Of a stretch of 57,822 nt of DNA, positions 1 to 57,822 are shown one piece after another (positions within the stretch are counted from its first letter, which is position 1; each line of letters opens with the position of its first letter). The notes beneath the pieces are model-generated. The model was not told the origin of the DNA and searched no databases. It saw only the letters and a program-made list of their open reading frames with translations. The DNA is taken from IMG/VR virus record IMGVR_UViG_3300043640_000164, positions 1 through 57,822 of that record; one strand, written 5' to 3'. Origin of the DNA: a virus. Position numbers and translations under genes: made by a program.

Positions 1-344
1 CTGCGAGCAAGGCGAGACAGCTGGCCGCTGCCGCTGACGAGCGGTGGGCGGGGCTGGCCACGCAGACCCGTGAGGCGCACGGGCGTCTGGACGCGGCAGG
101 GGTCGGGCGCGTTGACCATGAGGGCACGTGGCTCAGCCTGGCGGACCGAATCGACGCGCTCGCCTCGGGCGCAGTGCCACGGGGTTTTGAACAGTTGGTT
201 CACGACGTGCGCGAGATGTTGCAGGCCAACTACCCCGAGTCCCTCTTCGGCGCCGACGAGCCGGCGATGCCGGGGCCGCGGTTCGTCCAGGCGCTCTACG
301 AAGCACTAGCACTACTGCCGTCCGACCTTGATGAGGCCGCTTGA
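1..344 (+). CDS. Hypothetical protein, C-terminal part (gene spans circular joint)
   Basis: This is the body of a gene whose ATG lies at 57668, just before the joint; joined it encodes 117 aa, in frame from base 3 to the TGA at 342-344. The predicted protein is soluble and acidic, probably mostly helical, with no motif I recognise. Its start overlaps the stop of the Fic gene (ATGA), so it is translationally coupled to Fic and could be a partner or simply the next gene. Its stop overlaps the ATG of the next gene (TGATG). The function is unknown. Confidence 0.8.
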   Translation, partial: ASKARQLAAAADERWAGLATQTREAHGRLDAAGVGRVDHEGTWLSLADRIDALASGAVPRGFEQLVHDVREMLQANYPESLFGADEPAMPGPRFVQALYEALALLPSDLDEAA

Positions 345-565
345 TGGAGCGCACGCGACCCCTCGTCGCCCGGCTGGCCAACCACGACGCCACGTGCCCG
401 CGCTGCGGACAGGCCATCCTCGGCTTCGACGGCAAGCTCGGCGATGTCGACATGCTGCGACCACCTCAACACCCGCTCGATTTGCTCGACGCCATCGTCA
501 AGGTCGACGGTCGGTGGGTCCACGCCGACTGCGCCGCGGACGCTGGCTACAGGGTGATCGGATGA
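344..565 (+). CDS. Small zinc-ribbon hypothetical protein
   Basis: A 73-aa protein with a Cys-x2-Cys pair near residue 18 (CPRCG) and a His-x3-Cys pair near the C terminus (HADC), which together could hold one zinc ion. The ATG at 344 is preferred over TTG 341 because it overlaps the upstream stop by one base. The stop overlaps the next ATG (ATGA). Small zinc proteins of this kind are frequent in actinophage accessory operons, but no function can be assigned. Confidence 0.75.
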   Translation: MERTRPLVARLANHDATCPRCGQAILGFDGKLGDVDMLRPPQHPLDLLDAIVKVDGRWVHADCAADAGYRVIG

Positions 566-963
566 GCACCGACCTCGCAGCGCAGGTCGCGCGGCTCACC
601 GCCGAGCGCGATGGGTGGATCCGCTCGTTCGACCGGCTCGGGGCCGCGATCAATCACCATGAGCGCGACAAGTTCGCGGCGCCCTGGTGGATCGCCGAGC
701 CCGACGAGCGTCTATGGGCGGCACGGACGCGGATCGCGGCGGCAGCGCCGGACGCTGGGCCGGCAGCCGCCGGCCAGGCGCACGAAGCGACGTTTTCGGC
801 CCGCGAAACCGGCATCGGAATCGAAGCCGGCTACGGCAGCGACGTCGCGCTGATCGCCGCCGCCGAGGCTGAGCGTGCCGGACTACCGCCAGTTGTCCGA
901 GACTCTATGGATAGCATCGACCGCGAGGCCGCTCGCAAGTTCACGGAAGGGGAGCGACCATGA
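562..963 (+). CDS. Hypothetical protein
   Basis: A 133-aa soluble protein that begins at the ATG overlapping the upstream TGA. The N-terminal third has a regular charged pattern compatible with a short coiled coil, followed by an alanine-rich middle and an acidic C terminus. I do not recognise the family. It is coupled to the next gene by an ATGA overlap. Confidence 0.7.
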   Translation: MSTDLAAQVARLTAERDGWIRSFDRLGAAINHHERDKFAAPWWIAEPDERLWAARTRIAAAAPDAGPAAAGQAHEATFSARETGIGIEAGYGSDVALIAAAEAERAGLPPVVRDSMDSIDREAARKFTEGERP

Positions 964-1304
964 ACATCCACAAGTGGCCTGACGTTCGGCGCCGCGCGGG
1001 CCTGCCGGCGAGCAAGACATTCCGACGCGGGCGCGTCTCGATGACGGTATGGCCGCGGTCGTTTCCGTGGCTGCTGCGCATCGGGCGCCGCGAGCGGTGG
1101 CTGTTTGACCGAGGGCAGAACCTTGGAGACGCAGCCGCGGTTGCTCCCGTTGACGCTGACTGGGCCGAACGGTTCCGTCGTGCCGCCGACGCGGCCGAGG
1201 CGCGGGGTCCGCGTGACGGCGTGGACCCGCGGGTCCATCAGGCCATGATCGACGGCCTTCGTGCGATCGTGGCCGACCTGACCGAAGGGCAGGCCGATGG
1301 CTGA
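960..1304 (+). CDS. Hypothetical basic protein
   Basis: A 114-aa protein with an arginine- and tryptophan-rich N-terminal half (several WxR and RR pairs) and a helical, alanine-rich C-terminal half. It starts at the ATG overlapping the previous stop and overlaps the next start by 8 nt. No known domain is visible. The basic face may bind nucleic acid, but that is inference only. Confidence 0.65.
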   Translation: MNIHKWPDVRRRAGLPASKTFRRGRVSMTVWPRSFPWLLRIGRRERWLFDRGQNLGDAAAVAPVDADWAERFRRAADAAEARGPRDGVDPRVHQAMIDGLRAIVADLTEGQADG

Positions 1305-1761
1305 GTTCCTGCGCGTGCCCGCGGATGTGCCTGGCGGGTTCATCACACGCATCGACCGCCTGGACGACGGCCGGGTCATGTGCTGCATCTGCATGGAGTA
1401 CAAGACCACCGACGAGTTGGCTCCGGTGGAGGGTGAGCCGGGCCGCAAATGGGACGTGTGCATCCCATGCGAGGCGGACGAAGCCCGCTACACGACCGAC
1501 CGGGGACCAGCAATGAACGCCGAGCGACGCAAGAAGGTCGACGCGCTCGCCGCCGAGCTATACGAGGAGCGCCACGGCGAAGCCCCGGGGGACCGGCCGC
1601 TCGGCCCCGGCTGGGATAGCTGGGAGGACGCACGCGAGAAGGTGGAGGGCCAGATGTGCCAGTGCGGTCACCCGCTCCGGCTTCACCTGGCCGCGGGTGA
1701 GTGCCCGTACACACGGAGCCACTTCGTCGCTTCGACCGGAGAGCAGTCGACCGATGGATGA
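1297..1761 (+). CDS. Double zinc-cluster hypothetical protein
   Basis: A 154-aa protein with two cysteine clusters: an N-terminal one (CCICME near residue 29, paired with CIPC near residue 55) and a C-terminal one (CQCGH near residue 121, with a further Cys-Pro downstream). The spacing fits two separate zinc ribbons. The C-terminal residues fall in a repeated intercistronic motif (see the motif at 1732-1740). The gene overlaps its downstream neighbour by 8 nt. Function is unknown. Confidence 0.7.
   Translation: MAEFLRVPADVPGGFITRIDRLDDGRVMCCICMEYKTTDELAPVEGEPGRKWDVCIPCEADEARYTTDRGPAMNAERRKKVDALAAELYEERHGEAPGDRPLGPGWDSWEDAREKVEGQMCQCGHPLRLHLAAGECPYTRSHFVASTGEQSTDG
1732..1740 (+). promoter_or_regulatory. 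Intercistronic repeat motif, truncated copy
   Basis: The sequence tcgaccgga lies 13 nt upstream of the ATG at 1754. Fuller copies of the same element occur at 2142-2155 and 8729-8742, each 8-9 nt before a start codon. The GGA part could act as a ribosome binding site. Confidence 0.4.
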
Positions 1762-1945
1762 CTTCGAGGCTGTGAAACGCGCTGCCCTTACTACATGCGA
1801 CACGCTGCTCGCTGCGCTCACCGAGCTGAAGACAGCAGCCGAGGCGTGTGTGGATGCGGGGATCACTTCGCAGGCCATCGCGGACGAAGCGCTTTGCTTT
1901 GCGGAGGCCGCTGCGAAGACCGGAACGCGAGGGTTCGATGCTTGA
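1754..1945 (+). CDS. Small helical hypothetical protein
   Basis: A 63-aa, alanine-rich protein predicted to be almost wholly helical, with three scattered cysteines and no metal-site spacing. The ATG at 1754 is chosen because it follows a recurring start-associated motif and overlaps the upstream gene by 8 nt. No family is recognised. Confidence 0.6.
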   Translation: MDDFEAVKRAALTTCDTLLAALTELKTAAEACVDAGITSQAIADEALCFAEAAAKTGTRGFDA

Positions 1946-2168
1946 CGGCCGCTGGCAATGGCGCTTCATGTTCGCCTCAGCACACCCCGACATAGTGGGC
2001 GTCCAGTGGCGGAATGAGCCACCGACGCAGGAGGAGGTCGCCGAGTGGGACGAAGACTTTCGGCCCGGCGCCGTGTGGGTCGAGAGGCGCTGGGTTACGG
2101 AGGGCGCGCCGACTCGCGTTGAAGTCTCCACGCTGCCTGTCTCGACCGGAACGGAGTCGTCGGCATGA
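1938..2168 (+). CDS. Small acidic hypothetical protein
   Basis: A 76-aa acidic protein with tryptophan-rich strands (WRN, VWVERRW) and a C terminus ending in the STGTE peptide, which is encoded by the repeated intercistronic element. It starts inside the end of the previous gene (8-nt overlap) and is coupled to the next by ATGA. Function is unknown. Confidence 0.6.
   Translation: MLDGRWQWRFMFASAHPDIVGVQWRNEPPTQEEVAEWDEDFRPGAVWVERRWVTEGAPTRVEVSTLPVSTGTESSA
2142..2155 (+). promoter_or_regulatory. Intercistronic repeat motif before a start codon
   Basis: The 14-mer tcgaccggaacgga sits 9 nt before the ATG at 2165. An identical copy lies at 8729-8742, 8 nt before the ATG at 8751. It offers GGA sequences at ribosome-binding distance and simultaneously encodes the STGTE tail of the upstream protein. 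Confidence 0.5.
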
Positions 2169-2428
2169 CGGCCACCGATGTACTGGACCTCATCGACCGC
2201 ATGGCGCGTGAGACGGCTGGGGCGGCGAATGTGATGGACGCCGCGGTACCCGGGATGTTCGATGCGATCGGGGCCGGGAAGGGTGTCGCGGCTCGGTTGC
2301 AGGCGTTCGAGGATCTCCGGCGCGAGATCGTGACGGCCGGACTGCGCGAGCACGAAGCGGCCGACACCATCGCAACGAGCCGGGTCGAGTCACCTCCGGC
2401 TCAGGACCAGAAGGACTCCGCCGCATGA
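2165..2428 (+). CDS. Small helical hypothetical protein
   Basis: An 87-aa, mainly helical, soluble protein with an acidic N-terminal half and a flexible serine/proline-rich end. It is coupled on both sides by ATGA overlaps and preceded by the 14-mer start-associated motif. I recognise no domain. Confidence 0.65.
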   Translation: MTATDVLDLIDRMARETAGAANVMDAAVPGMFDAIGAGKGVAARLQAFEDLRREIVTAGLREHEAADTIATSRVESPPAQDQKDSAA

Positions 2429-2700
2429 GCGTCGTCGTCGAGCAGATCCACGAGTGGCGGGTCTCCTGTCGGGTGCGGAAGGACTCGCCAGTCCGTCGGT
2501 TCGAGACGTTCAGCACGGCCGATCGGATGTGGGAATCCCAGGGTGGCGCGGAAACGGTCGCGCGCGACACGGCCCAGGACTGGGCCGACGCGGGCTACCT
2601 GGGCATCCGCTTGGAGATCCGGGAGGTCAGCGCCTGGCGCGGCGAGCGGCTAGCTCTCGCTCTTGGCGAGGCCACTGCTGAGAGCCGGGAGAAGTCATGA
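2425..2700 (+). CDS. Hypothetical protein
   Basis: A 91-aa protein whose N-terminal half looks like beta strands (WRVSC, RRFETF) followed by an amphipathic helix. This is a pattern seen in small actinophage proteins of unknown role. ATGA overlaps connect it to both neighbours. Nothing points to a specific function. Confidence 0.65.
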   Translation: MSVVVEQIHEWRVSCRVRKDSPVRRFETFSTADRMWESQGGAETVARDTAQDWADAGYLGIRLEIREVSAWRGERLALALGEATAESREKS

Positions 2701-3017
2701 TCGACACCGGCGCCGCGATCAAGCGGGCACTCAACGGGTTGTCGCAGGACGACGCGGCGCGCCGAATGGGCGTCACCCAGACAACGATCAGCTACTGGGT
2801 CAACGGCAAGCGCCAGCCGAAGCTACGAGATGTTGCACGCCTACTCGACACCACGGGAGCGACATGGGCCGACGTGTTCGGCCCGGCCGGCGGCGCCGAT
2901 GCGGACGAGCGCTGGTTGGCCGGCTACACCGCGGGGCTCGCCGATGCCCGCGCCGCCGCGGGGGCCGCGTTCGACAAGCTAGCCGAGGACACGCTGTTGC
3001 CTTCGAGGGACTCATGA
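2697..3017 (+). CDS. XRE-family helix-turn-helix protein
   Basis: A 106-aa DNA-binding protein with an N-terminal XRE/Cro-type helix-turn-helix at about residues 4-55. It has the usual signature: a hydrophobic helix with LSQDDAARRMGVTQ, then the recognition helix TTISYWVNGKRQP. The C-terminal half is an alanine-rich helix that may dimerise. It is probably a transcriptional regulator acting on phage promoters, although it lies inside an operon rather than beside an obvious operator. ATGA overlaps occur on both sides. Confidence 0.8.
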   Translation: MIDTGAAIKRALNGLSQDDAARRMGVTQTTISYWVNGKRQPKLRDVARLLDTTGATWADVFGPAGGADADERWLAGYTAGLADARAAAGAAFDKLAEDTLLPSRDS

Positions 3018-3100
3018 CCCACAAGACGATGAAGGCGCTGACGTTCGACGGCCCGCTTGTCCCCGCGGACATCCCCGAGTCGTTTGGGCCGAAGGACTGA
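3014..3100 (+). CDS. Very small hypothetical protein
   Basis: A possible 28-aa peptide that starts at the ATG overlapping the upstream TGA. It is short, with a conserved-looking FDGPLVP core, and is followed by a 7-nt gap before the next gene. The overlap arrangement, identical to its neighbours, is the main support. Confidence 0.45.
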   Translation: MTHKTMKALTFDGPLVPADIPESFGPKD

Positions 3101-3107
3101 TGGACTG

Positions 3108-3440
3108 ATGGGCGGCGACTTTTACTACAACCGCGACCACGAGCCGATCACCGCCGACGAGGCTGGTCGCCTTCTCATGGATCTCGCGGCGCGACATGTC
3201 CGCGTGACGGCGCTCGATGATGGCGTATGGGTCTCAACGGTGTTCCTGGTCGTTGACTACTCGTTTGGGTTCGGCGCTGGGCCGCCGGTGCTCTACGAGA
3301 CGATGGCCTTCGGCGTACCGGGCGGCCAGGAGTTTCAGACCAAATGGTGCACGCTCGAAGAAGCCGAGGCAGGCCACGATCAGGTGGTGGACGAAGTGCG
3401 CGCCGCGCTGGTCGTCCGCATGGGCAGGGACCGGTCTTGA
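3108..3440 (+). CDS. Hypothetical protein, paralogue of the gene at 54097
   Basis: A 110-aa protein beginning with the pattern DFYYNRDHEPI and containing a VSTVFLVVDYSFG segment and a second block with an ETMAFG motif. The protein at 54097-54411 has the same order of blocks (GYYFDKAGEPI, then TVWVGFDHGL, then IFATRLHN). I know this general pattern as a widespread actinophage family of unknown function. The two copies lie in the same long rightward block about 6.7 kb apart across the joint, so they probably arose by duplication or by separate acquisition of relatives. Confidence 0.75.
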   Translation: MGGDFYYNRDHEPITADEAGRLLMDLAARHVRVTALDDGVWVSTVFLVVDYSFGFGAGPPVLYETMAFGVPGGQEFQTKWCTLEEAEAGHDQVVDEVRAALVVRMGRDRS

Positions 3441-3480
3441 CCGACACGGCGCCGGTGTTCTACATCAAGGAGGCGTTGCG

Positions 3481-3543
3481 ATGATGACGTTCGCGAAGTT
3501 CGTTGCGCGCCCGACGAGCAGTTGCACCCGAAGGGCGGAATGA
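3481..3543 (+). CDS. Leader-like mini-ORF with strong ribosome binding site
   Basis: A 20-aa reading frame starting at ATG 3481 behind an excellent ribosome binding site (AAGGAGG a few bases upstream) and ending with a TGA that overlaps the ATG of the next, larger gene (ATGA). It is cysteine- and arginine-containing but otherwise featureless. The simplest reading is a translational leader that delivers ribosomes to the gene at 3540, which has no good site of its own. A 15-codon TTG-started frame precedes it (3437-3484). Confidence 0.5.
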   Translation: MMTFAKFVARPTSSCTRRAE

Positions 3544-4223
3544 CCCCTCGTCCCAAGACGGCCGAGGAGCTACGGGTTGAACTCGCGACGCTCCGGGAGC
3601 GCTACGAGATGCTGGCCGCCGACGTCCGCGACGCGATCGACCAGGTGGAGGCGGGCGTCACCCCGAAGCTCGTGATGCGACGCCTGGCGACGAAAGTCAG
3701 CTTCGCTGCGGGGCGCCGTTGGACCAAGGACGACATCATCGCCAAGGCGTGGGAATGGTTTCATCGCTACGACGAGACGCCTGCCGCTTCGTCGTGGAGC
3801 CCGGCGCAGTTGAAGTCCAAAGACCCGGACCCGAAAGTGCTTGAGCGATGGCTGGACGGCGAGTGGCCGGGGACGACGACTGTCGTGCGCCGGTTCGACG
3901 GATCATGGAACAAGATGCTCGACGCCGCTGGGCTGCCCCACAACGCGCACAGCCGCGGGGCGAAGCGAGCAGTCAACGATCATGCGGGTCTGCCGCTGTG
4001 GACCGGCTGGGACCTGATCGAAGGGTTCCGGAGTCGCGCAGGGATCCCGTCGCAGGCCGAACTTGCTCGTCGGGCCAACGTGTCAGTGGGAACCGTACGA
4101 GGCCTGGAGACTGGGGCGAAGGACAACCCGACGCTGCGCGTCTTCCTCGCTATTGCGGTGGCCCTTCATGTCCCGCCTGCGGCGATGCTCGATCACACGG
4201 CGCCGGAGCCGGAGATCTCATGA
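3540..4223 (+). CDS. HNH-associated repeat plus XRE HTH protein
   Basis: A 227-aa DNA-binding protein of three parts. Residues about 5-40 form a coiled coil. Residues about 65-130 match the homing-endonuclease-associated repeat, with TKDDIIAKAWEW, a central tryptophan-rich stretch and RFDGSWNKMLDAAGL. Residues about 160-215 form an XRE-type helix-turn-helix (SQAELARRANVSVGTVRG). No nuclease catalytic motif is present, so it looks like a regulator that borrowed a DNA-recognition repeat from homing endonucleases. It is coupled to the upstream mini-ORF. Confidence 0.7.
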   Translation: MTPRPKTAEELRVELATLRERYEMLAADVRDAIDQVEAGVTPKLVMRRLATKVSFAAGRRWTKDDIIAKAWEWFHRYDETPAASSWSPAQLKSKDPDPKVLERWLDGEWPGTTTVVRRFDGSWNKMLDAAGLPHNAHSRGAKRAVNDHAGLPLWTGWDLIEGFRSRAGIPSQAELARRANVSVGTVRGLETGAKDNPTLRVFLAIAVALHVPPAAMLDHTAPEPEIS

Positions 4224-4246
4224 ACTACAACAACATGGAGAACTAG
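4220..4246 (+). CDS. Eight-codon coupling peptide
   Basis: An ATG overlaps the upstream TGA and opens an 8-aa, asparagine-rich frame ending with TAG directly abutting the ATG of the next gene. Its GGAG also sits at ribosome-binding distance from that ATG. It probably acts to couple translation rather than to make a functional peptide. Confidence 0.35.
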   Translation: MNYNNMEN

Positions 4247-4588
4247 ATGTCAGCACGAATCATGCCGCCCGACGAGGCGGCGGCCATCGGCCGCAACGTC
4301 GCACGTCTTCGCGAGGCCCGGGGGCTGACCGCTGAAGGGCTCGGACGCCTGATCGATTACACGGGCGTTTCGCACCTTGAGCGTGGTCACGGCTGCTCGT
4401 TGCGCACCATTCGTGATATCGCCGTCCAGCTCGGCGTGTCCTACGACCAGTTGCTGGGCGTGCCCGGCACGGGTGCGGCTGCTACGAAGAACGACGACTG
4501 GGAACAGGGCCGCCGCGCCGGGCTCGCAGAAGGCCTCGCAGCCATGCGGGATCTCGTCCACCGCTCCGACCCGAACGCCGAGGACTGA
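4247..4588 (+). CDS. XRE-family helix-turn-helix protein
   Basis: A 113-aa protein with a Cro/C1-type helix-turn-helix at about residues 14-68 (GRNVARLREARGLTAEGLG, then the recognition helix before SHLERG). It is followed by a short arginine- and alanine-rich tail. It is the second XRE protein in this operon and resembles controller proteins of accessory modules. It lies directly upstream of the NADAR gene (one-base overlap), so it might control that gene. Confidence 0.8.
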   Translation: MSARIMPPDEAAAIGRNVARLREARGLTAEGLGRLIDYTGVSHLERGHGCSLRTIRDIAVQLGVSYDQLLGVPGTGAAATKNDDWEQGRRAGLAEGLAAMRDLVHRSDPNAED

Positions 4589-5118
4589 TGGCCCAGCTGT
4601 TTGCTCCCGACGGCGTGCCGCACCACTCGGCGGATCCCGATCACCCGTACTACTTTTACGGCGGCTGGCCATCGAACTTCGAGCCCGTCGCGCTCTACGT
4701 GCCGCCGCCGGTGCCGCCGCCGCAGACGGCCTTCGCTGACGTGCCGTTGTTGTACGCCACGGGGGAGCACTGGCTGCACTGCAACAAGGCGCGGACCTGG
4801 GACGAGCACGAGCGGATCCGTCGGGCGGATGGCCCTGGGGTGGCGAAGATGCTGGGCAGCCCCCGCGGCATTCCGCTCAACGCCGCAGAGGTCGCCGCAT
4901 GGGACGCGCGCCGCTATGACGTGATGGTGGTGGGCTTGCGCGCCAAGACCGTGCAGAACCGGCACGTGATCCGCGCGTTGCTGAATACCCGTGACCGCTT
5001 GATCGCCGAGGACAGCCCGACCGATGCGATCTGGGGTATCCGCAAACCCGACCGCTCGATGACCGGCATGAACCTGCTCGGCAAGGCGTGGATGCAGATC
5101 CGAAAGGAACTCCGGTGA
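4588..5118 (+). CDS. NADAR-family protein (candidate ADP-ribose glycosidase)
   Basis: A 176-aa protein matching the NADAR/YbiA fold. The marks are FYGGWPSNF near residue 23, GEHWLHCNKA near 59-68, AKMLG, a WDARRYDVMVVGLRAK block at 105-120, QNRHVIRALLNT, then SPTDAIWGI and NLLGKAWMQIR. In the family the Glu of GEHW and the nearby Lys sit in the nucleotide pocket. Known NADAR proteins include riboflavin-pathway N-glycosidases and enzymes that remove ADP-ribose from guanine in DNA; a phage NADAR (AdfN) counters DarTG defence. A counter-defence role here is therefore plausible but inferred. Its start overlaps the upstream XRE gene by one base. Confidence 0.8.
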   Translation: MAQLFAPDGVPHHSADPDHPYYFYGGWPSNFEPVALYVPPPVPPPQTAFADVPLLYATGEHWLHCNKARTWDEHERIRRADGPGVAKMLGSPRGIPLNAAEVAAWDARRYDVMVVGLRAKTVQNRHVIRALLNTRDRLIAEDSPTDAIWGIRKPDRSMTGMNLLGKAWMQIRKELR

Positions 5119-5122
5119 GACG

Positions 5123-5518
5123 ATGGATTGGCTGTTGAACCTGCTGTGGGTGATGCCGGCGCTGTATCTGTTGAGCATGCCCACGCTAGACGAACGTCGC
5201 CGCCGCAAGCGCGAGGAGCGGCTGCGCACCGGACGTCTGCGCTTTGAGCTGCTGGAGCTACAGGCGCAGCGCGGACGCGAAGGGCTCGAAGCTAAGCTCG
5301 TGGCCGACCTGACGCAGGTCTTGATGAACTCGCTGATGCGCACGGGCGACATGAGCTACGAGGACATCATCAAGGCGCTGCACGGCGAGGTGCCCGAGGA
5401 CATAGGCGACGCGCCGGTGGTCAGCCCGAAGGACGAATGGATCCTGTACTTCTGGCCGCGCAGGCGGCCGAGGCGGCGCAAGCCCGAGCGGCGGCGGCCA
5501 GGAATGAGCCGCTCGTGA
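5123..5518 (+). CDS. Membrane-anchored hypothetical protein
   Basis: A 131-aa protein with a hydrophobic N-terminal segment (about residues 2-20), a strongly basic and acidic mixed helix that could form a coiled coil (about 25-75), and an arginine-rich C terminus. The topology suggests a short cytoplasmic-side anchor. The start lies 4 nt after the NADAR stop. The end overlaps the next GTG start. Function is unknown. Confidence 0.65.
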   Translation: MDWLLNLLWVMPALYLLSMPTLDERRRRKREERLRTGRLRFELLELQAQRGREGLEAKLVADLTQVLMNSLMRTGDMSYEDIIKALHGEVPEDIGDAPVVSPKDEWILYFWPRRRPRRRKPERRRPGMSRS

Positions 5519-6069
5519 CCGAGGACGGCGACGACCGCACGCTAGAGGACGAGGCGGCACTCCTCGGCGGCCTGCGCATCATCGAGGGCGGCGGCGAGGA
5601 CCATGCGCCGATGGAGACACGCGAGGTTTCCCGCGAAGTGCGCTTCTGTCAGCACATGCGTGTGAGCCTGGACACCGATGCGCACCGCACGTTCTGCCGC
5701 GACTGCGAGACCGAGGTCGATTCGTTTGACTACATCTTGCGACTCGCGCGCGAGTGGGAGAGCTACGCGGCATGGGCGCGCCGGCATCGCGACGACGCCA
5801 AGCGCTACGCCGCGCTGGTCGAGGACACCAAGCGCCAGCTACGCAACGTCAAGGCTCAGCTGCGACGTGCTGGCAAGAAGGCGGCACCGGTCGCACCGGG
5901 CAGCGTCGAGGACGTGGTCTTGCGCTGGCTGGACCCCTGGCGAAAGGGACGCGACACGACCATGATGCCGGACATGCTGCGGTGGCTGTTGACGGCCAGC
6001 GATCCGAACGTGGAGGCCGCGGGCAACTGGCGCGCCGCTCGCGACGAGGAGAGGGCCGACCCCAGATGA
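5515..6069 (+). CDS. Zinc-finger hypothetical protein
   Basis: A 184-aa protein started at GTG 5515, which overlaps the upstream TGA (GTGA); a longer frame from 5437 would overlap the neighbour by 82 nt and is less likely. Residues 45-64 form a Cys/His cluster (CQH then CRDC) common in small phage proteins. A central helical region rich in arginine and alanine follows, with a predicted coiled coil, and then a second helical block. DNA binding is possible but not shown. Confidence 0.65.
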   Translation: MTEDGDDRTLEDEAALLGGLRIIEGGGEDHAPMETREVSREVRFCQHMRVSLDTDAHRTFCRDCETEVDSFDYILRLAREWESYAAWARRHRDDAKRYAALVEDTKRQLRNVKAQLRRAGKKAAPVAPGSVEDVVLRWLDPWRKGRDTTMMPDMLRWLLTASDPNVEAAGNWRAARDEERADPR

Positions 6070-6245
6070 GTGAGCATCGACCGAGCGATGCGGCCATCGC
6101 CAAGGCGCAGGCTGCCTACGAGATGGGCGAAATGAGCCTGCTCGAAGCGGTGTTCTATGCCGAGGCCCTGGGCGACATGGGGCCGCGGGACCGCGACGGC
6201 GCGGGCCTTGCTCCCGGCGAAGAGCAGGGGCAGGCTTCATCATGA
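6066..6245 (+). CDS. Small acidic hypothetical protein
   Basis: A 59-aa acidic protein, helical in its first half (AAIAKAQAAYEMGEMSLLEA) and disordered in its second. ATGA overlaps occur on both sides. No family is recognised. It directly precedes the SLOG-family gene and would be co-translated with it. Confidence 0.6.
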   Translation: MSEHRPSDAAIAKAQAAYEMGEMSLLEAVFYAEALGDMGPRDRDGAGLAPGEEQGQASS

Positions 6246-6691
6246 CCTCGCCGAGGATCATGGTCACCGGCTCGCGGACGTGGACCGACCGGACGATCAT
6301 CCGCATGGAGCTGGCGCGGTGGTTCTCGGCAATGCCGACCATCGTGCATGGCGATGCGCGCGGAGCGCGAGGCACGGACGGCGCGGACCGGATCGCCGCG
6401 GAGATCGCCGTCACGTTCGGCTACGCGGTCGAGCCGCACCCGGCCGACTGGAGCCTAGGCCGGAGCGCCGGCATGCGACGCAACATCGAGATGCTGGGCT
6501 CGGACATCGACCACGTGGTGGCCTTCAACCACAACAATTCGCCCGGCACGGCACACGCCTTCACCAACGCCCGCGTCAGACTCATCCCGACGACGGTGTA
6601 CACGGTGCGCGGCGACGACTACCCGGGTGTGATCCGGCGAACGTGGGAGCCCCCGCCGACGCTCTTTGAGGTTGGACCATGTCGGACCTGA
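6242..6691 (+). CDS. YspA-like SLOG-family nucleotide-binding protein
   Basis: A 149-aa Rossmann-like protein with the marks of the YspA/SLOG family: RIMVTGSRTW at the first strand, HGDARGARGTDGADRIAA at 37-54, HPADW near residue 66, an AGMRRN loop, and a GTAHA turn near residue 102. SLOG domains bind nucleotide-derived ligands and occur in NAD-linked defence systems and toxin operons. It lies about 1.1 kb downstream of the NADAR gene in an unbroken set of overlapping genes. Binding of an NAD-derived metabolite is a reasonable but unproven inference. Its 3' end overlaps a small membrane protein gene. Confidence 0.75.
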   Translation: MTSPRIMVTGSRTWTDRTIIRMELARWFSAMPTIVHGDARGARGTDGADRIAAEIAVTFGYAVEPHPADWSLGRSAGMRRNIEMLGSDIDHVVAFNHNNSPGTAHAFTNARVRLIPTTVYTVRGDDYPGVIRRTWEPPPTLFEVGPCRT

Positions 6692-6813
6692 TTGCTCTGG
6701 CGGTGCTGCTGGTTCTTATTGGACTACTCGTGGCCTTCCGGTGGTGGTCCTTCCTCAGGCTCTGGGCGGTAACGGCGGTCGTGCTGTGGACGCTGAGGGA
6801 CTGGTGGGCATGA
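6679..6813 (+). CDS. Small tryptophan-rich membrane protein
   Basis: A 44-aa protein with a long leucine/valine-rich membrane segment (about residues 4-21) followed by a tryptophan-rich second hydrophobic stretch. It starts inside the end of the SLOG gene (13-nt overlap) and is ATGA-coupled to the next gene, which also has a membrane segment. The two may form a pair. Function is unknown. Confidence 0.6.
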   Translation: MSDLIALAVLLVLIGLLVAFRWWSFLRLWAVTAVVLWTLRDWWA

Positions 6814-7031
6814 GCGACTCAGACAACATCGACGACGAGACGCGACAGGCTCGACGGATCCGCAGGAGGAAGCGCCGACGCCGCAGGGGCGACGCGTCCG
6901 GTCGGCTCCTGCCGCCGCCTCCTCCTGAGCGGCCGATGACCTTCGACCTCAAGCGGCCGTTCTGGCAGAGGGTGGGCCTCGTCATCGTTGCCATTTACGG
7001 CTCCTACTACGGGATTGGATTGTTCACGTGA
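6810..7031 (+). CDS. Small basic membrane protein
   Basis: A 73-aa protein with an acidic start, an arginine-rich cluster at about residues 14-27, a proline run, and a C-terminal membrane segment (about residues 52-71). Positive charges ahead of the segment suggest an inside N terminus. It is ATGA-coupled to the upstream small membrane protein. Function is unknown. Confidence 0.65.
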   Translation: MSDSDNIDDETRQARRIRRRKRRRRRGDASGRLLPPPPPERPMTFDLKRPFWQRVGLVIVAIYGSYYGIGLFT

Positions 7032-7291
7032 ACGGCTTCCTGATCTGCGACAACGCCGGGCTTGCGTTCGGCTCCACCGCGGACCAGTGCTCCGAATGTC
7101 GCGAGCGCGTCATGGTGGCGCCGAGCGGCCGGCGGCAGGCTGCCGAGAAGAAACTAGCCATCCTCTGCGTGCAGTGCGGAATGAAGCACCTCACCGAGAC
7201 GGGCGCGAAGATCGAGCCTCCGACGCCGGATCAGCTGGCCGAGATCCAGACGAGGATCCTGTGGGACGCGGCGCACCGGCGCCGAAACTGA
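7028..7291 (+). CDS. Double-CxxC zinc protein
   Basis: An 87-aa protein started at GTG 7028 (GTGA overlap with the upstream stop). It has two Cys-x2-Cys pairs (CSEC near residue 21 and CVQC near residue 47) that could bind one zinc ion, followed by a helical tail. It is the last gene of the uninterrupted early block; a 236-nt non-coding stretch follows. Confidence 0.7.
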   Translation: MNGFLICDNAGLAFGSTADQCSECRERVMVAPSGRRQAAEKKLAILCVQCGMKHLTETGAKIEPPTPDQLAEIQTRILWDAAHRRRN

Positions 7292-7398
7292 CTGAGGTCG
7301 GGTGCCTGCCCGGGCCCGGCGGACAGACGTTCTAGTGGTACATCAAGTCCCGGGAGCCCTAGTGCCGCATGGGTTCAGCGGGGCCGCGCCCGGTAGGT

Positions 7399-7440
7399 GA
7401 CCTAAATGGGCGCCGCTATTGGGCGCGGCCCATTTAGGTC
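7399..7440. promoter_or_regulatory. 13-bp-arm inverted repeat (operator candidate)
   Basis: The arms gacctaaatgggc (7399-7411) and gcccatttaggtc (7428-7440) are perfect inverted complements separated by 16 nt. The element lies immediately before a TATGAT hexamer (7444-7449) and 88 nt before the lipoprotein start. A related half-site (tatttgggtc, 8 of 10 matching one arm) lies in the divergent region at 20824-20833. It could be an operator for the phage repressor, or a terminator for the upstream block. Confidence 0.6.
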
Positions 7441-7449
7441 GGCTATGAT
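7419..7449 (+). promoter_or_regulatory. Putative promoter of the lipoprotein gene
   Basis: A TATGAT -10-like hexamer at 7444-7449 with a weak TTGGGC at 7419-7424 (19-nt spacer). The -35 overlaps the right half of the inverted repeat, the usual geometry for repression. The leader to the ATG at 7528 would be about 70 nt. Apart from these sites the 7292-7527 gap shows nothing I can name. Confidence 0.45.
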
Positions 7450-7527
7450 CCCTCCAGATCGCGCCCCCGGGACCAACGGGGCGCCGCTTCAGCCCTGACC
7501 GCACACGACCGATTCAAGGATCAAACC

Positions 7528-7965
7528 ATGAAGACCACCACCACTGCCACCGTAGCTCTCGCTCTCGCCTTCGCGTTCGCCCTGTCCGGGTGCGCGCAGG
7601 CCGCGCCGGACATCACCCCCGGCCCCGCGCAAAACAACCCGCCCGCGGAACCGCAGCTGCCCGCGATGACCACGGCGACCGCCGGTCCTGCCGACGCTCA
7701 CCCGCCGGCAGACCCCAACCAGTACGTCTCTCCGTTCAGCGCGACTCCAGGCGAGGCGCAGTACAGCCCGCCCGCGGACGGCGGCACGGTCAACCCCGCC
7801 GCCGACGACGCGCCACGCCCGGCAGACCCGCATGTAGCGGTCGTCGCCATGCCGCGCGCGACTGTTGCGAGAGCCGCGCCAAAGGCCAAGCCGAAGCGCC
7901 ACGCCAAGCCCAAGCACACGGCCCGCCGCCGCACGATCATCACCAAGAAGAGCGCGGCTCGATGA
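7528..7965 (+). CDS. Secreted lipoprotein
   Basis: A 145-aa protein with a clear type II signal peptide: MKTTTT start, hydrophobic core, and lipobox LSGC with Cys22. The mature part is alanine/proline-rich and low in complexity, and ends in a lysine/arginine-rich tail, typical of surface-exposed flexible linkers that reach into the cell wall. Because it has a separate regulated-looking promoter next to the integrase region, it may be made in the lysogen. Superinfection exclusion or surface conversion are possible roles, by analogy with other prophage lipoproteins only. Confidence 0.75.
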   Translation: MKTTTTATVALALAFAFALSGCAQAAPDITPGPAQNNPPAEPQLPAMTTATAGPADAHPPADPNQYVSPFSATPGEAQYSPPADGGTVNPAADDAPRPADPHVAVVAMPRATVARAAPKAKPKRHAKPKHTARRRTIITKKSAAR

Positions 7966-8252
7966 ACAGAGACCGGGAGGACGAGCCGACGCACGAACAC
8001 GTCCGCGTCACGGACATCATCGGACACGTCGACCCGCGCGCGGACCACCGCGGCGGAGGCGGCTGGTATGCCACGTCGGCGGTTGTCACGCTCAGCCGGT
8101 TCACGGGCGGCAAGTACAAGGTCATCAACGGCATGGCCAAGACGACCCGTCCCGCAAGCGTCGAGTTCATCGAGGCCGACGTGTATCGCGGCCTTGACCC
8201 CGCCGCCGAGGTGCGGCTGTACCTCAAGCTCAACGGAAAGGCGGGACGATGA
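7962..8252 (+). CDS. Hypothetical protein
   Basis: A 96-aa protein with an acidic, histidine-containing N terminus and a strand-rich core (WYATSAVVTLSRF, then VEFIEADVY). ATGA overlaps couple it to the lipoprotein and to the next gene. I recognise no family. Confidence 0.6.
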   Translation: MNRDREDEPTHEHVRVTDIIGHVDPRADHRGGGGWYATSAVVTLSRFTGGKYKVINGMAKTTRPASVEFIEADVYRGLDPAAEVRLYLKLNGKAGR

Positions 8253-8758
8253 GGCTCACCGGTATCGACCCGCACGCACTGCTGCTCTGGGCACAGGAGG
8301 CGTACGAGCACACCGCGCCTGGCGAGACCGTGGACCTGCACGTCCTCCCTACCCATTGGGAGCTGCGCGCGATCGACACCAAGTCCCTGATCATCGAGCC
8401 GGAGGCCGCGCCGGTGAACGCGCCGGTGAACGCGCGCGCCGAGACGCCCGCGCCGGTCGGCGTGCGCGCCCGAAGGGCGCCCGCGCAAGATGACGCTGTT
8501 GATCTCGGCCCGGCCCGGTTCACGCACGACTGTGATCACTGCGTGTACCTCGGACGGTGGCGCGGCCAAGACACCTACTGGTGCCCGCAGGGTGGCATGT
8601 CCACGATCGTGCTGCGATGGGGGCACGCCGGCCCCGAGTACGAGTCCGGCACTCATCTCGCAGGGGGCCTGCCCAACGTCCTGCGCTACCGCGCGCTCGT
8701 CGCCGAGGCCGGCCTACCCCTGGATGCTTCGACCGGAACGGAACCGCGCGATGTCTGA
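8249..8758 (+). CDS. Zinc-binding hypothetical protein
   Basis: A 169-aa protein with an N-terminal helical part, an alanine/proline linker (about residues 52-80), and a C-terminal domain carrying HDCDHCVYLGR (Cys95, Cys98) and DTYWCPQGG (Cys112). This pattern is common in small zinc proteins of phages and actinobacteria. The C terminus carries the STGTE-coding intercistronic motif. Function is unknown. Confidence 0.7.
   Translation: MRLTGIDPHALLLWAQEAYEHTAPGETVDLHVLPTHWELRAIDTKSLIIEPEAAPVNAPVNARAETPAPVGVRARRAPAQDDAVDLGPARFTHDCDHCVYLGRWRGQDTYWCPQGGMSTIVLRWGHAGPEYESGTHLAGGLPNVLRYRALVAEAGLPLDASTGTEPRDV
8729..8742 (+). promoter_or_regulatory. Intercistronic repeat motif before a start codon
   Basis: A second exact copy of the 14-mer tcgaccggaacgga, here 8 nt before the ATG at 8751. 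See the copy at 2142-2155. The element is read as STGTE in the upstream protein. Confidence 0.5.
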
Positions 8759-9245
8759 GCTGAGCGGCGGGCCGTGCTACTGCACGCGCGGCGTGAATAC
8801 GCACAACTGCCCGATCCACCGGAACGATGATGACCTGCTGGCGGCGGTGGCGAGGCGACGCTCGGACCCGGCGTTCAAGGCCCGCTTGGAGCGCATCCTC
8901 TCGGAGGAGAAGGCCATCCTCGATCGCCTCGCGCAGTCGGATGACGCCTCTGCTTCGAGCCGAGCGCAGGCGGCTCCCGCGTCGGGCCAGGAGCGAGGCG
9001 ACCAGCACGAGGGCGGTGACAAGGACGTGGACACCGACTGGGCTGAGTACGCCTTGCGTCAGCGCGTGCACGACTCTCGCGACAAGCAGCGGCAAGGCAC
9101 CGTCATTGCCATCTATCACCACTATCACCGCTACGGCGTCAACTGGGACGTCGGTGGCATCCGGGAGGGGATGCCCATGTTGATGCGCCCCGTCCTCGAC
9201 TCCGCGGGCGCGCCCGTCTTTCTGCCGAAGAAGGATGAGTCGTGA
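8751..9245 (+). CDS. Hypothetical protein upstream of integrase
   Basis: A 164-aa protein whose N terminus carries a cysteine cluster (CYC near residue 9 and NCPIH near residue 19, a common phage zinc motif). A charged helical middle and a tyrosine/histidine-rich segment (YHHYHRYGVNWDVGG) follow. It overlaps the preceding gene by 8 nt and the integrase start by GTGA, so integrase translation depends on it. Confidence 0.65.
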   Translation: MSELSGGPCYCTRGVNTHNCPIHRNDDDLLAAVARRRSDPAFKARLERILSEEKAILDRLAQSDDASASSRAQAAPASGQERGDQHEGGDKDVDTDWAEYALRQRVHDSRDKQRQGTVIAIYHHYHRYGVNWDVGGIREGMPMLMRPVLDSAGAPVFLPKKDES

Positions 9246-10783
9246 GCAAGCGCAACGCCATCGTCAAGCGCGGACCATCGGGCTTGGAGACCACGCCTCC
9301 GAAGGTCAAGCCCAGCGGCAAGACGTACGACATGGTCATCCGTGTCTCGCGTCGCGCCGGCCGCAAGGGCAGTACGTTCATCTCGCCCAAAGAGCAACGG
9401 GCGAAGTGCATCGCCTGGATTGAGGCCAACGGCCACACCCTGGGCCTGGACCACGACGAGACCGATTCCGTGTCCGGCAAGACGACCGACCGCGTAGGGC
9501 TCAAGTACGCCATCGAACGTGCGGTCGCCGGAGAGACCTCGGGCATCGTCGTGGCCAAGCTCGACCGGTTCTCGCGCAACGTGTCGTCCGGGCTGGCGGC
9601 CATCAAGCAGTTGGAGGACGCCGGCAAGGATCTCATCGCCGTCTCAGAGGGGATGACCGGCGGCGCCGAGGAGCGCACGAACCCCACCGCCAAGCTCATG
9701 CGGACGCTGTTCCTCGCCTTGGCCGAGTGGCAGTGGGACTCGTTTCAAGAAACCTGGAGCACGTCGCGCGAGAACCACATCGACCGCGGGGTTCACGCGG
9801 GCGTGCCGTTCGGCTACATGCGCGCCGAGTCGGGGACGCCGCTAATCATCGACGCGGAGGCAGCGCCCTACGTGCTGGCCATCTTCGTCCGCCGCGCCGC
9901 CGGGGAGTCCACGCCGTCGATCGCCCGCTGGCTGAACGACCTCGGGGTTCACACGGCGACGGGCGCACAGTGGACCGCGCAGCGCATCGTCCAGGTGATC
10001 AAGTCACGGACCTACGTCGGCGAGGCACGGTCGGGCAAAGACCTTGTCAACCCAGCAGCGCATCCAGCGATCGTCACTGAGATGCAGTGGGTGAACGCCA
10101 ACGCGGCGGGCACGTCGACCAACGACCGGCGCGTGAACGGGGCCTACCTCTTGCGCGGCGTCGTGCGGTGCACCAGCTGCGGAAGCAAGATGGCCGGGCT
10201 GACCGACCGCGGCCGTCGCTACCGCTGCCGCCGAACCTTCAGCTGGGGAACATGCCCGGCGCCGGCCAGCGTCACGGCAGACGAGGTGGAGAAGTACGTC
10301 ACCGCCGAGTTCTTCAAGCGGTACGTCCACGTCACCGTTGCCGGCGGCGGCGATGACGTCGGGCGCCTCAGCGCCGCCGAGGACGAGTTGGCCACGGCGC
10401 TGGAAGACCTACGTCGCTACCGCGACAACACGGTGGTGCGAGACGCGTTGGAGGAGGCCGGAGAAGGCCTCTTCGAGGAGGGCGTGACCGAGCGGGCCAA
10501 CCGCGTCAAGGCGGCTCGCGTCGCTCTTGGAACGATCAAGGCGCAGGCGACGGGCCTGCTCGTGCCCGATGACTTGGAAGACAACTGGGACACGTTGGAG
10601 ATCAACGACCGCCGAGAGCTAGTCGCCGCAGGGTTCGACGCTGTCATGGTCAAGCCCCCGGGCCGCAACCGCTGGGAGACGTCGCCCATCAGCGAGCGTG
10701 TCCGCGTCTTCGGGCGAGGCGAGGCGCCGGACGACCTGCCCGGGAAGGGTGGAGGTCGACTGATGCGCCCGGTCAACTTTTGA
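9242..10783 (+). CDS. int: Large serine recombinase (phage integrase)
   Basis: A 513-aa site-specific recombinase that would integrate and excise the phage. The N-terminal resolvase domain has the catalytic serine at about residue 36 (VIRVSRR) and the conserved KLDRFSRN arginines at 106-113. The recombinase domain follows (GVPFGYMR, then an SIARWLN helix-turn-helix near 225-260). The zinc ribbon has Cys310, Cys313, Cys329 and Cys338, with a coiled coil downstream (about 365-430). Its length matches large serine integrases. The GTG start overlaps the upstream TGA. The gene ends facing the cytosine methyltransferase; the 98-bp gap is the natural place for attP. Confidence 0.95.
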   Translation: MSKRNAIVKRGPSGLETTPPKVKPSGKTYDMVIRVSRRAGRKGSTFISPKEQRAKCIAWIEANGHTLGLDHDETDSVSGKTTDRVGLKYAIERAVAGETSGIVVAKLDRFSRNVSSGLAAIKQLEDAGKDLIAVSEGMTGGAEERTNPTAKLMRTLFLALAEWQWDSFQETWSTSRENHIDRGVHAGVPFGYMRAESGTPLIIDAEAAPYVLAIFVRRAAGESTPSIARWLNDLGVHTATGAQWTAQRIVQVIKSRTYVGEARSGKDLVNPAAHPAIVTEMQWVNANAAGTSTNDRRVNGAYLLRGVVRCTSCGSKMAGLTDRGRRYRCRRTFSWGTCPAPASVTADEVEKYVTAEFFKRYVHVTVAGGGDDVGRLSAAEDELATALEDLRRYRDNTVVRDALEEAGEGLFEEGVTERANRVKAARVALGTIKAQATGLLVPDDLEDNWDTLEINDRRELVAAGFDAVMVKPPGRNRWETSPISERVRVFGRGEAPDDLPGKGGGRLMRPVNF

Positions 10784-10881
10784 CCAGCGCGTTCCGGGGT
10801 GGCGGCGCTCCAGGATCCGGGCGTAGGCCTCGGCCACTGCGTCGGCGCCGCTGATGTTGCGATGAGGTCGCATACCGAGTC
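10784..10881. other. Candidate attP region beside integrase
   Basis: A 98-bp gap between the convergent integrase and methyltransferase genes. Serine integrases usually keep attP next to their own gene, and no other gap adjoins this one. A short imperfect inverted repeat (GCGGCGC near 10802 and GCGCCGC near 10846) flanks about 40 bp, a plausible attP geometry, but the core dinucleotide cannot be seen from one sequence. Confidence 0.4.
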
Positions 10882-12237
10882 CTAGTCCTTCCCGACGCGC
10901 GGCACATACGTGCCGCGCGTCTTGCGTTCGATGAGACCCAGCGCGACGAGACGACTGAGCGCCGCGCTGGGGTCGGCGAAGAACCGGCACGCGTCGCGCG
11001 TGCTGATCTGCCCGTACTGCTGAATGGATCGCAGGAGATCCCTCTGGCGCTCGGTGAGTCGCTTCGGAACTGTGATGGGCAGGGACACCCACGTCCCATC
11101 GATCGTGCCTTGCAGGGGGCTCCTCGGCAGCATGGGGACCACCTCCGGTTCAGGTTCGGGTTCAGGACGCGTCACGGCGCACAGGACCACGGTGGCGAGG
11201 TCGGGCGGCACCGCGTTGCCGACCTGCTGGAACTGGCTGGTCCGGCTGCCCCGCCACGGGTAGTCGGCGGGGAAGGTCTGAAGCAGCGAGGCCTCGGCCA
11301 CGGTGAGGTTGATGTGACCGTTGACCTGCCTGCCGGCCACCGCGCCGTGAGTACCACCCACCGTGGGGGGCAGGCGCAGCCGCGTCCACGAGCGCGCTTT
11401 GCCCGAAAGGGCAAGCGCCGGACGGCTGGTAGGCCGCAGGTCGCGCGCGCGGTACTCGATGCCCTCGATAGCGATCGTCGTCGCCCCCCCCCTCGGACCG
11501 GTCTCCGCGCGACGCGGGAACCCCACCAGGGCATCAGGCCACCCGAGCGCATCGGCCATGCTGATCCACGGCGCCACACCCGAGTCCAGTCGGGCCGGCG
11601 AACGTGTGTGGTAGGCCGAGTGCGTCGGCGTCGGCGTGGCAACCGGTCCGGCAAGGGAGGCCATCAGGAACGCGCGACGACGGGTCTGAGGCACTCCGTA
11701 CTGCTCAGCGTGCAAGCACCCGGTCCAGACGTGGTAGCCGACCTGACGCAACAGCGGCGCGCAGAACTCCCAGAAGGCAAGCACCGGCGGCACCTGTTCC
11801 CAGGCCAGCCACGTCGGCCGAAGCGCGAGCGCCCAACGCAGCGGTTCGACCACGAGAATGGACCGCGCGTCGTTGAGGTGCGCCTGCGCCCAGGGGCGCA
11901 GATCGTCGCCCGCGGCGAGGCCGAGAGCCACATGCTGGCAGACCTCCACGTCGGCACCTCGCCCAAGACCCTTGCCGCCGGCGGAGAAAGCCTGGCATGG
12001 GGGCGACGCCATCATCCCGACGACGCGCACCGTCCAGGTCGCCAGCTGCACCGCGGCGACGTCGCACTGCTCGGTGAGTAAGCCCGCGGCGTGCCGGGTG
12101 GCGCACGCCGCGTCGTCAAGCTCGTAGCCGACCGGGCTCATGCCCAAGCGGCGCGCGGCCACGTCCCACCCGCCGGCACCGGCGAACAGGTCAACGAACA
12201 CTTCGTCGGGGCGTGGCCGGCGCCGAGGGCAGCTCAT
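10882..12237 (-). CDS. Cytosine-C5 DNA methyltransferase with C-terminal winged helix
   Basis: A 451-aa DNA methyltransferase that adds a methyl group to carbon 5 of cytosine. Motif I is DLFAGAGG (16-23), motif IV SPPCQAFS with catalytic Cys81, motif VI EQVPP (147-151, where ENV is usual), motif VIII QTRRR (184-188), and motif X QVGNAVPP (338-345). After residue about 385 there is an extra winged-helix domain (RLTERQRDLLRSIQQYG, then SAALSRLVALGLIERK), an uncommon fusion. It is the last gene of the leftward replication block and starts on the upstream TGA (ATGA). It may protect phage DNA from host restriction or control phage promoters. Confidence 0.9.
   Translation of the reverse strand: MSCPRRRPRPDEVFVDLFAGAGGWDVAARRLGMSPVGYELDDAACATRHAAGLLTEQCDVAAVQLATWTVRVVGMMASPPCQAFSAGGKGLGRGADVEVCQHVALGLAAGDDLRPWAQAHLNDARSILVVEPLRWALALRPTWLAWEQVPPVLAFWEFCAPLLRQVGYHVWTGCLHAEQYGVPQTRRRAFLMASLAGPVATPTPTHSAYHTRSPARLDSGVAPWISMADALGWPDALVGFPRRAETGPRGGATTIAIEGIEYRARDLRPTSRPALALSGKARSWTRLRLPPTVGGTHGAVAGRQVNGHINLTVAEASLLQTFPADYPWRGSRTSQFQQVGNAVPPDLATVVLCAVTRPEPEPEPEVVPMLPRSPLQGTIDGTWVSLPITVPKRLTERQRDLLRSIQQYGQISTRDACRFFADPSAALSRLVALGLIERKTRGTYVPRVGKD
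10894..10921. terminator. Perfect 12-bp hairpin inside the methyltransferase 3' end
   Basis: The arms 10894-10905 and 10910-10921 are perfectly complementary around the 4-nt loop atac, all within the last codons of the methyltransferase. Placed between two convergent genes, it is well suited as a bidirectional terminator, though neither side has a long T-run. Confidence 0.6.
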
Positions 12238-13019
12238 GCCGTGCCCGACCTCCAGACAGCAGGCGCGGCGGCGGTGGTCGTGCTGCCCGCCGCCCAGGTG
12301 TTCATCGTGTACGTGTATGCAGCCTGCTGCATAATCGTCGTGAATTCGGGCGCGGGTGGCCGTACGCCGGGCGGTAGGGATGCGCCGTGACGCTGGGCCT
12401 CTGCCGCAATGACATCGTGCGGGACCATCGGCACGCCGTAGCGCTGCGCAGTTCGTTTCACCACCGGGTCAAACCCGAGCGGAAGGAACGCCGCGTTCGG
12501 CGTGGTCAACGCCGTCACGCACGCCTTCTGGGCACGGATCCCGTCATAGTGGACTTCGATGTTGCCCCACATGGCCACGGCGCCCGAGATGAACCGCTCT
12601 CCCTCGATGGGCACGGGCGCCTCGGTCGGTGCGAACTTGGCGTAGAACCCGCACGTGCAACGGTGGGCAGGCGCCGAGTGCGTCGGCTTGTCATCGTCGT
12701 CCCTCGTATGCAGGGCCATCATCCACTGCTGGCCCGCGTCGCAATGGGCGACGTTGACGCCGGGCTGCCACGGCCGACAGTCGACGCTCACCGGGTGCAG
12801 CAGCCCGTCGTGCTCGCCCAGACGCCAGATTCGGTAGGCCACGACACACTCCGAGAAGGTCGGGGCCAGCGGCTCGGGCGGCGGCACGGGGACCTTGTGG
12901 AAGTCGATCGACGTTGCGGGCAGCCGGTATCGGGCGGCGGTCCGGGACTTCGCTTCGCGGCGCTGCTCCTCAGCCTCGATCACGTTGCGCTGCCACTTGC
13001 GACGCGCCGGACTGCTCAT
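12234..13019 (-). CDS. Conserved actinophage-type hypothetical protein
   Basis: A 261-aa protein that starts at the ATG overlapping the upstream TGA. Recognisable blocks are YRIWRL (62-67), CRPWQPG (81-87), a CTCGFYA motif (121-127), and WGNIEVHYDGIRAQKA (151-166), in the order found in a widespread but uncharacterised family of actinophage and actinobacterial proteins. The C-C-G motif suggests a structural metal site. It is coupled to the methyltransferase by ATGA. Confidence 0.7.
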   Translation of the reverse strand: MSSPARRKWQRNVIEAEEQRREAKSRTAARYRLPATSIDFHKVPVPPPEPLAPTFSECVVAYRIWRLGEHDGLLHPVSVDCRPWQPGVNVAHCDAGQQWMMALHTRDDDDKPTHSAPAHRCTCGFYAKFAPTEAPVPIEGERFISGAVAMWGNIEVHYDGIRAQKACVTALTTPNAAFLPLGFDPVVKRTAQRYGVPMVPHDVIAAEAQRHGASLPPGVRPPAPEFTTIMQQAAYTYTMNTWAAGSTTTAAAPAVWRSGTA

Positions 13020-13147
13020 GCCGGCACCGGTTCGCGCTTGGCCGGGCTCGCCGGCGCGGGCGCGCTCGGCGCCTTGGCCGGCTGCGCGGGCGCCGGGATC
13101 TTCAGCGGCTCTACGTGGATGGTCTTGCTCGGTCCGTTCAGTCCCAT
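13016..13147 (-). CDS. Small proline/alanine-rich protein
   Basis: A 43-aa protein, lysine-rich and dominated by PAPA and PAK repeats, probably unstructured. It has a good ribosome binding site (AAAGGA about 10 nt upstream) after a 38-nt gap, and its stop overlaps the next ATG (ATGA). It may serve as a leader or a flexible tag protein. Confidence 0.55.
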   Translation of the reverse strand: MGLNGPSKTIHVEPLKIPAPAQPAKAPSAPAPASPAKREPVPA

Positions 13148-13185
13148 GATTGAACGTCCTTTCTTGTTGTTGGTGGTCTTCTGAA

Positions 13186-13506
13186 CTACGAAGGGTTGTC
13201 GGTGGCGATGCGCTGATCGAGCACGCCAATCACGGTCTCGACCGGATCGAGGTAGGCCGATCCCAGCCGGGTCACGGTGGCCTTCTGCACGTCAGGATTG
13301 GCCGCGTTGCCGGGCACGAGGACGATGGCTCCGACGACCACCGGCCACGGGCACTCGTACGTGTAGGCGTTGGTCCACACCCACATTCCCGAGCCGTGAC
13401 AGGCGGGGCAGGGCACCTGGCCGGTGATGATGCCGAGACCGTGGCATCGTGGGCACGGCTGGTCTGGCTCTACGTCCTGCACGCCGTGGACAACCTCGAT
13501 CCTCAT
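13186..13506 (-). CDS. DnaJ-type zinc-finger protein
   Basis: A 106-aa protein with two CxxCxGxG repeats (CPRCHGLG at 18-25 and CPACHGSG at 33-40), the zinc-binding pattern of DnaJ cysteine-rich domains. A strand-rich C-terminal half follows. There is no J domain. The ATG at 13506 overlaps the upstream stop. Small single-module zinc fingers like this are common in phages, where they may hold protein or nucleic acid partners. Confidence 0.7.
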   Translation of the reverse strand: MRIEVVHGVQDVEPDQPCPRCHGLGIITGQVPCPACHGSGMWVWTNAYTYECPWPVVVGAIVLVPGNAANPDVQKATVTRLGSAYLDPVETVIGVLDQRIATDNPS

Positions 13507-13790
13507 CGCCGCCACTCCAGCGCGTCGACCACAGCTGCCTTGACGCCCGCCAGCTGCTCGCCCGTGGGCTGACCGCTCACCGTTATGGCCAGCGCGATCG
13601 GCGCTGGCCGGTCTCCGATTAGGTCCGTCAGCCAGTCGCGGAGCGCGCGTGCCTGAAGTTCGGTGATCCACACCGCCGCGTCGTGGGTCTCGCCAGCTAT
13701 CGTCACGCAGGCCATGGCGGCGGGTCCCTCGTCAACCTCGAACTGCACGCGGTCGCCGTCGTTGTCGGTCCATCTCAGGGGTTGAAGCAT
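13503..13790 (-). CDS. Hypothetical protein
   Basis: A 95-aa protein, strand-rich at first (VQFEVDEG, AMACVTIAG), then a helix (LQARALRDWLTDLIG). ATGA couples it to the zinc-finger gene, and its start overlaps the ATPase stop by one base. No family is recognised. Its place directly behind the AAA ATPase hints at a replication accessory role. Confidence 0.65.
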   Translation of the reverse strand: MLQPLRWTDNDGDRVQFEVDEGPAAMACVTIAGETHDAAVWITELQARALRDWLTDLIGDRPAPIALAITVSGQPTGEQLAGVKAAVVDALEWRR

Positions 13791-15037
13791 CAGTCGTCCC
13801 TCTCGCCGAGCATCCGTTGCATGACCTCATAGGCCTCGGGGCTGCGATGGCCGTTGCCTTCGATCTCGTCGTCTGAGACCGGGCCGCTGCCGTTGGGCGT
13901 CCAGGTCGGGTCTTCCTCCCAGGGCGGCTTGGTCCCCTTGGCTCCGATCCACCAGACGCCGAACTTCGTCCCGGGCGCTTTGCGCTTGGCAAAGCCCTCG
14001 CTCGCCGACCGGTAGACCTTGAGCGAGCAGTGGGCCATCGCCGCCTTCTTGACGACGGTGCTCGGTAGCCAGGCGCCATCGAGTACGTCACGGATGAGCC
14101 CCTGGATCTCAGCCTGCTCCGAGCGCTCGTCCGGGGGCATGAGGAGGTCGCGCGCGGTCAGGTCCGTCTTGCCGGTGACGATCGTCCGGGATGTGGCGAT
14201 CGGCTCGTTGGCCCTGTTGCGGACCGTCGCGTCCTCGATCTCCACCTTCAAGGCGTGCTCGCCCGACTTCGCAAGGTTGGACTTCATGATGAGGAAGACC
14301 TTGTGGCTGCCGCGCGTACCTTCCTCGTCCGCGGGGTCGGAGCTGAACAGCGTCACCGAGCGGGCCATGGCCGTGAAGGCGGTGGACTCAATGACGCGGT
14401 CAAGCGGTTCGCCGCCCGCACCGTTCTTGTTGAGGTGGGTCACGCAGATCACGGCCGCGCCGGTCACCTCGGCCAGGGCCTTCAGGGGCGAGAGCGCCTG
14501 CCGCACCGACGCGTTGCGGTGGGTGTCGGTCGCCGCATCGAAGAAGCTGGAGATCGGATCGATGATGATGCACTTGACCGACCGCTTCGCCATCGCGCGA
14601 CGAAAGGCGGCGCCGTCCGAGGGCAGCGACAACGCGGCCTCGATCATCGAGCCCTCGTGGTCGGCCTCGCGGACGTCGAGGATGTTGATGCGCTTCAGGT
14701 CGGCGCCCACCGCCATGAGCCGCGGGGCGATCGTGTCGTTCGGGTCGTCCTCGGCGCTGACCATGACGACGTCGGCCGCGCCACGAAGGTCACTCGGATG
14801 AATGTCCCCGGTGGAGACACCGCCGGCCAGCATCGTCATCAGCTGCGACTTGCCCTGACCGGCGGGCCCGGCGACGACCGACAACTTGCCCAGCGGGAAG
14901 TACGGGCGCCAGAGCCACTTGATGGACTGGGCGTCGAGTTCGGATGCGGATCGCAGCAGTACGTCGCGAGCGCCGGGCGCGCGGCGCCTCGGGGGTGCGG
15001 CCTCCTCCAGGGGGATCCAGTCGCTCTCTGCGCTCAT
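13790..15037 (-). CDS. RepA-like AAA ATPase / helicase
   Basis: A 415-aa RecA-fold ATPase of the RepA/AAA_25 type, probably the replicative helicase or its loader. Walker A is GPAGQGKS (57-64), the catalytic acidic pair is AEDD (95-98), Walker B is CIIIDP (156-161), and THLNK (200-204) is the sensor-like motif. The start at 15037 is preferred because its ATG overlaps the upstream TGA; the longer frame is out of place. The C-terminal part (after about 300) resembles a winged-helix region and ends acidic. It follows the zinc-ribbon gene, an arrangement like a split primase-helicase. Confidence 0.85.
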   Translation of the reverse strand: MSAESDWIPLEEAAPPRRRAPGARDVLLRSASELDAQSIKWLWRPYFPLGKLSVVAGPAGQGKSQLMTMLAGGVSTGDIHPSDLRGAADVVMVSAEDDPNDTIAPRLMAVGADLKRINILDVREADHEGSMIEAALSLPSDGAAFRRAMAKRSVKCIIIDPISSFFDAATDTHRNASVRQALSPLKALAEVTGAAVICVTHLNKNGAGGEPLDRVIESTAFTAMARSVTLFSSDPADEEGTRGSHKVFLIMKSNLAKSGEHALKVEIEDATVRNRANEPIATSRTIVTGKTDLTARDLLMPPDERSEQAEIQGLIRDVLDGAWLPSTVVKKAAMAHCSLKVYRSASEGFAKRKAPGTKFGVWWIGAKGTKPPWEEDPTWTPNGSGPVSDDEIEGNGHRSPEAYEVMQRMLGERDD

Positions 15038-15315
15038 GCCGCCGCCGAGATTCTGGCCGGCGACGCCGACCGCAGAGCCGTGCCGATATCGCGCGAGGTG
15101 CAAGAGCCTTCGCAGGAATAGCGGACGCCACCGCCACCGAACTCCACCACCATGGAGGCCTTGATGTACTTCGTGCCGAACGGGGCCAGGCGCGCTGGAC
15201 ACAGCGGGCACGCCGAGCCAATCAGGTCCGGACCGCCGTAGACCACCGGCAGGCTGGCCGCCTGGAGTTGCCCGACGATTCGCTGGACACCGCTCGGTAG
15301 AGCCGTGACCGTCAC
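15034..15315 (-). CDS. Primase-type zinc-ribbon protein
   Basis: A 93-aa protein with Cys-x2-Cys (CPLC near residue 36) followed about 30 residues later by SCEGSC, plus a lysine-containing strand between them. The spacing resembles the CHC2 zinc ribbon of DNA primases. Lying directly upstream of the RecA-fold ATPase with ATGA coupling, it may supply the DNA-recognition half of a primase-helicase, but no TOPRIM domain is seen nearby. Confidence 0.55.
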   Translation of the reverse strand: MTVTALPSGVQRIVGQLQAASLPVVYGGPDLIGSACPLCPARLAPFGTKYIKASMVVEFGGGGVRYSCEGSCTSRDIGTALRSASPARISAAA

Positions 15316-15497
15316 GGCGAGGGCTGCCGAAAGGCGGGGTCAGAGGAGACGGCGGCGGCGACCTTGCGAAGGATCGACGCGGCAATGGGATCGTCATAGC
15401 TCCCGCTGGCGTGGAGCCCGACGACGGCACGCTCGGCTTCGACCAGCGTCAGTACAACGATGGGTCCGTGGTAGGCGGACCCGGGGCGGGGCTTCAT
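15312..15497 (-). CDS. Small hypothetical protein
   Basis: A 61-aa protein with one strand-rich half (GPIVVLTLVEAERAVVGLH) and one helix (AASILRKVAAAV). It is coupled to both neighbours by ATGA overlaps. Its start is preceded by taggacatcatc, the leftward ribosome-binding motif that recurs at other junctions. Confidence 0.55.
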   Translation of the reverse strand: MKPRPGSAYHGPIVVLTLVEAERAVVGLHASGSYDDPIAASILRKVAAAVSSDPAFRQPSP

Positions 15498-15883
15498 GAT
15501 GATGTCCTAGTGAGTCGGAGTGAGTCGGCGTCGCCGTTGTCGAGGTAGGTCGCGGCGGCGCGTAGCCACGCAGCGGTGACCCAGGCCGGAAGCGCGCGGT
15601 TGCAGCGGGCGCAGAGGAGGCCTCGCGGCACCCCCGTGCGATGGTCGTGGTCCCGGTCCAGGCGCCGGCGGACAGTGGGTGCCCGGCCACAGATGCCGCA
15701 GTGGCTGCCGAAGCGCTTGACCCACAACTCGTAGGGGTCGGCGAGCGCCGCCATATGTGCCGGCCGGTGGGCCACCGGCCGCGCACCCCCGCAGTTCGCG
15801 CAGAGACGCTTGGTGCGGGGATTGCGGTGGCCGCACTTCACGCCGGCCTTCCGGCGCTGGCATGTCCAGAACCGTGGGGCCAC
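15494..15883 (-). CDS. Endonuclease VII-like HNH nuclease
   Basis: A 129-aa nuclease of the recombination endonuclease VII type, which cuts branched DNA. The core is HCGICGR (Cys62, Cys65), the catalytic DRDHDH (76-81), and CARCNRAL (Cys91, Cys94, Asn95). An extra N-terminal cysteine cluster (Cys8, Cys17, Cys28, Cys31) may bind a second zinc. The GTG start lies 3 nt after the SSB stop, in frame with it. In the recombination block it would resolve junctions made by RecT annealing. Confidence 0.85.
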   Translation of the reverse strand: MAPRFWTCQRRKAGVKCGHRNPRTKRLCANCGGARPVAHRPAHMAALADPYELWVKRFGSHCGICGRAPTVRRRLDRDHDHRTGVPRGLLCARCNRALPAWVTAAWLRAAATYLDNGDADSLRLTRTSS

Positions 15884-15886
15884 CGT

Positions 15887-16291
15887 CTAGAACGGGATGT
15901 CGTCGTCAGACGTCACCGCGCCAGGGCCCGCCGGAGCGGGCACCGGCGCGTAGCGCGTAACAGGCTGGTCGGGCTCGGGCCTGCCACCGACGAAGGACAC
16001 GTCACTGGTCGCCACCGATAGTGCGGCGCCGGGCTCGCCGTCGCGCTTGAGGAACGCACGCACATCCGCGACGCGCCCGTTGATTGCAACCTCGCGACCC
16101 TTGGCGAGGTACTGCGCGCAGGCCTCGGCGCTCTTGCCGAACACGGACACGTCGACCCAGACCGGCGACTTGTCGCCGTAGCGCTCCACTGCCACCGACA
16201 TGTTGCAGACCATCCCCCCATCGGGCATCGCTCGAAGCTCAGGATCGCGTCCGAGATGCCCGGTGAAGTTGTAGCTGTTGAGAGATGACAT
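15887..16291 (-). CDS. ssb: Single-stranded DNA-binding protein
   Basis: A 134-aa OB-fold SSB that coats single-stranded DNA during replication and recombination. It has the family start (NSYNFTGHLGRDPELR), a VWVDVSVFGKSAE strand-turn, and an acidic tip DDDIPF at the very C terminus, the partner-docking motif of bacterial SSBs. It is shorter than host SSBs, having a short linker. Its ATG is preceded by taggacaac, where TAG is the stop of the upstream gene. Its own TAG is followed 3 nt later by the in-frame GTG of the endonuclease. Confidence 0.95.
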   Translation of the reverse strand: MSSLNSYNFTGHLGRDPELRAMPDGGMVCNMSVAVERYGDKSPVWVDVSVFGKSAEACAQYLAKGREVAINGRVADVRAFLKRDGEPGAALSVATSDVSFVGGRPEPDQPVTRYAPVPAPAGPGAVTSDDDIPF

Positions 16292-16297
16292 GTTGTC

Positions 16298-16747
16298 CTA
16301 GGCCTTGGTGGGTGGGTCTGCGGCTTCGACCTCGCCGCGGAAGTTGGTGCGCACGTCAATGTCAGTGCCATGCTCGAAGATGATGTAGGGGTCGTTCCCC
16401 GGCCCGTGATGCGGCGCGTACGGCCGCTCACCGTCGATCTGGAAGAACTCCGCAGCCTCGTGGCGCTCAACCTCCAGGATGCGATCGAACAGCCACCGGC
16501 GCCAGGACCGCTCGTCGTAGGCGGCCGGCGGCACCGGGAAGTAGTGGTTGACCCGGATCATGGTGTCCGGGTTGTACGTGTCGGGATAGGTGCCGGTCAC
16601 GATCAACGTCAGCCCTTCGCTGCCTTGGCCGCGAACGATGTCCCCGAGCCCGAACCGCCACCCGGGTCGGTACGTCAGACGCTCGACCAACGACACCAAC
16701 AGGTCGGGATATGGCGCCGTCTGCGTCATCGCCCTCGGTGCCGTCAT
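16298..16747 (-). CDS. Conserved phage hypothetical protein
   Basis: A 149-aa protein starting at the ATG that overlaps the upstream TGA. A helix (LLVSLVERLTYRPGW) leads into strands (LTLIVTGTYPDTYN, IRVNHYF) and a helical DRILEVERHEAAEFF segment. This layout is familiar from actinophage proteins near recombination genes, but no activity is known. It ends in TAG, 6 nt before SSB. Confidence 0.7.
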   Translation of the reverse strand: MTAPRAMTQTAPYPDLLVSLVERLTYRPGWRFGLGDIVRGQGSEGLTLIVTGTYPDTYNPDTMIRVNHYFPVPPAAYDERSWRRWLFDRILEVERHEAAEFFQIDGERPYAPHHGPGNDPYIIFEHGTDIDVRTNFRGEVEAADPPTKA

Positions 16748-17067
16748 CGCGACGCCCCGAACTCGCAGCACCGCAGGCCCGAGCCGCCACAGACGATGCA
16801 GCCGGGCTCGTGAGTGCCGGCCAGCACAGGTTCGTCGGCCGCATCGGGGTAGGCCAGGTTCGGTGCGGGCTCGCCCGTGAGCAACATAATGCAGTTGCGC
16901 AGGGACTCGGCCAGTACGGGCTCGTCGTTCTCGACGGCGACGACCAGTTCGCAGCCGAGGATGCAGCGGACCGCGAAGACGGCGTCAGCGGTCGGCGGAT
17001 CGGTGACGAGCGGCACCATGTCCAGCCATTGCCGCATCACCTCCGGGGTGTTGTCGCGCTTGCGCAT
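16744..17067 (-). CDS. Hypothetical protein with C-terminal zinc motif
   Basis: A 107-aa protein, helical and acidic in its first 75 residues, with a C-terminal CIVCGGSGLRCC cluster, a single CxxCxGxG-type zinc motif. It starts 3 nt after the TAG of the upstream gene, in frame with it. It is coupled to the next gene by ATGA. Confidence 0.65.
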   Translation of the reverse strand: MRKRDNTPEVMRQWLDMVPLVTDPPTADAVFAVRCILGCELVVAVENDEPVLAESLRNCIMLLTGEPAPNLAYPDAADEPVLAGTHEPGCIVCGGSGLRCCEFGASR

Positions 17068-17070
17068 GCC

Positions 17071-17283
17071 CTAGGCCAAGGTCTCGTTGAGCAGGTCCAT
17101 GACCATGGCCAGGCGCGCGGCAAGTTCGTCGTCGCCTTCGGCGCACGCCAGGCGGCGCTCGCGATCGAGAACGGCGCGCGCTTCGCGGATGGCGTCCGAG
17201 CCCGGGGTGGCACGCCACGCGCGGGCCGGATCCTCGGGACCGCCGAACATGAAGCTCGGGGTCGGGGTGCTGTACATGCTCAT
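17071..17283 (-). CDS. Small hypothetical protein
   Basis: A 70-aa protein. The ATG at 17283 overlaps the upstream stop; the longer frame with an arginine-rich extension is not favoured. It is flexible at first, then helical (REARAVLDRERRLACA, ELAARLAMVMDLLNETLA). It ends in TAG. Function is unknown. Confidence 0.6.
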   Translation of the reverse strand: MSMYSTPTPSFMFGGPEDPARAWRATPGSDAIREARAVLDRERRLACAEGDDELAARLAMVMDLLNETLA

Positions 17284-17996
17284 GCGGCGTAGACCTCCGG
17301 GTACTGGGACGGGTCGTAGATGTCGTGCATCAACAAGTCGTGTGCGGCGCAAACGGCGTCGACCGTGGCAAGGGTCACGGTCTTGAACTCGCCGCTGAGG
17401 ATGCGAACCAGGGAGCGGGCCAGGGCCGCGTTGCCGTGCGCCACCGCGCCTGCGCCGCCGTTGTTGACGACGAACGCGACGAGCGGGGCCGGGTCGAACC
17501 CGGGACCATGTCCGCCGTTGCCGACCTCAGCTTTCGGGTTGATGGACTTGCGCCGGCTGGGCGGCTGAGGTTGTCCGGCGCGCTCCAGGCTCAGGCGCTG
17601 ATACATGCGCTGGTCGGCCCGGCGGCGCGCGTACTGCTCCGGATCCTGCTCCTTGATCCGCCGGTAGCGGGCACGTGCCGCCGCCCTAGCCGCCTCGGGA
17701 TCCCTCGCGGCGTAATACTTGCGCTGGGTCGCGTTGCCGTAGGCGCGAAGCTCGGCGTACGCCTCCGGGTCGCGCTTGATCCGCTCATAGCGCTCGGCCG
17801 AACGAGCGCGCGAGGCGGCCCGCATCGCTTCGAGGCGCTCGGGCGACTGGCGTGCGCGCCAGAGGCGATTGACCTCAGCCGCGCAGAGCTTGCACGACGA
17901 GGCGCGCCGGGTATGGGCCTTGTCGTGCCACGTGAAGTGCCGCGCCGCCTTGCGCACGCCGCAGCGCGAGCAGACACGGGTCGCCGGTTCGCTCAT
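17280..17996 (-). CDS. Zinc-ribbon, arginine-rich DNA-binding protein
   Basis: A 238-aa protein. Residues 9-38 form a zinc ribbon (Cys9, Cys12, Cys35, Cys38) of the kind found at the front of phage HNH and GIY-type nucleases. Residues about 45-135 are long, highly charged helices rich in Arg, Ala and Tyr. The C-terminal 80 residues look like a compact helical domain (LVAFVVNNGG, then LVRILSGEFKTVTL) resembling a regulatory HTH. No nuclease catalytic motif is visible, so a DNA-binding role is more likely. Confidence 0.6.
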   Translation of the reverse strand: MSEPATRVCSRCGVRKAARHFTWHDKAHTRRASSCKLCAAEVNRLWRARQSPERLEAMRAASRARSAERYERIKRDPEAYAELRAYGNATQRKYYAARDPEAARAAARARYRRIKEQDPEQYARRRADQRMYQRLSLERAGQPQPPSRRKSINPKAEVGNGGHGPGFDPAPLVAFVVNNGGAGAVAHGNAALARSLVRILSGEFKTVTLATVDAVCAAHDLLMHDIYDPSQYPEVYAA

Positions 17997-18250
17997 CGGT
18001 CGACCTCGGTCAGGGTGGCGGCGATCTCTGCGGTGACCTCGCTCAGCGCCAAGTCGGCCACGACACGCTCTGCCTGCTTGAACATGACGTCCGGGACGCT
18101 GATGTCCACCGCGAAGAACACGGTGGGCAGGAAGTCCCCAGGTCTACCGCTCCCGGTCAGCGGACGCGGATTGGACTTTGTCGCCGCCGCCACCCTGGGC
18201 TTGCGGCCGTTGGCCGTCTTGGCAACCCGCATGTAGATGGTGGCCTTCAT
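17993..18250 (-). CDS. Small hypothetical protein
   Basis: An 85-aa protein with a basic N-terminal half and the strand-rich FFAVDISVPDVMF followed by a helix. ATGA overlaps couple it to the exonuclease gene upstream and the zinc-ribbon gene downstream. Its place next to the exonuclease suggests a recombination accessory, but there is no direct evidence. Confidence 0.6.
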   Translation of the reverse strand: MKATIYMRVAKTANGRKPRVAAATKSNPRPLTGSGRPGDFLPTVFFAVDISVPDVMFKQAERVVADLALSEVTAEIAATLTEVDR

Positions 18251-19113
18251 GCCGCCACCGCCTCGGAGACGATGCGTGTCGGCGCCGACTTCCGGATTGC
18301 CTCAATGAGCCCTTGCTGATGGCGGTAGATGCTCATCACCGAACGCCACATGGCGGGCGTACCCTGGCTCTCGTGGATCTCGTACCGGCCGTCGTGTCCA
18401 AGCGCGAGGATCAGGATGCTGGCCGGCGGTGACGCACCGCACGCCGCGTCGGCCATGGCATACGCGATCGTCTGCAAGTGATGTTCGGCGTACACGGAGC
18501 CCCGGGTGTTGGTCTTCAAGTCCAGCAGTGCTGAGACGTTGTCGATGTGCACCCGAGCATCGAGACGGCCGGCATAGCCCAACTCCGGATGAGCGACGAG
18601 GCGCTCGATGCCGTCCTCGTCGGGCACGACGTGGTACGTGCTCAGGAACCGCATCAGCGCGAAGATGAAGCCGTGCCAGTCCTGCGGGTAATTGGACAAC
18701 TCGGGCATCTCGCCATAGCGCAAGAAGCGTTCCAAGATGGTGTGGATGGCGGTACCGCGACCGGCGCTCAGCTTCGCCACGGCCTCGGCGCCGTAGCCGA
18801 GGCCGCGCAGAGTGGTGACGCATTCGGCCGGCGGGATGCCCTGGAGGGCCCCGACTCGTTCAAGCGCGACCGCGACCTCTGCGCCCTGGGCCTCATACCA
18901 CCGCAGAAGCGAAGGCTTCGGCACGACCTTGCTGAGGATCGTTGTGACCGATGGCAGTTCGCAGCGAACACCATCGGGCGACTCCAGGTGGTAGCAGCGG
19001 CGCGCGCGGAGGCGCGGGGTGCCCTTCAAGGTCGGCGACCCGATGGGCTGGTCATCAAAGGTGATCAGCCCGACACCGGGCACCTCGCGCTCAATATGTA
19101 CCGCTTCGTCCAC
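18247..19113 (-). CDS. PD-(D/E)XK exonuclease (Cas4/AddB-like)
   Basis: A 288-aa nuclease of the PD-(D/E)XK superfamily, likely the 5'-end resecting exonuclease that works with the RecT-like protein. The motifs in order are GTAIHTILERF (His124, Glu128), GRLDARV (Asp185), LLDLKT (Asp198, Lys200), and QTIAYA (Gln214). No iron-sulphur cysteine cluster is present, unlike true Cas4. It starts 23 nt inside the previous gene. Exonuclease, annealing protein and SSB form a classical phage recombination set. Confidence 0.85.
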   Translation of the reverse strand: MDEAVHIEREVPGVGLITFDDQPIGSPTLKGTPRLRARRCYHLESPDGVRCELPSVTTILSKVVPKPSLLRWYEAQGAEVAVALERVGALQGIPPAECVTTLRGLGYGAEAVAKLSAGRGTAIHTILERFLRYGEMPELSNYPQDWHGFIFALMRFLSTYHVVPDEDGIERLVAHPELGYAGRLDARVHIDNVSALLDLKTNTRGSVYAEHHLQTIAYAMADAACGASPPASILILALGHDGRYEIHESQGTPAMWRSVMSIYRHQQGLIEAIRKSAPTRIVSEAVAA

Positions 19114-19324
19114 GCTTCGCCTTGCAGTTGTGCTTGGAGTACAGGGGCACGCCGAGCCGTCGCAGATGCTCCGCGGCCGGCAAGTCGTTTTTCATGGCGA
19201 ACCCGTGAGCGATGGAGATCGTTCCTCCATCGGGGTCCGGAGTTGCGTTGAGCCGGATCGGCCCGTCGCTAGGACTAGGTGCCGACCGGACCCGCGCGCC
19301 GCAGCGCCGACAGGTGCCGTACAT
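19091..19324 (-). CDS. Small zinc-motif protein
   Basis: A 77-aa protein with an N-terminal CRRCG pair and a late cysteine-histidine region (KHNCKAK). It lies between the annealing protein and the exonuclease, 9 nt after the former stop and in frame with it. It is too short for further assignment. Confidence 0.55.
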   Translation of the reverse strand: MYGTCRRCGARVRSAPSPSDGPIRLNATPDPDGGTISIAHGFAMKNDLPAAEHLRRLGVPLYSKHNCKAKRGRSGTY

Positions 19325-19333
19325 CGCCGCGAC

Positions 19334-20332
19334 TCACGTCACGCACTTCGCGGCAATGGCCGCGACAAAGGACTTGGCCTGAGCCTTCGTGATCCTGCCT
19401 ACCGCTTCGTGTGGATCACTGACCTTCTGCACGCCGCAGTCGATGAGCGCATAGAGCACGAACTGACGGCCCGCGCCGACCGCGCGAAGATAGTCGGTGA
19501 TCTCCTTAGCCTCGACCGGAGACACCTTGCTGTTGTCGTCACCCTTGATGACGGGCGGACGTGCGTCTTCCGCGGCCTGCGAATCGCGGGCATCCTCGTC
19601 GTCGGGGGCTAGCCCGACCTCGGGAACGTCCGGTGTCAGCAGAGCGCCGAGGACGCGAGGGGGTGCCTCGGCAGGCGGCGGCGTGGAGGTGTAGTTCACC
19701 GGCGTTGCCGTGGTCGACGTCGAGGCGCCAGCGGGCTCGGGCAGCTTGCGCGGAAGCAGGACTTCGGCAGGGTGGATGATCTCGCCGTCTTCCCCGACCT
19801 CCGCGCCAAGCTCGTCGGGTGTGTAGACCGGTCCGCCAAACACGTCGGGCGTGTGCCATTTCGCGCCGTTGCTGAGCGCCCGCGAGAACAGCATGTTCTT
19901 GGGGAACTTGGTGTACATGTCCGACGACGTCAGCTTCGCCGTCTTCGCGTCGTCCATGGAGAACGACGAGGAGCCGATGACCTCACCGCCCTCGTAAAAG
20001 TCGATGGAGCACACTTGCCCGGTGTGCTCGGTCACGCGAAACGTGTAGTTCGGGTGGCGCTTGATCGCCGACGCCATGATGTTGGCGCTGAGCGTGACCT
20101 TGCCCTTGATGATGTTCACCCCGGTCATCGAGGCGATGGGGCCGACGCCCAGCTCGCGGCCGGCAAGCATCTTCGTAACCGCCTGCGCCATCCCGCGCGC
20201 ATCGGAGAAAAAGCCCGAGGCGGCCAAGACCTCGGCTAGGCGCATCGATTCGTCCAGGCTGAAATTGACGGACGCGACGGGAGTGCCCGTCACGGTTCCG
20301 TTGGGGGAACGTGCAAGGGTCGTACCGGTCAT
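19334..20332 (-). CDS. RecT-like single-strand annealing protein
   Basis: A 332-aa protein resembling RecT-type phage recombinases. The N-terminal two thirds carries the helix AEVLAASGFFSDARGMAQAV, the block GRELGVGPIASMTGVNIIKG, then VTLSANIMASAIKRHPNY and strands that follow, in the order found in RecT-like annealases. The C-terminal part is proline-rich and flexible, ending in a helical region. It would pair single strands exposed by the neighbouring PD-(D/E)XK exonuclease. Its start overlaps the regulator's stop (ATGA), so both share one transcript. Confidence 0.7.
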   Translation of the reverse strand: MTGTTLARSPNGTVTGTPVASVNFSLDESMRLAEVLAASGFFSDARGMAQAVTKMLAGRELGVGPIASMTGVNIIKGKVTLSANIMASAIKRHPNYTFRVTEHTGQVCSIDFYEGGEVIGSSSFSMDDAKTAKLTSSDMYTKFPKNMLFSRALSNGAKWHTPDVFGGPVYTPDELGAEVGEDGEIIHPAEVLLPRKLPEPAGASTSTTATPVNYTSTPPPAEAPPRVLGALLTPDVPEVGLAPDDEDARDSQAAEDARPPVIKGDDNSKVSPVEAKEITDYLRAVGAGRQFVLYALIDCGVQKVSDPHEAVGRITKAQAKSFVAAIAAKCVT

Positions 20333-20799
20333 CGAGTCCCGCCGTCGTATTGGGCACCCTGGGCGAGTCGCGGCGCGACCTCCAGAATGTCGAGATCGTA
20401 GAAGCGCGCGATCTTGTAGGCCGACTCGCGGTGGATGTTGGAGCCGGCCTCTGCGCGCAGAAGAGTGGTGCGCGAGATGCCGATGCGCGCTGCGGCTTCA
20501 AGGCTGGTGAGATGCAGCTCGTGGCGGCGGCGCCGCAGCGCAGAATCCCACGGCGTTGGGCGGTACTGTCCAGCACTGCCCACCAAAAGGTCAGAGGGGT
20601 GAACGTTCAGCGCACGCGCGAGGCGAGCGAGACTTGCGTCAGTGAGGGTGGACCGGCCGCGCTCCGCGTTGGCGATCGTCTTGTCCATCACGCCCGCCTT
20701 TCGGGCGAGCGCTCGGACTGTTAGTCCGGCGCGTAGACGCTCAACGAAGAGGGCCTGCCCTGCGTGATTCGACCTCTCCCCGAGGTGCAGTGCTCCCAT
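20329..20799 (-). CDS. Double XRE helix-turn-helix regulator (Cro-like)
   Basis: A 156-aa protein with two separate XRE-type HTH units: residues about 20-72 (LTVRALARKAGVMDKTIANA) and about 87-140 (LTSLEAAARIGISRTTLLRA). Two DNA-binding units in one chain suggest it binds paired half-sites without dimerising. As first gene of the leftward replication block and divergent from the rightward HTH gene, it fits a Cro-like role in the lytic switch, though the lysogenic repressor is also possible. No clear ribosome binding site precedes its ATG. Confidence 0.8.
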   Translation of the reverse strand: MGALHLGERSNHAGQALFVERLRAGLTVRALARKAGVMDKTIANAERGRSTLTDASLARLARALNVHPSDLLVGSAGQYRPTPWDSALRRRRHELHLTSLEAAARIGISRTTLLRAEAGSNIHRESAYKIARFYDLDILEVAPRLAQGAQYDGGTR

Positions 20800-20911
20800 G
20801 AGCCATATGTACCAGCCCTGAGCTATTTGGGTCGCGTTTTACGTCATCATGGACCGCCATTGGTCATCGAAATCCGTATTCGTCCACCATGGTCCGTATA
20901 CTGCGCCAGTC
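20800..20911. promoter_or_regulatory. Divergent lysogeny-switch region
   Basis: An intergenic region, richer in A+T than its surroundings, between two opposed HTH genes. Visible elements: atggacc at 20849-20855, tggtcat at 20861-20867, atggtcc at 20889-20895, and a direct pair of tccgtat at 20873-20879 and 20893-20899 exactly 20 bp apart. TATACT at 20897-20902 could be the rightward -10. A half-site resembling one arm of the 7399-7440 palindrome lies at 20824-20833. These repeats are likely operators. A clear -35 is not seen in either direction. Confidence 0.6.
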
Positions 20912-21424
20912 ATGTCAGGCTATGAACCTCCCACGGGGGCGGCTGAGATGGACCATGAGAACGAGAGTGCCAGCGTCAGGCCCGGCGCCGAAGGTCGGAG
21001 GCAGCGATCAGGGGCGCTCCGCGTGCGCCACGACTCCGCTGCCCGCATCCGGGCCGCGCGCGCCTTCGGCAACCGCTCCCAGGGGAAGATGGCAGCGGCG
21101 CTTGGCCTCTCCCTTGCGACCTACAAACGCCTCGAACGCGGGCTACGCGAGGCCTCGGTAGACGAGCAGATCAGCCTCGCCGAATGTACCGGCGTGCCGC
21201 TCTGGTTCCTTCAGGTGGGATTCGCTGGCGGCGACGACGACGAGCAGCGCCGGGAGCTTCTTGTCGCGCTGCTGCGCTCGCTCGATGACCGTTTCGCCGG
21301 GATCGTTACCGACGTGGTCGCCGGAGTCTCCGAGGTCGAGCGAGTTCACGCTCGATCAGAGCGGCGACGTAGTCGAGCAACAGCCGCTGCGCGGTTGTCA
21401 GCGGCGCAGGTGGATGACGGGTGA
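20912..21424 (+). CDS. HTH protein, candidate immunity repressor
   Basis: A 170-aa protein with an XRE-type HTH (about residues 45-100: GNRSQGKMAAALGLSLATY, then KRLERG) and an acidic helical region that may dimerise (RRELLVALLRSLDDRF), then an arginine-rich tail. The ATG at 20912 is chosen because it lies about 10 nt after a TATACT hexamer, giving an almost leaderless mRNA; ATG 20948 behind a G-rich stretch is an alternative. As a lone gene facing away from the lytic block it is the best immunity repressor candidate. Confidence 0.65.
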   Translation: MSGYEPPTGAAEMDHENESASVRPGAEGRRQRSGALRVRHDSAARIRAARAFGNRSQGKMAAALGLSLATYKRLERGLREASVDEQISLAECTGVPLWFLQVGFAGGDDDEQRRELLVALLRSLDDRFAGIVTDVVAGVSEVERVHARSERRRSRATAAARLSAAQVDDG

Positions 21425-21497
21425 GGACGGCGCGGATGTTCGCGACCAGGTCTCGGACATCATCGGCACCGGTGCGTTCTGGCGGAAGGTTCGTCAT
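21306..21497 (-). CDS. Small hypothetical protein overlapping the repressor gene
   Basis: A possible 63-aa protein with a well-formed helical centre (TTAQRLLLDYVAALIERELA) and an arginine-rich end. It lies on the strand opposite to the repressor and overlaps its 3' end by 119 nt, downstream of the tail operon and beyond a strong hairpin. It may be read as antisense to the repressor; coding is uncertain because both strands have helical-looking frames here. Confidence 0.4.
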   Translation of the reverse strand: MTNLPPERTGADDVRDLVANIRAVLTRHPPAPLTTAQRLLLDYVAALIERELARPRRLRRPRR

Positions 21498-21602
21498 GGG
21501 ATCGACGCTCGCACGGTGTGGACCGGGGACGCGGATGTGGACCGTATCAGGCGTCTGAAACAGTCGTGTTCCGAAACGAGGGACCCGCCTCCGGAACGAC
21601 AA

Positions 21603-21668
21603 CGAGCCCCGGCGTCGCTGCCCCTTGGTGTCCTCAGCGCAGGACAGGGCAGCGAGCACCAGGGCTCG
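21603..21668 (-). terminator. Large three-part hairpin at end of tail operon
   Basis: Nested perfect arms: 21603-21609 with 21662-21668 (7 bp), 21616-21623 with 21647-21654 (8 bp), and 21629-21634 with 21641-21646 (6 bp). It lies 35 nt past the last tail gene, so termination of the late leftward transcript is the likely role. There is no long U-run. It is within the 205-nt gap 21498-21702, which shows no gene. Confidence 0.6.
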
Positions 21669-21702
21669 AAGGAACAGCATATGGGGTGGGGCTATCGGGG
21701 GA

Positions 21703-22020
21703 CTACAGAGTTCCGCCCACGCCCGGGAGCGAGTCGGGCGCGGGCGCGGGCGCGGCATCGACCGCGGCATCGACCGCGGCCAGCTTGGCGGCGACCTCCG
21801 TCCGTTGCTCGGCGGCCACCTGCTCGTCGTCCTTGCCGGCCCAGCGCGCGTCGTCGTCGGCGAACACGTAGTCGCGCAGGTCGGCGTAGCCCGCGACGAT
21901 CTCCTCCACCTCGCCACCGTTGTCCTCCGTCAACACGCGTTCCACGATTGGGATCCCGACGACCATCCTGTACAACTTGGCGCTCCGGTCGTGGACGTGA
22001 TCGACTACCACGTAACTCAT
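21703..22020 (-). CDS. Tail-fibre-associated hypothetical protein
   Basis: A 105-aa protein with a strand-rich N-terminal half (MSYVVVDHVHD, YRMVVGIPIVERVL), a helical region and an alanine/proline-rich tail. It is ATGA-coupled to the collar-domain fibre gene and is the last gene of the late operon, the usual place for a fibre assembly chaperone. That role is inferred from place only. Confidence 0.55.
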   Translation of the reverse strand: MSYVVVDHVHDRSAKLYRMVVGIPIVERVLTEDNGGEVEEIVAGYADLRDYVFADDDARWAGKDDEQVAAEQRTEVAAKLAAVDAAVDAAPAPAPDSLPGVGGTL

Positions 22021-22967
22021 GCGACCCTCACGATGAAGTTGTCCGCCTCGTAGGGCGAGAGGTTGTTGTGGCCGACGCCAGAACCGTTGCTCTGGATGCT
22101 GATGCCCGTCGTGCTGGAGACCACAACGCCGGTTGTGTTCGTAAACGCAGCCGGGTAATAGTTGTTCATGTTCAGGGCACCAGTGCCCATCGGCGTGATG
22201 TCGCCGCCCTTCAGGGAATGGCCGTGACCAGGGTCGGTGACGCCGTGGCCGTGGGCAGCAAGCTCGGTCGTCAGCAGGACGTGCGCGGCTTCCCCCCCGT
22301 GGCCGCCCCTGGCCACCTGCGCTCGTGTGTTGTCACTGCCCGAGATGGCGACGACACCGTTCAGGCCATCGGTGCCCATGCTCGTGGCTCCGACCGCAAC
22401 GCGTCCCCGCTTGTCAGGGATCCGCACCATGCCGCTGCCAGGATCCACGCCGCCGTTGTAGGCGTGACCTACGGCGGCGAAGAACGCGGCGTACGTCGTC
22501 CGGTTGATGAGGCGCCCATCGGCGAGCAGCCAGTCGCCGCCGGACGGATCGCCCGTGCCGGCAAACGCAAGAATGCCTCCGACCGGGACGACGCCGTGGA
22601 CAGTGCTCAACCGAATGTCATCGGTGAAGACGACAGCCGACGCCGCGCGGCCGTTGATCGAGGCGACTGTCGGGTTCGGGTAGGTGCCGGCGAGGTCGCC
22701 GCCCGCGGTGCCATCGGGCCTACGCGAGTCGACCAAGCGCGAGTCGGTGGCATAGATCAACGCCGACACCGCTCTGCCGTTGAGGGTGACGACTGTCGGG
22801 TTCGGGTAGGTGCCGGCGAGGTCGCCGCCCGCGGTGCCGCTCGGCGGGCCGATCACGACTTCAAGTCGGTCGGTCAACTCCCGCATGATGTCGTCGCCCT
22901 CGGAAAGAAGGTCGGCACCAGAGCCAGGGCGCGGAAGATGCAGTAGCGGGGTATAGGTCTTCGGCAT
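22017..22967 (-). CDS. Tail fibre with phage tail collar domain
   Basis: A 316-aa fibre protein. Residues about 1-40 resemble a baseplate-anchoring start. Two near-identical segments follow (TAGGDLAGTYPNPTV at about 45 and 86). From about 125 on there is a phage tail collar domain (GDWLLADGRLINRTTYA, then MVRIPDKRGRVAVGA), and a C-terminal histidine- and glycine-rich tip (AAHGHGVTDPGHGHS) of the kind that binds metal ions in fibre tips. It likely contacts the host surface. The start lies 15 nt after the TAG of the tail protein I gene, in frame. Confidence 0.85.
   Translation of the reverse strand: MPKTYTPLLHLPRPGSGADLLSEGDDIMRELTDRLEVVIGPPSGTAGGDLAGTYPNPTVVTLNGRAVSALIYATDSRLVDSRRPDGTAGGDLAGTYPNPTVASINGRAASAVVFTDDIRLSTVHGVVPVGGILAFAGTGDPSGGDWLLADGRLINRTTYAAFFAAVGHAYNGGVDPGSGMVRIPDKRGRVAVGATSMGTDGLNGVVAISGSDNTRAQVARGGHGGEAAHVLLTTELAAHGHGVTDPGHGHSLKGGDITPMGTGALNMNNYYPAAFTNTTGVVVSSTTGISIQSNGSGVGHNNLSPYEADNFIVRVA
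22664..22838. repeat. 49-bp direct repeat inside the fibre gene
   Basis: The stretches 22664-22712 and 22790-22838 are identical, 126 bp apart, and encode the duplicated TAGGDLAGTYPNPTV segment. The identity at DNA level points to recent duplication or ongoing exchange. Recombination between the copies would remove or add 42 residues in frame. Confidence 0.8.
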
Positions 22968-22982
22968 CGAGTTGTCCTTGTC

Positions 22983-23573
22983 CTAGTTTTCGTCCCAGGA
23001 GCCGGTCGCGGCATCCCAGGCGATGTCGGCCTCGTCCCAGATGTCGCCGCTGCTGGCGACGATCTCCACGTGCATCCCGGCGGGTACCGCGTCGGGCGCA
23101 TTGGCCGCGAGGTAGAGGGCGTCCACGTCCGGGGCCTCGGCGACGATCACTCTGGCGGCCAGCTTCCACGGAGAGTCATCAACCCACTCCACGATGGACA
23201 CGTACCTGGTCCCGATGAGACGCGCCTGCATGGCGGTAACCAATGCCGAGTAGGCGCCGCGTAGCATTCCCCGTGGTCGCACGACCTCGGCGCGAGCGCG
23301 CAGGAGATAGGCGGTGTCGTCTTCGCCCGGCTGACGGCGCGGCATAGTCCCACCCGTCCATTGTGCGGCGTGCGGGAGTGCCCACAGCGGCGCGGTCGAC
23401 GGATCGGTCAACGCCTCCCAGGGGTAGGGCGTGGCGTCCGTGCCATAGGCGACATCGGCCGCACGCTCAAGGTCGCTCATCCATGACGTGATGAGGATGG
23501 CCAGCAACGCGTCGGACTCCTCGTCGGCGCGCAGCTGCGGAAGTAGGGCTAGCACTCGCCCTGCGGCGGTCAT
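22983..23573 (-). CDS. Baseplate tail protein I-like
   Basis: A 196-aa protein of the P2 gpI type by position and style: directly after the J-like protein (ATGA) and before the fibre. A helical first half (LLPQLRADEESDALLAILI) is followed by a strand-rich second half typical of fibre-attachment proteins. Probably part of the baseplate rim that joins fibres to the tail. It ends in TAG. Confidence 0.6.
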   Translation of the reverse strand: MTAAGRVLALLPQLRADEESDALLAILITSWMSDLERAADVAYGTDATPYPWEALTDPSTAPLWALPHAAQWTGGTMPRRQPGEDDTAYLLRARAEVVRPRGMLRGAYSALVTAMQARLIGTRYVSIVEWVDDSPWKLAARVIVAEAPDVDALYLAANAPDAVPAGMHVEIVASSGDIWDEADIAWDAATGSWDEN

Positions 23574-24745
23574 GCGACCTCGGCCTCCACGGAGGTCAGG
23601 TGCGGGAGCGGCGCGTAGCCCAACATTGGCACGGACTCCGCGCCGTTGATCGTCACGTCAGTCACCCCCGCCACGCCGGCCACGGCCGCAACGACCGTTG
23701 AGATGTCGTACTCGCGTACCGGCCGGTCCACGTCCGAGGTCGGCACGCGCCAACGCCCGCCCAGGTCTTCGTCTACGTCCCAGCCCTGGGGCAGGAAGTA
23801 GGCGGTTACGGCGGCCTCGACGTCGGCGAGCACCGCGGCGGTGTCCTCGATGCCCTCGGCCAGCCGGACGGTCACATGCACGGACAGGTCGGCGTAGGTC
23901 GGCGCCCCAAGATGCACGCGAACTGCCAGGGGGCGATCGTCGGTGTTGAACAAGGCGGTGAGCGCGGCGAGCGGAGTGCCTGTCAGAGCCGAGCCATCCG
24001 CGGTGATCGCGAAGACGGAAACGTGTCCATCGCTGGACGGCGGGTCGCCATCCGCAGGCGGATTGTCCAAGTCCAGGAGGTTGATCGCTACCGCACGATC
24101 CACCTCGGGAATATCCAGCGCCGCTGCCGCAAAGTCGTCGGCGGTGACCGGGATGGCACGAATGCGACGGGCGCGGTCCGCGACGCGATTCACGTAGTCG
24201 TCCAGGGGCTCCTCGGCGGCGCCGCCCGAGGACTCCAACGCGAACGTGACGGACGCCACGCCGGGCGCGATGTCGTCGAATTCGGCCGCGTCGCCAACGA
24301 CGCCGTTGCCGCCTTCGCCGGGCTCCAGCGCGGCCATGGCGACGCTCGCGGTGAGAGTCAACGGCGGTACGTACATGTCGCCGGTCGTGGCGAATGCGAC
24401 GGGCTCTCCGGTCAGCGTTGAGTCCCAGACCGCCTCACTGCCGGCCGGGATGGTGACGCCCTCGGGATTGTCGGTGATCGTCCAGGTGGCGATGCCGGCG
24501 GCGATGCCAGCGACGCCACGCGGGAGGCCGAGGATGAGGGTCCCGAACCCGGCGTAGTTGTTGCGTTCCTCGTCCTTGAGCAACGTGGCGATGGTCGCTG
24601 AGACCACCCCCATCGCCTCACTCATGGAGGTCTCAGGGCTGCCCTCGGACGGCTCCCAGTTGGGGATCTGATCTGCGAGCGACCCAAGGATGAACTCGGC
24701 GGCCTGCGTCTCGTCGCTGACGACGTCAGGATCTAGGTAGGTCAC
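23570..24745 (-). CDS. Baseplate J-like protein
   Basis: A 391-aa baseplate wedge component. It has the typical N-terminal helix (EAMGVVSATIATLLKDEERNN), the VTIPAGSEAVWDST strand motif where J proteins have 'ipaGt', the helical RARRIRAIPVTADDFAAAAL block, and a C-terminal domain with YFLPQGWDVDEDLG. Length and order agree with P2 J and its many relatives. Coupled on both sides by ATGA: gp25-like upstream, gpI-like downstream. Confidence 0.9.
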   Translation of the reverse strand: MTYLDPDVVSDETQAAEFILGSLADQIPNWEPSEGSPETSMSEAMGVVSATIATLLKDEERNNYAGFGTLILGLPRGVAGIAAGIATWTITDNPEGVTIPAGSEAVWDSTLTGEPVAFATTGDMYVPPLTLTASVAMAALEPGEGGNGVVGDAAEFDDIAPGVASVTFALESSGGAAEEPLDDYVNRVADRARRIRAIPVTADDFAAAALDIPEVDRAVAINLLDLDNPPADGDPPSSDGHVSVFAITADGSALTGTPLAALTALFNTDDRPLAVRVHLGAPTYADLSVHVTVRLAEGIEDTAAVLADVEAAVTAYFLPQGWDVDEDLGGRWRVPTSDVDRPVREYDISTVVAAVAGVAGVTDVTINGAESVPMLGYAPLPHLTSVEAEVA

Positions 24746-25104
24746 TGGGATTGGTCCTCGCCAACTAGTGCTACGTGTACGAGGACGGTCTGGCGGCCGG
24801 TGCCGTCTGGCTCGTTGACCGAGACAGAGACCACGGCACGATCCTCGAAGGTCATAAGCTGCGCGGCCAGCACGTCGGGCTCTACACCCTGCGGCAGGAA
24901 CACCGACTCTTGAATCCCGACAGTGGGGGCGAGCGGCCGATCGCCGGGGTGGGTGGCGAGCAGCAACTGAACGGATTGCTGAACGTCGCCGAGCGAGTCT
25001 TGTGCTACATATTGCAGCGGGGCATGGTCGACCTGACCGGGCAAGTCACCGCCGGTGGTCAGCCGAAAAGGCCACCGCAGGTGCGGTGTCTCAATGGCAG
25101 GCAT
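24742..25104 (-). CDS. gp25/gpW-like baseplate wedge protein
   Basis: A 120-aa protein of the gp25 family, which forms the wedge ring together with J. The marks are RWPFRL near the start, DVQQSVQLLLATHPGDRPLAP in the centre (the 'eni...llt..gEr' helix of the family), and a strand-rich end. It precedes the J-like gene with ATGA overlap, the canonical order. Its ATG is preceded by taggactac, the recurrent leftward ribosome-binding motif. Confidence 0.85.
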   Translation of the reverse strand: MPAIETPHLRWPFRLTTGGDLPGQVDHAPLQYVAQDSLGDVQQSVQLLLATHPGDRPLAPTVGIQESVFLPQGVEPDVLAAQLMTFEDRAVVSVSVNEPDGTGRQTVLVHVALVGEDQSQ

Positions 25105-25125
25105 GTAGTCCTAGGGGTTGCTCGG

Positions 25126-25185
25126 CTAGCCGAGGCGGACAAAGGTGACGCGGAGCCAGCAGTTGGTGGAGCACATCGGGCTCAC
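25126..25185 (-). CDS. Possible 19-aa mini-ORF
   Basis: A GTG overlaps the spike stop (GTGA) and opens a 19-codon frame ending in TAG at 25126-25128. The next gene lies 21 nt on, in the same frame, with another TAG between. It fills an otherwise empty 77-nt gap and may only pass ribosomes on to the wedge gene. It ends within a 14-bp perfect palindrome at 25121-25134. Confidence 0.3.
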   Translation of the reverse strand: MSPMCSTNCWLRVTFVRLG

Positions 25186-26822
25186 CCGACCCTCAACGGG
25201 GTGGCGGTCATCCAGCGATTCAGCATGGCGGGGTTGACGCCCGCCGTTCCCGCGTTTCGATAGCGGGACGCGATCGTTACGGCTCCGAGGCCGGCCTTTC
25301 GGCGACGGCGGGAGATGCTGGCAAGGTGGCTGCCCGCGTGCGAGTCCTGGTAGAAGCGACAGGCGTCGGCGTCGGCAGCGGCGGTAGCCCCGATGGCGTA
25401 GGACATACGGATGTCGGCCGTGTTCACCGTGGTCGGCATGTTGATGTATGCCTCAAAGCCGATGTCCACGATGTAGTCCCCTGCGAGCGGGAGCGTGATG
25501 GACGGGCCTGCGGTCGGTCCTGCGGCGTAGACCGCCGACGTGATGTTCTCGTTGGTGGTCTGCTCATCCGAAAGCGGACCGCCGCCGATGACCTCCCACT
25601 TGTAGGAGCCCGCGATGGTCGAGTCGTAACGCAGATGCCACGCGGGCTGCCCTGCGGTCTTCATCGCCGCGGTGCGGAAGTAGACCTCGTCACCATCAGT
25701 GGGACCGACCGGGAGCGTGGTGACGAGCGGGATAATCGACTTGCCAGCGGGGAAGGACGCCTGGTCCGTCCCGAAGCTGGATGTCCCAAAGTCGGTGTAG
25801 ACGGCGTTCACAGCCGAGACGTCACCATTGGTACTGACCGTGATGAACGCCGGGGCACCGTTTGAGACGACAGACAGGTTGAGCGCGCGCAGTGGTCGAT
25901 AGCCGACCGGCAGTGTGAACGCGATTCCGTTGGCCGTGCCGCTCTTGACCACACCCTCGATGTGGACGAAGCCTGCCGGGTCCTTGCGGAAACGCGCCGG
26001 GCGCGCTGCGTCAAAGCCGACCCAACCATTTTGGTAGACAGGCTCACCGGTCGTGCCGACGACATGCCATGCCTCCTGCGTGACGGAGGCCACCGGCCCC
26101 GTTGCACCAGTCGCACCCTGGGAAGCGACCAGCGCCCAGTTAGTGACATCGACGTCCGGCGTTGGCGCAGACGTGGTGCCCGCCAGGAGGCGACGGTAGG
26201 AGCTACCGTTGTATAGGACAGCATCATTGACGGCGTAGGCGGTGAGCCCCGACCACGTGCCCCGCCACGTGAGCCCTGCGGGTCCGATCGCCCCGGCGGT
26301 GCCTGTCGCGCCCGTAGCGCCCGCGGGCCCGGTCGCACCCGTAGCGCCGGCAGCGCCGGCAGCGCCCGCGGGCCCGGTCGCACCTGTCGGACCAGGTACC
26401 CCCGGTACACCGTCGGCACCGTCAGCGCCATCGGCTCCGGAAGGGCCGGCGGGACCGGTGTCGCCGGTGTCGCCCTTGGGGCCGCGCGGTCCCTCGGGCC
26501 CCTCCGGTCCGGGAGGACCGGGCTCACCATCGCCACCGTCGCCAGGGCTCGACCCGTCGGTGTCCGGTTCGCCGTTCCACCAGCAGACCACCCACAGGTT
26601 GCCCTCGTCGCTCTCGCAGCAGAGTGCGGCGTCGCCGGCCGCGGGGGCAGGGCCGGGCTGAGCCAGCCATGGACATGCACGAACGTAGCCGTGCTGAGCG
26701 TCGACGACGACGCGCAGGAAGTTGTCCGCGTCGAAGACGGGGTCACAAACCGTGGCCTCCAACATCACCGAGGGCAACGTCGCGCGCGCCCGGTCGCGAC
26801 CGAGATCAGAGAGAGTCGTCAT
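25182..26822 (-). CDS. Baseplate spike fused to collagen-like and fibre domains
   Basis: A 546-aa composite tail protein. Residues 1-85 resemble an OB-fold spike/gpV-type base (LEATVCDPVFDADNFLRVVV, WLAQPGPAPAAGD). Residues about 99-183 are an uninterrupted Gly-x-y collagen-like repeat. Residues about 186-232 resemble a carbohydrate-binding module (WRGTWSGLTAYAVNDAV). The rest is a fibre-like strand-rich tip. It likely forms a trimeric stalk projecting from the baseplate to bind host sugars. The ATG lies 6 nt after the lysin TAG, in frame. Confidence 0.7.
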   Translation of the reverse strand: MTTLSDLGRDRARATLPSVMLEATVCDPVFDADNFLRVVVDAQHGYVRACPWLAQPGPAPAAGDAALCCESDEGNLWVVCWWNGEPDTDGSSPGDGGDGEPGPPGPEGPEGPRGPKGDTGDTGPAGPSGADGADGADGVPGVPGPTGATGPAGAAGAAGATGATGPAGATGATGTAGAIGPAGLTWRGTWSGLTAYAVNDAVLYNGSSYRRLLAGTTSAPTPDVDVTNWALVASQGATGATGPVASVTQEAWHVVGTTGEPVYQNGWVGFDAARPARFRKDPAGFVHIEGVVKSGTANGIAFTLPVGYRPLRALNLSVVSNGAPAFITVSTNGDVSAVNAVYTDFGTSSFGTDQASFPAGKSIIPLVTTLPVGPTDGDEVYFRTAAMKTAGQPAWHLRYDSTIAGSYKWEVIGGGPLSDEQTTNENITSAVYAAGPTAGPSITLPLAGDYIVDIGFEAYINMPTTVNTADIRMSYAIGATAAADADACRFYQDSHAGSHLASISRRRRKAGLGAVTIASRYRNAGTAGVNPAMLNRWMTATPLRVG

Positions 26823-26828
26823 GTAGAC

Positions 26829-28202
26829 CTAGGACCAGTGCCGTGGCTTGAAGCGGGCCTGGTCGGTACGTGCGGTGGTCCTGGTATGCGGGCCGTTGGG
26901 GCCGTTGCCGTGCGGGCTGGTGTCAAACCGCTTGATCGTGCCGGCCGACTTGAACTCGATCCAGACGTGCTGGTCGGAGTACCACACGGTGAAGTCCTTG
27001 CCCTTGCCCGCCTTGCCCCAGGAGACGAACGCGCCCGAGGTGATGGCGTTGGCGCCGTCGAACATGTTCGCCCGCTTCAGAGCGAGCGAACATGAGGACG
27101 AGCAGTCGAGGCCATCCTTCGCCTTAATGGCGCTCAGTGCGCCGTGACCGCCGCCGTAGACATAGGGGCGGTTCTGGCTGCTGATCTGCTTGCACGCGGT
27201 GAGCAGTCCGGAGGCCGAGCCCCCGGACTCCGTAGACGTAGTCCCGGTCTCTGCGGCCGGCTCGGGGCGAGCACGAGTGGGCCGCTTCAGTACGACTTCG
27301 CCTTCGGGGCTGTCGAGCCGAGATCCGGAGACCTTGGAGACCAGCCATCGACCTTGTGTCGGTCCGGGAGCGCTCATCATCACGACCCCGCCGGGCATGA
27401 CACTCCAGCGGTCCATCAGCACGTTGATCGTGATCTCGGTGACCGCACGCCCCGACGCCCAGTCCCACGCGGGCGCACCCAGCAACCAAGCTTCGTCGCC
27501 AGCAATCTCCAGCGAGGCGGCGCCCGAACGCAACTCGTCCTCGGACGCGTAGGACAGGACATTGCCGGCGGCCCACCGATGGGTCCCCACTTCTTCGGCG
27601 AGTCGACCCATCGTGTCCCAGCTGGTCTCGCGCGCTCCACCCTTCTCGCCGCGAGTGAACTCGTAGCGCTTCGTGTAGCTGGTGCCGCCGGAGGTTCCGA
27701 AGCCGTCGTGTCCCAACCACGTGTCCACCGTGTCGGTGGCCTCGGCCTGGTATGCGGCGTACGCATTGGGATCCTTGTTGCCCTGCACCGCATGGATCGC
27801 GAGCGAGAGGTTGGCCGGCGCCGTCTTCACCGAGCCGTGAACCTTCTTCCACGACGTAGGTCCGCTGACCAAAAAGGCCTCCGTGGAGGGGGCGGCCTGC
27901 CGTGACTGCGCCGCGGTCACCCAGTTGGTGCCCTGCTGGTAGATGCCCTGGTCGTCGTCGCCGGTCACCTTCATCGCCTTGCCTGCGACCGACTCCACGG
28001 TGATCGTCATGACCACAGCGATCATCACCCGGCGCGAGGCGCCGAGGTCATGGGCCTTCGCGAGGCACTGGTCGATGATCCGGCGCTGCGCCGCGGTGGC
28101 GCGGGCGCCCTTGACGGTGATGCTCGAAACCGACCCAAGGCCGGTGACAGTCGTAGACCGCTTCGTTCCCGTGGCAGTCGTCGTCTTGCGCTTGAGGCTC
28201 AT
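26829..28202 (-). CDS. Tail-associated peptidoglycan hydrolase
   Basis: A 457-aa tail lysin with two possible catalytic parts. Near residue 70, ITVESVAG followed by GDDDQGIYQQ resembles the catalytic-glutamate region of lytic transglycosylases. At the C terminus GLDCSSSCSLALKR (Cys about 367) and DQHVWIEF (His about 412) fit an NlpC/P60 cysteine peptidase. A linker rich in Thr/Glu separates them. It would cut the wall as the tail enters. The ATG at 28202 overlaps the upstream TGA; a longer, arginine-rich extension is not likely. Confidence 0.75.
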   Translation of the reverse strand: MSLKRKTTTATGTKRSTTVTGLGSVSSITVKGARATAAQRRIIDQCLAKAHDLGASRRVMIAVVMTITVESVAGKAMKVTGDDDQGIYQQGTNWVTAAQSRQAAPSTEAFLVSGPTSWKKVHGSVKTAPANLSLAIHAVQGNKDPNAYAAYQAEATDTVDTWLGHDGFGTSGGTSYTKRYEFTRGEKGGARETSWDTMGRLAEEVGTHRWAAGNVLSYASEDELRSGAASLEIAGDEAWLLGAPAWDWASGRAVTEITINVLMDRWSVMPGGVVMMSAPGPTQGRWLVSKVSGSRLDSPEGEVVLKRPTRARPEPAAETGTTSTESGGSASGLLTACKQISSQNRPYVYGGGHGALSAIKAKDGLDCSSSCSLALKRANMFDGANAITSGAFVSWGKAGKGKDFTVWYSDQHVWIEFKSAGTIKRFDTSPHGNGPNGPHTRTTARTDQARFKPRHWS

Positions 28203-28756
28203 GCCGTCGTCGTGTCCGCGGCGAGAATGCGTTGCTTGTCGCCAAGCTCCGGGATGAACGCGGCCATCGGCTCGTACGGCGGGCGGGACGCTTCGTTGAC
28301 GAGGCGCAGGATGAACAAGGCGCGGGTGTAGGTCGCCCGCGACTTGGCCAAGAACGAGGAGAACTGCCGCAAGCGCCATGCCGTTTCATCCTCGAAGATC
28401 AGCGTGTAGAGCCAGCCGTCGTCGCTGTTGACCGACACCAGCACGTAGTCAATGGAGTTGACGCTGATCCGCACACCCTGCTCTTGAAGCAAGGCCTCGT
28501 CGGTCAGCACGGCCAGCAACGACTCATCGGGCGATCGAATCGGGATCGTCACCTGCGCGGCCTGGTCAAATCCCATCTCCCACGGCGTGTCGCCGTCGAT
28601 GTTGTCCGCGATGGCGTACGTCTGCCCGGCACACGTCAGATGAAGATTGCGCAGGGTGTCGGTGCGATTGCCGACCGGCGCAGGCGGGGGCGCCATGATG
28701 GCCGGGTTCTTTCGGGCACGGACGCGTCCGGCCACCGTGTCGAGGGTGTCGGTCAT
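28199..28756 (-). CDS. Baseplate hub-region protein
   Basis: A 185-aa protein between the LysM protein and the tail lysin, strand-rich throughout (TYAIADNI, VRISVNSIDYVLVSVN, WLYTLIFEDETAWRL). In myoviruses this slot holds XkdQ/hub-type components. The ending PELGDKQRILAAD is soluble. No sequence signature beyond place supports the call. ATGA overlaps on both sides. Confidence 0.55.
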   Translation of the reverse strand: MTDTLDTVAGRVRARKNPAIMAPPPAPVGNRTDTLRNLHLTCAGQTYAIADNIDGDTPWEMGFDQAAQVTIPIRSPDESLLAVLTDEALLQEQGVRISVNSIDYVLVSVNSDDGWLYTLIFEDETAWRLRQFSSFLAKSRATYTRALFILRLVNEASRPPYEPMAAFIPELGDKQRILAADTTTA

Positions 28757-29496
28757 CGAAGCGTGACCTTGATCCCGGCGCGCAGCTGCGCGTCAGGATC
28801 GGTGCCCTTGAACTTCGGATTCCAGCTGATGATGGACTTCCACGCGTCCGACTGACCTAGTTGGCGAACTGAGATCAGCCGCAAGGTGTCGTTCTTCTTG
28901 GTGGTGATGACGCGTGCCTTGCGCTTGCCGCCTGCGGTGCGGGTCCGCTTGATGGACACCGGCGCGATCGACGGCAGCGGGGCGTAGCCCTCCAGCTCGA
29001 CAGTGAGCGACTGTCGACGCAGCGTGCCGTCCGCGTTGTACATGCGGTCGGCGAGCGTGATGTTTTGCATGACCCATCGGACGGTCGCGCTGGTCGGCAC
29101 GTCGCCGACGACCAGAAGCGTTGGCGGCGCGTCGCCGGTGCCAGCCGTGCCCATCGCATAGAGGACTTCCAGACGACGTTCGATGGACGGGCCACCTGTG
29201 ACGTACAGGTCCAGGATGCACGGCAGCGACATCGTGTCCTCGGGCTGTGCGCCCCACCACCGCGCTGGCCGCCGCAGCGCACGATCGGTGGAGTTCCACC
29301 CGCCGACTCCGCCTCCGCGATCGGGTGATCCGTCGAGAAGCAGCGTCAGGACTGAGCCCCCGTTGTCGGGGGCCAGCTTGACCATGCCCGGACGTGGCCG
29401 GGTGGTGTCGGGCGGAACCGGGCTTGTCGCGGCCGTCGCGGTGTCGCCGGCCAGGACGCTTACGGCACCGAGGACGGTTTCGGCGAAGGACCCCAT
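28753..29496 (-). CDS. LysM-containing baseplate protein (gp53/XkdP-like)
   Basis: A 247-aa protein ending in a LysM module (about residues 195-247: DTLRLISVRQLGQSDAWKSI, then a PDAQLRAGIKVTL close). The N-terminal body is strand-rich and resembles XkdP, which links the tail tube tip to the hub. It starts at the base just after the tape measure stop and is coupled to the hub-region gene by ATGA. LysM here probably binds peptidoglycan or, as in some baseplates, only the partner proteins. Confidence 0.75.
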   Translation of the reverse strand: MGSFAETVLGAVSVLAGDTATAATSPVPPDTTRPRPGMVKLAPDNGGSVLTLLLDGSPDRGGGVGGWNSTDRALRRPARWWGAQPEDTMSLPCILDLYVTGGPSIERRLEVLYAMGTAGTGDAPPTLLVVGDVPTSATVRWVMQNITLADRMYNADGTLRRQSLTVELEGYAPLPSIAPVSIKRTRTAGGKRKARVITTKKNDTLRLISVRQLGQSDAWKSIISWNPKFKGTDPDAQLRAGIKVTLR

Positions 29497-31958
29497 CAGC
29501 GCGCCTCTTCCTTGCGACGCTCCACCCGGTGGACGGCCTGATGGATGATCTGGCTATCGAGCTTGACCACGAGGTTGGCGTACATGTCGCCGGCCGATGG
29601 CGCGGGCAGCATGGTCGAGCCCGAACGGCCCACCAGCTTGCGCGTCGGTCCAGCAGGAGTGATCCGCGTGCCCATCGGCAGCGCAGCGAGTTCCGGCCCA
29701 CGCTCTCCTACAACTTGGAGCGGGGTGCGCACGACGCCACCTGAGGCGTGAACGCCGAGGATGTCCTTGGCCTTGTTCTTCAGCAGCCCCGGGACAGGCA
29801 GCGCGTCGATTGCGGTGGCGAGGGCGCGCATCATCAGCCCCGGCGCCGACTTGAAGGCCGACACGATCGAGGAGACGATGGAGGACCCGACCCTTCCGAA
29901 GAACTTCACCAACGAGCCGAGCTTGCTGCGAACGGAGTTGGCGATGCCTGAGACGAGCCGTTGACCGACGCTCTTGACGCCGCCCGCGATCTTGCCGGGC
30001 AGGGCCTCCACCTTGGTGATGACGCCGCCGAGCCAGTTGGAGACGGACCGTGCGATCTGCCCTCCCATGCCGAGAAAGCGCCGGATGCCGTCCCCGCCCT
30101 TGATGAAGCTCCGGGCCAGCTTGAGCACCATCAACTGTGGGAAGAACAACACCTTGCCCACGCGGGCTAGGATTGGAATCAGTCCACGCCCGAGAGCGTT
30201 GGTGAGGCGGATGGGCGCCGCGAGCAGGCGGAAGACGGCGCCGAGCTTGCCGAGGCCTCCGAGCACTTTCAGAATCGGGCCAGCGAAGATGAAGCCGAGC
30301 ACGACGCCGAACTTCTCGATGATGGGCTTCAGCGGCTTGGCCTTCTCGCCGATCCACCCGAGCGCGGTGGCGAACACCTTGATCACCGGCAGCGCTCCCA
30401 GGACGGCGCCGATGACGCCGGTCGCGATGCCCTTCAACAGCGGCAGCAGGACGTTGGTGATGAACGGCATCGCCGGCTTGAACGCGTCCAGCACCTGGCC
30501 TCCGAACTTCATGAGTGCGGCTCCAACCTTCGGGACCTCGGCCTGCACCCAGGCGATGACGGGCTCGAGCTTGGCCCGTAGGTCCAGCCCGGCCGCCTGC
30601 CCCTTGGGCATCGCCGCCGACTCTGCGCGCTGAGCGCCACCACCCGGGCTGACCCGACGCACCTTGGGCGACTTGCCGCTGAGCCCGGCGCCGAAGGCCG
30701 ATGCAATACCGGCGCCGGTATTGACCAGCCCGGCCATCTTGTCGAGCGATGACTTGATCGCCGGGTTGAACCGCTTCAGGAGACTGATCGCCGCGGACTC
30801 GACCGAGCCAGTGAAGTTGTCCCACGACCCCTTGACGGTGTTGCGCATGATCGTGGCCGCACGCTTGGCGGCGCCGCCACTGTGCTCCAGCGCCCGCTGC
30901 AAGTTCAGGAACTTCTTGGGGCCGGCGTCTACGAGCTTCACCATGCCCGACAGCGCCTCGCGGCCGAAGATGGTGGCCAACGCCGCGTTACGCTGGTTCT
31001 TACTGACGCCCTGGGAGCCCTTGACGACCTTGGACAGGATGTTCGGTAGTGACAGCAGCCCCTTCTTGCCCACGAGATCGCCGGCCGCAAGATGCAGATC
31101 GGCCATGGCGCCCCGCGCGGTCTGAGTCGGCTTGGTCAGCCGAACCAGCGCTGTACGCAGCGTCGTACCGGCCTGCGACCCCTTGATGCCCACGTTGGAA
31201 AGCAAGCCGACGGCGGCCGTGGTGCCCTCCAGCGACTGGCCGAAGGACGACGCCACCGGCGCGATGTACTTCAACGACTCCTGCAACGAGCCGATATCCG
31301 CCGCGGTCCTGTTGCTCGTCTGAGCGAGCACGTCGGCCACACGGTTGGCCTCTGACGCCTTGAGGTTGAAGCCGTGAAGCGTCTCGGTCTGGATCGTCGC
31401 GGCGTCGGCGAGACTTGCGCCCGACGCGGCGGCGAGGCTCAGCGTGCCCGGCAACACCTTCATGATCTGGTTGGTGGTGAAGCCCTGGGCGGCTAGCTCG
31501 TCCATCGCGCTGGCGGCCTCACCAGCGGAGAACTGCGTATCAGCACCCAGCTTGATCGCGAGGGCGCTCAGCTTGTTCATGTTGCCGCCGGTGGTCAGCA
31601 GCTTGGCCTGGACGTTGGCCATCGACTGTTCGAAGTTCACCGACGCCTTCACGCCAGCCAGCAGGCCAGCGCCGGCCAGCAGGCCGGCGGCCACGCCGAC
31701 CTGCCCGAGCGCGCGCCCGGCGGCGGCGCCCTCGCGCGCGAGGCCAGTCATCCCCGCCTTGGCCTTCAACGTGCCGCGCTCGATCCGCGACAACTCGGAT
31801 TGCACCTTGCCGCCGTTGACCGTCTTCAGGCCCTTGGACGCTGACCGACTGGCCTTGTCGATGTCCTTGAGACCTTGCCCGGCCGTCTTGGCGCCCCGGG
31901 CCATGAGGTCGGCCCCGAGCAGCCGTAGCCGAACGATCACGCTGGACTCTCCCGCCAT
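29496..31958 (-). CDS. Tail tape measure protein
   Basis: An 820-aa protein that sets tail length. The N-terminal third fits the TP901-type tape measure core (FEQSMANVQAKL, then AIKLGADTQFSAGEAASAM, TLHGFNLKASEANRVADVLA, NVGIKGSQAGTTLRTALVRL). A hydrophobic middle with probable membrane segments (about 520-640) is followed by a glycine/serine-rich end. At roughly 0.15 nm per residue, the family rule, a tail near 120 nm would be expected; this is an estimate. It starts 6 nt after the chaperone stop, in frame with it. Confidence 0.95.
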   Translation of the reverse strand: MAGESSVIVRLRLLGADLMARGAKTAGQGLKDIDKASRSASKGLKTVNGGKVQSELSRIERGTLKAKAGMTGLAREGAAAGRALGQVGVAAGLLAGAGLLAGVKASVNFEQSMANVQAKLLTTGGNMNKLSALAIKLGADTQFSAGEAASAMDELAAQGFTTNQIMKVLPGTLSLAAASGASLADAATIQTETLHGFNLKASEANRVADVLAQTSNRTAADIGSLQESLKYIAPVASSFGQSLEGTTAAVGLLSNVGIKGSQAGTTLRTALVRLTKPTQTARGAMADLHLAAGDLVGKKGLLSLPNILSKVVKGSQGVSKNQRNAALATIFGREALSGMVKLVDAGPKKFLNLQRALEHSGGAAKRAATIMRNTVKGSWDNFTGSVESAAISLLKRFNPAIKSSLDKMAGLVNTGAGIASAFGAGLSGKSPKVRRVSPGGGAQRAESAAMPKGQAAGLDLRAKLEPVIAWVQAEVPKVGAALMKFGGQVLDAFKPAMPFITNVLLPLLKGIATGVIGAVLGALPVIKVFATALGWIGEKAKPLKPIIEKFGVVLGFIFAGPILKVLGGLGKLGAVFRLLAAPIRLTNALGRGLIPILARVGKVLFFPQLMVLKLARSFIKGGDGIRRFLGMGGQIARSVSNWLGGVITKVEALPGKIAGGVKSVGQRLVSGIANSVRSKLGSLVKFFGRVGSSIVSSIVSAFKSAPGLMMRALATAIDALPVPGLLKNKAKDILGVHASGGVVRTPLQVVGERGPELAALPMGTRITPAGPTRKLVGRSGSTMLPAPSAGDMYANLVVKLDSQIIHQAVHRVERRKEEAR

Positions 31959-31964
31959 TGCTGC

Positions 31965-32153
31965 TCACCCCTTCTCCGCGCGTCGCACGTCGTCGTTGTG
32001 GGCCAGCACGGCGCGCTCCATGACGACGCGAGCGATGACGCGCTCGACCAACGTCCCGGCGTGCTTTGGCTCAAGGCCCATGAGCGGTCGCCAGTCCATG
32101 CGCAACCGCACTGCGTTGACCGCGCCCTCAACCTCGGGCGCGGCCTCCGTCAT
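31965..32153 (-). CDS. Tail assembly chaperone, frameshift partner (T-like)
   Basis: A 62-aa helical protein directly before the tape measure, where the second tail chaperone (T of G/GT) sits. Its ATG overlaps the stop of the upstream chaperone (ATGA), and its frame is -1 relative to it, open upstream through the slip site. It is therefore likely made mainly as an extension of the upstream protein. Confidence 0.65.
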   Translation of the reverse strand: MTEAAPEVEGAVNAVRLRMDWRPLMGLEPKHAGTLVERVIARVVMERAVLAHNDDVRRAEKG

Positions 32154-32160
32154 TCCCCCA
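32150..32160 (-). other. Candidate -1 ribosomal frameshift site
   Basis: The mRNA reads CUG GGG GAA UGA here, with a run of five G ending two codons before the stop. Slipping back one base at GGG keeps a GGG codon paired and continues into the frame of the downstream 62-aa chaperone, making the G-T fusion typical of tail chaperones. Confidence 0.55.
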
Positions 32161-32689
32161 GGGTCTGCTCGTCCTCGGCGGTCTCGCCGACCATCCACTC
32201 CACGATCCGCGTCCCGAACGATTCGAGGCGAAGGTGGTTGTCGAGGACGACCATGATCAGCGCGCTTGCGCTGTGCGCCTCGACGCCGATCAGGTCCGCG
32301 AGGCCTCGCCAGCTATCAACCCGTTCACGGTCGCCCGCGTCGTTGACCAGGATCAGGTGGTCGGTCGCGGCGGCGATGAACCGTGCGGTGTAACCGGAGG
32401 ACTCGCCCTGGACCTTGGGGACCTTGGTGAGCTTCTTGGCCACCAAGATCACGTCGCCGCCCCAGCCGGGCACGGCGAACTCCATTGTGCGCTCGGCCCG
32501 CAGCGCCTCGTAGCGCGCCTGGAGGCGCTGGGCCAGTCCGCCCCCGGCTGCCGAGGCAATGGCCTCGACGGGCGGCGGGGGCGGCGGCACGGAGACCCGC
32601 TCCCGGACGGGCTCCGCGATGGGGTCATCGGACGAGAGCACCTCGATGTGACGCAGCCGCGGATCTTGCTGGAGCGGCGCGCCGCTCAT
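32150..32689 (-). CDS. Tail assembly chaperone (G-like)
   Basis: A 179-aa acidic protein upstream of the tape measure. The first half is flexible and acidic, followed by a compact domain (EFAVPGWGGDVILVAKKLTK, HLILVNDAGDRERVDSW, then ALIMVVLDNHLRLESFG). It fits the G chaperone that coats the tape measure before tube polymerisation. It ends at TGGGGGAATGA, where the run of five G lies directly before the stop. ATGA couples it to the tube gene upstream. Confidence 0.7.
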   Translation of the reverse strand: MSGAPLQQDPRLRHIEVLSSDDPIAEPVRERVSVPPPPPPVEAIASAAGGGLAQRLQARYEALRAERTMEFAVPGWGGDVILVAKKLTKVPKVQGESSGYTARFIAAATDHLILVNDAGDRERVDSWRGLADLIGVEAHSASALIMVVLDNHLRLESFGTRIVEWMVGETAEDEQTLGE

Positions 32690-33111
32690 GCGAGCACCGT
32701 GTCGCAGGTGATGGCGATTTCCAGCTTGCCGGCATCGCTGGAGCCCTTGGAGGAGTCCGGAGGCTTGACCGACTTCAGAACGCCGGTCAGGACGATGGGC
32801 GAGCCCCAGGACACGCCGTCGTCATCGACGGGCGTACCCGTCACGGTGCAATTGCCGAGCACGCCATTGCCGGCGCGTGCGTCCAACGTGCCGTAGACCG
32901 CGTGAACTTCTTTCTTGTAGGCCTTGCGGAGCGTGAGGTCGTCGCGCGTCCGCTTGCCGCCGAGGTTGATGTCCCCGTCCCAGTCGGCGTAGATGGCCGC
33001 CTCGGAGTCGACACCGCCACCCTCCTTCTCGGCCCAGTAGCCGAGATCGAGCGTGTTGGTTCCCGAACCCATGCTCAGATGCCAGGTCCAGTCGCTTTCC
33101 TTGTAGGGCAT
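32686..33111 (-). CDS. Tail tube protein
   Basis: A 141-aa protein directly after the sheath gene, as usual for contractile tails. The N terminus (YKESDWTWHLSMGSGTNTLDL), a long strand-rich body (EVHAVYGTLDARAGNGVLGN) and the closing LEIAITCDTVLA fit the FII-type tube fold. It would stack as hexameric rings inside the sheath. The ATG lies 3 nt after the sheath TAG, in frame with it. A tube:sheath pair in this order makes the contractile assignment firm. Confidence 0.85.
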   Translation of the reverse strand: MPYKESDWTWHLSMGSGTNTLDLGYWAEKEGGGVDSEAAIYADWDGDINLGGKRTRDDLTLRKAYKKEVHAVYGTLDARAGNGVLGNCTVTGTPVDDDGVSWGSPIVLTGVLKSVKPPDSSKGSSDAGKLEIAITCDTVLA

Positions 33112-33114
33112 GGC

Positions 33115-34230
33115 CTAGGCCTCCTGATCCAGCCGGCGCCGGATGATGTGGATGCGCAGGACCCTTGCGTGGGGAGACGTGCGCATCGTGATGGTTGCCG
33201 TGACCTGGCCCTGGGCAAGGTTGGCAATGGGATTGACTACCGCCGACACGTCGACCTGGTAGGCCGGCGACGTCTCGCTTCCGTACAGCGCACCGAGGCG
33301 GGCGAGAGCGGCCAGCTCTCCGCGCAGAGCGCCCTCGTAGCGAGTCAGGAACCCGCCACCGCCGTCGATGGTCGCGAACATGTGCTGCTCGGCCACGGCC
33401 GCCTCGCGCGCCCGAACGGCCATGACCGTGCGCGACCCCGAGAGATCCCACCAGTGCGGCAACGCGTCCAGGTCCGCAAGGGTCAGGTAGCCATAGGCAG
33501 CCAGTGTCGTGCCGTAGACGCTTTTGAACGTGTTGACCTGCGCCGCGGCCAGCGCCTGCCGGGACGCGTCGGTACGGTCGACCTTCGTTCCCAGCGCGTA
33601 CCTCGTGCGGCCCTGTTGGATACCTGCGGCGGCCAGATTCGGGTTGCCCGTCGCAATGTCCGAGCGGGCGATGAGCCCGGCCTTGGTCGCCGTGGCGGGA
33701 ACCTCGCGGGTGGTCCCCGACGCGGTCCCGGGGATGATGAGCGTGTCCGCCTCCATCGAGGCGTTGCGCGCGCCGGGCGCGGCGATCGCCGCCGTAGCCA
33801 GGGTGGTCAGCGCCGTGTCTGTCGCACCGTCCGGGCCGTTGAGCAGAGCGATGCGGTTGTGGTCGTAGGCCCAGTTCGCGATCGACACGTGGCCTGCGGT
33901 GGCGACGACCTCCGGCGCCCAAAGCTGCCCCGGGCCGAGGTCATCGATGAACCGCGCGAGCGACACCGGAATGTCGGGGGTGACCGCGGCGATGTTGGAC
34001 ACGTACAACCGTGCGCCACCCTCGCCAAAGAACGCGTCGGCGTTGGCAACGAGGGCATCATCGTCCGGGTAAGCCGCGCGGGCGTCCGCCCCGTTGTTGA
34101 GCTGGGCGAAGTCCGGGGTGTCTTCGGCGGTGCTGTGAAGCAGAAACCCGGTGTCCGTCGCGGTGGGGGCGGCGACCGGCTGCTGCTCATCGATGATGTC
34201 GACTTCGACGCCGACCTCAAGGGGACTCAT
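33115..34230 (-). CDS. Contractile tail sheath protein
   Basis: A 371-aa sheath protein with the family start (VGVEVDIIDEQQPVAAP) and GGARLYVSNI, an alternation of helices and strands, and a C-terminal insertion-like domain ending in VTATITMRTSPHARVLRIHI, the strands that interlock neighbouring subunits. It is shorter than P2 or T4 sheaths, close to the minimal core. The TAG stop is followed by GCC and the ATG of the tube, in frame. Coupled upstream by ATGA to a small protein. Confidence 0.9.
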   Translation of the reverse strand: MSPLEVGVEVDIIDEQQPVAAPTATDTGFLLHSTAEDTPDFAQLNNGADARAAYPDDDALVANADAFFGEGGARLYVSNIAAVTPDIPVSLARFIDDLGPGQLWAPEVVATAGHVSIANWAYDHNRIALLNGPDGATDTALTTLATAAIAAPGARNASMEADTLIIPGTASGTTREVPATATKAGLIARSDIATGNPNLAAAGIQQGRTRYALGTKVDRTDASRQALAAAQVNTFKSVYGTTLAAYGYLTLADLDALPHWWDLSGSRTVMAVRAREAAVAEQHMFATIDGGGGFLTRYEGALRGELAALARLGALYGSETSPAYQVDVSAVVNPIANLAQGQVTATITMRTSPHARVLRIHIIRRRLDQEA

Positions 34231-34445
34231 GCTCGCTCCTTCGGGGGCGCGGCCTTGCGGCCGGTGGGCGTAGACGACTTGTTGTCGTCATCGGACTTGT
34301 TGTCGCGCTCGACTTCGAGCACGCCGGCAGCGATGAGTGCCTGCACGGCCTCGGTGTCCTTGACCGACACGAAGTCGAGACCCGGCGGGGCGAAGCACTG
34401 GCCGTCGACCAGCACCGACCGTCCGGTGAGATTGCGGACCTTCAT
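34227..34445 (-). CDS. Small tail-region hypothetical protein
   Basis: A 72-aa protein: a strand-rich start (VRNLTGRSVLVDGQCF), a helix (DTEAVQALIAAGVLEVE), and a lysine/proline-rich end. The ATG at 34445 overlaps the upstream TGA. Small proteins of this form occur between tail terminator and sheath in actinophage myoviruses; function is unknown. Confidence 0.65.
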   Translation of the reverse strand: MKVRNLTGRSVLVDGQCFAPPGLDFVSVKDTEAVQALIAAGVLEVERDNKSDDDNKSSTPTGRKAAPPKERA

Positions 34446-35095
34446 GTGTCGATCCGTTCCTTGTTGGTGGTGAACGTGAAATCCGTGGCCGGCAGCGGGT
34501 CGCTGTCGGGCGGCACGTATGGAGCAGTCGGCGGCCCATTCGGACCACCGCTCGGCCACGGGGTGTCATCAGCGGGGAGCCCGCCGACGACGGTCACGGC
34601 GTCGGCGACCGAGACCGAGAAGACGAGCCGGGATTCAGCGAGAATCCGTTTGGCCTCCGACTGGGCGACCGGCTCCCAATCGACCAACCGGATGGAATCG
34701 ATGGGGCCACGACGCGGGGTGCGCTCCAGGAGGCACTCGATCGTGGTCCAGGTCATCCAGTCCCGACGTCGCAGCGTGTCGCGGCGCCGTTGCCCGATGA
34801 CCGAAACCTGCACGGCCACCAACATCGCGACGTTCAACTTGTCTTCCTCGGTGCGCACCGGCGCGCCGTCGCCGCCGATGACCGCCAGCAAGATCGCGGG
34901 CAGGGTGTCCCCCGAGAGCGCACCCTGCGCCTCGTCGGAGGCCATGTGGCTTACCGTGCGGTAGCGCTCCAGAGTCTCCAGCGTCAGACCTAGTTGTCGT
35001 TCAAGCTTTGCCAGGTGCTCGGGGTGGCGCCGCCGGACGATGTCCAGCAGCACGTCCTCGACCACGTCAGGCGTGATCAGCGGAAGCTCAGGCAT
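34442..35095 (-). CDS. Tail terminator/connector-region protein
   Basis: A 217-aa protein, helical in the first third (DVVEDVLLDIVRRRHPEHLA), strand-rich in the second (LVFSVSVADAVTVVGGL), with a proline-rich end. By place, between the virion morphogenesis protein and the sheath, it is a candidate tail terminator. There is no firm sequence signature. It overlaps its upstream gene by 8 nt. Confidence 0.55.
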   Translation of the reverse strand: MPELPLITPDVVEDVLLDIVRRRHPEHLAKLERQLGLTLETLERYRTVSHMASDEAQGALSGDTLPAILLAVIGGDGAPVRTEEDKLNVAMLVAVQVSVIGQRRRDTLRRRDWMTWTTIECLLERTPRRGPIDSIRLVDWEPVAQSEAKRILAESRLVFSVSVADAVTVVGGLPADDTPWPSGGPNGPPTAPYVPPDSDPLPATDFTFTTNKERIDT

Positions 35096-35555
35096 GACCG
35101 AAGGTGCCGAAGGCGATGAACGACTGGACGCGAGTGGCGATGGCGTCGCGAGCCGTCTTGTCGATCACGACCATGCGCCGAGCGGGCGGACCCAGGGCCA
35201 AGGCCTGGGCGTAATAGATGTCCGACCGCCCGCGGAGGAGTCCCCAGCGAAGGTCGGGGCCGACGACCGTGGCGCGCACGCCGTGCGTCGCGTTCTCCAT
35301 CGCTGACTGCAACTGTCCGGTCGCCCTCAACGTCCGGGTATCGAGGCCCGCGCGGCGCTTCTGCTCAATCCACCGCGGGCTGTCCTTGCGCCATCCGCCG
35401 CGCGCGAACTTGCGACGCTCGGACTTCTGCAGATCGAGCGTCGTGTTGCCGTGACGAAGCGCCGGCTGAGGATGACGAGCACGCCCGCCCAGGTCATCGA
35501 GGCGAAGCGTCGCCTCCTTCAGTCCGTCGACCTTCAGGGTCGCCCGGATAGCCAT
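35088..35555 (-). CDS. Phage virion morphogenesis (gpG/gpS-like) protein
   Basis: A 155-aa basic protein (KSERRKFARGGWRKDSPRWI, then TLRATGQLQSAME) that fits the virion morphogenesis family of neck/tail-completion proteins. It follows the connector gene. Its ATG overlaps the upstream TGA by one base; the longer frame starting at 35612 is not needed. Confidence 0.65.
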   Translation of the reverse strand: MAIRATLKVDGLKEATLRLDDLGGRARHPQPALRHGNTTLDLQKSERRKFARGGWRKDSPRWIEQKRRAGLDTRTLRATGQLQSAMENATHGVRATVVGPDLRWGLLRGRSDIYYAQALALGPPARRMVVIDKTARDAIATRVQSFIAFGTFGHA

Positions 35556-36232
35556 CAGACCAACCGCATTGCGTTGGGCTCGCGTGCGAGCGTCACAAGC
35601 TCGGTGAGGCACGCCGTGTAATTGGCGATGTGCGACCGGTATTCGCCGGCCGCATCGTCGGTCTGCGCCGGCAACTTGCCCGCCGAGATGCTGGCGGCGA
35701 CGCTCCAGACAACGGCGCGCTTAGCAAGGCCTACAAGTCGGAGCGGAATCGGCACGCCGACGCGGCCGGCCACCTCATCGGCGGCGGCGTCGATGAGCCC
35801 TTGGACCGTGACCGCGGTGGGGCTGGTGGTCTCGTCGTAGACCCCCAGCTCGGCGCCGGCCTGCGGGCGGTCGTCATCGAACCCGCCACGCGTGTAGGCC
35901 GGCGTGACAATGGCCACCTCGGCGGTCGTAGGCTTGAAGTCCGCGGGCTCGGCCGGCGCGCCGGCCGCTGCGGCGACAACTTCAACCGGGATGTAGGACT
36001 CGTACGACGGCGGCTCGGGGTCGTTGGTCCTCCAGACGAGCAGGAAGTCGCCGAGGCTGGGCGGCGCGTCGAGCGCCACGCTCCACAGGGCGGTGGTCGC
36101 GTCCCATGTTGCAGGCTGCCACGCGCTGACGATTGCGCGGGTGCCCGGGACCTCGACGCGAGCGCCCAGGCCGACGAGATCCGCCGCCGCGGTCGACGTC
36201 GCCGTGAACGGCTGGTTGAGGACTACTTGCAT
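35555..36232 (-). CDS. Head-tail connector protein
   Basis: A 225-aa protein, strand-rich at first (MQVVLNQPFTATST), then with a helical adaptor domain (GLIDAAADEVAGRVGVPIPL, AKRAVVWSVAASISAG). The helical bundle resembles gp6/gp15-type connectors that bind under the portal. It starts just after the long hairpin that separates it from the capsid genes, so its expression may be lower than capsid. Confidence 0.6.
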   Translation of the reverse strand: MQVVLNQPFTATSTAAADLVGLGARVEVPGTRAIVSAWQPATWDATTALWSVALDAPPSLGDFLLVWRTNDPEPPSYESYIPVEVVAAAAGAPAEPADFKPTTAEVAIVTPAYTRGGFDDDRPQAGAELGVYDETTSPTAVTVQGLIDAAADEVAGRVGVPIPLRLVGLAKRAVVWSVAASISAGKLPAQTDDAAGEYRSHIANYTACLTELVTLAREPNAMRLV

Positions 36233-36249
36233 AAGAAGTGGGCACGGGC

Positions 36250-36297
36250 ACGCGCCCGCGGGGGCCTTCGCGTTTCAGCGAGCCCCGCGGGGACGTG
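36250..36297 (-). terminator. Hairpin between capsid and connector genes
   Basis: A near-symmetrical stem: CACG, then CCCGCGGGG at 36255-36263 against GCCCCGCGGG at 36282-36291, closed by CGTG, with an inner CTTCGC/GCGAG pair. It fills most of the 83-nt gap 36233-36315, one of few gaps in the late operon. It likely attenuates transcription past the capsid or stabilises the capsid mRNA end. Confidence 0.55.
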
Positions 36298-36315
36298 CTT
36301 GTGCGTGTCCTTGGC

Positions 36316-36522
36316 CTAGGAGGCGGCCTTGGAGGTGGCGGGCGACTTGACCGCCTTGTCACGCGCCGGGGCGCGCAGCGCCTTGACGGCGTCCTTGTAG
36401 GCACCCAGGTACGCCGCGGGCACCTCGGTGCCCGCGACCACCTGAATGCGGAGGCCGCGACCATCCACCAGGACAACGTCCTCGGCGGCAATCGTCGGCC
36501 CATCGGCACTTGCCGAGGCCAT
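36316..36522 (-). CDS. Small protein downstream of capsid
   Basis: A 68-aa protein: strand-rich first half (AEDVVLVDGRGLRIQVVAG), then a helix and a lysine/alanine-rich tail. It begins 3 nt after the capsid TAG and in the same frame, so amber readthrough would add it to the capsid C terminus. It also resembles small head-decoration or neck proteins. Its own stop is TAG. Confidence 0.65.
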   Translation of the reverse strand: MASASADGPTIAAEDVVLVDGRGLRIQVVAGTEVPAAYLGAYKDAVKALRAPARDKAVKSPATSKAAS

Positions 36523-36525
36523 TGC

Positions 36526-37839
36526 CTACGCGACCACGCCGAGGTTGACCTTGGCGAAGGCGTCCGGCGCCCAGAGCATCACGCCTGCGCGGGTCTCACC
36601 GAGCATCGTGACGCGGTTGCGAATGAAGTCGTCCTGGTCGCTGTCGCTGATCAGGACGTTCACGCCCTCGCGCAGGAGGACCAGCGCGGCGGCGGCGTCG
36701 CCGACCAGGCCGGTGCCGACCGGGAAGGCCTGCGAGACCACAACAGGCAGCCCGAACAGGGTCAGGCCGCCGGCGATCGACGGCGCGCCCATCAGGTAGC
36801 CGCCCGTGGCCGTGCCGGCGGCGGCGCTCTCCTCGCGCTTGAGCCGGATGGTCTCCCAGTCCTGCGGGCTGACGCCGATGAACGACGGCTCGTGATCGGC
36901 CAGCTGCACGGCGACGATGCCGTGGTGCAGGCGGTCGATGCCGGACTCTGCGGTCACCACCGTGGGCGTCTGAACGCCCGTGATGTTCAGGATGCCCCGG
37001 ATGTTCGAGCCGGTGCCGTTGCCGGCGGCCACCTGAGTCTCCAGGCGACGCCGAACCTTCAGGCGCAGGCGTCCGTCAATGTAGCCCTGGATCATCGGGG
37101 CGTCGGCGAGCGTCTGCTTGTTGATCTTGATCCAGCCGGCGATCGTGCGCACGACGGCCGTCGCGTCCACGAAGTCGATGGACTCCTCGGGCTTCAGCAC
37201 GCCCTCTGCCGTCTCGGCGACGGTGTCAGCCGTGTTGACCTCCTGCACGTAGTCGATAGACGACGACGTGGTGTTGCCGACCGGGAGCAGGTCCAGGAGC
37301 CGCATGGGTCGCAGCGGCAGGGTGTTCAGCCCGCGATACTCCGGCTGGATCAGCAGGCCGAGGTCCGAGGACTGCACCGCGGCCTTGAACGCGTGGGCGC
37401 TGACGACCTCGCCCAGCACGTGCGTGCCGACATGGGCCTTCTCGGTGTGAATCGCGGGGTGCTGGGCGAGCGCCTTGTAGGCGTCGCCGTCGATGACCCG
37501 CTGGCCGGACCAGTGGCCCTCGCCGTCCTGCTCGATCGCCTTGGAGCGCTCGCGCTCGCGCGGTGCCTCGGGGTCGCTCTGCCCGAGCATCTTCAGGATG
37601 CCGACCTGGGCGTTCTGAGTATCAACGATCCGCTCGTCAATCTCAGAGACTTCGCGGCTCTTGTCCACTGCGGCCAGGTACTCGGGGCCGTTGGTGTCGT
37701 AGCCGTCGACCGCGGCGAACGCGGACTTGGCCTCGTCCCGCACGCGGACCTTCTCTGCGCGATCGGTGCGCAGCTGCGACAGGTCATCTTCGACCTGCGT
37801 CAGCTTCTGGCGCAGGTCATCTGCATGGCTGTTGGCCAT
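36526..37839 (-). CDS. Major capsid protein (HK97 fold)
   Basis: A 437-aa capsid protein. Residues about 5-75 form a coiled-coil delta/scaffold domain (DLRQKLTQVEDDLSQLRTD, SREVSEIDERIVDTQ). The HK97-type body follows: LLIQPEYRGLNTLPLRPMRL, then VETAEG-like loops, AGWIKINKQTLADAPMIQGY, LETQVAAGNGTGSNIRGIL, and a strand close MLWAPDAFAKVNLG. The ATG at 37839 has an excellent ribosome binding site (ggaggg 9 nt before). The N terminus is likely removed by the protease encoded just upstream. It ends in TAG. Confidence 0.95.
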   Translation of the reverse strand: MANSHADDLRQKLTQVEDDLSQLRTDRAEKVRVRDEAKSAFAAVDGYDTNGPEYLAAVDKSREVSEIDERIVDTQNAQVGILKMLGQSDPEAPRERERSKAIEQDGEGHWSGQRVIDGDAYKALAQHPAIHTEKAHVGTHVLGEVVSAHAFKAAVQSSDLGLLIQPEYRGLNTLPLRPMRLLDLLPVGNTTSSSIDYVQEVNTADTVAETAEGVLKPEESIDFVDATAVVRTIAGWIKINKQTLADAPMIQGYIDGRLRLKVRRRLETQVAAGNGTGSNIRGILNITGVQTPTVVTAESGIDRLHHGIVAVQLADHEPSFIGVSPQDWETIRLKREESAAAGTATGGYLMGAPSIAGGLTLFGLPVVVSQAFPVGTGLVGDAAAALVLLREGVNVLISDSDQDDFIRNRVTMLGETRAGVMLWAPDAFAKVNLGVVA

Positions 37840-37870
37840 GTTGGTGTCCCTCCTATGGGGGATCGGGGAA

Positions 37871-38716
37871 CTACGGGAGCAGCAGCAATTCAGCGACCGC
37901 TTCGCGGTCCTCTGCGCTGTGCTGCGGGACGCCGCCCCCATCGGGGAGCGAAGGTGTAGGTGTTGCGTGCGCGCGAATCGCGGCGACCAGCGCGGCTTCG
38001 TCGGCGTCGGCGTCCAGGCCGAGGAGTGACCGCGGGGTCTCGGCGTCAGCGGGCGCCGGAGCGTCGGCCGTCGGCACCGGCTCTGCAGCCGCGGGCGCGC
38101 GCGGCGCAACATCCGTCTCCGACGGTGCCGCCTCGACTGGCGCGACAGGTTCCGCAGGCGCGGCGTCGCCGTCGAGACCGAGCGTCTTGCGCGCCTCGTC
38201 GCGATCGATGATGCCCGCGGCGATCATCGACTTGATGGCCACGAGGCGCGTGGCCGGGTTGGCGCCCTTCAGGCAGGGGCCGTACTCGACCAAGTCAATT
38301 TCGTTGAGTAGCCACGAGACCGAGCCGTCCTCGTTCTCCCGGCGCGTCTCCTCTACAACGCGGCCGCCGAAGCTGAACTCGGTCAGCGCGCCGGCCCGCA
38401 TCGCGGCGTAGACCTCGCGGGCGCGGGCGTGGTCCTCGTCGTCGGCCACGAACAGGCGGCCCTTGACGTACAGGCCCTCCGGCACCTCCCTGGCTTCGAG
38501 CGTTTGCCCAATGGGCACGCTCATCCAGTCGTGGGAGTAGACGATGGGCTTGGGTCCGTCGGCCAGCGTCTTTGTGAAGGCGCCGGGCGAGACGATCTCG
38601 CCATCGGCGTCGACGTTGCCGAACACCGAGACGATCGCCTCGAACGTGCCGGGCTGGTCGGCGCCGGTGATCGCCTTGACGCGCGCCACCGGCAACGACA
38701 TGAACAGGTCGCGCAT
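37871..38716 (-). CDS. Prohead maturation protease (U35/HK97-like)
   Basis: A 281-aa serine protease. The catalytic core occupies residues 8-165 with the His at about 62 (YSHDW) and Ser at about 115 (LTEFSFGG), and VFGNVDADGEIVSPGAF, the family signature. The long alanine/proline-rich tail (about 185-281) is probably a scaffold segment removed during maturation. It lies between portal and capsid as expected. It ends in TAG, 31 nt before the capsid start. Confidence 0.9.
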   Translation of the reverse strand: MRDLFMSLPVARVKAITGADQPGTFEAIVSVFGNVDADGEIVSPGAFTKTLADGPKPIVYSHDWMSVPIGQTLEAREVPEGLYVKGRLFVADDEDHARAREVYAAMRAGALTEFSFGGRVVEETRRENEDGSVSWLLNEIDLVEYGPCLKGANPATRLVAIKSMIAAGIIDRDEARKTLGLDGDAAPAEPVAPVEAAPSETDVAPRAPAAAEPVPTADAPAPADAETPRSLLGLDADADEAALVAAIRAHATPTPSLPDGGGVPQHSAEDREAVAELLLLP

Positions 38717-38742
38717 ACGGGTTCCTTCCGGGGTGTGGAGAC

Positions 38743-38937
38743 TCAGGCCGCGTGGTCTTCACGGATGAGTCGGATCTGGGCATCGCGGAAGCCCGTGGCA
38801 CGTGCGAGTACGAGATCGGCGTCGGTCTCCTGTTCCGCGTTGCACGCGCGGTGCGCGAGCCCGGCCGCGTAACCGCGCGCCCATGCCGATTGCAATCGCA
38901 CGGCGAACGGATGACGCTCGACCGTGGCGTCAGCCAT
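38743..38937 (-). CDS. Small head-region hypothetical protein
   Basis: A 64-aa helical protein (AVRLQSAWARGYAAGLAHRA, then DADLVLARATGFRDAQIRL). It lies between the portal and protease, 3 nt after the portal TGA and in frame with it. It may be a small scaffold or a portal accessory; no family is recognised. Confidence 0.6.
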   Translation of the reverse strand: MADATVERHPFAVRLQSAWARGYAAGLAHRACNAEQETDADLVLARATGFRDAQIRLIREDHAA

Positions 38938-38940
38938 GGG

Positions 38941-40230
38941 TCAGCTCGATGCGATGGCGTCGACCGCAGCCGGGTCGTCGTTCTCGGTGCCGACCGGGTT
39001 CATGTTGTTGGTCGGCATGTAGAACACGTCCATGCCGTCGTCCGGAGACTTCGGCATGTTGAGGACCGACCGACCCTCGTTGGGAGTCATGAGCCCCGTG
39101 CCAATCGCGGCACGTAGTGCTTCGACTTCCTTCAGCCGATCGCCACGGAGTACGCCGGCAAAGTCGAACTCGACAAAGACATCGTCCTCACGAAGCAGGC
39201 CGCGGACGAGGTGCGCGTTCAACTTCTGCTCGATCAGGACCAGTGGCGGCGCGAGCGAGTCGGTGTAGGCCATCTCGCGCTGGGTCTCGATGTTGGTGTA
39301 CGTCGCGTGGTCCAAGATGCCCAACATGGGCGGCGGCAGTTGGTAGACGGCGCAGACTTCCTCGCGCGCGACCTTGCGCTGTTCGATCAGCGCCGCCTCG
39401 ACGGCGGTATGGCCCACGGGCTTCCAGTCCAGGCCCGGGGGCAGGAGCGCCGGCCGGCCGCCGTTCTCGGGACCGGAGTAGATGGTGTTCACGTCCTCGC
39501 GCAGGTTGGCCATCAACACCGCGCGCTCGGCCGGGTCCATGCCGAGGAAGCGTTCGGACGCGGTGATCGCCGAGGGCGGGCGAGCACCGTTGTTGAACAC
39601 CGAGCGCTGGTAGCGCTGAGCAGCGTCCTCGATCATCAGCGTGGTTCCCAACTGCTGAAGCGGGGAGACGCCGAGCGGCCCGAGCGGCGACCACCACGCA
39701 AGGTGCAGCACGGTGTCGGCGCCGACCGTGCGCTGCTCTCCGTCGTCGGTGTCGACGTACCAGCCGCTGATGGTGGAGGCGAACGGCTGGATCGGGGAGA
39801 CGCCGCGCCAGTCGGCCGGCAGGAAGCGCAGCGAGTCGGTGCGACCCTGCTCGACCTCGGTCAGCCCGTTGCCATGGACCAGGAGCGGCCCGAGCATCGA
39901 CATAATGAGGTCGGCCTGTGAGCCGAACTCCCACGGAGCGACGATCGCGTTGGCCAGCGGATGCTCTTTGGGGTCGAGCCGGACGCGGCTGTTGTCGCCA
40001 GTGCGGCGGTAACACTTCAGCGGGACGCGCACGGCCATCGTCTGCATCCGCATGACGGCGGCGGCGACCCAGGGCTGGTCGGCGAACAGTTGGGCGTAGG
40101 AGGCGCAGCGCCCGCCGGTGAGGTTGATGCCAACCGCCCCGAAGGTGCTCGGCACGGAGTGGTAGCGCAGGTCTCCGCGTCCGGCGGCGATCTCGATCGG
40201 CGGGCCGAAGGTATCGTAAATCAGAGGCAA
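38941..40230 (-). CDS. Portal protein (HK97 family)
   Basis: A 429-aa portal, the ring through which DNA enters. HK97-type marks: VMRMQTMAVRVPLKCYRRTG, MLGPLLVHGNGLTEVEQG, LHLAWWSPLGPLGVSPLQQL (the crossing helix region), EEVCAVYQLPPPMLG, and YTNIETQREMAYTDSLAP. The start is taken at TTG 40230, because no ATG/GTG is nearer and the longer frame is antisense-like filler; an AAAGG lies upstream. It overlaps the HNH stop by 10 nt. It ends in TGA, 3 nt before the small gene. Confidence 0.9.
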   Translation of the reverse strand: MPLIYDTFGPPIEIAAGRGDLRYHSVPSTFGAVGINLTGGRCASYAQLFADQPWVAAAVMRMQTMAVRVPLKCYRRTGDNSRVRLDPKEHPLANAIVAPWEFGSQADLIMSMLGPLLVHGNGLTEVEQGRTDSLRFLPADWRGVSPIQPFASTISGWYVDTDDGEQRTVGADTVLHLAWWSPLGPLGVSPLQQLGTTLMIEDAAQRYQRSVFNNGARPPSAITASERFLGMDPAERAVLMANLREDVNTIYSGPENGGRPALLPPGLDWKPVGHTAVEAALIEQRKVAREEVCAVYQLPPPMLGILDHATYTNIETQREMAYTDSLAPPLVLIEQKLNAHLVRGLLREDDVFVEFDFAGVLRGDRLKEVEALRAAIGTGLMTPNEGRSVLNMPKSPDDGMDVFYMPTNNMNPVGTENDDPAAVDAIASS

Positions 40231-40670
40231 GGTGAGGCCTTTCGAGCGGCGAGGCGGTTGCGGTTCCGGTCTCGCTTGCACGTCCGGCAGACACGCTTGT
40301 TGCCGTCCATGTAGGTGTTGGTGCCGGTGTAGGAGTGCCCCGCGGGGCACTGCGTGACGGCGGCGTTGCGCGCGGTGATCGTCTTGCCGCGCAGCAGGTT
40401 GTCGCGCTGGGTGACGGCTTCGAGGTGGCTCGGGTTCACACACCGCGTGTTCCGACACAGCTGGTCGATGACTAGACCGGGCTCGATCGGCCCATGCGCC
40501 AGGGTGTAGGACAACCGGTGGGCGTATGCACAGGAGCCGGCAACCCGCATCTGCCCGTAGCGATAGGCGCACCGGCCACCGAGCGCGCCCGTCCACGGCC
40601 AGCACTCGTCGTCCGTGCCCACGGCGACGTAGGACCAGAAGCGTTCTTCAACGGTCGGGGTCAAGGGCAT
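40221..40670 (-). CDS. HNH homing-type endonuclease with altered catalytic His
   Basis: A 149-aa protein of the HNH type found as free-standing homing endonucleases in phages: CWPWTGALGG near residue 23, AYAHRLSYTLAHGP, then VIDQLCRNTRCVNPSHLEAV and NLLRG, plus a C-terminal zinc pattern. Family members usually have His where Gln70 stands (DHLC), the first H of HNH. The Gln would remove the general base, so the enzyme may be inactive. It sits between terminase and portal, a common insertion place. It starts 3 nt after a TAG, in frame. Confidence 0.8.
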   Translation of the reverse strand: MPLTPTVEERFWSYVAVGTDDECWPWTGALGGRCAYRYGQMRVAGSCAYAHRLSYTLAHGPIEPGLVIDQLCRNTRCVNPSHLEAVTQRDNLLRGKTITARNAAVTQCPAGHSYTGTNTYMDGNKRVCRTCKRDRNRNRLAARKASPCL

Positions 40671-40673
40671 GGT

Positions 40674-40988
40674 CTAGGCCTCCTGCGGGGCGTGCTGCTG
40701 AAGCCAGCTGACGCTCGACTTGGGCACGACGACGGCGCCGGGAATCGGCTGCTCGCCGGCGCTGGTGACGTACTTGGCGCCTTCGAGCACGAGGCGGTCG
40801 GCGTAGTCACCGATCAGGACGCCGTGCAAGGTTTGGTCGTCGGGCTTGTTGGTGTGAACGGTCACCAGCGAGCCGTGTGCGATCTGCGCCTTGCGGTCGG
40901 CGCCGACCACAACGCTGGCGCCGACCACCAGCACGATGAGCCCGATGAGCCCTGCGATACAGACAATCGTCAGTTGGCCCGTTGTCAT
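40674..40988 (-). CDS. Small membrane-anchored protein
   Basis: A 104-aa protein with an N-terminal membrane segment (about residues 5-30, TIVCIAGLIGLIVLVVGASV) and a soluble strand-rich tail (TLHGVLIGDYADRLVLEG). It is ATGA-coupled to the large terminase, which is odd for a membrane protein. It may be related to DNA entry or to a packaging-site anchor, but that is only a guess. It ends in TAG. Confidence 0.65.
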   Translation of the reverse strand: MTTGQLTIVCIAGLIGLIVLVVGASVVVGADRKAQIAHGSLVTVHTNKPDDQTLHGVLIGDYADRLVLEGAKYVTSAGEQPIPGAVVVPKSSVSWLQQHAPQEA

Positions 40989-42559
40989 AGGAGTCCGATC
41001 CGGTAGTCGTCCACGTTGATCGGGGGCGGCCCGATCGCCTCGCCCACCGCGACGCTGTGGACGGCCTGGCCGGCCGACAGTGCGTCGATAACTCGCTGGT
41101 CTTGGCCGGTCGCGGAACGGGTCTGCGACGGACGATCGAAGACGACGTCGCCGCGCGGCAGGATCCGCGCGCGGGCGTTGAGCACGTGCGCGGTCAGGTC
41201 GGGGTGCCCGGTGTGCTGGAGCGTCGGCGCGGGCTCCGCGCGTAGGCCTTCGTAGAACCGCTGGGCGGCTAGCGCCTGGGCCGTGTTGCCGTTGGAATGG
41301 ACGATGACTCGGGCGCCGATGTGCTCGGTGATCCACTCGGCGAGTTGCTCGCCGCCGGCCGCGCCGTCCATCACGAGCGTGTGGATCGGGTTCACAAGGT
41401 GTACGTCCATGAGTGCTTGCTGAACGCGGCTTGGTGGGGTTGACGTCCCGTCGCGCGGCGGCACGATCACGGTGGGGTCGAGGAAGACGTGGCGCGTCTC
41501 ATCGGGGCGCCACAGCGGGACGATCGCCGTGGTGTCCCAGGTCCAGCCGAGGTCGAGGCCGACCCAGACCGGCTCGCCGGGGCGCGGGCGATCGTCGGTG
41601 CGCGCGTCCTCCCACTCCTGCGCGTTGACCGCTGCGCTCTCGCCGCGGACGACCTGGTTGCACGTGAACCGGCGCCAGTGCTCAGGGGTCATGGACGGTG
41701 ACTTGCGCTTGCGCGTCAGCCCGGCGACGGTGACGCCGCTGAAGGGGTTGGCGGCCTTGACCGCTTCCATGTCCTCGGGATCCTCGGTCTCGGGGACCGC
41801 CCAGCGGTGAACCACCATGTCGCCATCGGTGAGGCGCTGGTGGGAGGGCTCGACCTGCTCGGCGTTGCCGTCGCGCTTGATGCGCGCGATGGTCTGCTCG
41901 AACTCCCCGCCGGGCTCACCGGCGGTGCTGATGGCGACGACCTGTCCGCCGCGCTTGTCGAGCTTGCCGCGCCACACCCGATAGAGCCGCATGTCGCGGT
42001 GGCGATGCAGCTCGTCAATCAGCGCGAGCGTCGGGATCTCGCCGTCGCCGGTGCGCTCGTCGGCGCTGTAGACCTGAATCAGGCCGCTGGTGCGGTGGGC
42101 GACGATCCGGCGGTAGCCCTCGAAGACCCGGAACCGCCGCTTCAGCGATGGCGTCCTGGACACGAAGCCGGCGGCCTGCCCGAGAAGTAGGCCGCACTGG
42201 TCGCGCGACGACGCGGCGAGCAGCACCTTCGCGCCGCCGGTGTAGTCGGCGTGGTAGAGGGCCGCTAGGCCCATGAGCGTGGTCTTGCCGTTGCCCTCGG
42301 GGACGACGACCCAGGTCTCGGTCACGCCCGCGAACAACTCGTCCATCACGCACAGTTGAAACTCCTCGGCAACGAACGGATCCCCGTTCTCGAGGATCGC
42401 GACCCCGGTGTAGGCCCGGAAGTGGTCGACGGTGAACGGGGTAAGCGGCCGGTGCGCGGTGGCGTCAGCTCTTGCGCCCGGCGCGGCGCGGGGCGAGTTC
42501 GACAACTTGCGCGTCGAGCGCGTCGAGCGGGTCGGTGGAGGGGGCGACGTGGGGGGCAT
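40985..42559 (-). CDS. terL: Terminase large subunit
   Basis: A roughly 524-aa DNA-packaging motor. Walker A is EGNGKTT (about 88-94), Walker B with catalytic Glu is LALIDELH (about 188-195), and the nuclease domain begins at VWVGLDLGWTWDTTAIV with a later VMDGAAGGEQ aspartate. The N-terminal part (TVDHFRAY, AEEFQLCVMDELF) is typical. The exact start is unsure: ATG 42559 overlaps the small subunit by 95 nt; TTG 42505 is an alternative. It is coupled to the small membrane gene by ATGA. Confidence 0.93.
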   Translation of the reverse strand: MPPTSPPPPTRSTRSTRKLSNSPRAAPGARADATAHRPLTPFTVDHFRAYTGVAILENGDPFVAEEFQLCVMDELFAGVTETWVVVPEGNGKTTLMGLAALYHADYTGGAKVLLAASSRDQCGLLLGQAAGFVSRTPSLKRRFRVFEGYRRIVAHRTSGLIQVYSADERTGDGEIPTLALIDELHRHRDMRLYRVWRGKLDKRGGQVVAISTAGEPGGEFEQTIARIKRDGNAEQVEPSHQRLTDGDMVVHRWAVPETEDPEDMEAVKAANPFSGVTVAGLTRKRKSPSMTPEHWRRFTCNQVVRGESAAVNAQEWEDARTDDRPRPGEPVWVGLDLGWTWDTTAIVPLWRPDETRHVFLDPTVIVPPRDGTSTPPSRVQQALMDVHLVNPIHTLVMDGAAGGEQLAEWITEHIGARVIVHSNGNTAQALAAQRFYEGLRAEPAPTLQHTGHPDLTAHVLNARARILPRGDVVFDRPSQTRSATGQDQRVIDALSAGQAVHSVAVGEAIGPPPINVDDYRIGLL

Positions 42560-42926
42560 CGTCGGGTCGGGCGATCGGCCGGCCCCAGCGCTCGGGGGCC
42601 TGGCGTTCCAGCAGCCACGCGGCGGCCTTCCAGTCCTTGGCGGCGGCGGTGGCGATGATCGCCACGTTGCGGGACTCCGCTTCGGCGCGGGCCTGGTCGA
42701 CGCGCTCGCGGAAGGCGCGATACGGCGCGTCGACCGCCTTGGTACCAGTGGCGTCGCCGCGGGCCATCCATCCGTAGAACGTGCGCTTGGTGATGCCCGC
42801 CACCGCGGCGGCAGTCTCGACGTAGCCGCCGGAACGCAGCACCGCCACGATCCGATCCGCGCTCTCGTCGGTCAGCTTGGTGGGGCGGTGCCCGCGGACG
42901 GGAGCCGGGGCCGGGTCATCAGCCAT
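42465..42926 (-). CDS. terS: Terminase small subunit
   Basis: A 153-aa protein with an N-terminal helix-turn-helix (ADRIVAVLRSGGYVETAAAV, then ITKRTFYGWMARG), a coiled central helix (YRAFRERVDQARAEAESRNV) and a proline/acidic end. This is the usual shape of small subunits that recognise the packaging site and recruit the motor. It lies directly before the large subunit and its start overlaps the methyltransferase stop by one base. Confidence 0.85.
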   Translation of the reverse strand: MADDPAPAPVRGHRPTKLTDESADRIVAVLRSGGYVETAAAVAGITKRTFYGWMARGDATGTKAVDAPYRAFRERVDQARAEAESRNVAIIATAAAKDWKAAAWLLERQAPERWGRPIARPDDAPHVAPSTDPLDALDAQVVELAPRRAGRKS

Positions 42927-44098
42927 CAGGCGCGCTCCGCTTCGAGGCCGGTGTGACGCTCCCAGCGATCCACGATCACATCGCAGTAGCCGGCGTCAAG
43001 CTCCAGGCCGAAGCAGGTCCGCCCGACCTTCTCGCACGCGATGAGCGTGGAGCCGGAACCGAGGAACGGGTCGGCGACGACGCACCCGGCCGGCGCCCAG
43101 CGGTCGAGAATTTCCGCGAGCAAAGGTGTCGGCTTCTGCGTGGGATGCACGCGGTTGCTTGCCTCCGCACCGAACGCGCCGTACATGAAGAACCGCAGAA
43201 GGTCGCGCTTGTGCGGGCGCCTGCTCCAGAGAAGTTCGAAGCCGCTGCCCGGCGTGATGTCCGTGGCCTCGTTGCGCTTATCCCAGACCAGCCAAGACCC
43301 ATCGCCATCGTTTGCACTTAGGGTGCGGCGGTAGTAGTCGGCACCGAACCAGAACTGCTCAGCCACCGAGGAGAAGTAGGTCGACAGCGGCGCGGCGTCG
43401 AAGGGTTGGTCATCGCCGGCCACGGGACGGTAGATCCGCTGCGGCTGGTCACCCAACAGTCCCCTGCCGGGCCGGTTCGGACGCTTGGTGTAGTTGGTGT
43501 CTAGGCTGATCCCGTACGGCGGATCGGTGAGCACGCAGCCGACATCCACCCCGGCATAGAGCCGGTCAAGGTTCGCCGGGTTAGCAGAGTCACCGCACAG
43601 CAGCCGATGCTCACCCAACATGTAGAGGTCGCCGAGCTTCGTCCGAGGGTCCTCGGGCACGTCGCCCGGGGCGGTGTCGTCCTGGCTGGATGCACCACCG
43701 GCGTCCGCCAGCAACGCATCCAGATCCATGGGCTCGTAGCCCGTGCCGTCGAGGTTGGGCAGCGATGCCAGTAGAGCCGTGAGTTCGCCATCGTCGTAGC
43801 CGGCGACGTCGTTGGAGCGGTTATCGACCAGGACGATCCGGGCTGCCTGGTCCTCGTCTACGTCCACGAACGTGGCGGCCACGTCCTGCCAGCCCAACTC
43901 GCGCGCGGCGGCGAGCGTGTGGTTTCCGGCGAGCACCTCAGAGGTGCGCCGGTTGACGACGATTGGCCGGTACTGACCATTGATCGCGAGTGAGCTTTTG
44001 ATCGCCTCTACTGAGCCACGGCGCGGGTTGCGTCCATACGCACGCAGTGATGTCACTGGCACGCGCAGATCGGAGAGGGTGTCGGGAATCTCGGACAT
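42926..44098 (-). CDS. ParB-domain DNA methyltransferase (adenine N6 or cytosine N4)
   Basis: A 390-aa protein with an N-terminal ParB/sulfiredoxin-type domain (about 12-100: NPRRGSVEAIKSSLAINGQY, GNHTLAAARELGW) and a class beta-type methyltransferase domain with DPPYG (192-196) before FLGSGST (355-361) and HPTQKP between. Such fusions are common in phages and modify phage DNA to resist restriction. The ATG at 44098 is chosen over 44155 because the latter overlaps a likely promoter of the divergent HARE-HTH gene. It lies at the head of the late operon, before terminase. Confidence 0.9.
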   Translation of the reverse strand: MSEIPDTLSDLRVPVTSLRAYGRNPRRGSVEAIKSSLAINGQYRPIVVNRRTSEVLAGNHTLAAARELGWQDVAATFVDVDEDQAARIVLVDNRSNDVAGYDDGELTALLASLPNLDGTGYEPMDLDALLADAGGASSQDDTAPGDVPEDPRTKLGDLYMLGEHRLLCGDSANPANLDRLYAGVDVGCVLTDPPYGISLDTNYTKRPNRPGRGLLGDQPQRIYRPVAGDDQPFDAAPLSTYFSSVAEQFWFGADYYRRTLSANDGDGSWLVWDKRNEATDITPGSGFELLWSRRPHKRDLLRFFMYGAFGAEASNRVHPTQKPTPLLAEILDRWAPAGCVVADPFLGSGSTLIACEKVGRTCFGLELDAGYCDVIVDRWERHTGLEAERA

Positions 44099-44112
44099 CT
44101 GTGGGAAATCGC

Positions 44113-44145
44113 TTGACTTTCTGGGCGCGCCGAGCGAGTTATGTG
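44113..44145 (+). promoter_or_regulatory. Putative promoter of the HARE-HTH gene
   Basis: TTGACT at 44113-44118 and TTATGT at 44139-44144, with a 20-nt spacer, longer than ideal. It is the only TTGAC sequence upstream of the gene at 44197, and it lies over the start of the divergent methyltransferase gene, which could couple control of the two. Confidence 0.4.
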
Positions 44146-44196
44146 TTCGCGGCATTTGGGCCGCGGTACCAAAACCCCATCAGCGAGGGACGAACC

Positions 44197-44607
44197 ATGA
44201 GCAGCGAGACGACGGTCAGCAGCGAGACGACGACCCCGGCCAAGGCGCGCACGCCCAGGAAGACGGCGCCGAAGACCACCGCGGCCAAGAAGCCCGCCGG
44301 GTCGAAGACGAAGAAGGCGGCGCCGACGACGGCGAAGAAGAGCGCGCCGAAGAAGACGAGTCAGCCCGCCGGCACGCCGACCGTTCGCGACGGGTCGATG
44401 CTGCATGCCGCCATGGCCGTGCTCAAGACCAGCCGCGAGCCGTTGACCGTCGGTGAGATCTACGAGCGCGCCGTGAAGCGCAACCTGCTCACCAACGTCA
44501 AGACCAAGACGCCGATCGCCTCCCTGTCTGCCCGTCTGGCCGTGGCCAACAAGCACGGCGAGCACGTCGAGCGCCCGGCGCCGGGCAGGTACCAGCTGCG
44601 CAAGTAG
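44197..44607 (+). CDS. Histone H1-like tail fused to HARE-HTH domain
   Basis: A 136-aa protein. Residues about 1-62 form a lysine/alanine/proline-rich tail (KTTAAKKPAGSKTKKAAP) like histone H1 or bacterial Hc1-type proteins. Residues about 66-136 match the HARE-HTH module: MLHAAMAVLKTSREPLTVGE, KRNLLTNVKTKTPIASLSAR, then the closing GRYQLRK. HARE-HTH domains are proposed to recognise modified DNA or to link modification to transcription. It stands alone, with a ribosome binding site (gaggga), a promoter candidate and its own terminator, back-to-back with a phage methyltransferase. It probably binds and organises phage or host DNA. Confidence 0.85.
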   Translation: MSSETTVSSETTTPAKARTPRKTAPKTTAAKKPAGSKTKKAAPTTAKKSAPKKTSQPAGTPTVRDGSMLHAAMAVLKTSREPLTVGEIYERAVKRNLLTNVKTKTPIASLSARLAVANKHGEHVERPAPGRYQLRK

Positions 44608-44633
44608 TACATCAACAGCCGCCGAGCAGCATC

Positions 44634-44674
44634 AGCACCCCGGACCTCGCCAGGTCCGGGGTGCTCCTCGTTTT
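44634..44674 (+). terminator. Rho-independent terminator
   Basis: A perfect 14-bp stem (44634-44647 with 44652-44665) around a 4-nt loop, followed by cctcgtttt. It lies 26 nt after the HARE-HTH stop and is the clearest terminator in the window. Confidence 0.9.
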
Positions 44675-44774
44675 GTGGGACACGATCCCATTTTGCATGC
44701 CAGGACCCTTTTTCGCGATCCGTTTTTTTCGCAGGAAGCACCCTGGCGCACGGATACCCCTACAACAACCGTGG

Positions 44775-44917
44775 TTTCCCCACCCCCTTGGTGGGAAAGG
44801 ATCGAGGCCTTGTTGATGGTCAACTCATTCCCCACCGGCCCGGTGGGGTATGCCTTCCCATCCCCAGCAATCCGGTGGGGAAGAGATCCCTTCCCCACCA
44901 TGTCGATGGGGAAAGGG
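44775..44917. repeat. Cluster of four related inverted repeats
   Basis: Four tandem dyads share the half-site ttccccacc / ggtggggaa: 44775-44798 (one-base bulge), 44830-44848 (perfect, odd palindrome), 44854-44883 (two mismatches) and 44888-44917 (one-base bulge). Centres are roughly 30-50 bp apart. The shared half-site means one protein could bind all four. Iteron-type origin, centromere or operator array are all possible. Confidence 0.7.
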
Positions 44918-44940
44918 GGATGCGGGCCGAGCCTTGCTCA

Positions 44941-44977
44941 TGCCACCTGGCACGGGCCGGGCTTGACGGCGATGCGC
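44941..44977. repeat. Palindrome-TTGACG module, copy 1
   Basis: The sequence tgccacctggcacgg (dyad TGCCA-cc-TGGCA) followed by gcttgacggcgatgcgc. TTGACG at 44963-44968 looks like a -35 element; TACGGT lies 20 nt on. It is the partner of copy 2, 179 bp downstream, with only small differences. Confidence 0.6.
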
Positions 44978-45119
44978 TCACCTGTCGCTACGGTACGTGG
45001 CCCCTCACACCCTGGGCCGTGTCAATCAGACACCGGCGGACCTAGGGGAGCGGCACGGACTGACGGTCTAGGTGTCGCCGGATGACGCCGGGCCGCGCTT
45101 AGAGGGTATGTCGACCCTG

Positions 45120-45157
45120 TGCCACCTGGCACGGGGTCCGGCTTGACGGCGATGCGC
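45120..45157. repeat. Palindrome-TTGACG module, copy 2
   Basis: The sequence gtgccacctggcacgggg (dyad GTGCCA-cc-TGGCAC) followed by ccggcttgacggcgatgcgc, the near-identical partner of 44941-44977. TTGACG is at 45143-45148; no good -10 follows. Read from the left the pair could be duplicated operators. Confidence 0.6.
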
Positions 45158-45247
45158 CGGGGCGGCAGGCTTCGCCGTGCTTCTCCTTCCCGCTGGAAGC
45201 ACGCGGCCCCGTCTCACCGCCCCTGTGTGAGGCGGGGGCCGCACCTA

Positions 45248-45610
45248 CTACTGCGTGCCGCTCGGGCTCTGCTCCCTGACCACGGAGTCGCAGTTGCGGA
45301 CGGGTGCGAGCGCGTTGATGAGCAGCACGATGCCGGCGCTGCCGGACTTGGCCCGCTCGGCGGGAGGCAGCTTGGCAACGAGGGTGCCGAGCGCCTTGAT
45401 GGCGGCACGGTTGCGCATGTTCTGGGACTCGCAACTGGAGCGTATGTTGCGTACCCGTTCGGTCTGGATCTGGGTGGCGAGGGCCTGTGCTGTGCCGGCG
45501 TCGTTCTTGTTGGCGCGCACGGCGATGACCAGCATGGCCCCGGCGAGAACGATCGAGAACAGGACGACGCTGACGACGATGATGCTGCGGAGGTGGGCGC
45601 GGTCGTTCAT
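45248..45610 (-). CDS. Membrane-anchored protein of the lysis region
   Basis: A 120-aa protein with one N-terminal membrane segment (about residues 8-30, SIIVVSVVLFSIVLAGAML), followed by a helical periplasm- or wall-facing part with two cysteines (residues about 59 and 107) that could form a disulphide. This is spanin-like in shape, though Gram-positive phages normally lack spanins. It is the last of a run of small genes downstream of holin and endolysin. TGATG overlap with its upstream gene. Confidence 0.65.
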   Translation of the reverse strand: MNDRAHLRSIIVVSVVLFSIVLAGAMLVIAVRANKNDAGTAQALATQIQTERVRNIRSSCESQNMRNRAAIKALGTLVAKLPPAERAKSGSAGIVLLINALAPVRNCDSVVREQSPSGTQ

Positions 45611-45858
45611 CAGTTGAACACCGTCAGGACGCTGAAGGCGAAGGACAACGAGCCGGCGATGATGAGGCCGGCGACCCAGTAGGCGGCACGGCGTAGGCCG
45701 TGGACTTCGGTGGTGAGCGCGTTGATCGCGGCCGACAGCCCGCGCTCGCCGTTGATCTGCTCTTCGGTCCGGGCGGTGATGGTCGCCTGGATGTCGGCGC
45801 GCTCGGTGAGAGCAGCGACTTCGGCCTGGACTTTGCGGACATCCTCCAGGACGGTCAC
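45610..45858 (-). CDS. XhlA-like coiled-coil membrane protein
   Basis: An 82-aa protein with an N-terminal coiled coil (about 3-52: VRKVQAEVAALTERADI) and one C-terminal membrane segment (about 59-80, AAYWVAGLIIAGSLSFAFSV). This plan matches XhlA/haemolysin-type holin partners and some phage tail-lysis proteins. ATGA and TGATG overlaps tie it to both neighbours. Confidence 0.7.
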   Translation of the reverse strand: MTVLEDVRKVQAEVAALTERADIQATITARTEEQINGERGLSAAINALTTEVHGLRRAAYWVAGLIIAGSLSFAFSVLTVFN

Positions 45859-46307
45859 AGCAGCTTCCCCACTTTCTCGGTGAGGTCGGCGACCGAGCGC
45901 CGGACCTCAGACAGCTGGGCCTCGGCGACCTCGCGCGGCATGAACGTCGACATCAGAATGCCGCTCTGCTCTTGCTGGCTGCGTTCGCGGTCGGCGGATT
46001 GGCCGCGCCATTCGTTGACCGCCTCGAAGCGCTTTTCGGTGGCGGCCTCAGCCTTGTTGATGGCCTGCGAGGAGGCGTCGGTGATGATCGACATTTCGCG
46101 GCGCAGAGCTTCGAGGCGTTCGACCTCCAGGTGTTCGGCGGATTCGAGGGCGAGGCGGATCTGCTCAACCTGGTTCTGGACGTGCTGGCGCAGTTCACGG
46201 TCGCCTTCGGTGATCCGGCGTGACAGCTCAGCGCAGATGGACTCGATGTGCTCGCGAAGGGTGACATCGACGGCGCGCCGGTTGAACGGCTCCGGGGTGT
46301 CGGGCAT
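45855..46307 (-). CDS. Long coiled-coil protein
   Basis: A 150-aa protein predicted to be almost entirely coiled coil (REHIESICAELSRRITEGD, LEVERLEALRREMSII, VRRSVADLTEKVGKLL). It is ATGA-coupled to the XhlA-like gene and probably interacts with it. Similar coiled-coil proteins near lysis genes occur in actinophages without known role. Confidence 0.7.
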   Translation of the reverse strand: MPDTPEPFNRRAVDVTLREHIESICAELSRRITEGDRELRQHVQNQVEQIRLALESAEHLEVERLEALRREMSIITDASSQAINKAEAATEKRFEAVNEWRGQSADRERSQQEQSGILMSTFMPREVAEAQLSEVRRSVADLTEKVGKLL

Positions 46308-46317
46308 AGCGATGGGC

Positions 46318-46407
46318 TCACAGCCGGTCGAGCACAGCGAAGGCCAGCGCGATGAGGATCACCAGGGCGATGACGGTGATGAGCAGGCCGATGGGGTCGC
46401 GGGGCAT
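46318..46407 (-). CDS. Very small membrane protein
   Basis: A 29-aa peptide, MPRDPIGLLITVIALVILIA being its first 20 residues, that is, a short cytoplasmic start and one membrane span. It lies 10 nt before the coiled-coil gene. Together with its neighbours it makes a cluster of three membrane proteins downstream of the endolysin, possibly holin or antiholin subunits. Confidence 0.6.
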   Translation of the reverse strand: MPRDPIGLLITVIALVILIALAFAVLDRL

Positions 46408-46527
46408 GGTGTGTGGTCCTTCCACTTGCGATCGGGCGCCTGAGGACGTAGGCTCACCGGCGCTTTCACTCTGGAGCCATGGCTCGGTTTCCGACGGATG
46501 CGTTTGGGATCGCTGTACGGGAACAGG

Positions 46528-46552
46528 CGGCGCGGGCTAACCACCCGCGCCG
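46528..46552. terminator. 9-bp hairpin downstream of HNH
   Basis: Arms 46528-46536 and 46544-46552 (CGGCGCGGG / CCCGCGCCG) around a 7-nt loop. It separates the HNH gene (leftward, ending at 46560) from the small membrane gene. It is followed rightward by ttctcgtt. The rest of the 46408-46559 gap shows nothing. Confidence 0.5.
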
Positions 46553-46559
46553 TTCTCGT

Positions 46560-46874
46560 TCAGGCGACCGGCGGCAGCTGAGCGCCGCGCCCGTAGTTGC
46601 AGCTGGCGCACGCGGGCACGAGGTTGCCGATGTGGCCGCCGCCGCGGGCGACGGGGATCAGGTGGTCGGCGGTGACGGCCGGCGCTGAGCACCAGTGGCA
46701 CGTCGGGTACCCGGCGAGGATCCGTGCCCGCTCGCGGTAGTACGTGGCGTCCTGGGCCCGGGTGGTGGGGCTCCGGCTCGCGCGCCCGACCGGAGCATGG
46801 ACAGCGCACCGCCGGTCGGTGGGGCCGGCGGGCGTGAACGGCGCGCCGCAGACCTGGCAGGCGCGCATGGTCAT
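46560..46874 (-). CDS. HNH endonuclease
   Basis: A 104-aa HNH protein with intact motifs: N-terminal CQVCG pair, then a TCHWCSAPAVTADHLIP block (Asp-His about 70-71), GGGHIGNLVPACASCN (Asn84, Cys89, Cys92, Asn93). In many phages such a gene next to terminase helps packaging; here it is about 4 kb upstream of the terminase operon, beyond the non-coding region, so a packaging-linked nicking role or a free homing role is possible. Confidence 0.85.
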   Translation of the reverse strand: MTMRACQVCGAPFTPAGPTDRRCAVHAPVGRASRSPTTRAQDATYYRERARILAGYPTCHWCSAPAVTADHLIPVARGGGHIGNLVPACASCNYGRGAQLPPVA

Positions 46875-46884
46875 CGGTGCCTGA

Positions 46885-46937
46885 TCTCTCGCGCGCGTGC
46901 GCGCACGTGGCGCGCGCGAGCGCGCGCACGCGAAGAG
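46885..46937. repeat. GC-alternating palindrome (Z-DNA-prone)
   Basis: About 50 bp of nearly pure alternating C and G flanked by ctct and agag: left arm from 46886 and right arm ending 46937 are imperfect inverted complements around acgtgg. Alternating purine-pyrimidine of this length favours Z-DNA or cruciform extrusion. It sits just upstream of the HNH start, at the edge of the 9-bp repeat array. Confidence 0.6.
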
Positions 46938-46948
46938 ACCCGGGCAAC

Positions 46949-47200
46949 TTGGACAAGTTGATGTCTGTTGGGCCTCTTGGTGATGTTGGGCAAGTTGGGC
47001 ATGTTGGGCTTCTTGACGGTCAACTTGCCCAAGTTGCCCCAGATCACAAGTAGGTCAGGGGGGGCAAGTTGACTCGGGTCAGTTGGGCCAATTGGATTTG
47101 TTGGGCAACTTGGGCAAGTTGGGCATCTTGGTGCAGTTGGACAACATGGGCGCCTTGGAATTGTTGGGCGCCTTGGGGCAGGTTGGGCAACTTGACTGAG
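46949..47200. repeat. 9-bp periodic repeat array (iteron-like)
   Basis: TTG triplets recur every 9 bp: 46977, 46986, 46995, 47004, 47013 in one block and 47083 through 47173 (eleven in register, one as ATG) in another, with looser copies at both ends. Consensus unit ttgggcaac/g. Between the blocks (47021-47040) the unit appears inverted (caacttgcccaagttgccc). Unit length 9 fits iterons bound by replication or partition proteins. A TTG-started 38-codon frame with Leu-Gly-x repeats crosses block two but lacks a ribosome binding site. Confidence 0.65.
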
Positions 47201-47369
47201 CGGGCGAGCCTTCGCTAGGGTCCGGCGCGGCCGGATGGGGGCGCCGCGATGGGGCGCTGGGACGGGGGCGATTCTGAAGGCTGTAGTCCCCGCCCCGGCA
47301 CCGCTCGGTGGCGCCCCCGCTGCCCGGCCCGGCGACCGGCAGCATCGACAAGGAATAGGACAACGAGCG

Positions 47370-47447
47370 ATGAAGACCTGGGCGTGGAAGTGGAAGCAGG
47401 TATGGCTAAGACTGCGCGGGCGGCCGTACGCAGACTGGCGTGACTGA
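47370..47447 (+). CDS. 25-aa tryptophan-rich basic peptide
   Basis: A possible rightward mini-gene: MKTWAWKWKQVWLRLRGR begins it, with five tryptophans and eight basic residues in 25. It has a fair ribosome binding site (aggaataggacaa). Its ATG lies in an otherwise non-coding 742-nt region on the strand opposite to the lysis genes. A hairpin follows its stop. Trp/Arg-rich peptides of this kind can disturb membranes or bind nucleic acid. Evidence for expression is only contextual. Confidence 0.4.
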   Translation: MKTWAWKWKQVWLRLRGRPYADWRD

Positions 47448-47452
47448 ACGAT

Positions 47453-47482
47453 CCGGCCCGTAGTAGGGTCGCCGTGGGCCGG
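47453..47482 (+). terminator. 7-bp GC hairpin after the mini-gene
   Basis: CCGGCCC (47453-47459) and GGGCCGG (47476-47482) around a 16-nt loop, 6 nt after the stop of the tryptophan-rich frame. There is no T-run. Confidence 0.35.
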
Positions 47483-47528
47483 GAGGGAATCGCGTCGGGG
47501 CTCCGGGTTAGGTCCCTTCGGGGAGCGC

Positions 47529-47620
47529 CTAAGAGCCCGGCCGGGGGTTGCACCGCGGCACGTTATGCGGACGCGCCCTCCCGGCACCCCTGCGATCGGA
47601 CGCGCCCTCCCGGCTCTTAG
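47529..47620. repeat. Direct and inverted repeats past the endolysin stop
   Basis: The 18-mer cggacgcgccctcccggc occurs twice (47568-47585, 47597-47614). Both are enclosed by ctaagagcccgg (47529-47540) and ccggctcttag (47610-47620), an inverted pair overlapping the endolysin stop. The arrangement suggests a mobile remnant or a structured 3' end. Confidence 0.5.
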
Positions 47621-48111
47621 ATGCTGCGGCGCGTCGGACCGCGGTCGTCGCGGTAGTCCATCGACAGGATGTAGGGGCCGGCCTCGGAGCCGTGGCTGAA
47701 CACGCGCCCGCCGCCGATGTAGGTGGCGACGTGCTCGTAGGTGGGCGCCGGCCCGTAGAGGATGGCGTCGCCGACCTTGGCGTTGCGGATGTCGTGGACA
47801 GCCTTGCCGTGGGTGGCGATCGTGCCGGTGTAGCCGGAGGTCCACCGCGTGCCGTTGACGTAGTCGCCCTGCGCGCCGACGTGCGTCAGTGCGTTCCACA
47901 GCAGCCAACTGTGTGTCGAGGAGCAGTCGCCGTGATGGGGGACGTTGTGATCGGCGATCCGCAGACGCTTGTTGATGCCCTCCCAGCGGTCGGCGCCCTG
48001 GCTGTAGTGGACGGCGCCGGGGTTGGCCATCAGCATCTCGACGCCGCGGAGGATGACCCGGCGGGCGTCGGCTGCATGGGCGTCAGACAGACCGGAGACA
48101 CGCGCGCTCAT
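47617..48111 (-). CDS. Endolysin, NlpC/P60-type cysteine peptidase
   Basis: A 164-aa wall hydrolase that frees progeny at the end of infection. The catalytic cysteine is at about 63 (HHGDCSSTHSWLLWN) and the histidine at about 127 (YEHVATYIGGG), with a third polar site near His140 (FSHGSEAG). There is no wall-binding domain, so it is a single-domain endolysin. The ATG at 48111 overlaps the holin stop; the arginine-rich longer frame is a shadow. Order holin-endolysin on one transcript is canonical. Confidence 0.85.
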   Translation of the reverse strand: MSARVSGLSDAHAADARRVILRGVEMLMANPGAVHYSQGADRWEGINKRLRIADHNVPHHGDCSSTHSWLLWNALTHVGAQGDYVNGTRWTSGYTGTIATHGKAVHDIRNAKVGDAILYGPAPTYEHVATYIGGGRVFSHGSEAGPYILSMDYRDDRGPTRRSI

Positions 48112-48404
48112 GCGCGGGCGCCTCGCGCGCCTGCGTCTCCGAGGTCGGTCGCGACGTTGACCGGGTCGGTGGTCGGCAGGTGCGGCAGCGCCGGCAGGAC
48201 GTCCCCGGGTTCGGTGTCGGCCCCGCGGGCCTCGTGCGCCTGCCAGCCCTCCAGCCACTTGCGGACCACGAGGGCGATGGCCCCGAGCCCGCCGACGATG
48301 CCGACCGTGCTGTTGATGTCCAGGTCGGCGACGGCCGGCGCGAGCGCGCCGAGCAGCGCCGCGCCCGAGGTCAGGTAGACCGCGACCCGGTTGGGAGCGA
48401 ACAT
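48108..48404 (-). CDS. Holin
   Basis: A 98-aa protein with two membrane segments (about 7-27, VAVYLTSGAALLGALAPA; about 32-50, TVGIVGGLGAIALVVRK) and a charged, proline-rich cytoplasmic tail. This fits a class II holin that opens the membrane for the endolysin encoded next (ATGA). The start is preceded by GGAAGG, and a stable 8-bp hairpin in the leader (48429-48450) may time its translation. Confidence 0.75.
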   Translation of the reverse strand: MFAPNRVAVYLTSGAALLGALAPAVADLDINSTVGIVGGLGAIALVVRKWLEGWQAHEARGADTEPGDVLPALPHLPTTDPVNVATDLGDAGARGARA

Positions 48405-48428
48405 GATGATGGCCTTCCGGTGTGGGAG

Positions 48429-48450
48429 GCCGAGGCGAAGGGGCCTCGGC
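48429..48450 (-). promoter_or_regulatory. Leader hairpin before holin
   Basis: Arms 48429-48436 and 48443-48450 (GCCGAGGC / GCCTCGGC), 6-nt loop, 24 nt upstream of the holin ATG. It could delay holin translation or be part of the holin mRNA end. Confidence 0.4.
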
Positions 48451-48508
48451 TCGTACGCCCGCGGTAGCCCCAGCGGGCGCGGAGGTCAGGAGGTGGCGCA
48501 GGGTTGCC

Positions 48509-48535
48509 CGCTGAGCGCCGTGACGGCGCTCAGCG
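48509..48535. terminator. 11-bp perfect hairpin
   Basis: CGCTGAGCGCC (48509-48519) with GGCGCTCAGCG (48525-48535), 5-nt loop. It lies in the 477-nt gap between the HTH gene and the holin, which otherwise has no credible gene. Either direction is possible; no T-run. Confidence 0.5.
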
Positions 48536-48823
48536 AGACCTGGTGTGAAGAAGAACGCCCGACGTCGCAGGGAGCGGCACGGTCCGTGGAGCCCAGTCGG
48601 TGGATGCAGCCCGCTGTTTGTCGGGCCATGGGAGCACCAAAGGACTGGCTGAGGACGTGGCTCGGACGCCGGGCGTTTCGCAACCTAGCACCATTTGCAG
48701 GGCTTTTGTGGGCAAGGCCTATAGGTACGTAACCATGAACCATCCTTGGTACTCAGGTCCGTCCATCGCCCATTTCCGGCGCGCGGGTCGTCTCTCGCCG
48801 GGGGCGGGCCACAACGACGAAGC

Positions 48824-48850
48824 GCCCCCGCTCCCGAGGGAGGCGGGGGC
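48824..48850 (-). terminator. Terminator of the HTH regulator gene
   Basis: GCCCCCGC-TCCC (48824-48835) pairs with GGGA-GGCGGGGGC (48838-48850) with one bulge; outer GCGCCC/GGGCGC pairs extend it. In leftward reading it is followed by ttcgtcgttgt, a weak T-run, 31 nt past the stop at 48882. Confidence 0.6.
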
Positions 48851-48881
48851 GAGGGCGCTAGGTCAAACCCCTCTCGAGGAG

Positions 48882-49445
48882 CTAGGTGGCGCGGCCGGCG
48901 CGCCAGATGGTGGTAGCGGGGACGCCGCTGATCGCCTCAGCCTGCCGATAGGACAGGCCGAGTTCGACCAGCGCCCGTGCGCGCTCGCGCGCGTCGACCG
49001 GCAAGGGCTCAGACAACGGGTCGCCGTACTCGGGGTCCAGGCCGCCCTCCACCCGGGCGACGCGCACCAGGGACTCCGTGCAACGCATCGCGAGCGCGAC
49101 CTGAGCCGGCGCCCAGCCGGCGCACTCCACGATGCGCCCCTTCAGGTCGTCCAGCGTCTCCACGGCGGTCGGCGCGGTCAGCGGTCGGCGCTTCCACGCG
49201 TCAAGCTCGGCGCTCGCCTCGGCCATGATGCTCTCGACGTCGGCGCCAGGGACGCGCAGAGCATCTACATATCGAAGGTGCGGTGGCGCCGACTCCCCGG
49301 TCGGCAGCACCTGGGCAGTCTCACCGCCTCGTCCGGCAAGGGGCGATAGGCTCGCCGTCGAGCCATGCGACAGGAGTTCCAGCCCGATGAGAATCTGTCG
49401 CTGATCGAAGCTCAGTCGCGGTGTGGCGGTGGAAGCAGCGCCCAT
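48882..49445 (-). CDS. Helix-turn-helix protein, candidate late or lysis regulator
   Basis: A 187-aa protein with two HTH-like blocks in the C-terminal half: GWAPAQVALAMRCTESLVRV (about 109-128) and RARALVELGLSYRQAEAISG followed by VPATTIWR (about 155-183). The N-terminal part is flexible. It stands alone with its own promoter candidate (TATGAT at 49457-49462) and terminator, upstream of holin and endolysin in the same direction, so it could switch on the lysis or late genes. The family is familiar from actinophages but uncharacterised. Confidence 0.65.
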   Translation of the reverse strand: MGAASTATPRLSFDQRQILIGLELLSHGSTASLSPLAGRGGETAQVLPTGESAPPHLRYVDALRVPGADVESIMAEASAELDAWKRRPLTAPTAVETLDDLKGRIVECAGWAPAQVALAMRCTESLVRVARVEGGLDPEYGDPLSEPLPVDARERARALVELGLSYRQAEAISGVPATTIWRAGRAT

Positions 49446-49456
49446 GACCGTTTTCG

Positions 49457-49462
49457 ATCATA
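49457..49462 (-). promoter_or_regulatory. -10-like hexamer for the HTH regulator
   Basis: In leftward reading TATGAT lies 11 nt before the ATG at 49445, which would give an almost leaderless mRNA, common in actinobacteria. No good -35 is visible. Confidence 0.4.
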
Positions 49463-49605
49463 CGTGGTCTGTCCGGCGCATGGGCGAGGATGGATGCTGT
49501 TGTGTATCTAGAGACTTCTGACCGGTGTGACCTTGCCGCAGCGGCCTTCCCTAGGGTGGCGCGAATGATCTGCATTCGGGTAAGCTGACCCAATGGGAGC
49601 ACCCC

Positions 49606-49755
49606 TTGTCCAAAAGGACCAGGCTGGGCGCCGCGCCACTACCCGGCTTTTCATGGGTGGGCATCGTCGCGGGTGGCTGGATCGTCGTCGGCGTGATCGC
49701 GCCCGCCGTACGGGTCCCGCGGTCCCTGGTCAGGGCGCGGACGTCAGCCTGCTGA
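49606..49755 (+). CDS. Small membrane protein at the start of the rightward block
   Basis: A 49-aa protein started at TTG 49606 behind a GGGAG spaced 6 nt away. It has a basic start (SKRTRLGAAP) and one membrane span (about 16-35, WVGIVAGGWIVVGVIAPAV), then an arginine-rich end, an N-out or stop-transfer arrangement. A second frame from ATG 49593 (65 aa, arginine-rich, no span) overlaps it fully and seems less protein-like. TAAGCT at 49581-49586 could be the block's -10. The remaining gap sequence 49446-49592 shows no other feature. Confidence 0.4.
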   Translation: MSKRTRLGAAPLPGFSWVGIVAGGWIVVGVIAPAVRVPRSLVRARTSAC

Positions 49756-49792
49756 CGTCCCGCGCCGTCGAGCGGCCGAAGGAACATTGAGC

Positions 49793-50224
49793 GTGACGAC
49801 CGGGGTTCCGAGCTTCAACGGCCCATCCTTCGCGGCCTGGTTGCGCCGCTGGAAGGACGCCGAGGGGCTCGCGTGGGCTGACATCGCCGAGCGCGGTGGG
49901 CTGAGCATGTCGACCTTGGCCGGCATCGCCGCCGGAGACCCGCCGGCCGCCGCGCGCCGTCGTGGGCAAACGGAGATCAACCCGGGCGTCAACGCGCTGG
50001 CTCGCATCGCCTATGCCCTCGGGCTGGAGTTGTCCTATGTGTTGGCCAAGGGCGGGCTCACCCCCCGTTACGGCGACCGGTGGGCGAACTTCACGCGTGA
50101 GGAGCGCGCGGCCCTGCTCTACGTCCTGCGCGATACACGCGCCGACGACGGCCCGGTGCTCGTGGGCATCGTGGAAGAACTTCAACTTCACTACAAGACC
50201 ACCACCAACGAGGAGCCTGCCTAA
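49793..50224 (+). CDS. XRE-family regulator with extended C terminus
   Basis: A 143-aa protein with an XRE HTH (about residues 6-80: FAAWLRRWKDAEGLAWADIA, STLAGIAAGDPP, ALARIAYALGLELSYVLAKG) and a helical tail (REERAALLYVLRDTRADDG). The GTG at 49793 is preferred over TTG 49787 because AAGGA at 49779-49783 lies at correct distance. It begins the rightward block and probably controls it. Confidence 0.75.
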   Translation: MTTGVPSFNGPSFAAWLRRWKDAEGLAWADIAERGGLSMSTLAGIAAGDPPAAARRRGQTEINPGVNALARIAYALGLELSYVLAKGGLTPRYGDRWANFTREERAALLYVLRDTRADDGPVLVGIVEELQLHYKTTTNEEPA

Positions 50225-50225
50225 G

Positions 50226-51056
50226 ATGGCGACCGCAACACCGACGAAGCGCGCTACGCCGGTAAAGCCCAGCGAGAACGGAAGTGCGGCCTTGCCGTAC
50301 CGGTTTGAGGTTGTCCCATTGAAGTACCTAGTCGTGGACAAGTATCAGCGTCCGCTCTCGACGTTCGTGGATCGAATCATTAGGAAGTTCGACCCCGCGC
50401 TTGTCGGAACCCTGTGCGCCAGTGAGCGGTCTAAGACCAAGTTCGCGCTCATCGACGGGCAGACGCGCGCCAAGGCGATGGAGCGCCTCGGGATGCGCGA
50501 CGCGCCGTGCATCGTCTACGAGGGACTGACGTTGGAACAGGAAGCGGAGTTGTTTTCCAAGTTCCAGACCGAGCGCCGCGGGATGACCTCGGCCTCACGT
50601 TTCAAGGCCCAGGTCATCGCAGGTAACGAGATCGCGACTGCGATCAACGACATTGTGGAAGGACTGGGCTTCACCATCGACCACAACAGCAGCGAGCCGG
50701 GAGCGTTGCGCGCCGTGGCCGCGCTGGAGTACGCCTACCGTGGCGCGAGCGGGCAACGAAACTCCGCCGCTAAGAGGCCTGAGCTACTGGCGACCGTGCT
50801 GGAGGTCATCCGGGGCGCATGGCCGAAGGTGCCCGATACCGCCAAGTCGGCGCTCATGATCCGCGGGCTCGCGTTCTTCCTTAACACCGTCGAGGACGTC
50901 CAGCAGGAAAGGTTGACGACCAAGTTGTCGAAGATCACGCCCTCGGATCTTGCGAAGCGCGCAGAGATGCTGCGCGAAGGTCACGGGGGTATGTCAGGTA
51001 AGAGTCCCGCCTACCTGGCCGAGGCGATCGAGGCTCAGTACCGCAAGGGCAGGTAG
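50226..51056 (+). CDS. ParB-like protein (DUF6551 type)
   Basis: A 276-aa protein with the ParB/sulfiredoxin-like core: YLVVDKYQRPLSTFV, then KFALIDGQTRAKAMERLG (about 75-92), APCIVYEGLTLEQEAELFSK, and ERRGMTSASRFKAQVIAG. This subtype is common at the head of actinophage early operons; its members are linked to DNA binding or nuclease-like ParB activity, and the exact role is not known. It starts one base after the XRE stop, with gaggag ahead. Confidence 0.75.
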   Translation: MATATPTKRATPVKPSENGSAALPYRFEVVPLKYLVVDKYQRPLSTFVDRIIRKFDPALVGTLCASERSKTKFALIDGQTRAKAMERLGMRDAPCIVYEGLTLEQEAELFSKFQTERRGMTSASRFKAQVIAGNEIATAINDIVEGLGFTIDHNSSEPGALRAVAALEYAYRGASGQRNSAAKRPELLATVLEVIRGAWPKVPDTAKSALMIRGLAFFLNTVEDVQQERLTTKLSKITPSDLAKRAEMLREGHGGMSGKSPAYLAEAIEAQYRKGR

Positions 51057-51115
51057 CGGGGGGGCAGGCCCCGCATTTCGTAGATCGGCCGTGACGGGAG
51101 AGGAACGGGAGACGT

Positions 51116-51802
51116 ATGGACAGGGTTCTTGAGGCACGCATTACGGCAGTTCAGACGCGCCTAGCGCAGTTGACGGCGCGTGAACAGGGATTGCTGAGAA
51201 AGCTCAACGCGGTGCGGGATGAGATGGCCGGCGCCCGCGCCGAGGAGCAACAGGTCGCCAGGGCCATCGCCAAGGCCAACCAGCCTCCGTCTGAGGAGGC
51301 GTGGCGCGCAGCAGTCCGCAGGCTCGGGATCTTCACCGTGTCGGAAGTCGCGGCGGAACTGGGCGTCACCTCGGCGACGGCCAAGCGTCACATGGACATG
51401 ATGGCCGAGGCCGATCCGCCGATCGTCAAGCCCGATGGCCGCCTCGGCAAAGCGCCGATGTACTCCTACATCAAGCCAACGGAGGCGGGGGCCGCGTTCG
51501 ACATCCAGAAGCTCCGCGCGGTAGAGGTCGCGGAGATCGTCGCGACCTCGCGTCCGTCATCGGCGCCGGTGCCCGGCACGGGCTCACACCCGGCCGATGT
51601 GATCGCCGCAGCCGCCGTGCGCCGCGTCGTCAAGAAGGCCATTGCCAACGGGTGGAGGCTCCAGGCGAAGGGCGATGGTCACTACTCACTGCGCAAGGGC
51701 AGCGCGGAGGTCGGCGTGGCTGGGACGCCGAAGAACCCGACCGGCGCCGCCGCCGTGATCGAGCGAATGATGCGTAATGCCGAGCAGCGGATGGCGGCCT
51801 GA
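51116..51802 (+). CDS. Coiled-coil winged-helix DNA-binding protein
   Basis: A 228-aa protein. Residues about 5-58 form a coiled coil (RLAQLTAREQGLLRKLNAVR). A winged-helix domain follows (about 65-118: FTVSEVAAELGVTSATAKRH, then PPIVKPDGRLGKAPMYSYI). The C-terminal half may be a second helical domain. It is preceded by a 59-nt gap and a weak ribosome binding site. It shares the FT-SE-AELG-S-T pattern with the next gene. Confidence 0.7.
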   Translation: MDRVLEARITAVQTRLAQLTAREQGLLRKLNAVRDEMAGARAEEQQVARAIAKANQPPSEEAWRAAVRRLGIFTVSEVAAELGVTSATAKRHMDMMAEADPPIVKPDGRLGKAPMYSYIKPTEAGAAFDIQKLRAVEVAEIVATSRPSSAPVPGTGSHPADVIAAAAVRRVVKKAIANGWRLQAKGDGHYSLRKGSAEVGVAGTPKNPTGAAAVIERMMRNAEQRMAA

Positions 51803-51857
51803 CCCACGAATTACAGAGACGCACGCGGCTCGAAATTGACGTTCCAGGGAGAACCGG

Positions 51858-52595
51858 ATGGCAGCGCAGCCCAGCCCAGAAGATGACCATGACGCCCCAC
51901 CTCGCTACGCGGGCGACACCGACAACCTGCTCGCGCTGGTGACCGCGACGCACAAGCTGTTCATGCTTCAGAACGGTGACGAGATCATCGCGGCGAGCGA
52001 ACGCAGCACGGCCATTCAGGTCGTCGGCGACCAGGTGGAGCGTCGTGCACATGCGCTCATTGAGCAGGTGCGCACGATCCGTGGCGTTCCGGAGCCGGCT
52101 CGCGTCGTTCCCGTGCCGGCGCCGCCGCCCCCGCAGGCCGCACCAACCCGCCTGACAGGCGCGCATGTGCGCCAGGCCATGGCGAGGATGGAGACGTTCA
52201 CCATGTCCGAGCTGGTCTCCGAGCTTGGGTTCTCCAAGCCCACCATCATGAAGTTCGTCAGGCCGATGCTCTTGGCCGAAACGCTGAAGGAAGACGGGCG
52301 GGTCGGGCGCAGCATGACGTACGTCTACCAGCGCCCCGACGTGCCGCCGGACCCTACCTCGCACCCCCACGGCCCGGACCCTGAGCGGCTGGCCGGTGTG
52401 GGGCAAGACAGGCGCGCGACGGGCGAGCCGGTCCGCGTGGCGGCGATGTCCAAGCTGACGCGGCGCGGGCGTTCAACCGGAGGCGTGCGCCACCAGCACA
52501 TGCAGCGCGACAAGGCCTACGACCGGATGCAGGACGCGAAGAGCGCGCGCGCCGAGGAGCAGCGGCGCAAAGCACACGAGCAGAAGGGCAAGTGA
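51858..52595 (+). CDS. Winged-helix DNA-binding protein, paralogue
   Basis: A 245-aa protein with an N-terminal helical domain, a proline-rich hinge (about 87-98), and a winged-helix domain (about 102-158: METFTMSELVSELGFSKPTI, then EDGRVGRSMTYVYQRP). The basic C-terminal tail ends in KSARAEEQRRKAHEQKGK. The HTH pattern matches that of the upstream protein, so both may act on a shared or sister site. GGGAG lies 8 nt before the ATG. It is GTGA-coupled to the next gene. Confidence 0.7.
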   Translation: MAAQPSPEDDHDAPPRYAGDTDNLLALVTATHKLFMLQNGDEIIAASERSTAIQVVGDQVERRAHALIEQVRTIRGVPEPARVVPVPAPPPPQAAPTRLTGAHVRQAMARMETFTMSELVSELGFSKPTIMKFVRPMLLAETLKEDGRVGRSMTYVYQRPDVPPDPTSHPHGPDPERLAGVGQDRRATGEPVRVAAMSKLTRRGRSTGGVRHQHMQRDKAYDRMQDAKSARAEEQRRKAHEQKGK

Positions 52596-52951
52596 CCATG
52601 GACTACGACTACGACGAGATGACGCCGGACGGCCGGTATGTCATCCGGCGCGTGACGGTGCCCGATCCGCTGTACGGCAAGACCCATGACTGGTACGTGT
52701 CGCTCCCGGCCGGCGACCGCTGGCTTCGCTATGGCCGCACCACGAACCCGATGCCGACCAACCGCTACATGCCGCTCGACGGCGACCGCGCATACGAGAA
52801 GTTGCGTCATGCCCTAGGTCGCGTCGGCCAGCCATGGGCGACGGTCGAGCAGGTGCCATCGGTCACGGAGATCGCCGAAGCACAGGGCGGGGTCGCCGTA
52901 GCGATCACGAACGATGAGGTCTCCATCCTCCACGACGGCCGGAAGTCGTAA
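52592..52951 (+). CDS. Hypothetical protein
   Basis: A 119-aa protein (117 if ATG 52598 is used) with an aspartate/tyrosine-rich start (YDYDEM), a strand-rich core (RYVIRRVTVPDPLYG, HDWYVSLPAG) and a helix. The GTG start overlaps the upstream TGA. No family is recognised. Confidence 0.6.
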   Translation: MTMDYDYDEMTPDGRYVIRRVTVPDPLYGKTHDWYVSLPAGDRWLRYGRTTNPMPTNRYMPLDGDRAYEKLRHALGRVGQPWATVEQVPSVTEIAEAQGGVAVAITNDEVSILHDGRKS

Positions 52952-53268
52952 TGCAGCCGCTCCCCTTCCCACCCACCCAGGTCCAGTACGACAACTGGTA
53001 CGCGTCGGGCGAGCAGCGTGTAGCTCTCGATCCCGACTTCTACCAGTCCGATCTCATGGACGGAAACATCATGGTCCTGACCGCGTTCGCGATTGAGGCC
53101 AAGTACCCGCACTTGCGCCGACGACTGACCGAGGTCGTGCCCGATTGCGTCGAGCGCGCCATGGCTGACCTCGGGATGTTCGGCGGCGCCGGGCATCTCG
53201 CTGAGCAGGTGGGGTTGCCCGCCGATGAAGTACAGGAACTGATGATGGGCACGTTCGCGAAGTCATGA
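52951..53268 (+). CDS. Hypothetical protein
   Basis: A 105-aa protein: proline-rich start, then an aromatic helix (YDNWYASGEQRVALDPDFY), then long helices (LRRRLTEVVPDCVERAM) ending in GLPADEVQELM. It overlaps the upstream stop by TAATG and is followed immediately by the tRNA-like gene. Function is unknown. Confidence 0.6.
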   Translation: MQPLPFPPTQVQYDNWYASGEQRVALDPDFYQSDLMDGNIMVLTAFAIEAKYPHLRRRLTEVVPDCVERAMADLGMFGGAGHLAEQVGLPADEVQELMMGTFAKS

Positions 53269-53274
53269 TCTCCT

Positions 53275-53350
53275 GCCGGCGTCGTGCTAAAGGCCTAAGG
53301 ACACCCCACATCTATCCGGGGAAATGCCGGTTCGAGTCCGGCCGCCGGCC
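53275..53350 (+). tRNA. tRNA-like gene with irregular anticodon arm
   Basis: A 7-bp perfect acceptor stem (53275-53281 with 53343-53349), T8, a D-arm with GG in an 11-nt loop (53284-53302), and a perfect T-arm (gccgg-ttcgagt-ccggc, 53326-53342) give a convincing tRNA outline of 76 nt without CCA. The anticodon arm is odd: four C-G pairs (53304-53307 with 53318-53321), an A-C mismatch, then an 8-nt loop (catctatc). The best register with a T33 gives the triplet CTA (amber), but loop size makes this uncertain. It fills the 104-nt gap 53269-53372. Confidence 0.65.
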
Positions 53351-53372
53351 CTCACCAACCACCAACATCTAG

Positions 53373-53747
53373 ATGACCAACACCAACAACAACGAGCGGG
53401 ACTTCCGCGACTTCTACGGCTTGCCCGATGACGAGCCGCTGCCTCCTCGCCTGGGTGAGGTGACGATTCTGCCACCCACGGTGCAGCAGGCCGGCGACCC
53501 GCGCGGCGCGGACGCCACGTGGACGTTGATGCCCGCGCCCGCGGGGGTGTGCAGCCAATGCGCGCGTGACCATGAGCCCGAAGCGCCACACGACGCTCTC
53601 TCGCTGCACTACCAGGTGGTGTTCAACGCCGAGCATGGGCGCGCGCCCACGTGGGCCGACGCCATGGCCCACTGCGCGCCCGGGGTGCGCGCCCTGTGGA
53701 CCGAGCGCCTGGTCGCGCTCGGGGAGACCGTCGAGAGAAGCTCATGA
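53373..53747 (+). CDS. Conserved phage protein with Cys/His motif
   Basis: A 124-aa protein. After a flexible acidic start comes a compact region: CSQCARDHEPEAPHDALSLH, YQVVFNAEHGRAPTWADAMA, HCAPGVRALWTERL. This ordered CxxC...H...HC pattern is shared by many actinophage proteins of unknown role and suggests one zinc site. The ATG lies 23 nt after the tRNA-like gene. It is coupled downstream by ATGA. Confidence 0.75.
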   Translation: MTNTNNNERDFRDFYGLPDDEPLPPRLGEVTILPPTVQQAGDPRGADATWTLMPAPAGVCSQCARDHEPEAPHDALSLHYQVVFNAEHGRAPTWADAMAHCAPGVRALWTERLVALGETVERSS

Positions 53748-53938
53748 TCATCACCGCCAAGCTGCACGATACCGGCGGCTATGCCCCTGCCCCGGCGCCG
53801 CCCATCGTTGCCGAGCGAGCCCTTGCGAGCGCGGCCGGGGCCGGCGAGTTCGTATCCGAGGCGGTGGAGCACATGTCCGGTGGCATCGAGCCCGGCGCGG
53901 TCCGGGCCATCACATTCACCATCGAAGTGGCGGGCTGA
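53744..53938 (+). CDS. Small hypothetical protein
   Basis: A 64-aa protein with a strand-rich start (MIITAKLHDTGG), an alanine-rich helix and a strand-rich end (AVRAITFTIEVAG). It starts on the upstream TGA (ATGA) and ends 3 nt before the next gene. No family is recognised. Confidence 0.55.
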   Translation: MIITAKLHDTGGYAPAPAPPIVAERALASAAGAGEFVSEAVEHMSGGIEPGAVRAITFTIEVAG

Positions 53939-53941
53939 TCC

Positions 53942-54097
53942 ATGGCGCGCGACTTCAGCTGTCAGAACGGCCAGCCGTACATGACCAAGGCCGACGCCAT
54001 CAAGGCGCTGCCCGAGGGCACGCCGGTTCGTCGCTGCGACCGTTGCCGGCGCTGGCACATGGACGTCAAGAAGGCCAAGCGAAGGAAGCGCACCTGA
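53942..54097 (+). CDS. Small zinc-motif protein
   Basis: A 51-aa protein: a strand-rich start with one cysteine (FSCQNGQPYMTKADAI), then VRRCDRCRRWHMDVKKAKRR, a CxxC with nearby His. The basic C terminus could bind nucleic acid. It starts 3 nt after the upstream stop in frame, and its own stop overlaps the next ATG by one base. Confidence 0.6.
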   Translation: MARDFSCQNGQPYMTKADAIKALPEGTPVRRCDRCRRWHMDVKKAKRRKRT

Positions 54098-54411
54098 TGA
54101 GCGGCTACTACTTCGACAAGGCCGGCGAGCCCATCGACCTGCTGCGCTGGTCGGACCTGCTCTCCGACTTCCGGGGCTACCGCCTCATCACCGAGGACGA
54201 GGCCACCGGCGTCATCACGGTGTGGGTCGGGTTCGACCACGGGCTGCTCTACGGCCGGCCCGAGGACGACGGGCGCCCGCTGATCTTCGCTACACGGCTG
54301 CACAACAACAACGACGTGTTCTCGGCCACGCTCGATGAGGCGAAGGCAGTCCACCAGAGTGCCGTCGCGGTGGCTGCCCTCGCCAGCGCCCGCGAGGAGC
54401 CGGAGGCATGA
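54097..54411 (+). CDS. Hypothetical protein, paralogue of the gene at 3108
   Basis: A 104-aa protein with the same ordered blocks as 3108-3440: SGYYFDKAGEPIDLLRWSDL, VITVWVGFDHGLLYG, PLIFATRLHNNNDVFSATLD, and a helical end. The family is widespread in actinophages and of unknown function. One-base overlap with the zinc-motif gene; ATGA with the next. Confidence 0.75.
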   Translation: MSGYYFDKAGEPIDLLRWSDLLSDFRGYRLITEDEATGVITVWVGFDHGLLYGRPEDDGRPLIFATRLHNNNDVFSATLDEAKAVHQSAVAVAALASAREEPEA

Positions 54412-54665
54412 CCGACAAGCGCGAGGTCCCGCACGGGTCCCTGGAGGAGGCCCAGGTCGGCGAGTCCGTCATCTACGGTCTGCTGTGGGGCATCCTGACG
54501 GGGGCTGGCGGCGCGATCAGGGAGAGCTTCAACTACCTCGGGGCCGATGTCCATCGCACCGGCGAGGAGGGCCGCGGGACAGGCGTCCTCTTCGATGGCC
54601 TGACGGTGAAGATGGCCTCGGGCGATTACCGAATCACCGTGGAGCGGACGGCGGTGCGCTCATGA
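54408..54665 (+). CDS. Small hypothetical protein
   Basis: An 85-aa protein, mostly alpha/beta: EEAQVGESVIYGLLWGILTG then HRTGEEGRGTGVLFDGLTVK. The central hydrophobic, glycine-rich segment might be a short membrane span. ATGA overlaps on both sides. Confidence 0.6.
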   Translation: MTDKREVPHGSLEEAQVGESVIYGLLWGILTGAGGAIRESFNYLGADVHRTGEEGRGTGVLFDGLTVKMASGDYRITVERTAVRS

Positions 54666-54985
54666 GCGACGGACGCCCCGTCGAGGTCCATCCGGTGGTC
54701 TTGATGTACGCCTTTCGGTATGCGCTCGGCCGAATGACCTACGCCGTAGGCGACATGGCTGACATCTTGATCGCCAACCGCGAGTCCCTGCGGATCGACT
54801 GGCGCGCGCAGGTCGCGCGCGACATCACGGAGGCGATTGACAACGACGCCGCCGGGATGTCTTGCGACCGTGAGCAGTGGGGACGCGTGCGTGCGGCGCT
54901 GATGCCGACACCGGAGCAACTGACGACGGCGAAGGTCCCGCCGAGCGACTGGCCGTTCCCCCACCCGGAGGAGACCCAGCGATGA
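54662..54985 (+). CDS. Conserved phage hypothetical protein
   Basis: A 107-aa protein with VVLMYAFRYALGRMTYAVGD near the start, a helical middle and a DREQWGRVRAAL segment. The order is familiar from actinobacterial phages and prophages (a small family that often sits in accessory operons), function unknown. ATGA overlaps on both sides. Confidence 0.7.
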   Translation: MSDGRPVEVHPVVLMYAFRYALGRMTYAVGDMADILIANRESLRIDWRAQVARDITEAIDNDAAGMSCDREQWGRVRAALMPTPEQLTTAKVPPSDWPFPHPEETQR

Positions 54986-55281
54986 CCACCCCTGTGACGG
55001 TGCATGTCTGCGAGGGCGAGCACTACTCCAGCGTGTATCGGCCCGGCGACGACGCCAAGCCGGCCCGGTGCTTCTTCTGCGCCAAACCGGCCGTCCCGGT
55101 CCGGGTGGCGGTCGAGCCATTCGTCATCGAGCGGTTGGCGAACGGCTACTGCAAGGCCACGATCAACGACGCCCGAGTGCCCGAGCACCTGCGCTCCTCC
55201 GATGCCTTCCACAACGAGGACGAGGCGCACGAGTGGGCTACGCAAACCATCGACCATGCCGACCGCGGAAGCGATCAGTGA
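54982..55281 (+). CDS. Small hypothetical protein with Cys pair
   Basis: A 99-aa protein with VHVCEGEHYSS near the start and a CFFC pair (near residue 30), a plausible zinc site, followed by strands (VRVAVEPFVIERLANG) and an acidic helical end. ATGA upstream and GTGA downstream. Confidence 0.6.
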   Translation: MTTPVTVHVCEGEHYSSVYRPGDDAKPARCFFCAKPAVPVRVAVEPFVIERLANGYCKATINDARVPEHLRSSDAFHNEDEAHEWATQTIDHADRGSDQ

Positions 55282-55811
55282 AGAACGACATCCCCCTGCC
55301 GGCGAAGGTCCCGGGCAAGCGCCGCGCGCTAGAGGTCGCCCTGGATCTGCACATCGCCATGTGGCTCGATGACGAGACGATCACGCCGAGCGAGCGCCGC
55401 AGGTTGGGGGCCGAGAAGCAGCGGCGCCGACAACTGCGCGCTGCCGGCCGTCGACCCGTCGGCCTGCTGCTGCCGTCACAGGGCGTCACAGCTGCCCAAC
55501 GCGCCGGGATCATGGAGCAGTTGCGCGCGCTGGATCCGACCATCATTTACCACCATGGCGTCTCGGGCGCGATGCATCACGAGTGCAAGTCGCTGGCGCC
55601 GGTGGAGGTTCTGCGCGGCGACGGGATGCTCGGCCATCGGGCGGTGGTCCACCGGTCCGAGGCGATCGTCGCGGCGGTCAAGGAGAACGCTGTGATGCCC
55701 TACGCGACACCGGGGGTCTGGCTGATGATCGGCCTGGCCCGCCACCGCAGCCTTCCTGTTCGCGTCGTGGCACCCAATGGGAAAGAACTAGAACAAGGAG
55801 CAACGACCTGA
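55278..55811 (+). CDS. Degenerate SLOG-like protein
   Basis: A 177-aa protein started at GTG 55278 (GTGA). The C-terminal two thirds has the order seen in SLOG/YspA-type Rossmann folds: LLLPSQGVTAAQRAGIMEQL, TIIYHHGVSGAMHHECKSLA, GHRAVVHRSEAIVAAV, then TPGVWLMIGLARHRSLPVRV and a final VAPNGKEL. The usual GxxGxD glycine loop is replaced by GVSGAMH. It is likely a nucleotide-binding relative of the YspA-like gene at 6242. The N-terminal helix bundle (about 10-60) is extra. The ligand is unknown. Confidence 0.55.
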   Translation: MKNDIPLPAKVPGKRRALEVALDLHIAMWLDDETITPSERRRLGAEKQRRRQLRAAGRRPVGLLLPSQGVTAAQRAGIMEQLRALDPTIIYHHGVSGAMHHECKSLAPVEVLRGDGMLGHRAVVHRSEAIVAAVKENAVMPYATPGVWLMIGLARHRSLPVRVVAPNGKELEQGATT

Positions 55812-56089
55812 TGGCGTGGGAGATCGTGGTAGAGCCCGAGGGTAAGAACCCGGGATCGACGGAGGTCAGCGACGGCCGGGGAGCCAACGAGGGTGGAATG
55901 GTGATCTTCCTCGCTCAGCCCGGCCAGCACCGCAACAGGCAGGAAGTCGCGCGCGTGGCGTTCGAGCGCGCCAATAGCCGGAATCCTGATACCGAGTTCC
56001 ACGAGCAGCTGGAGGCCGAAGTTCACAAGGCGCGCACGGCGGTGAGGCTCCTCAACGAGACCCTTACCGGAGACGGGATGCTCGTATGA
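55811..56089 (+). CDS. Small hypothetical protein
   Basis: A 92-aa protein: strand-rich start (WEIVVEPEGKNPGSTEV), a short strand MVIFLAQPGQHRN, then one long charged helix (EFHEQLEAEVHKARTAVRLL). The ATG overlaps the previous stop by one base; ATGA to the next gene. No family is recognised. Confidence 0.6.
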   Translation: MAWEIVVEPEGKNPGSTEVSDGRGANEGGMVIFLAQPGQHRNRQEVARVAFERANSRNPDTEFHEQLEAEVHKARTAVRLLNETLTGDGMLV

Positions 56090-56493
56090 GCCCCGTCGCG
56101 AAGAAGAGTAAGAGCAAGGCCAAGGGCGAGCCCCAGGCGTGGGATGTTCCGCAGACTGATGGCCCCGGAAGGGTCGTCGTCACTTGCGAGCCGCGCGACG
56201 TGATCGGCGTGAGATGGTTCTGCGGCGGCGGGCGCACGTTCAGCGCCGAGCACCTGGCCCTGTCCATCGACAACCTTGAGCGAGTCCACGGACTCGGTGA
56301 GGACTTGTGGATCAGCTTCCGGGACAGCGAGGGGGCGCGGTTCGCAGCGCGCGTGGTCGACGGCGAGTTCTATGCCGATGACGAGATCAGCCAGAGCGCA
56401 GGTCACGTTTCATGGGCGGCGCTCCTCGATGCCCTGAAGAACGCGCTGCGTCCCGCGCCGGCCGCCCGCGCTCGCGCGAGGAAGTCGACGTGA
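56086..56493 (+). CDS. Basic-tailed hypothetical protein
   Basis: A 135-aa protein with lysine-rich start (SPVAKKSKSKAKGE) and arginine-rich end (ARARARKST) around a strand-rich core (RVVVTCEPRDVIGVRWFCGG, WISFRDSEGARFAARV). Basic ends suggest nucleic acid contact. ATGA upstream and GTGA downstream. Confidence 0.6.
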   Translation: MSPVAKKSKSKAKGEPQAWDVPQTDGPGRVVVTCEPRDVIGVRWFCGGGRTFSAEHLALSIDNLERVHGLGEDLWISFRDSEGARFAARVVDGEFYADDEISQSAGHVSWAALLDALKNALRPAPAARARARKST

Positions 56494-56945
56494 CGGTCAA
56501 CCCCCTGGTGTTCACGGTCTGGGAGGACGAGCGGGAGCTGGCCGCCGTGGTCACCTGCGCGGCCGGCGTAGAGGCTTTGCGCTCCGCAGGTATGAGCACG
56601 GTAGCTGCGACTCGCCTGATGACGAGCGCGGCTGACGAGGCGCCGATGGCCTACGTCGTTCACGGTTTCAAGCACAAGTACACAATCCTTGCCGACGACG
56701 AACCCGCGACCCTCCGACTTCTACATGATCTCGGGATTGGGCCAGAGCCGATGTTTCCCGGAACGAGTGCTGCACGCGATGCCGGTTGTATCTGTGCCTC
56801 TGATCAGCCGGAGGCACATGCGCTGGTCCCTCTCTACTCCTTCGATCGCGACTGCCCTCTCCATGGCACCGGCGACTGGCTTCGCCACGTGCGAACGCCC
56901 CCGATCTTGGCCACCCCCTACACGAAAGGCATGGCGATTCCCTAG
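56490..56945 (+). CDS. Hypothetical protein with late cysteine cluster
   Basis: A 151-aa protein started at GTG 56490 (GTGA). A strand-rich half (PLVFTVWEDERELAAVVTCA) and a helical half precede a region with three cysteines (AGCICASDQPEAHALVPLYS then DCPLHG), possibly a zinc site. It is the last gene before the 258-nt gap ahead of the Fic gene. Confidence 0.6.
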   Translation: MTVNPLVFTVWEDERELAAVVTCAAGVEALRSAGMSTVAATRLMTSAADEAPMAYVVHGFKHKYTILADDEPATLRLLHDLGIGPEPMFPGTSAARDAGCICASDQPEAHALVPLYSFDRDCPLHGTGDWLRHVRTPPILATPYTKGMAIP

Positions 56946-57072
56946 GACAGTTACACGCCGAGCGCCAGCAGAACTCCTGCCCGCTCGACACCGGCCGCTC
57001 CGGCCCTGAAGCCCGAGTGGTCGTAGACCGCCGGAAGCCGCTGTGCGAGCGGTAGCCCGGAACGGGGTGCTA

Positions 57073-57099
57073 TTGCGGACCCACACACGAAGCTATACC
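57073..57099 (+). promoter_or_regulatory. Putative promoter of the Fic operon
   Basis: TTGCGG at 57073-57078 and TATACC at 57094-57099, spacer 15 nt (short). It lies in the 258-nt gap 56946-57203, which separates the Fic gene from the operon before it. Weak by consensus. Confidence 0.35.
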
Positions 57100-57107
57100 C
57101 CGTAGCC

Positions 57108-57137
57108 CGGCGGGCGGGGGTGATGCCCCGCCCGCCG
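57108..57137 (+). terminator. Perfect 12-bp GC hairpin
   Basis: CGGCGGGCGGGG (57108-57119) and CCCCGCCCGCCG (57126-57137) around the loop gtgatg. It lies 163 nt after the last small gene and 66 nt before Fic. It can end the upstream transcript or, if the promoter just before it is real, act as a leader structure of the Fic mRNA. No T-run. Confidence 0.55.
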
Positions 57138-57203
57138 CACCTACCTCGACCAGCGAGACCCCATCATGGACCACGACACCTTCACCCCGAGAAGGACTAG
57201 GCA

Positions 57204-57671
57204 ATGGACACCAACTACCTGATGCGCTTCGTGCGCGAGTCCAACGCCATCGAGCGCATCCTGCGCCTGCCGACCGGGGACGAGATCGCCCAGCACGTTG
57301 TACTCCTAGGCCGTGAGCGCCTGACCGTGCGCGACATTGAGGACTTTGTTCACCACGTCGCGGACGCCCGGCTGCGGTGCAGGGCCGGGATGGACGTGTT
57401 CATCAACGGCACGCCGCCGTACATTCCCCCGCCGGGCGGGGCCGACATCGAGACTGCGCTGACCTCGCTGTTGGAGGACATCAACCTTGCGCGCCTGACC
57501 CCGTGGGAGGCGCACTGCGAGTACGAGACCCTGCACCCGTTCACCGATGGCAACGGCCGCTCTGGTCGCGCCATCTGGTTGTGGCACATGCAATCGCTCG
57601 GACGCGACCCCTTCCGGTTCTCATTCCTGCACGAGTTCTACTACCAGTCGTTGGCGGGGTCCCGGACATGA
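57204..57671 (+). CDS. fic: Fic-domain protein (AMP-transferase type)
   Basis: A 155-aa Fic protein with the full active-site loop HPFTDGNGRSGR (111-122), which matches HPFx(D/E)GNGRxxR, so it should transfer AMP (or another nucleotide moiety) to a target hydroxyl. SNAIER at 13-18 resembles the inhibitory helix motif (S/T)xxxE(G/N) placed at the N terminus, with Arg where Gly/Asn is usual, suggesting altered self-inhibition. It has a strong ribosome site (agaagga) and is ATGA-coupled to the gene crossing the joint, a possible partner. In a phage it may modify host proteins or act as a toxin-antitoxin-like module. Confidence 0.85.
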   Translation: MDTNYLMRFVRESNAIERILRLPTGDEIAQHVVLLGRERLTVRDIEDFVHHVADARLRCRAGMDVFINGTPPYIPPPGGADIETALTSLLEDINLARLTPWEAHCEYETLHPFTDGNGRSGRAIWLWHMQSLGRDPFRFSFLHEFYYQSLAGSRT

Positions 57672-57803
57672 CCGATCCTGCGAGCAAGGCGAGACAGCTG
57701 GCCGCTGCCGCTGACGAGCGGTGGGCGGGGCTGGCCACGCAGACCCGTGAGGCGCACGGGCGTCTGGACGCGGCAGGGGTCGGGCGCGTTGACCATGAGG
57801 GCA
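57668..57803 (+). CDS. N-terminal part of the joint-crossing gene
   Basis: ATG 57668 overlaps the Fic TGA. The frame continues to base 57803 and, after the 126-bp overlap with bases 1-126, on to 344. As the window is linear the true C terminus is given in the first entry. From 57804 the frame runs into adapter sequence and is not real. Confidence 0.8.
57678..57803. repeat. Terminal overlap identical to bases 1-126
   Basis: Bases 57678-57803 are identical to 1-126. With de Bruijn assemblers such an end overlap marks a circular contig. Genome length without it and the adapter is 57,677 bp. Real phage terminal redundancy of 126 bp is possible but less likely. Confidence 0.95.
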
Positions 57804-57822
57804 AATGATACGGCGACCACCG
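57804..57822 (+). other. Illumina P5 adapter remnant
   Basis: The last 19 bases, aatgatacggcgaccaccg, equal the first 19 bases of the Illumina P5 flow-cell adapter. They replace the expected continuation (cgtggctc...) at base 127, so they are assembly contamination. Confidence 0.97.

Follow-up and report, generated by a model that had tools for sequence, protein, structure and literature searches.

In the genome of a temperate, GC-rich, soil-type phage, we found a small protein that joins a basic tail to a HARE-HTH winged helix and that may well be a nucleoid-type DNA-binding accessory protein, one that would coat or compact phage DNA or silence genes. Its gene lies beside a module comprising a ParB-type DNA methyltransferase and the terminase subunits, and across related phages it is an accessory gene kept near that module, not one half of a fixed two-gene operon. 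The original prediction, made from the sequence alone, had cast the protein and the methyltransferase as a write-and-read arrangement, in which the enzyme marks phage DNA and the histone-like protein binds it. In the analysis reported here, the note's interpretation is partly supported: its domain assignments, the divergent pairing and the tie to terminase hold, but the write-and-read step is not supported.

The stretch of DNA that we analyzed (the window) is the whole of IMG/VR record IMGVR_UViG_3300043640_000164, 57,822 nt in length, classed as linear and ~68% GC overall. It encodes a serine integrase, head and packaging genes and two DNA methyltransferases (MTases), one ParB-type and one C5-type; no tRNA genes or Rfam families were found across the window. 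The genes on which the argument turns are the following.

9242-10783: serine integrase
10882-12237, minus strand: C5-cytosine DNA methyltransferase (PF00145, E 8.4e-27; TIGR00675 under its cut-off)
40985-42559, minus strand: terminase large subunit, TerL (phrog_9, E 1.8e-62)
42465-42926, minus strand: terminase small subunit, TerS (phrog_4102, E 1.5e-33), overlapping the methyltransferase stop
42926-44098, minus strand: ParB_N plus N6/N4 DNA methyltransferase (phrog_498, E 4.6e-80; PF01555, E 4.8e-17)
44197-44607, plus strand: 136-aa protein with a Lys/Ala/Thr-rich tail (residues 1-62) and a HARE-HTH winged helix (66-135), from PF05066, tail composition and the structure model

A stand-alone HARE-HTH protein with a basic tail

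A Pfam profile search bears out the domain assignment: residues 66-135 match HARE-HTH (PF05066) at E 2.6e-12 and 47.4 bits, above the gathering cut-off of 25.9. The open reading frame (ORF) is real, with a GC3 of 0.96 versus 0.54-0.58 in the other two plus-strand frames. The gene had been placed at 44098-44607, but position 44098 belongs to the start codon of the methyltransferase on the other strand, and the true span is therefore 44197-44607. Its natural start, the ATG at 44197, is preceded by GCGAGGGACGAACC and lies ~100 nt downstream of the one previously given.

This ORF has the highest lysine share among the predicted genes of the window. The tail contains 12 K, 2 R, 11 A and 15 T with only 2 D/E, and is predicted to be disordered in the AlphaFold model (block-mean pLDDT 51-61); the HARE domain is modeled as a winged helix (block-mean pLDDT 79-90) with three helices and two strands. 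In members of the HARE-HTH family, the winged helix has an additional helix within its HTH; in our model, residues 95-105 form a loop to which no helix is assigned. A KTP motif in the domain is common to the window protein and its relatives. The description of the tail as H1-like stands as regards composition, and linker histone H1 likewise combines a winged helix with a Lys/Ala/Pro-rich tail. The likeness extends to composition and general layout only, however, as no linker-histone profile occurs among the Pfam matches up to E 10.

In a structure comparison using Foldseek, the top PDB match was to Rok, a nucleoid protein of Bacillus, in its DNA-binding domain (probability 0.99, with an E-value of 0.05 that is not significant); a model of the RNA polymerase (RNAP) delta subunit (RpoE) appears among the fold matches at rank 47. 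Matches to viral folds include Rok-like phage proteins, also weak and without significant E-values. By sequence, the protein matches no Lsr2 or Rok family in Pfam, NCBIfam or PHROGs, and we saw in it no oligomerization domain of the Lsr2/Rok type. The sole phmmer matches in the PDB were retroviral capsid chains (E 0.1-1), which we dismissed as chance.

Stand-alone phage HARE-HTH proteins with histone-like tails seem to be undescribed. Most described members of the family sit within larger proteins (restriction endonucleases, ASXL, RNAP delta), unlike the one studied here, and our literature search found no paper on the stand-alone phage type. PHROGs holds no family for such a protein at E 0.001 (the best match, at 0.074, is chance-like), and tblastn against 50,697 phage records returned no match. 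Single-sequence searches of viral contigs, phages and genomes with the window protein were likewise without a match; with a homolog from one group of related phages (cluster I, below) as the query, viral contigs yielded only close relatives of that homolog, and genomes, phages and plasmids yielded nothing. Pattern scans of genomes found no cellular homolog.

The methyltransferase-terminase module

The MTase, TerS and TerL genes form a single overlapping run on the minus strand, and the HARE gene diverges from it with 98 bp between start codons; both the back-to-back layout and the adjoining terminase had been correctly anticipated. The intergenic distance falls to 41 bp with a possible earlier MTase start at 44155, although 44098 agrees better with relatives in the alignment. 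The N-terminal ParB_N domain of the enzyme is strong in PHROGs and falls under the Pfam cut-off for PF02195 (E 9.5e-5). Its motifs for SAM binding and catalysis are intact, D192-PPY195 and F345-x-GSG349 (FLGSGS) being invariant in the alignment. In joining ParB_N to an N6/N4 domain immediately upstream of TerS, it resembles the phrog_498 type of phage enzyme. Most of the related viral contigs that we examined also have the ParB-MTase directly upstream of terminase genes, so that the enzyme is tied to terminase more widely than it is to HARE. The terminases found there are of two TerL types, with no mutual matches at E 0.001.

HARE genes recur near related methyltransferases

Searching 80 whole viral records with related methyltransferases using PF05066, we obtained a HARE-HTH match in eight: G007, G009 and G010 (cluster I), G018, and the near-identical G023, G024, G026 and G027 (cluster III), all four of which score just under the Pfam cut-off. 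Among 80 control contigs with related TerL, none had a HARE match and one had a ParB-MTase, with the caveats that many contigs are fragments and that control contigs often begin near TerL. The difference (8/80 versus 0/80) has a Fisher p of 0.0065 for raw records and ~0.045 after manual merging of near-copies. HARE and the methyltransferase therefore co-occur beyond chance, a point on which a survey had been proposed.

A scan from the HARE side, partly biased because it was seeded with proteins found via the MTase, adds G081 (cluster I), G082, G083 and G084-G086. The less biased cases are G082, with a ParB and an N6/N4 MTase ~0.7 kb from the HARE gene, and G083, with a ParB-MTase 22 kb away; G084-G086 have no ParB-MTase match. 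In G082, a distant phage with the same theme, HARE lies downstream of separate ParB and N6/N4 methyltransferase ORFs, and an HNH gene adjoins (L203, 4582-8310).

The position of the HARE gene differs among these phages, four arrangements being found around the same MTase-TerS-TerL module. The window has it divergent at the MTase start, and cluster I has it divergent and 1.2-1.4 kb upstream of the MTase; in G018 it is co-directional, 1.8 kb upstream, and cluster III has it ~1 kb downstream of TerL. In the window and cluster I (G007, G009, G010), it lies on the strand opposite to its neighbors. The window protein has its basic stretch at the N-terminus, cluster I proteins have theirs at the C-terminus, and in others it is found on either side to varying extent; since most relatives have such a stretch at one terminus or the other, the side of the tail varies while its charge is kept. 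Separately, a cluster III contig (L095) has two 28-nt repeats, 89% identical (5971-5998 and 6193-6220), adjacent to a pair of small genes that lie on the minus strand beside the HARE gene; the repeats look like duplicated leader regions.

The neighboring methyltransferase is a mosaic

In a tree of 46 methyltransferases, the window enzyme falls with strong support among those of phages lacking HARE and outside the clade that holds the remaining HARE-positive phages. Its two parts differ in their affinities. The ParB_N half (residues 8-140) shares 59-67% identity with the clade that contains the HARE-positive phages and 26-43% with its neighbors in the tree. Residues 200-330, between DPPY and FxGxG, which we take to be the target-choosing part in this class of enzyme, share only 14-23% identity with the HARE-positive clade versus 44-70% with enzymes of HARE-less phages (L002, L003, L005, L006, L012, L013). 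Judged by these identities, the enzyme is a mosaic, its ParB half and catalytic center deriving from two separate clades, in which it differs from others of the phrog_498 type.

Because the ParB half is shared and the target-choosing part exchanged, HARE goes with the ParB/TerS packaging backbone and not with methylation specificity. HARE is present in 5 of 11 merged lineages of the backbone clade and in none of ~65 other MTase records; the nearest full-length MTases lack it, including those on the long contigs G003, G004 and G006. No substitute lysine-rich protein was found near the MTase in HARE-less relatives, none there exceeding 6% lysine. Such a mosaic is difficult to reconcile with a reader specific for one methylated sequence and would better fit either a general reader of modified bases or no reading at all.

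Control elements and repeats downstream of the HARE gene

Two elements lie within 310 bp of the end of the HARE gene.

44634-44665, plus strand: intrinsic-terminator-like hairpin with a perfect 14-bp stem, a 4-nt loop and the tail CCTCGTTTTG
44776-44913: cluster of four palindromes of the form TTCCCCACC-N5-GGTGGGGAA, beyond the HARE terminator and 170-310 bp past the gene

The gene had been credited with a perfect terminator of its own. This holds for the stem (hairpin z = -4.2); the sequence after it is CCTCGTTTTG, which gives only a short U-run that does not follow the stem directly. We could not recover the promoter candidate said to overlap the MTase start: no sigma-70-like promoter passes a consensus scan at the HARE/MTase locus, and TTGACT at 44113 lacks a good -10 at a legal spacing. 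Within the window, GGTGGGGAA is restricted to the palindrome cluster (4 occurrences versus 0.39 expected; none of 100 shuffles gives as many), and we regard the cluster as a candidate protein-binding array. The full palindrome pattern has no exact match in any fetched relative.

The same non-coding gap holds two copies of a ~36-nt repeat (TGCCACCTGGCACGGG..CTTGACGGCGATGCGC; 44941-44977 and 45120-45157), 180 bp apart and without a match in viral contigs. Neither the palindromes nor the 36-nt repeats were found in relatives or viral contigs, and we rejected the idea that they mark a conserved site for packaging or an operator. Farther along, 46945-47195 contains 9- and 18-nt periodic units of the TTGGGCAAC type, AT-richer than the flanks, which may be coding or a binding array.

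A second methyltransferase and the candidate mark

The C5-MTase gene lies ~32 kb from the HARE gene in the window. C5-MTase domains were found in the window, cluster I (G007, G009), G082 and G083, that is, in 4 of 5 HARE-positive lineages with long contigs, as against 7 of 38 long control contigs (p 0.011); the numbers are very small, the controls are unmatched for host or completeness, and the association is a lead only. The HARE-positive 37-kb contig G026 has no C5-MTase. The C-terminus of the window's C5 enzyme has a weak AbiEi_4-like match, below cut-off.

The DPPY motif carried by the neighboring ParB-methyltransferase is usual for adenine methyltransferases. That HARE-HTH domains read modified DNA is a prediction reported in PMC11037411 and PMC10853773, where the ligand is given as likelier to be modified cytosine than adenine (PMC11037411, citing Aravind and Iyer 2012; PMC10853773).

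Discussion

We favor a role as a nucleoid-type accessory protein, to which we give about an even chance. The winged helix would dock on DNA and the disordered, lysine-rich tail would add affinity independent of sequence; the protein, encoded by what may be a moron-type transcription unit beside the ParB-methyltransferase-terminase module, could then coat or locally compact phage DNA, or silence phage or host genes, as phage-borne Lsr2- and Rok-type proteins do. A single gene with its own terminator, on the strand opposite to its neighbors, a basic tail and a temperate phage are all consistent with this. Nucleoid regulators of host type, Lsr2 among them, are frequent in actinobacteriophages and more so in temperate ones (PMC8612146). 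The window protein resembles Lsr2 and Rok in being small, predicted to bind DNA and borne by a temperate, GC-rich phage, and in its top, if weak, fold match; it differs from them in sequence and in having a lysine-rich disordered tail in place of a visible oligomerization domain. Counting against this reading are the non-significant Foldseek E-values, the lack of a visible oligomerization domain and the failure of the pattern scans to find a cellular homolog; proximity to the methyltransferase is also retained in several lineages, which would fit a functional pair as well.

Such a pair, in which the HARE protein would bind sites marked by the divergent ParB-methyltransferase to compact, hide or package the DNA, draws on the proposed reading ability of the domain (PMC11037411, PMC10853773), on the co-occurrence of the two genes and on G082, which was reached from the HARE side. 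We nevertheless consider it improbable. HARE does not follow the target-choosing part of the enzyme, which makes a dedicated pair unlikely; it stays with the ParB half while that part is exchanged, is absent beside the nearest full-length MTases and occurs in only about half of the backbone clade, and the base favored for HARE-HTH is cytosine, not adenine. We think it still more doubtful that the protein tells phage from host DNA by recognizing modified cytosine, or modified bases in general, laid down by the phage's own C5-methyltransferase: the enrichment of C5 enzymes speaks for it, and the small numbers, the unmatched controls, the distance between the genes and G026 speak against it.

The HARE protein might instead be a local regulator that binds the shared 98-bp region, timing the MTase-terminase operon and its own gene, or that acts on RNAP as delta does. 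This we regard as unlikely, though it accords with a winged helix encoded in a divergent pair with a short intergenic region, with the palindrome cluster past the gene and with delta among the fold matches, which shares a HARE-type winged helix. None of the fetched relatives has the palindromes, and a divergent operator is not conserved, since HARE lies downstream of TerL in cluster III and is co-directional in G018. Delta has an N-terminal HARE domain and an acidic C-terminal tail, whereas the tail here is N-terminal and of opposite charge (14 K+R versus 2 D+E).

For the favored nucleoid-type protein, the persistent association of HARE with the module points to a function late in infection or in controlling the module region, rather than to the reading of one methylated sequence. 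There is also a slim chance that the protein reads base modification in general, coupling methylation to chromatin-like coating or to packaging by the terminase; if true, this would explain why HARE stays with the ParB-methyltransferase-terminase module while enzyme specificity is exchanged. The repeated placement of HARE beside this module provides a natural set for testing whether HARE-HTH domains read DNA modification, a long-standing prediction, and the exchange of methyltransferase domains offers a built-in control, the same reader with different writers.

Follow-up and report, generated by a model that had tools for sequence, protein, structure and literature searches.

What does the array of 9-bp repeats do that lies between an HNH endonuclease gene and a possible lysin gene in this 57,822-base virus record (68% GC)? 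The window, by which we mean the whole stretch of DNA analysed, is the complete record, and its ends overlap exactly over 126 bp (1–126 = 57678–57803), which makes a complete circular genome of about 57.7 kb probable. The first-pass annotation had compared the array with the iterons of a replication origin or with a centromere. Our analysis favours an iteron-type replication origin, with a probability of roughly 0.6, because related 9-bp arrays adjoin the same kind of helicase gene in many other phages.

The array and the gap that holds it

The array occupies 46942–47196 (255 bp), slightly wider than first annotated, and has a 9-bp period. Its parts and immediate surroundings are as follows.

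46875–47616, no strand: non-coding gap of 742 bp holding the array, between the possible lysin gene and the HNH gene, with no GC3 signal in any frame
46890–46932, no strand: imperfect CG-rich palindrome of 43 bp beside the array, with 17-nt arms (82%)
46942–47018, plus strand: putative iteron block 1, degenerate 9-bp units around CAASTTG / TTGGGC (GGGCAACTT GGACAAGTT ... TTGGGCAAG TTGGGCATG TTGGGCTTC), from the register and repeat tables and the exact and 1-mismatch units
47019–47041, minus strand: inverted units CAACTTGCC CAAGTTGCC, opposed to block 1 across a short spacer (inverted repeats I1, I2, I3, I4 and I11)
47042–47061, no strand: spacer from the inverted units to block 2, by its sequence not AT-rich in itself
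47062–47196, plus strand: putative iteron block 2 with in-phase TTGs, from the register and repeat tables and the 1-mismatch units

The periodicity is far above that of 2000 dinucleotide shuffles, with a lag-9 identity of 0.545 against 0.269 ± 0.029 (maximum 0.374) and 16 TTG-to-TTG pairs at 9-bp spacing against a shuffle mean of 0.6 and a maximum of 4; the autocorrelation has its peak at 9 bp (0.54) and echoes at 18, 27 and 36. The unit is TTGGGCAA(C/G), which gives self-complementary CAASTTG cores every 9 bp with GG between the cores. Genome-wide, TTGGGCAAS with at most one mismatch occurs 46 times (15 ± 3.5 expected), ten times inside the array, where five sites are perfect, and 9 of the 16 CAASTTG sites of the genome fall in the array. 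There is no second cluster of array-type sites elsewhere in the genome. Another stretch with a 9-bp period was noticed at 26249–26566, within a long minus-strand ORF (25182–26822); it probably has no relation to the array and encodes collagen-like Gly-X-Y repeats in a protein of the tail region.

The array is thus real, with about 11 and about 5 copies as annotated, but its register is not strict throughout and most of its units are degenerate. Strict register holds only within the blocks, as 1-bp shifts occur: block 1 contains six successive in-phase TTGs (46968–47013), preceded by two with a phase offset of 1 bp, and block 2 has TTG at 10 of 11 in-phase positions (47083–47173), followed by two more with a 1-bp offset. 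Both blocks are mostly in plus orientation, and the inverted stretch described earlier does lie between them, at 47019–47041. Moreover, the arms 46973–47006 and 47021–47054 are 79% complementary, and the single-strand fold of 46940–47080 has a z of −6.8; the Rfam search matched no known RNA, and the tRNA search found none. No other 255-bp stretch of the genome is as low in GC as the array (55.3% compared with 67.9% overall; GC percentile 0.00016), and no clear separate AT-rich unwinding element was found inside it (array 55% GC).

The array is also non-coding, as the first-pass annotation had supposed. GC3 in the gap is 0.66–0.69 in all frames, compared with 0.80–0.93 in the adjoining genes, and the 1-bp register shifts break any reading frame; together these rule out a coding repeat. 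What remains is a set of short repeats in fixed register within non-coding DNA, as is expected of an iteron origin. The palindrome on the flank, earlier given as 50 bp of alternating GC, is present, but it is 43 bp long and imperfect, and its strictly alternating purine-pyrimidine run is only 20 nt, although this is the longest in the genome. Its folding does not exceed that of shuffled sequences (z −0.7 and −0.9), and the proposed role as Z-DNA found no support. The same gap contains, at 47565–47616 and beside the possible lysin gene, a direct repeat of CGGACGCGCCCTCCCGGC.

Genes of the window and candidate binders

From the array, the minus-strand order is HNH, small genes, a ParB-N/DNA-methyltransferase fusion, the small and large terminase subunits, portal, capsid and contractile tail. 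The genes that bear on the question are listed below.

9242–10783: integrase (phrog_95; also matches DNA invertases)
13790–15037, minus strand: AAA_25 (RepA/DnaB-type) helicase, candidate binder of the array (PF13481, E 3.7e-27)
15887–16291, minus strand: SSB, near the helicase gene (PF00436, E 5.9e-18)
40985–42559, minus strand: terminase large subunit, TerL (phrog_9, E 1.8e-62; PF03354)
42465–42926, minus strand: terminase small subunit, TerS, the candidate binder if the array were a packaging site (phrog_4102, E 1.5e-33)
42926–44155, minus strand: fusion of a ParB N-terminal domain with a DNA methyltransferase, a common phage protein, beside the terminase genes
46560–46874, minus strand: HNH endonuclease, adjoining the array (PF01844 and PHROG matches)

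No near relatives were found by megablast among GenBank phages, by TerL or by the possible lysin gene, and the DNA search of GenBank phages gave HNH fragments only. The replication genes recognised in the window are those for the AAA_25 helicase and the SSB. The helicase has a profile match to RSF1010 RepA (1g8y, E 7.5e-9), and the core of a model built from a 31-sequence alignment (pLDDT 84.8) is similar to RSF1010 RepA (1g8y, Z 20.8, rmsd 3.1 over 215 residues) and to DnaB (4esv, Z 21.4). It therefore has both the profile match and the hexameric helicase core fold of the AAA_25 / RepA-type class. In the same model, residues 302–364 follow the order helix-strand-helix-helix-strand-strand, and the C-terminal domain is predicted to be a winged helix, a prediction read off the helix/strand order of the model; the structure searches listed the helicase core only. 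In AAA_25 homologues, what follows the C-terminal domain is a tail or the gene end itself, and it is here that the array is located.

A centromere found no support. Judged as parS, it would consist of perfect 14–16 bp palindromic sites beside a parAB operon, whereas the units here are repeats in 9-bp register and no ParA was recognised among the proteins scanned. The window does encode a ParB-like protein with a nuclease-type domain (DUF6551), in addition to the ParB-N/methyltransferase fusion. Nothing supports binding of the array by the DUF6551 protein or by the HTH pair, which had both been proposed as binders, and the AAA_25 helicase is the better candidate.

Arrays of 9-bp units beside helicase genes

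Relatives of the array were sought by DNA pattern in two scans of IMG/VR and one of bacterial genomes. The matches were scattered; some are coding, some are isolated minisatellites, and several lie at the 3′ ends of replication-helicase genes. Four of the loci (L047, L058, L062 and L144) encode an AAA_25 helicase homologous to that of the window (29–33%) and have the array at the 3′ end of the gene. In L025 a different AAA_25 protein is followed by the array and then by a primase, and in L055 the array occurs with a primase/helicase. Separately, TTGTGCAA/CTGCAATTT-type 9-bp units form an array of roughly 500 bp at 8600–9150 of L048, a contig that also carries a DNA helicase gene, and many contigs of a single Candidatus Parabeggiatoa genome (L141, L142, L145–L147, L152 and L154–L156) share a dispersed element with TTTTGGGCAACTTGGGCAACTTGGGCAACT.

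As an independent test, AAA_25 homologues were fetched by protein only, giving 80 loci in 43 clusters. A 9-bp array (score at least 7) lies no more than about 1 kb from the 3′ end of the AAA_25 gene in 11 of the 43 clusters, a count to be read with the fact that the query alignment took in four DNA-pattern loci and can favour their kin (three contigs returned, in two clusters). Random blocks of the same contigs gave 0.6 ± 0.7 arrays and never more than 4 in 1000 draws, although these blocks are mostly coding and gene ends are partly intergenic. A strong array near the AAA_25 gene is absent from the other 32 clusters, and in most of the full records of contigs lacking a nearby array no convincing one was found elsewhere.

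The units of the helicase-linked arrays differ by lineage (GAAGATGCC, CAAGGTGCC, CAAGTTGCT, GAAGATTCC, GACGTCATG, GTGAGAGAA and others), and the arrays are often laid out as a direct set, a spacer and an inverted set. Unit similarity correlates at 0.30 with similarity of the winged helix and at 0.33 with that of the core, so on these sequence comparisons any covariation of winged helix and unit appears inseparable from shared ancestry. The opposed layout is also found in an isolated phage, Microbacterium phage Squash, at the end of the primase/helicase gene 72, where the order is GTGTCACAG GTGTCACAC CTGTCACAC - TCGGTCGAA - GTGTGACAG GTGTGACAG GTGTGACAC.

L157 32577–32762 (NC_047975 about 46576–46761): candidate origin of Squash, opposed units GTGTCACAG / GTGTGACAG around a short spacer

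Mycobacterium phage Larva has a 9/18-bp direct array, CAAACATCT CAAACTCGT (L158 47027–47238; NC_023724 about 61026–61237), close to HNH gene 98 and to the right end of the genome; the array is overlapped by the short annotated gene 95.

Several observations tie the array of the window to these helicase-linked arrays. Its unit agrees with 6 of the 22 family units at seven or more of the nine positions, a result reached by none of 1500 shuffled or random 9-mers, and the exact 9-mer CAAGATGCC is common to L170, L216 (either strand) and the minus strand of the window. A motif search over whole flanks picked up coding noise and did not indicate the array; it was rerun on array segments only. The motif trained in this way on 22 helicase-linked arrays, with the window and the DNA-fetched loci left out, is nowhere in the window denser over 250 bp than in the array. 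Scrambled motifs equalled this in 45 of 2000 trials, so that the motif by itself is modest evidence. Furthermore, in L189 and L240 the gene order is AAA_25, array, HNH, TerL and portal. A capsid relative, G070, whose portal is 62% identical to that of the window, has a 9-bp array between a prim-pol/helicase gene and HNH; its helicase differs in kind from the AAA_25 helicase of the window, and its unit (GCTTCGCTC) is simple and present in about four copies, so that it counts as weak evidence. The conservation of register in relatives that the first-pass annotation had asked about is therefore partial, since a 9-bp array occupies the same slot just upstream of HNH in G070 but the sequence of the unit is not conserved. 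In the closest capsid relative (L287) the contig ends at HNH, with the slot of the array outside it.

A probable origin weighed against its rivals and known systems

Through these helicase-linked arrays of other phages, origin iterons are the best-supported of the readings first put forward. In the mechanism that we propose, copies of the helicase would bind the 9-bp units via the C-terminal winged helix, helicase hexamers would assemble or be loaded at the opposed sets of units, the lower-GC DNA nearby would open, and replication would begin at the array. An iteron origin is expected at or near its initiator gene, and those homologues that have an array usually carry it where the helicase gene itself ends; in the window, the 3′ end of the helicase gene has no 9-bp array, and this gene, the sole recognised helicase candidate, is separated from the array by 24 or 32 kb, depending on the direction taken round the circle. 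Binding would consequently be in trans, and action over 24–32 kb is the weakest step of the model. The helicase gene appears to have been moved or replaced while the array kept its slot beside the HNH and terminase module. Cumulative GC skew, which had been suggested as a check, has no turning point at the array.

The best rival is a packaging-initiation site (cos/pac), at which TerS would bind the repeats and HNH would aid cleavage before packaging starts. HNH nucleases often adjoin cos sites in such phages, and here the array adjoins HNH about 4 kb upstream of TerS/TerL; in addition, TTGCCCAAC-type arrays lie directly upstream of TerL in L030 (50–170) and between a small gene and the terminase gene in L010 (4815–4862), and an array lies upstream of a possible TerS in L019. 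However, that possible TerS has no PHROG match, the statistical association is with helicase 3′ ends and not with terminase genes, and the unit of the window resembles the helicase-linked units. Moreover, no comparable array was found in the TerS/TerL relatives with a ParB-methyltransferase (L063–L139). We therefore consider packaging unlikely.

Still less probable is an operator array, whose repeats a regulator of the phage, for instance the HTH proteins (51116, 51858) or the DNA-binding protein encoded at 48882, would bind cooperatively so as to repress or activate transcription nearby. The palindromic CAASTTG cores would fit a dimeric regulator, and the array is intergenic, some 2.8 kb away from the point at which the two directions of transcription diverge; but an operator finds no second site cluster anywhere in the genome, a comparison with the sigma-70 consensus gave no promoter-like match around the array, and in other phages it is helicase genes, not regulators, that the arrays come after. 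We give a similarly small chance to a decaying minisatellite, or a remnant left by the exchange of a module, that now has no function. Degenerate units and register shifts agree with decay, as do the similar short 9-bp arrays that occur sporadically in bacterial genomes without obvious context, whereas slippage would give near-identical copies in one orientation and here the orientation alternates. The CAA/TTG core and the 9-bp phase persist while the remainder varies, and both slot and unit match those of the helicase-linked arrays.

An iteron-type origin thus remains the preferred reading, and a broader proposal can be offered only tentatively, being in our judgement somewhat doubtful: that phages and phage-like elements have in common a class of origin in which a helicase of DnaB/RepA fold uses a winged-helix recognition domain of its own to read a 9-bp code that is specific to the lineage and usually placed at the 3′ end of the helicase gene, and that in the phage of the window an exchange of modules has parted code from reader, which would still function in trans. 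Both iteron origins and the recognition of origins by a helicase are already known; among open-licence papers, no earlier account was found of variable 9-bp arrays tied to winged-helix AAA_25 helicases, and a search for the repeat in six variants gave no match. Origins are seldom located in metagenomic or actinobacterial phages, and a variable 9-bp array at the 3′ end of an AAA_25 gene would be a sequence rule for candidate origins in many uncultured phages. The helicase-linked arrays also offer natural pairs of helicase and recognition code, and isolated phages such as Squash make origin finding by RepA/DnaB-type phage helicases testable.

Among known systems, RepA of RSF1010 (IncQ) has the same helicase fold as the helicase of the window and is its kin in sequence (1g8y). 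The RSF1010 origin has iterons of 20 bp, which are bound by a separate initiator, RepC; the window has no recognised RepC-like gene, and the phage helicase has an extra C-terminal domain. In phage P4, the alpha protein, a replication helicase/primase, recognises short repeats, and the recognition region can lie off the initiation site. The alpha/ori/crr system (crr is named in PMC6092414) differs from that of the window in helicase family and unit. The origin of the V. cholerae PLE consists of RepA-bound semi-palindromic repeats in a non-coding region and is required for replication of this phage satellite (PMC7145576); the array is likewise semi-palindromic and non-coding, whereas the PLE initiator is a RepA_N protein, not a helicase.

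The closest comparison is with the pri-rep-ori of SaPIs and PICIs. The C-terminal domain of SaPI Rep recognises iterons just downstream of the rep gene, according to PMC7581432 (citing Ubeda et al. 2007), and in PICI origins an AT-rich region is flanked by two sets of iterons, deletion of the origin impairing plasmid maintenance (Fillol-Salom et al. 2018, PMC6092414). Like these, the helicase-linked arrays follow directly on a helicase gene and comprise two sets of short iterons with a spacer between them, and the AAA_25 version is found on small mobile phage-like elements that have the same capsid and portal modules. The differences are that AAA_25 here has the RepA/DnaB fold with a predicted winged helix, that the 9-bp unit varies by lineage, and that the array of the window is far from the helicase gene. 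Opposed sets are present in the window, but the spacer between them is not AT-rich and no rep gene lies upstream. We have accordingly filed the array, by analogy, as one that may work like a SaPI/PICI origin and not as a member of that class.

What the first reader, a model, noticed from the sequence alone, without database searches (positions are those of the whole stretch)
53275..53350. tRNA-like gene with an apparent 8-nt anticodon loop
Acceptor and T-arm are perfect and the D-arm fair, but the anticodon arm has four C-G pairs, an A-C mismatch and an 8-nt loop. Enlarged anticodon loops occur in frameshift-suppressor tRNAs. The best T33 register gives CTA, an amber anticodon. Both ideas are interesting because eight gene junctions of this phage end in TAG followed closely by an in-frame start.
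Basis: partly seen in the sequence, partly recalled or inferred. Interest (0 to 1): 0.6.

Follow-up and report, generated by a model that had tools for sequence, protein, structure and literature searches.

The report
Odd single tRNA gene in soil phage
A phage carries one real but misshapen transfer-RNA gene whose codon-reading loop has an extra base; it most likely does not read codons normally, and nothing found here ties it to the phage's stop codons.

Summary
Window 53275-53350 (+) is a tRNA-derived gene: Rfam tRNA model 29.4 bits against a cut-off of 29, E 9.9e-6 for the whole record, and 18 of 20 exact matches to its 3' half in bacterial genomes lie in called tRNA-Leu or tRNA-Thr genes. 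ARAGORN does not call it. Enumerated cloverleaves give at most 3 of 5 anticodon-stem pairs with a 7-nt loop and 4 of 5 with an 8-nt loop, CAUCUAUC, closed by A-C. CUA is the only register with U33.

The functional reading is weak. UCUA in an 8-nt loop matches laboratory-evolved UAGN suppressors, but U33, A37 and the 31-39 pair found there are absent. In-frame TAG junctions exist (7 of 9 within 40 nt), but kin phages without a detected tRNA also have them (21 of 47). No kin record or viral contig searched carries this gene, so there is no comparative evidence of function.

Best reading: an atypical, probably decaying phage tRNA with an intact acceptor/T half and a damaged decoding half. Interest is modest. 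An apparently permuted tRNA in Microbacterium phages, met in passing, may be worth more.

The parts
53275..53350 (+). tRNA-derived gene (76 nt, no encoded CCA)
   Evidence: RF00005 29.4 bits, E 9.9e-6 per record
53275..53281 (+). acceptor stem, 5' strand GCCGGCG
   Evidence: 7/7 pairs with 53343-53349; same 5' strand in most cellular tRNA-Thr/Leu genes printed that share the 3' half
53284..53302 (+). D arm with one G-G mismatch or one bulged G; loop holds GG
   Evidence: cmscan alignment, constrained fold
53304..53321 (+). anticodon arm: CCCC/GGGG, A-C, 8-nt loop 53309-53316 (CAUCUAUC); CUA at 53312-53314, UCUA at 53311-53314
   Evidence: enumeration of cloverleaves
53326..53342 (+). T arm GCCGG-UUCGAGU-CCGGC, 5/5 pairs
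   Evidence: exact 23-nt match of T arm plus acceptor in 20 genome-contig stretches
53343..53350 (+). acceptor stem, 3' strand, and discriminator C73
   Evidence: sequence
53269..53372 (+). 104-bp intergenic gap that holds the tRNA-like gene
   Evidence: median same-strand gap in the window is -1; 18 of 90 same-strand junctions have gaps of 60 or more
52951..53268 (+). upstream gene, 105 aa, no family hit
53373..53747 (+). downstream gene, 124 aa, with relatives in 21 viral-contig loci; TAG lies directly before its ATG; no SD-like motif

Best explanation
A single phage-borne tRNA gene of bacterial type that keeps an intact acceptor/T-arm half but has a drifted D and anticodon half (an extra base or mismatch in each). 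Inferred: it is co-transcribed in the rightward gene block, could be trimmed by RNase P and RNase Z and given CCA by the host, but does not decode efficiently. It is a relic, or at most an RNA boundary between two genes. Shown: tRNA identity of the 3' half, the 8-nt loop, absence from the kin phages searched. Not shown: transcription, processing, charging.
For: RF00005 29.4 bits, the lowest of the 24 above-cut-off tRNA matches in the virus records; the other 23 score 34.5-72.8. ARAGORN 0 genes. 12/12 pairs in acceptor and T arms against 4/5 in the anticodon stem and an interrupted D stem. 18 of 20 exact 3'-half matches lie in called tRNA-Leu (12) or tRNA-Thr (6) genes. No tRNA in 22 of 23 portal-bearing kin records, the exception being the most distant with a different match; none in full scans of three long ones; 0 contigs for three loop, stem or D-arm patterns in viral contigs. 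C73 without G-1 and a pyrimidine at 37 in the CUA register (sequence; the identity rules are recalled).
Against: With only two mismatched positions, their absence from the acceptor/T arms is no proof of decay (my estimate about 0.17 by chance, not a tool result). The gene fills a gap in a tightly packed block, and the D-loop GG and T-loop motif survive, so it may still work. Without relatives neither decay nor constraint can be measured.
Confidence: 0.52

Rival explanations
1. A natural amber or UAGN (+1) suppressor tRNA: the 8-nt loop presents U33.5-CUA and reads UAG or UAGN.
For: CUA is the only register preceded by U. UCUA in an 8-nt loop is what selections for UAGN decoding converged on (PMC4764823, passages and section 7). 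7 of 9 close TAG junctions in the window are in frame with the next start.
Against: A33, U37 and A-C at 31-39 contradict three anticodon-arm features of those evolved tRNAs: U33 and A37 unchanged, G31-C39. Kin without a detected tRNA use TAG as much and also have in-frame TAG junctions, 21 of 47. Homologous junctions in kin mostly end in other stops or other spacings. C73 would be unusual for a charged amber suppressor (recalled).
Confidence: 0.1
2. A non-decoding tRNA-like element: a processing signal that cuts the mRNA between the two genes, or a decoy for host tRNA-cutting defences.
For: The half read by RNase P, RNase Z and the CCA enzyme (recalled) is perfect while the decoding half is not. 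Phage tRNAs with altered anticodon loops have been proposed to escape host anticodon nucleases (PMC10264068, passages). The gene ends 22 nt before a start codon in a 104-bp gap.
Against: Not found in kin. Of 21 relatives of the downstream gene, one (L189) has a tRNA directly upstream, and it is canonical. No defence target or processing is shown.
Confidence: 0.23
3. Cis regulation: the loop's CAUCUA pairs with UAGAUG at 53370-53375 and masks the start codon of the downstream gene.
For: Perfect 6-nt complement; a 19-nt C/A-rich linker; no SD-like motif before that start.
Against: Random decamers of the window reach such a match in 1.3% of draws and shuffled loops in 1.9%; 4 of 95 starts in the window hold a complement to the loop. 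Noticed after the fact.
Confidence: 0.05
4. Chance tRNA-likeness, or an attachment-site relic of a host tRNA 3' end.
For: ARAGORN finds nothing; the phage has a large serine-type recombinase at 9242-10783.
Against: E 9.9e-6; a full 7/7 acceptor with both strands at the right spacing is not expected of a site that copies only the 3' half; the recombinase gene is far away in the record.
Confidence: 0.05

Closest known systems
Cellular tRNA-Thr and tRNA-Leu genes with acceptor GCCGGCG (e.g. Micromonospora musae tRNA-Thr, L151)
   Same: Identical 23-nt T arm plus acceptor 3' strand; same acceptor 5' strand GCCGGCG and U8 in most of those printed
   Different: Those have standard D arms and are called by ARAGORN with an anticodon; the window gene differs throughout the D and anticodon arms
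Laboratory-evolved UAGN-decoding tRNAs (PMC4764823)
   Same: 8-nt loop, UCUA at 33.5-36
   Different: Those keep U33 and A37 and gain G31-C39; the window gene has A33, U37 and A-C
Phage tRNAs with anticodon-loop changes proposed to escape host nucleases (PMC10264068)
   Same: Phage tRNA with an altered anticodon loop
   Different: The passages read concern mutations in tRNAs of known isotype and mention no enlarged loop; here the isotype is unclear
tRNA-dependent lysogeny (PMC10865867)
   Same: Probably temperate phage with a tRNA gene
   Different: That uses a tyrosine integrase and a working cognate tRNA; here the recombinase is of the serine type and the tRNA looks defective

Membership tests
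tRNA gene (RF00005) | score above the family's cut-off | tested here: met
   29.4 against 29 bits; barely
tRNA gene (RF00005) | called by a tRNA finder | tested here: not met
   ARAGORN default 0 genes; relaxed thresholds give 702 calls and are uninformative
tRNA gene (RF00005) | 7-nt anticodon loop on a 5-pair stem | tested here: not met
tRNA gene (RF00005) | transcribed, processed, aminoacylated | not testable with these tools
   needs RNA data
UAGN / +1 frameshift suppressor tRNA | 8-nt anticodon loop with UCUA | tested here: met
   against PMC4764823
UAGN / +1 frameshift suppressor tRNA | U33, A37 and a 31-39 pair | tested here: not met
   A33, U37, A-C
Amber suppressor tRNA of a recoded phage | TAG use that sets this phage apart from kin without the tRNA | tested here: not met
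   TAG share 21% against 15-52%; in-frame junctions 7/9 against 21/47
Amber suppressor tRNA of a recoded phage | readthrough products | not testable with these tools
   needs proteomics or reporters
tRNA-dependent lysogeny | tyrosine integrase with attP at a host-type tRNA core | tested here: inconclusive
   serine-type recombinase domains at 9242-10783; not every gene was scanned for a second integrase

The most novel reading that the evidence does not exclude
A natural four-base-reading (UAGN) phage tRNA: U33.5 supplies the U-turn that A33 cannot, so the tRNA shifts ribosomes at UAG stops and lets some amber-terminated phage genes continue.
Probability: 0.05. Interest if true: 0.85.

Novelty: new variant of a known kind. 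Interest (0 to 1): 0.3.

Why it matters
If functional, it would be a natural example of an enlarged anticodon loop of the kind reached by selection for UAGN decoding. If a relic, it is an ordinary case of tRNA decay in a phage genome, and a caution that Rfam in its sensitive mode and ARAGORN disagree on such genes.

Tried and rejected
Relatives by protein or DNA: the upstream protein P0002, the terminase alone, 901 bp around the gene and the right 17.8 kb gave no usable kin. The capsid alignment and the portal alignment did, but those kin share mainly the structural module. A genome-contig scan with the portal alignment found nothing.

TAG-junction idea: rejected on the kin control; stop codons at homologous junctions were also read. 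TAG use in the window is 19 of 95 genes by one caller and 20 of 97 by its retrained version; the calls are mine, not from a published gene finder.

Loop-to-start-codon pairing: kept only as a weak rival. Promoter and terminator scan: none found. A 24-nt T-arm/acceptor pattern with up to 3 mismatches occurs once in the window. Literature: no natural phage tRNA with an 8-nt loop was seen in the listings; the library holds open-licence papers only.

Full report
What is there. The window is a virus record of 57,822 bases, G+C 68%. Family searches show a contractile-tail phage (terminase, portal, capsid, sheath, baseplate wedge) with a large serine-type recombinase at 9242-10783 and a helix-turn-helix gene at 3540-4223, so probably temperate. 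At 53275-53350 (+) the Rfam tRNA model matches end to end with 29.4 bits against a gathering score of 29; over the whole record the E-value is 9.9e-6. The default-filter scan missed it and ARAGORN reports no tRNA.

Anatomy. With acceptor (7/7) and T stem (5/5) fixed, I enumerated D and anticodon arms. No 7-nt loop has more than 3 of 5 stem pairs. The 8-nt loop CAUCUAUC has 4 of 5, with A-C next to the loop; a 10-nt reading shares the same four C-G pairs, and a 9-nt reading needs an 8-nt variable region. Only CUA is preceded by U. The constrained cloverleaf has -30.4 kcal/mol, a non-cloverleaf fold -30.8, and the fold energy is ordinary for the composition (z -0.99). The D arm has a G-G mismatch or a bulged G. 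No CCA is encoded; the discriminator is C. That C73 goes with tRNA-His, and there with G-1, is recalled; here position -1 is T.

Descent. The 23-nt T arm plus acceptor 3' strand occurs exactly in 20 stretches of genome contigs. ARAGORN calls a tRNA over 18 of the 20, 12 Leu and 6 Thr; the other two, L140 and L149, have no call. The acceptor 5' strand GCCGGCG is also shared by most of those printed. So the gene derives from, or converges on, ordinary bacterial tRNA, and its short variable region is of the Thr-like class. The D and anticodon arms do not resemble those genes.

Kin. Portal and capsid alignments brought in kin from viral records and a prophage in a genome of the phylum of Micromonospora. 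They share mainly the structural module, at roughly 28-61% protein identity, not the part that holds the tRNA. RF00005 finds no tRNA in G001 or in 21 of 22 further portal-bearing records; the exception, G041, is the most distant (28% portal identity) and its match is a different, longer one. Most of these records are fragments. Sensitive Rfam scans of three long kin and of 60 kb around the prophage show no tRNA; ARAGORN called a tRNA-Ser inside the prophage's coding region that the Rfam scan does not list. Three DNA patterns from the loop, stem and D arm have no match in viral contigs. The gene is therefore known from one genome, and conservation cannot be used for or against function.

Neighbour gene. 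The downstream 124-aa protein has relatives in 21 viral-contig loci. One of them, L189, has a canonical tRNA directly upstream (54.2 bits); I take this as coincidence.

The amber link. In my gene of 95 genes end in TAG. Of TAG junctions with a gap of 0-40 nt, 7 of 9 are in frame with the next start; for other stops 3 of 9 (Fisher p 0.15; the 7 of 9 against one third, binomial p 0.008). The same kind of caller on ten kin records or stretches gives TAG shares of 15-52% (window 21%) and in-frame TAG junctions in 21 of 47, although no tRNA was found in nine of them and only the doubtful ARAGORN call in the tenth. At homologous junctions kin use various stops. So TAG junctions are a habit of the group and need no tRNA.

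The frameshift link. Selections for UAGN decoding converged on an 8-nt loop with UCUA (PMC4764823; passages and section 7 read). The window loop has UCUA in that place. The same paper reports no change at U33 and A37 and a gain of G31-C39; the window has A33, U37 and A-C. It resembles such tRNAs in one feature set and fails the other, so I do not file it as a member.

Verdict. A real, atypical tRNA gene with a sound upper half and a poor decoding half, in one phage. Most likely it does not decode (0.52). A non-decoding role is next (0.23). A suppressor is possible but unsupported (0.10). Papers seen only as passages: PMC10865867, PMC10264068 and PMC10085705; others only in search listings.

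In passing. Microbacterium phages Floof, Percival and Gretchen carry, next to an annotated tRNA, an unannotated tRNA-like stretch whose 3' half precedes its 5' half. In Floof the rejoined halves fold as a cloverleaf; in Percival the minimum-energy fold is not one. One acceptor position is G-G in Floof and A-A in Percival, a mismatch in both, which speaks against selection on that pair. Two truncated neighbours would explain it as well.

Noticed in passing
L155:396-473 (Microbacterium phage Floof); same place in L216 and L217 (Percival, Gretchen): Unannotated candidate circularly permuted tRNA: 3' half with CCA, 3 nt, then a 5' half with a perfect D arm; anticodon stem 5/5 across the halves, acceptor 6/7. 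Two truncated adjacent tRNAs are the dull alternative.
   Followed up: partly
L218:150-460 (Arthrobacter phage Atuin, OK040794.2): Between annotated tRNA-Thr and tRNA-Phe lie unannotated tRNA halves separated by inserts, as if tRNAs were interrupted in the anticodon region; ARAGORN's intron mode did not call them.
   Followed up: partly
L158:277-335 (Brevundimonas phage Marchewka, ON529851.1): Unannotated tRNA-like stretch with a GCCGGCG acceptor and a T arm but only about 24 nt between them, about 20 nt before an annotated gene.
   Followed up: no
window 53366-53375: 10-nt palindrome CATCTAGATG spans the TAG and ATG before the downstream gene; part of it repeats, and part complements, the anticodon loop.
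   Followed up: partly
window 42926-44155: One ORF matches both ParB-like and DNA methyltransferase families.
   Followed up: no
window 57204-57671: Fic/DOC family protein near the right end of the record.
   Followed up: no
L149 around 900-990 (Hyphomonas polymorpha): A 3' half that looks like a tRNA-Leu with no tRNA call over it, perhaps an integration-site copy.
   Followed up: no
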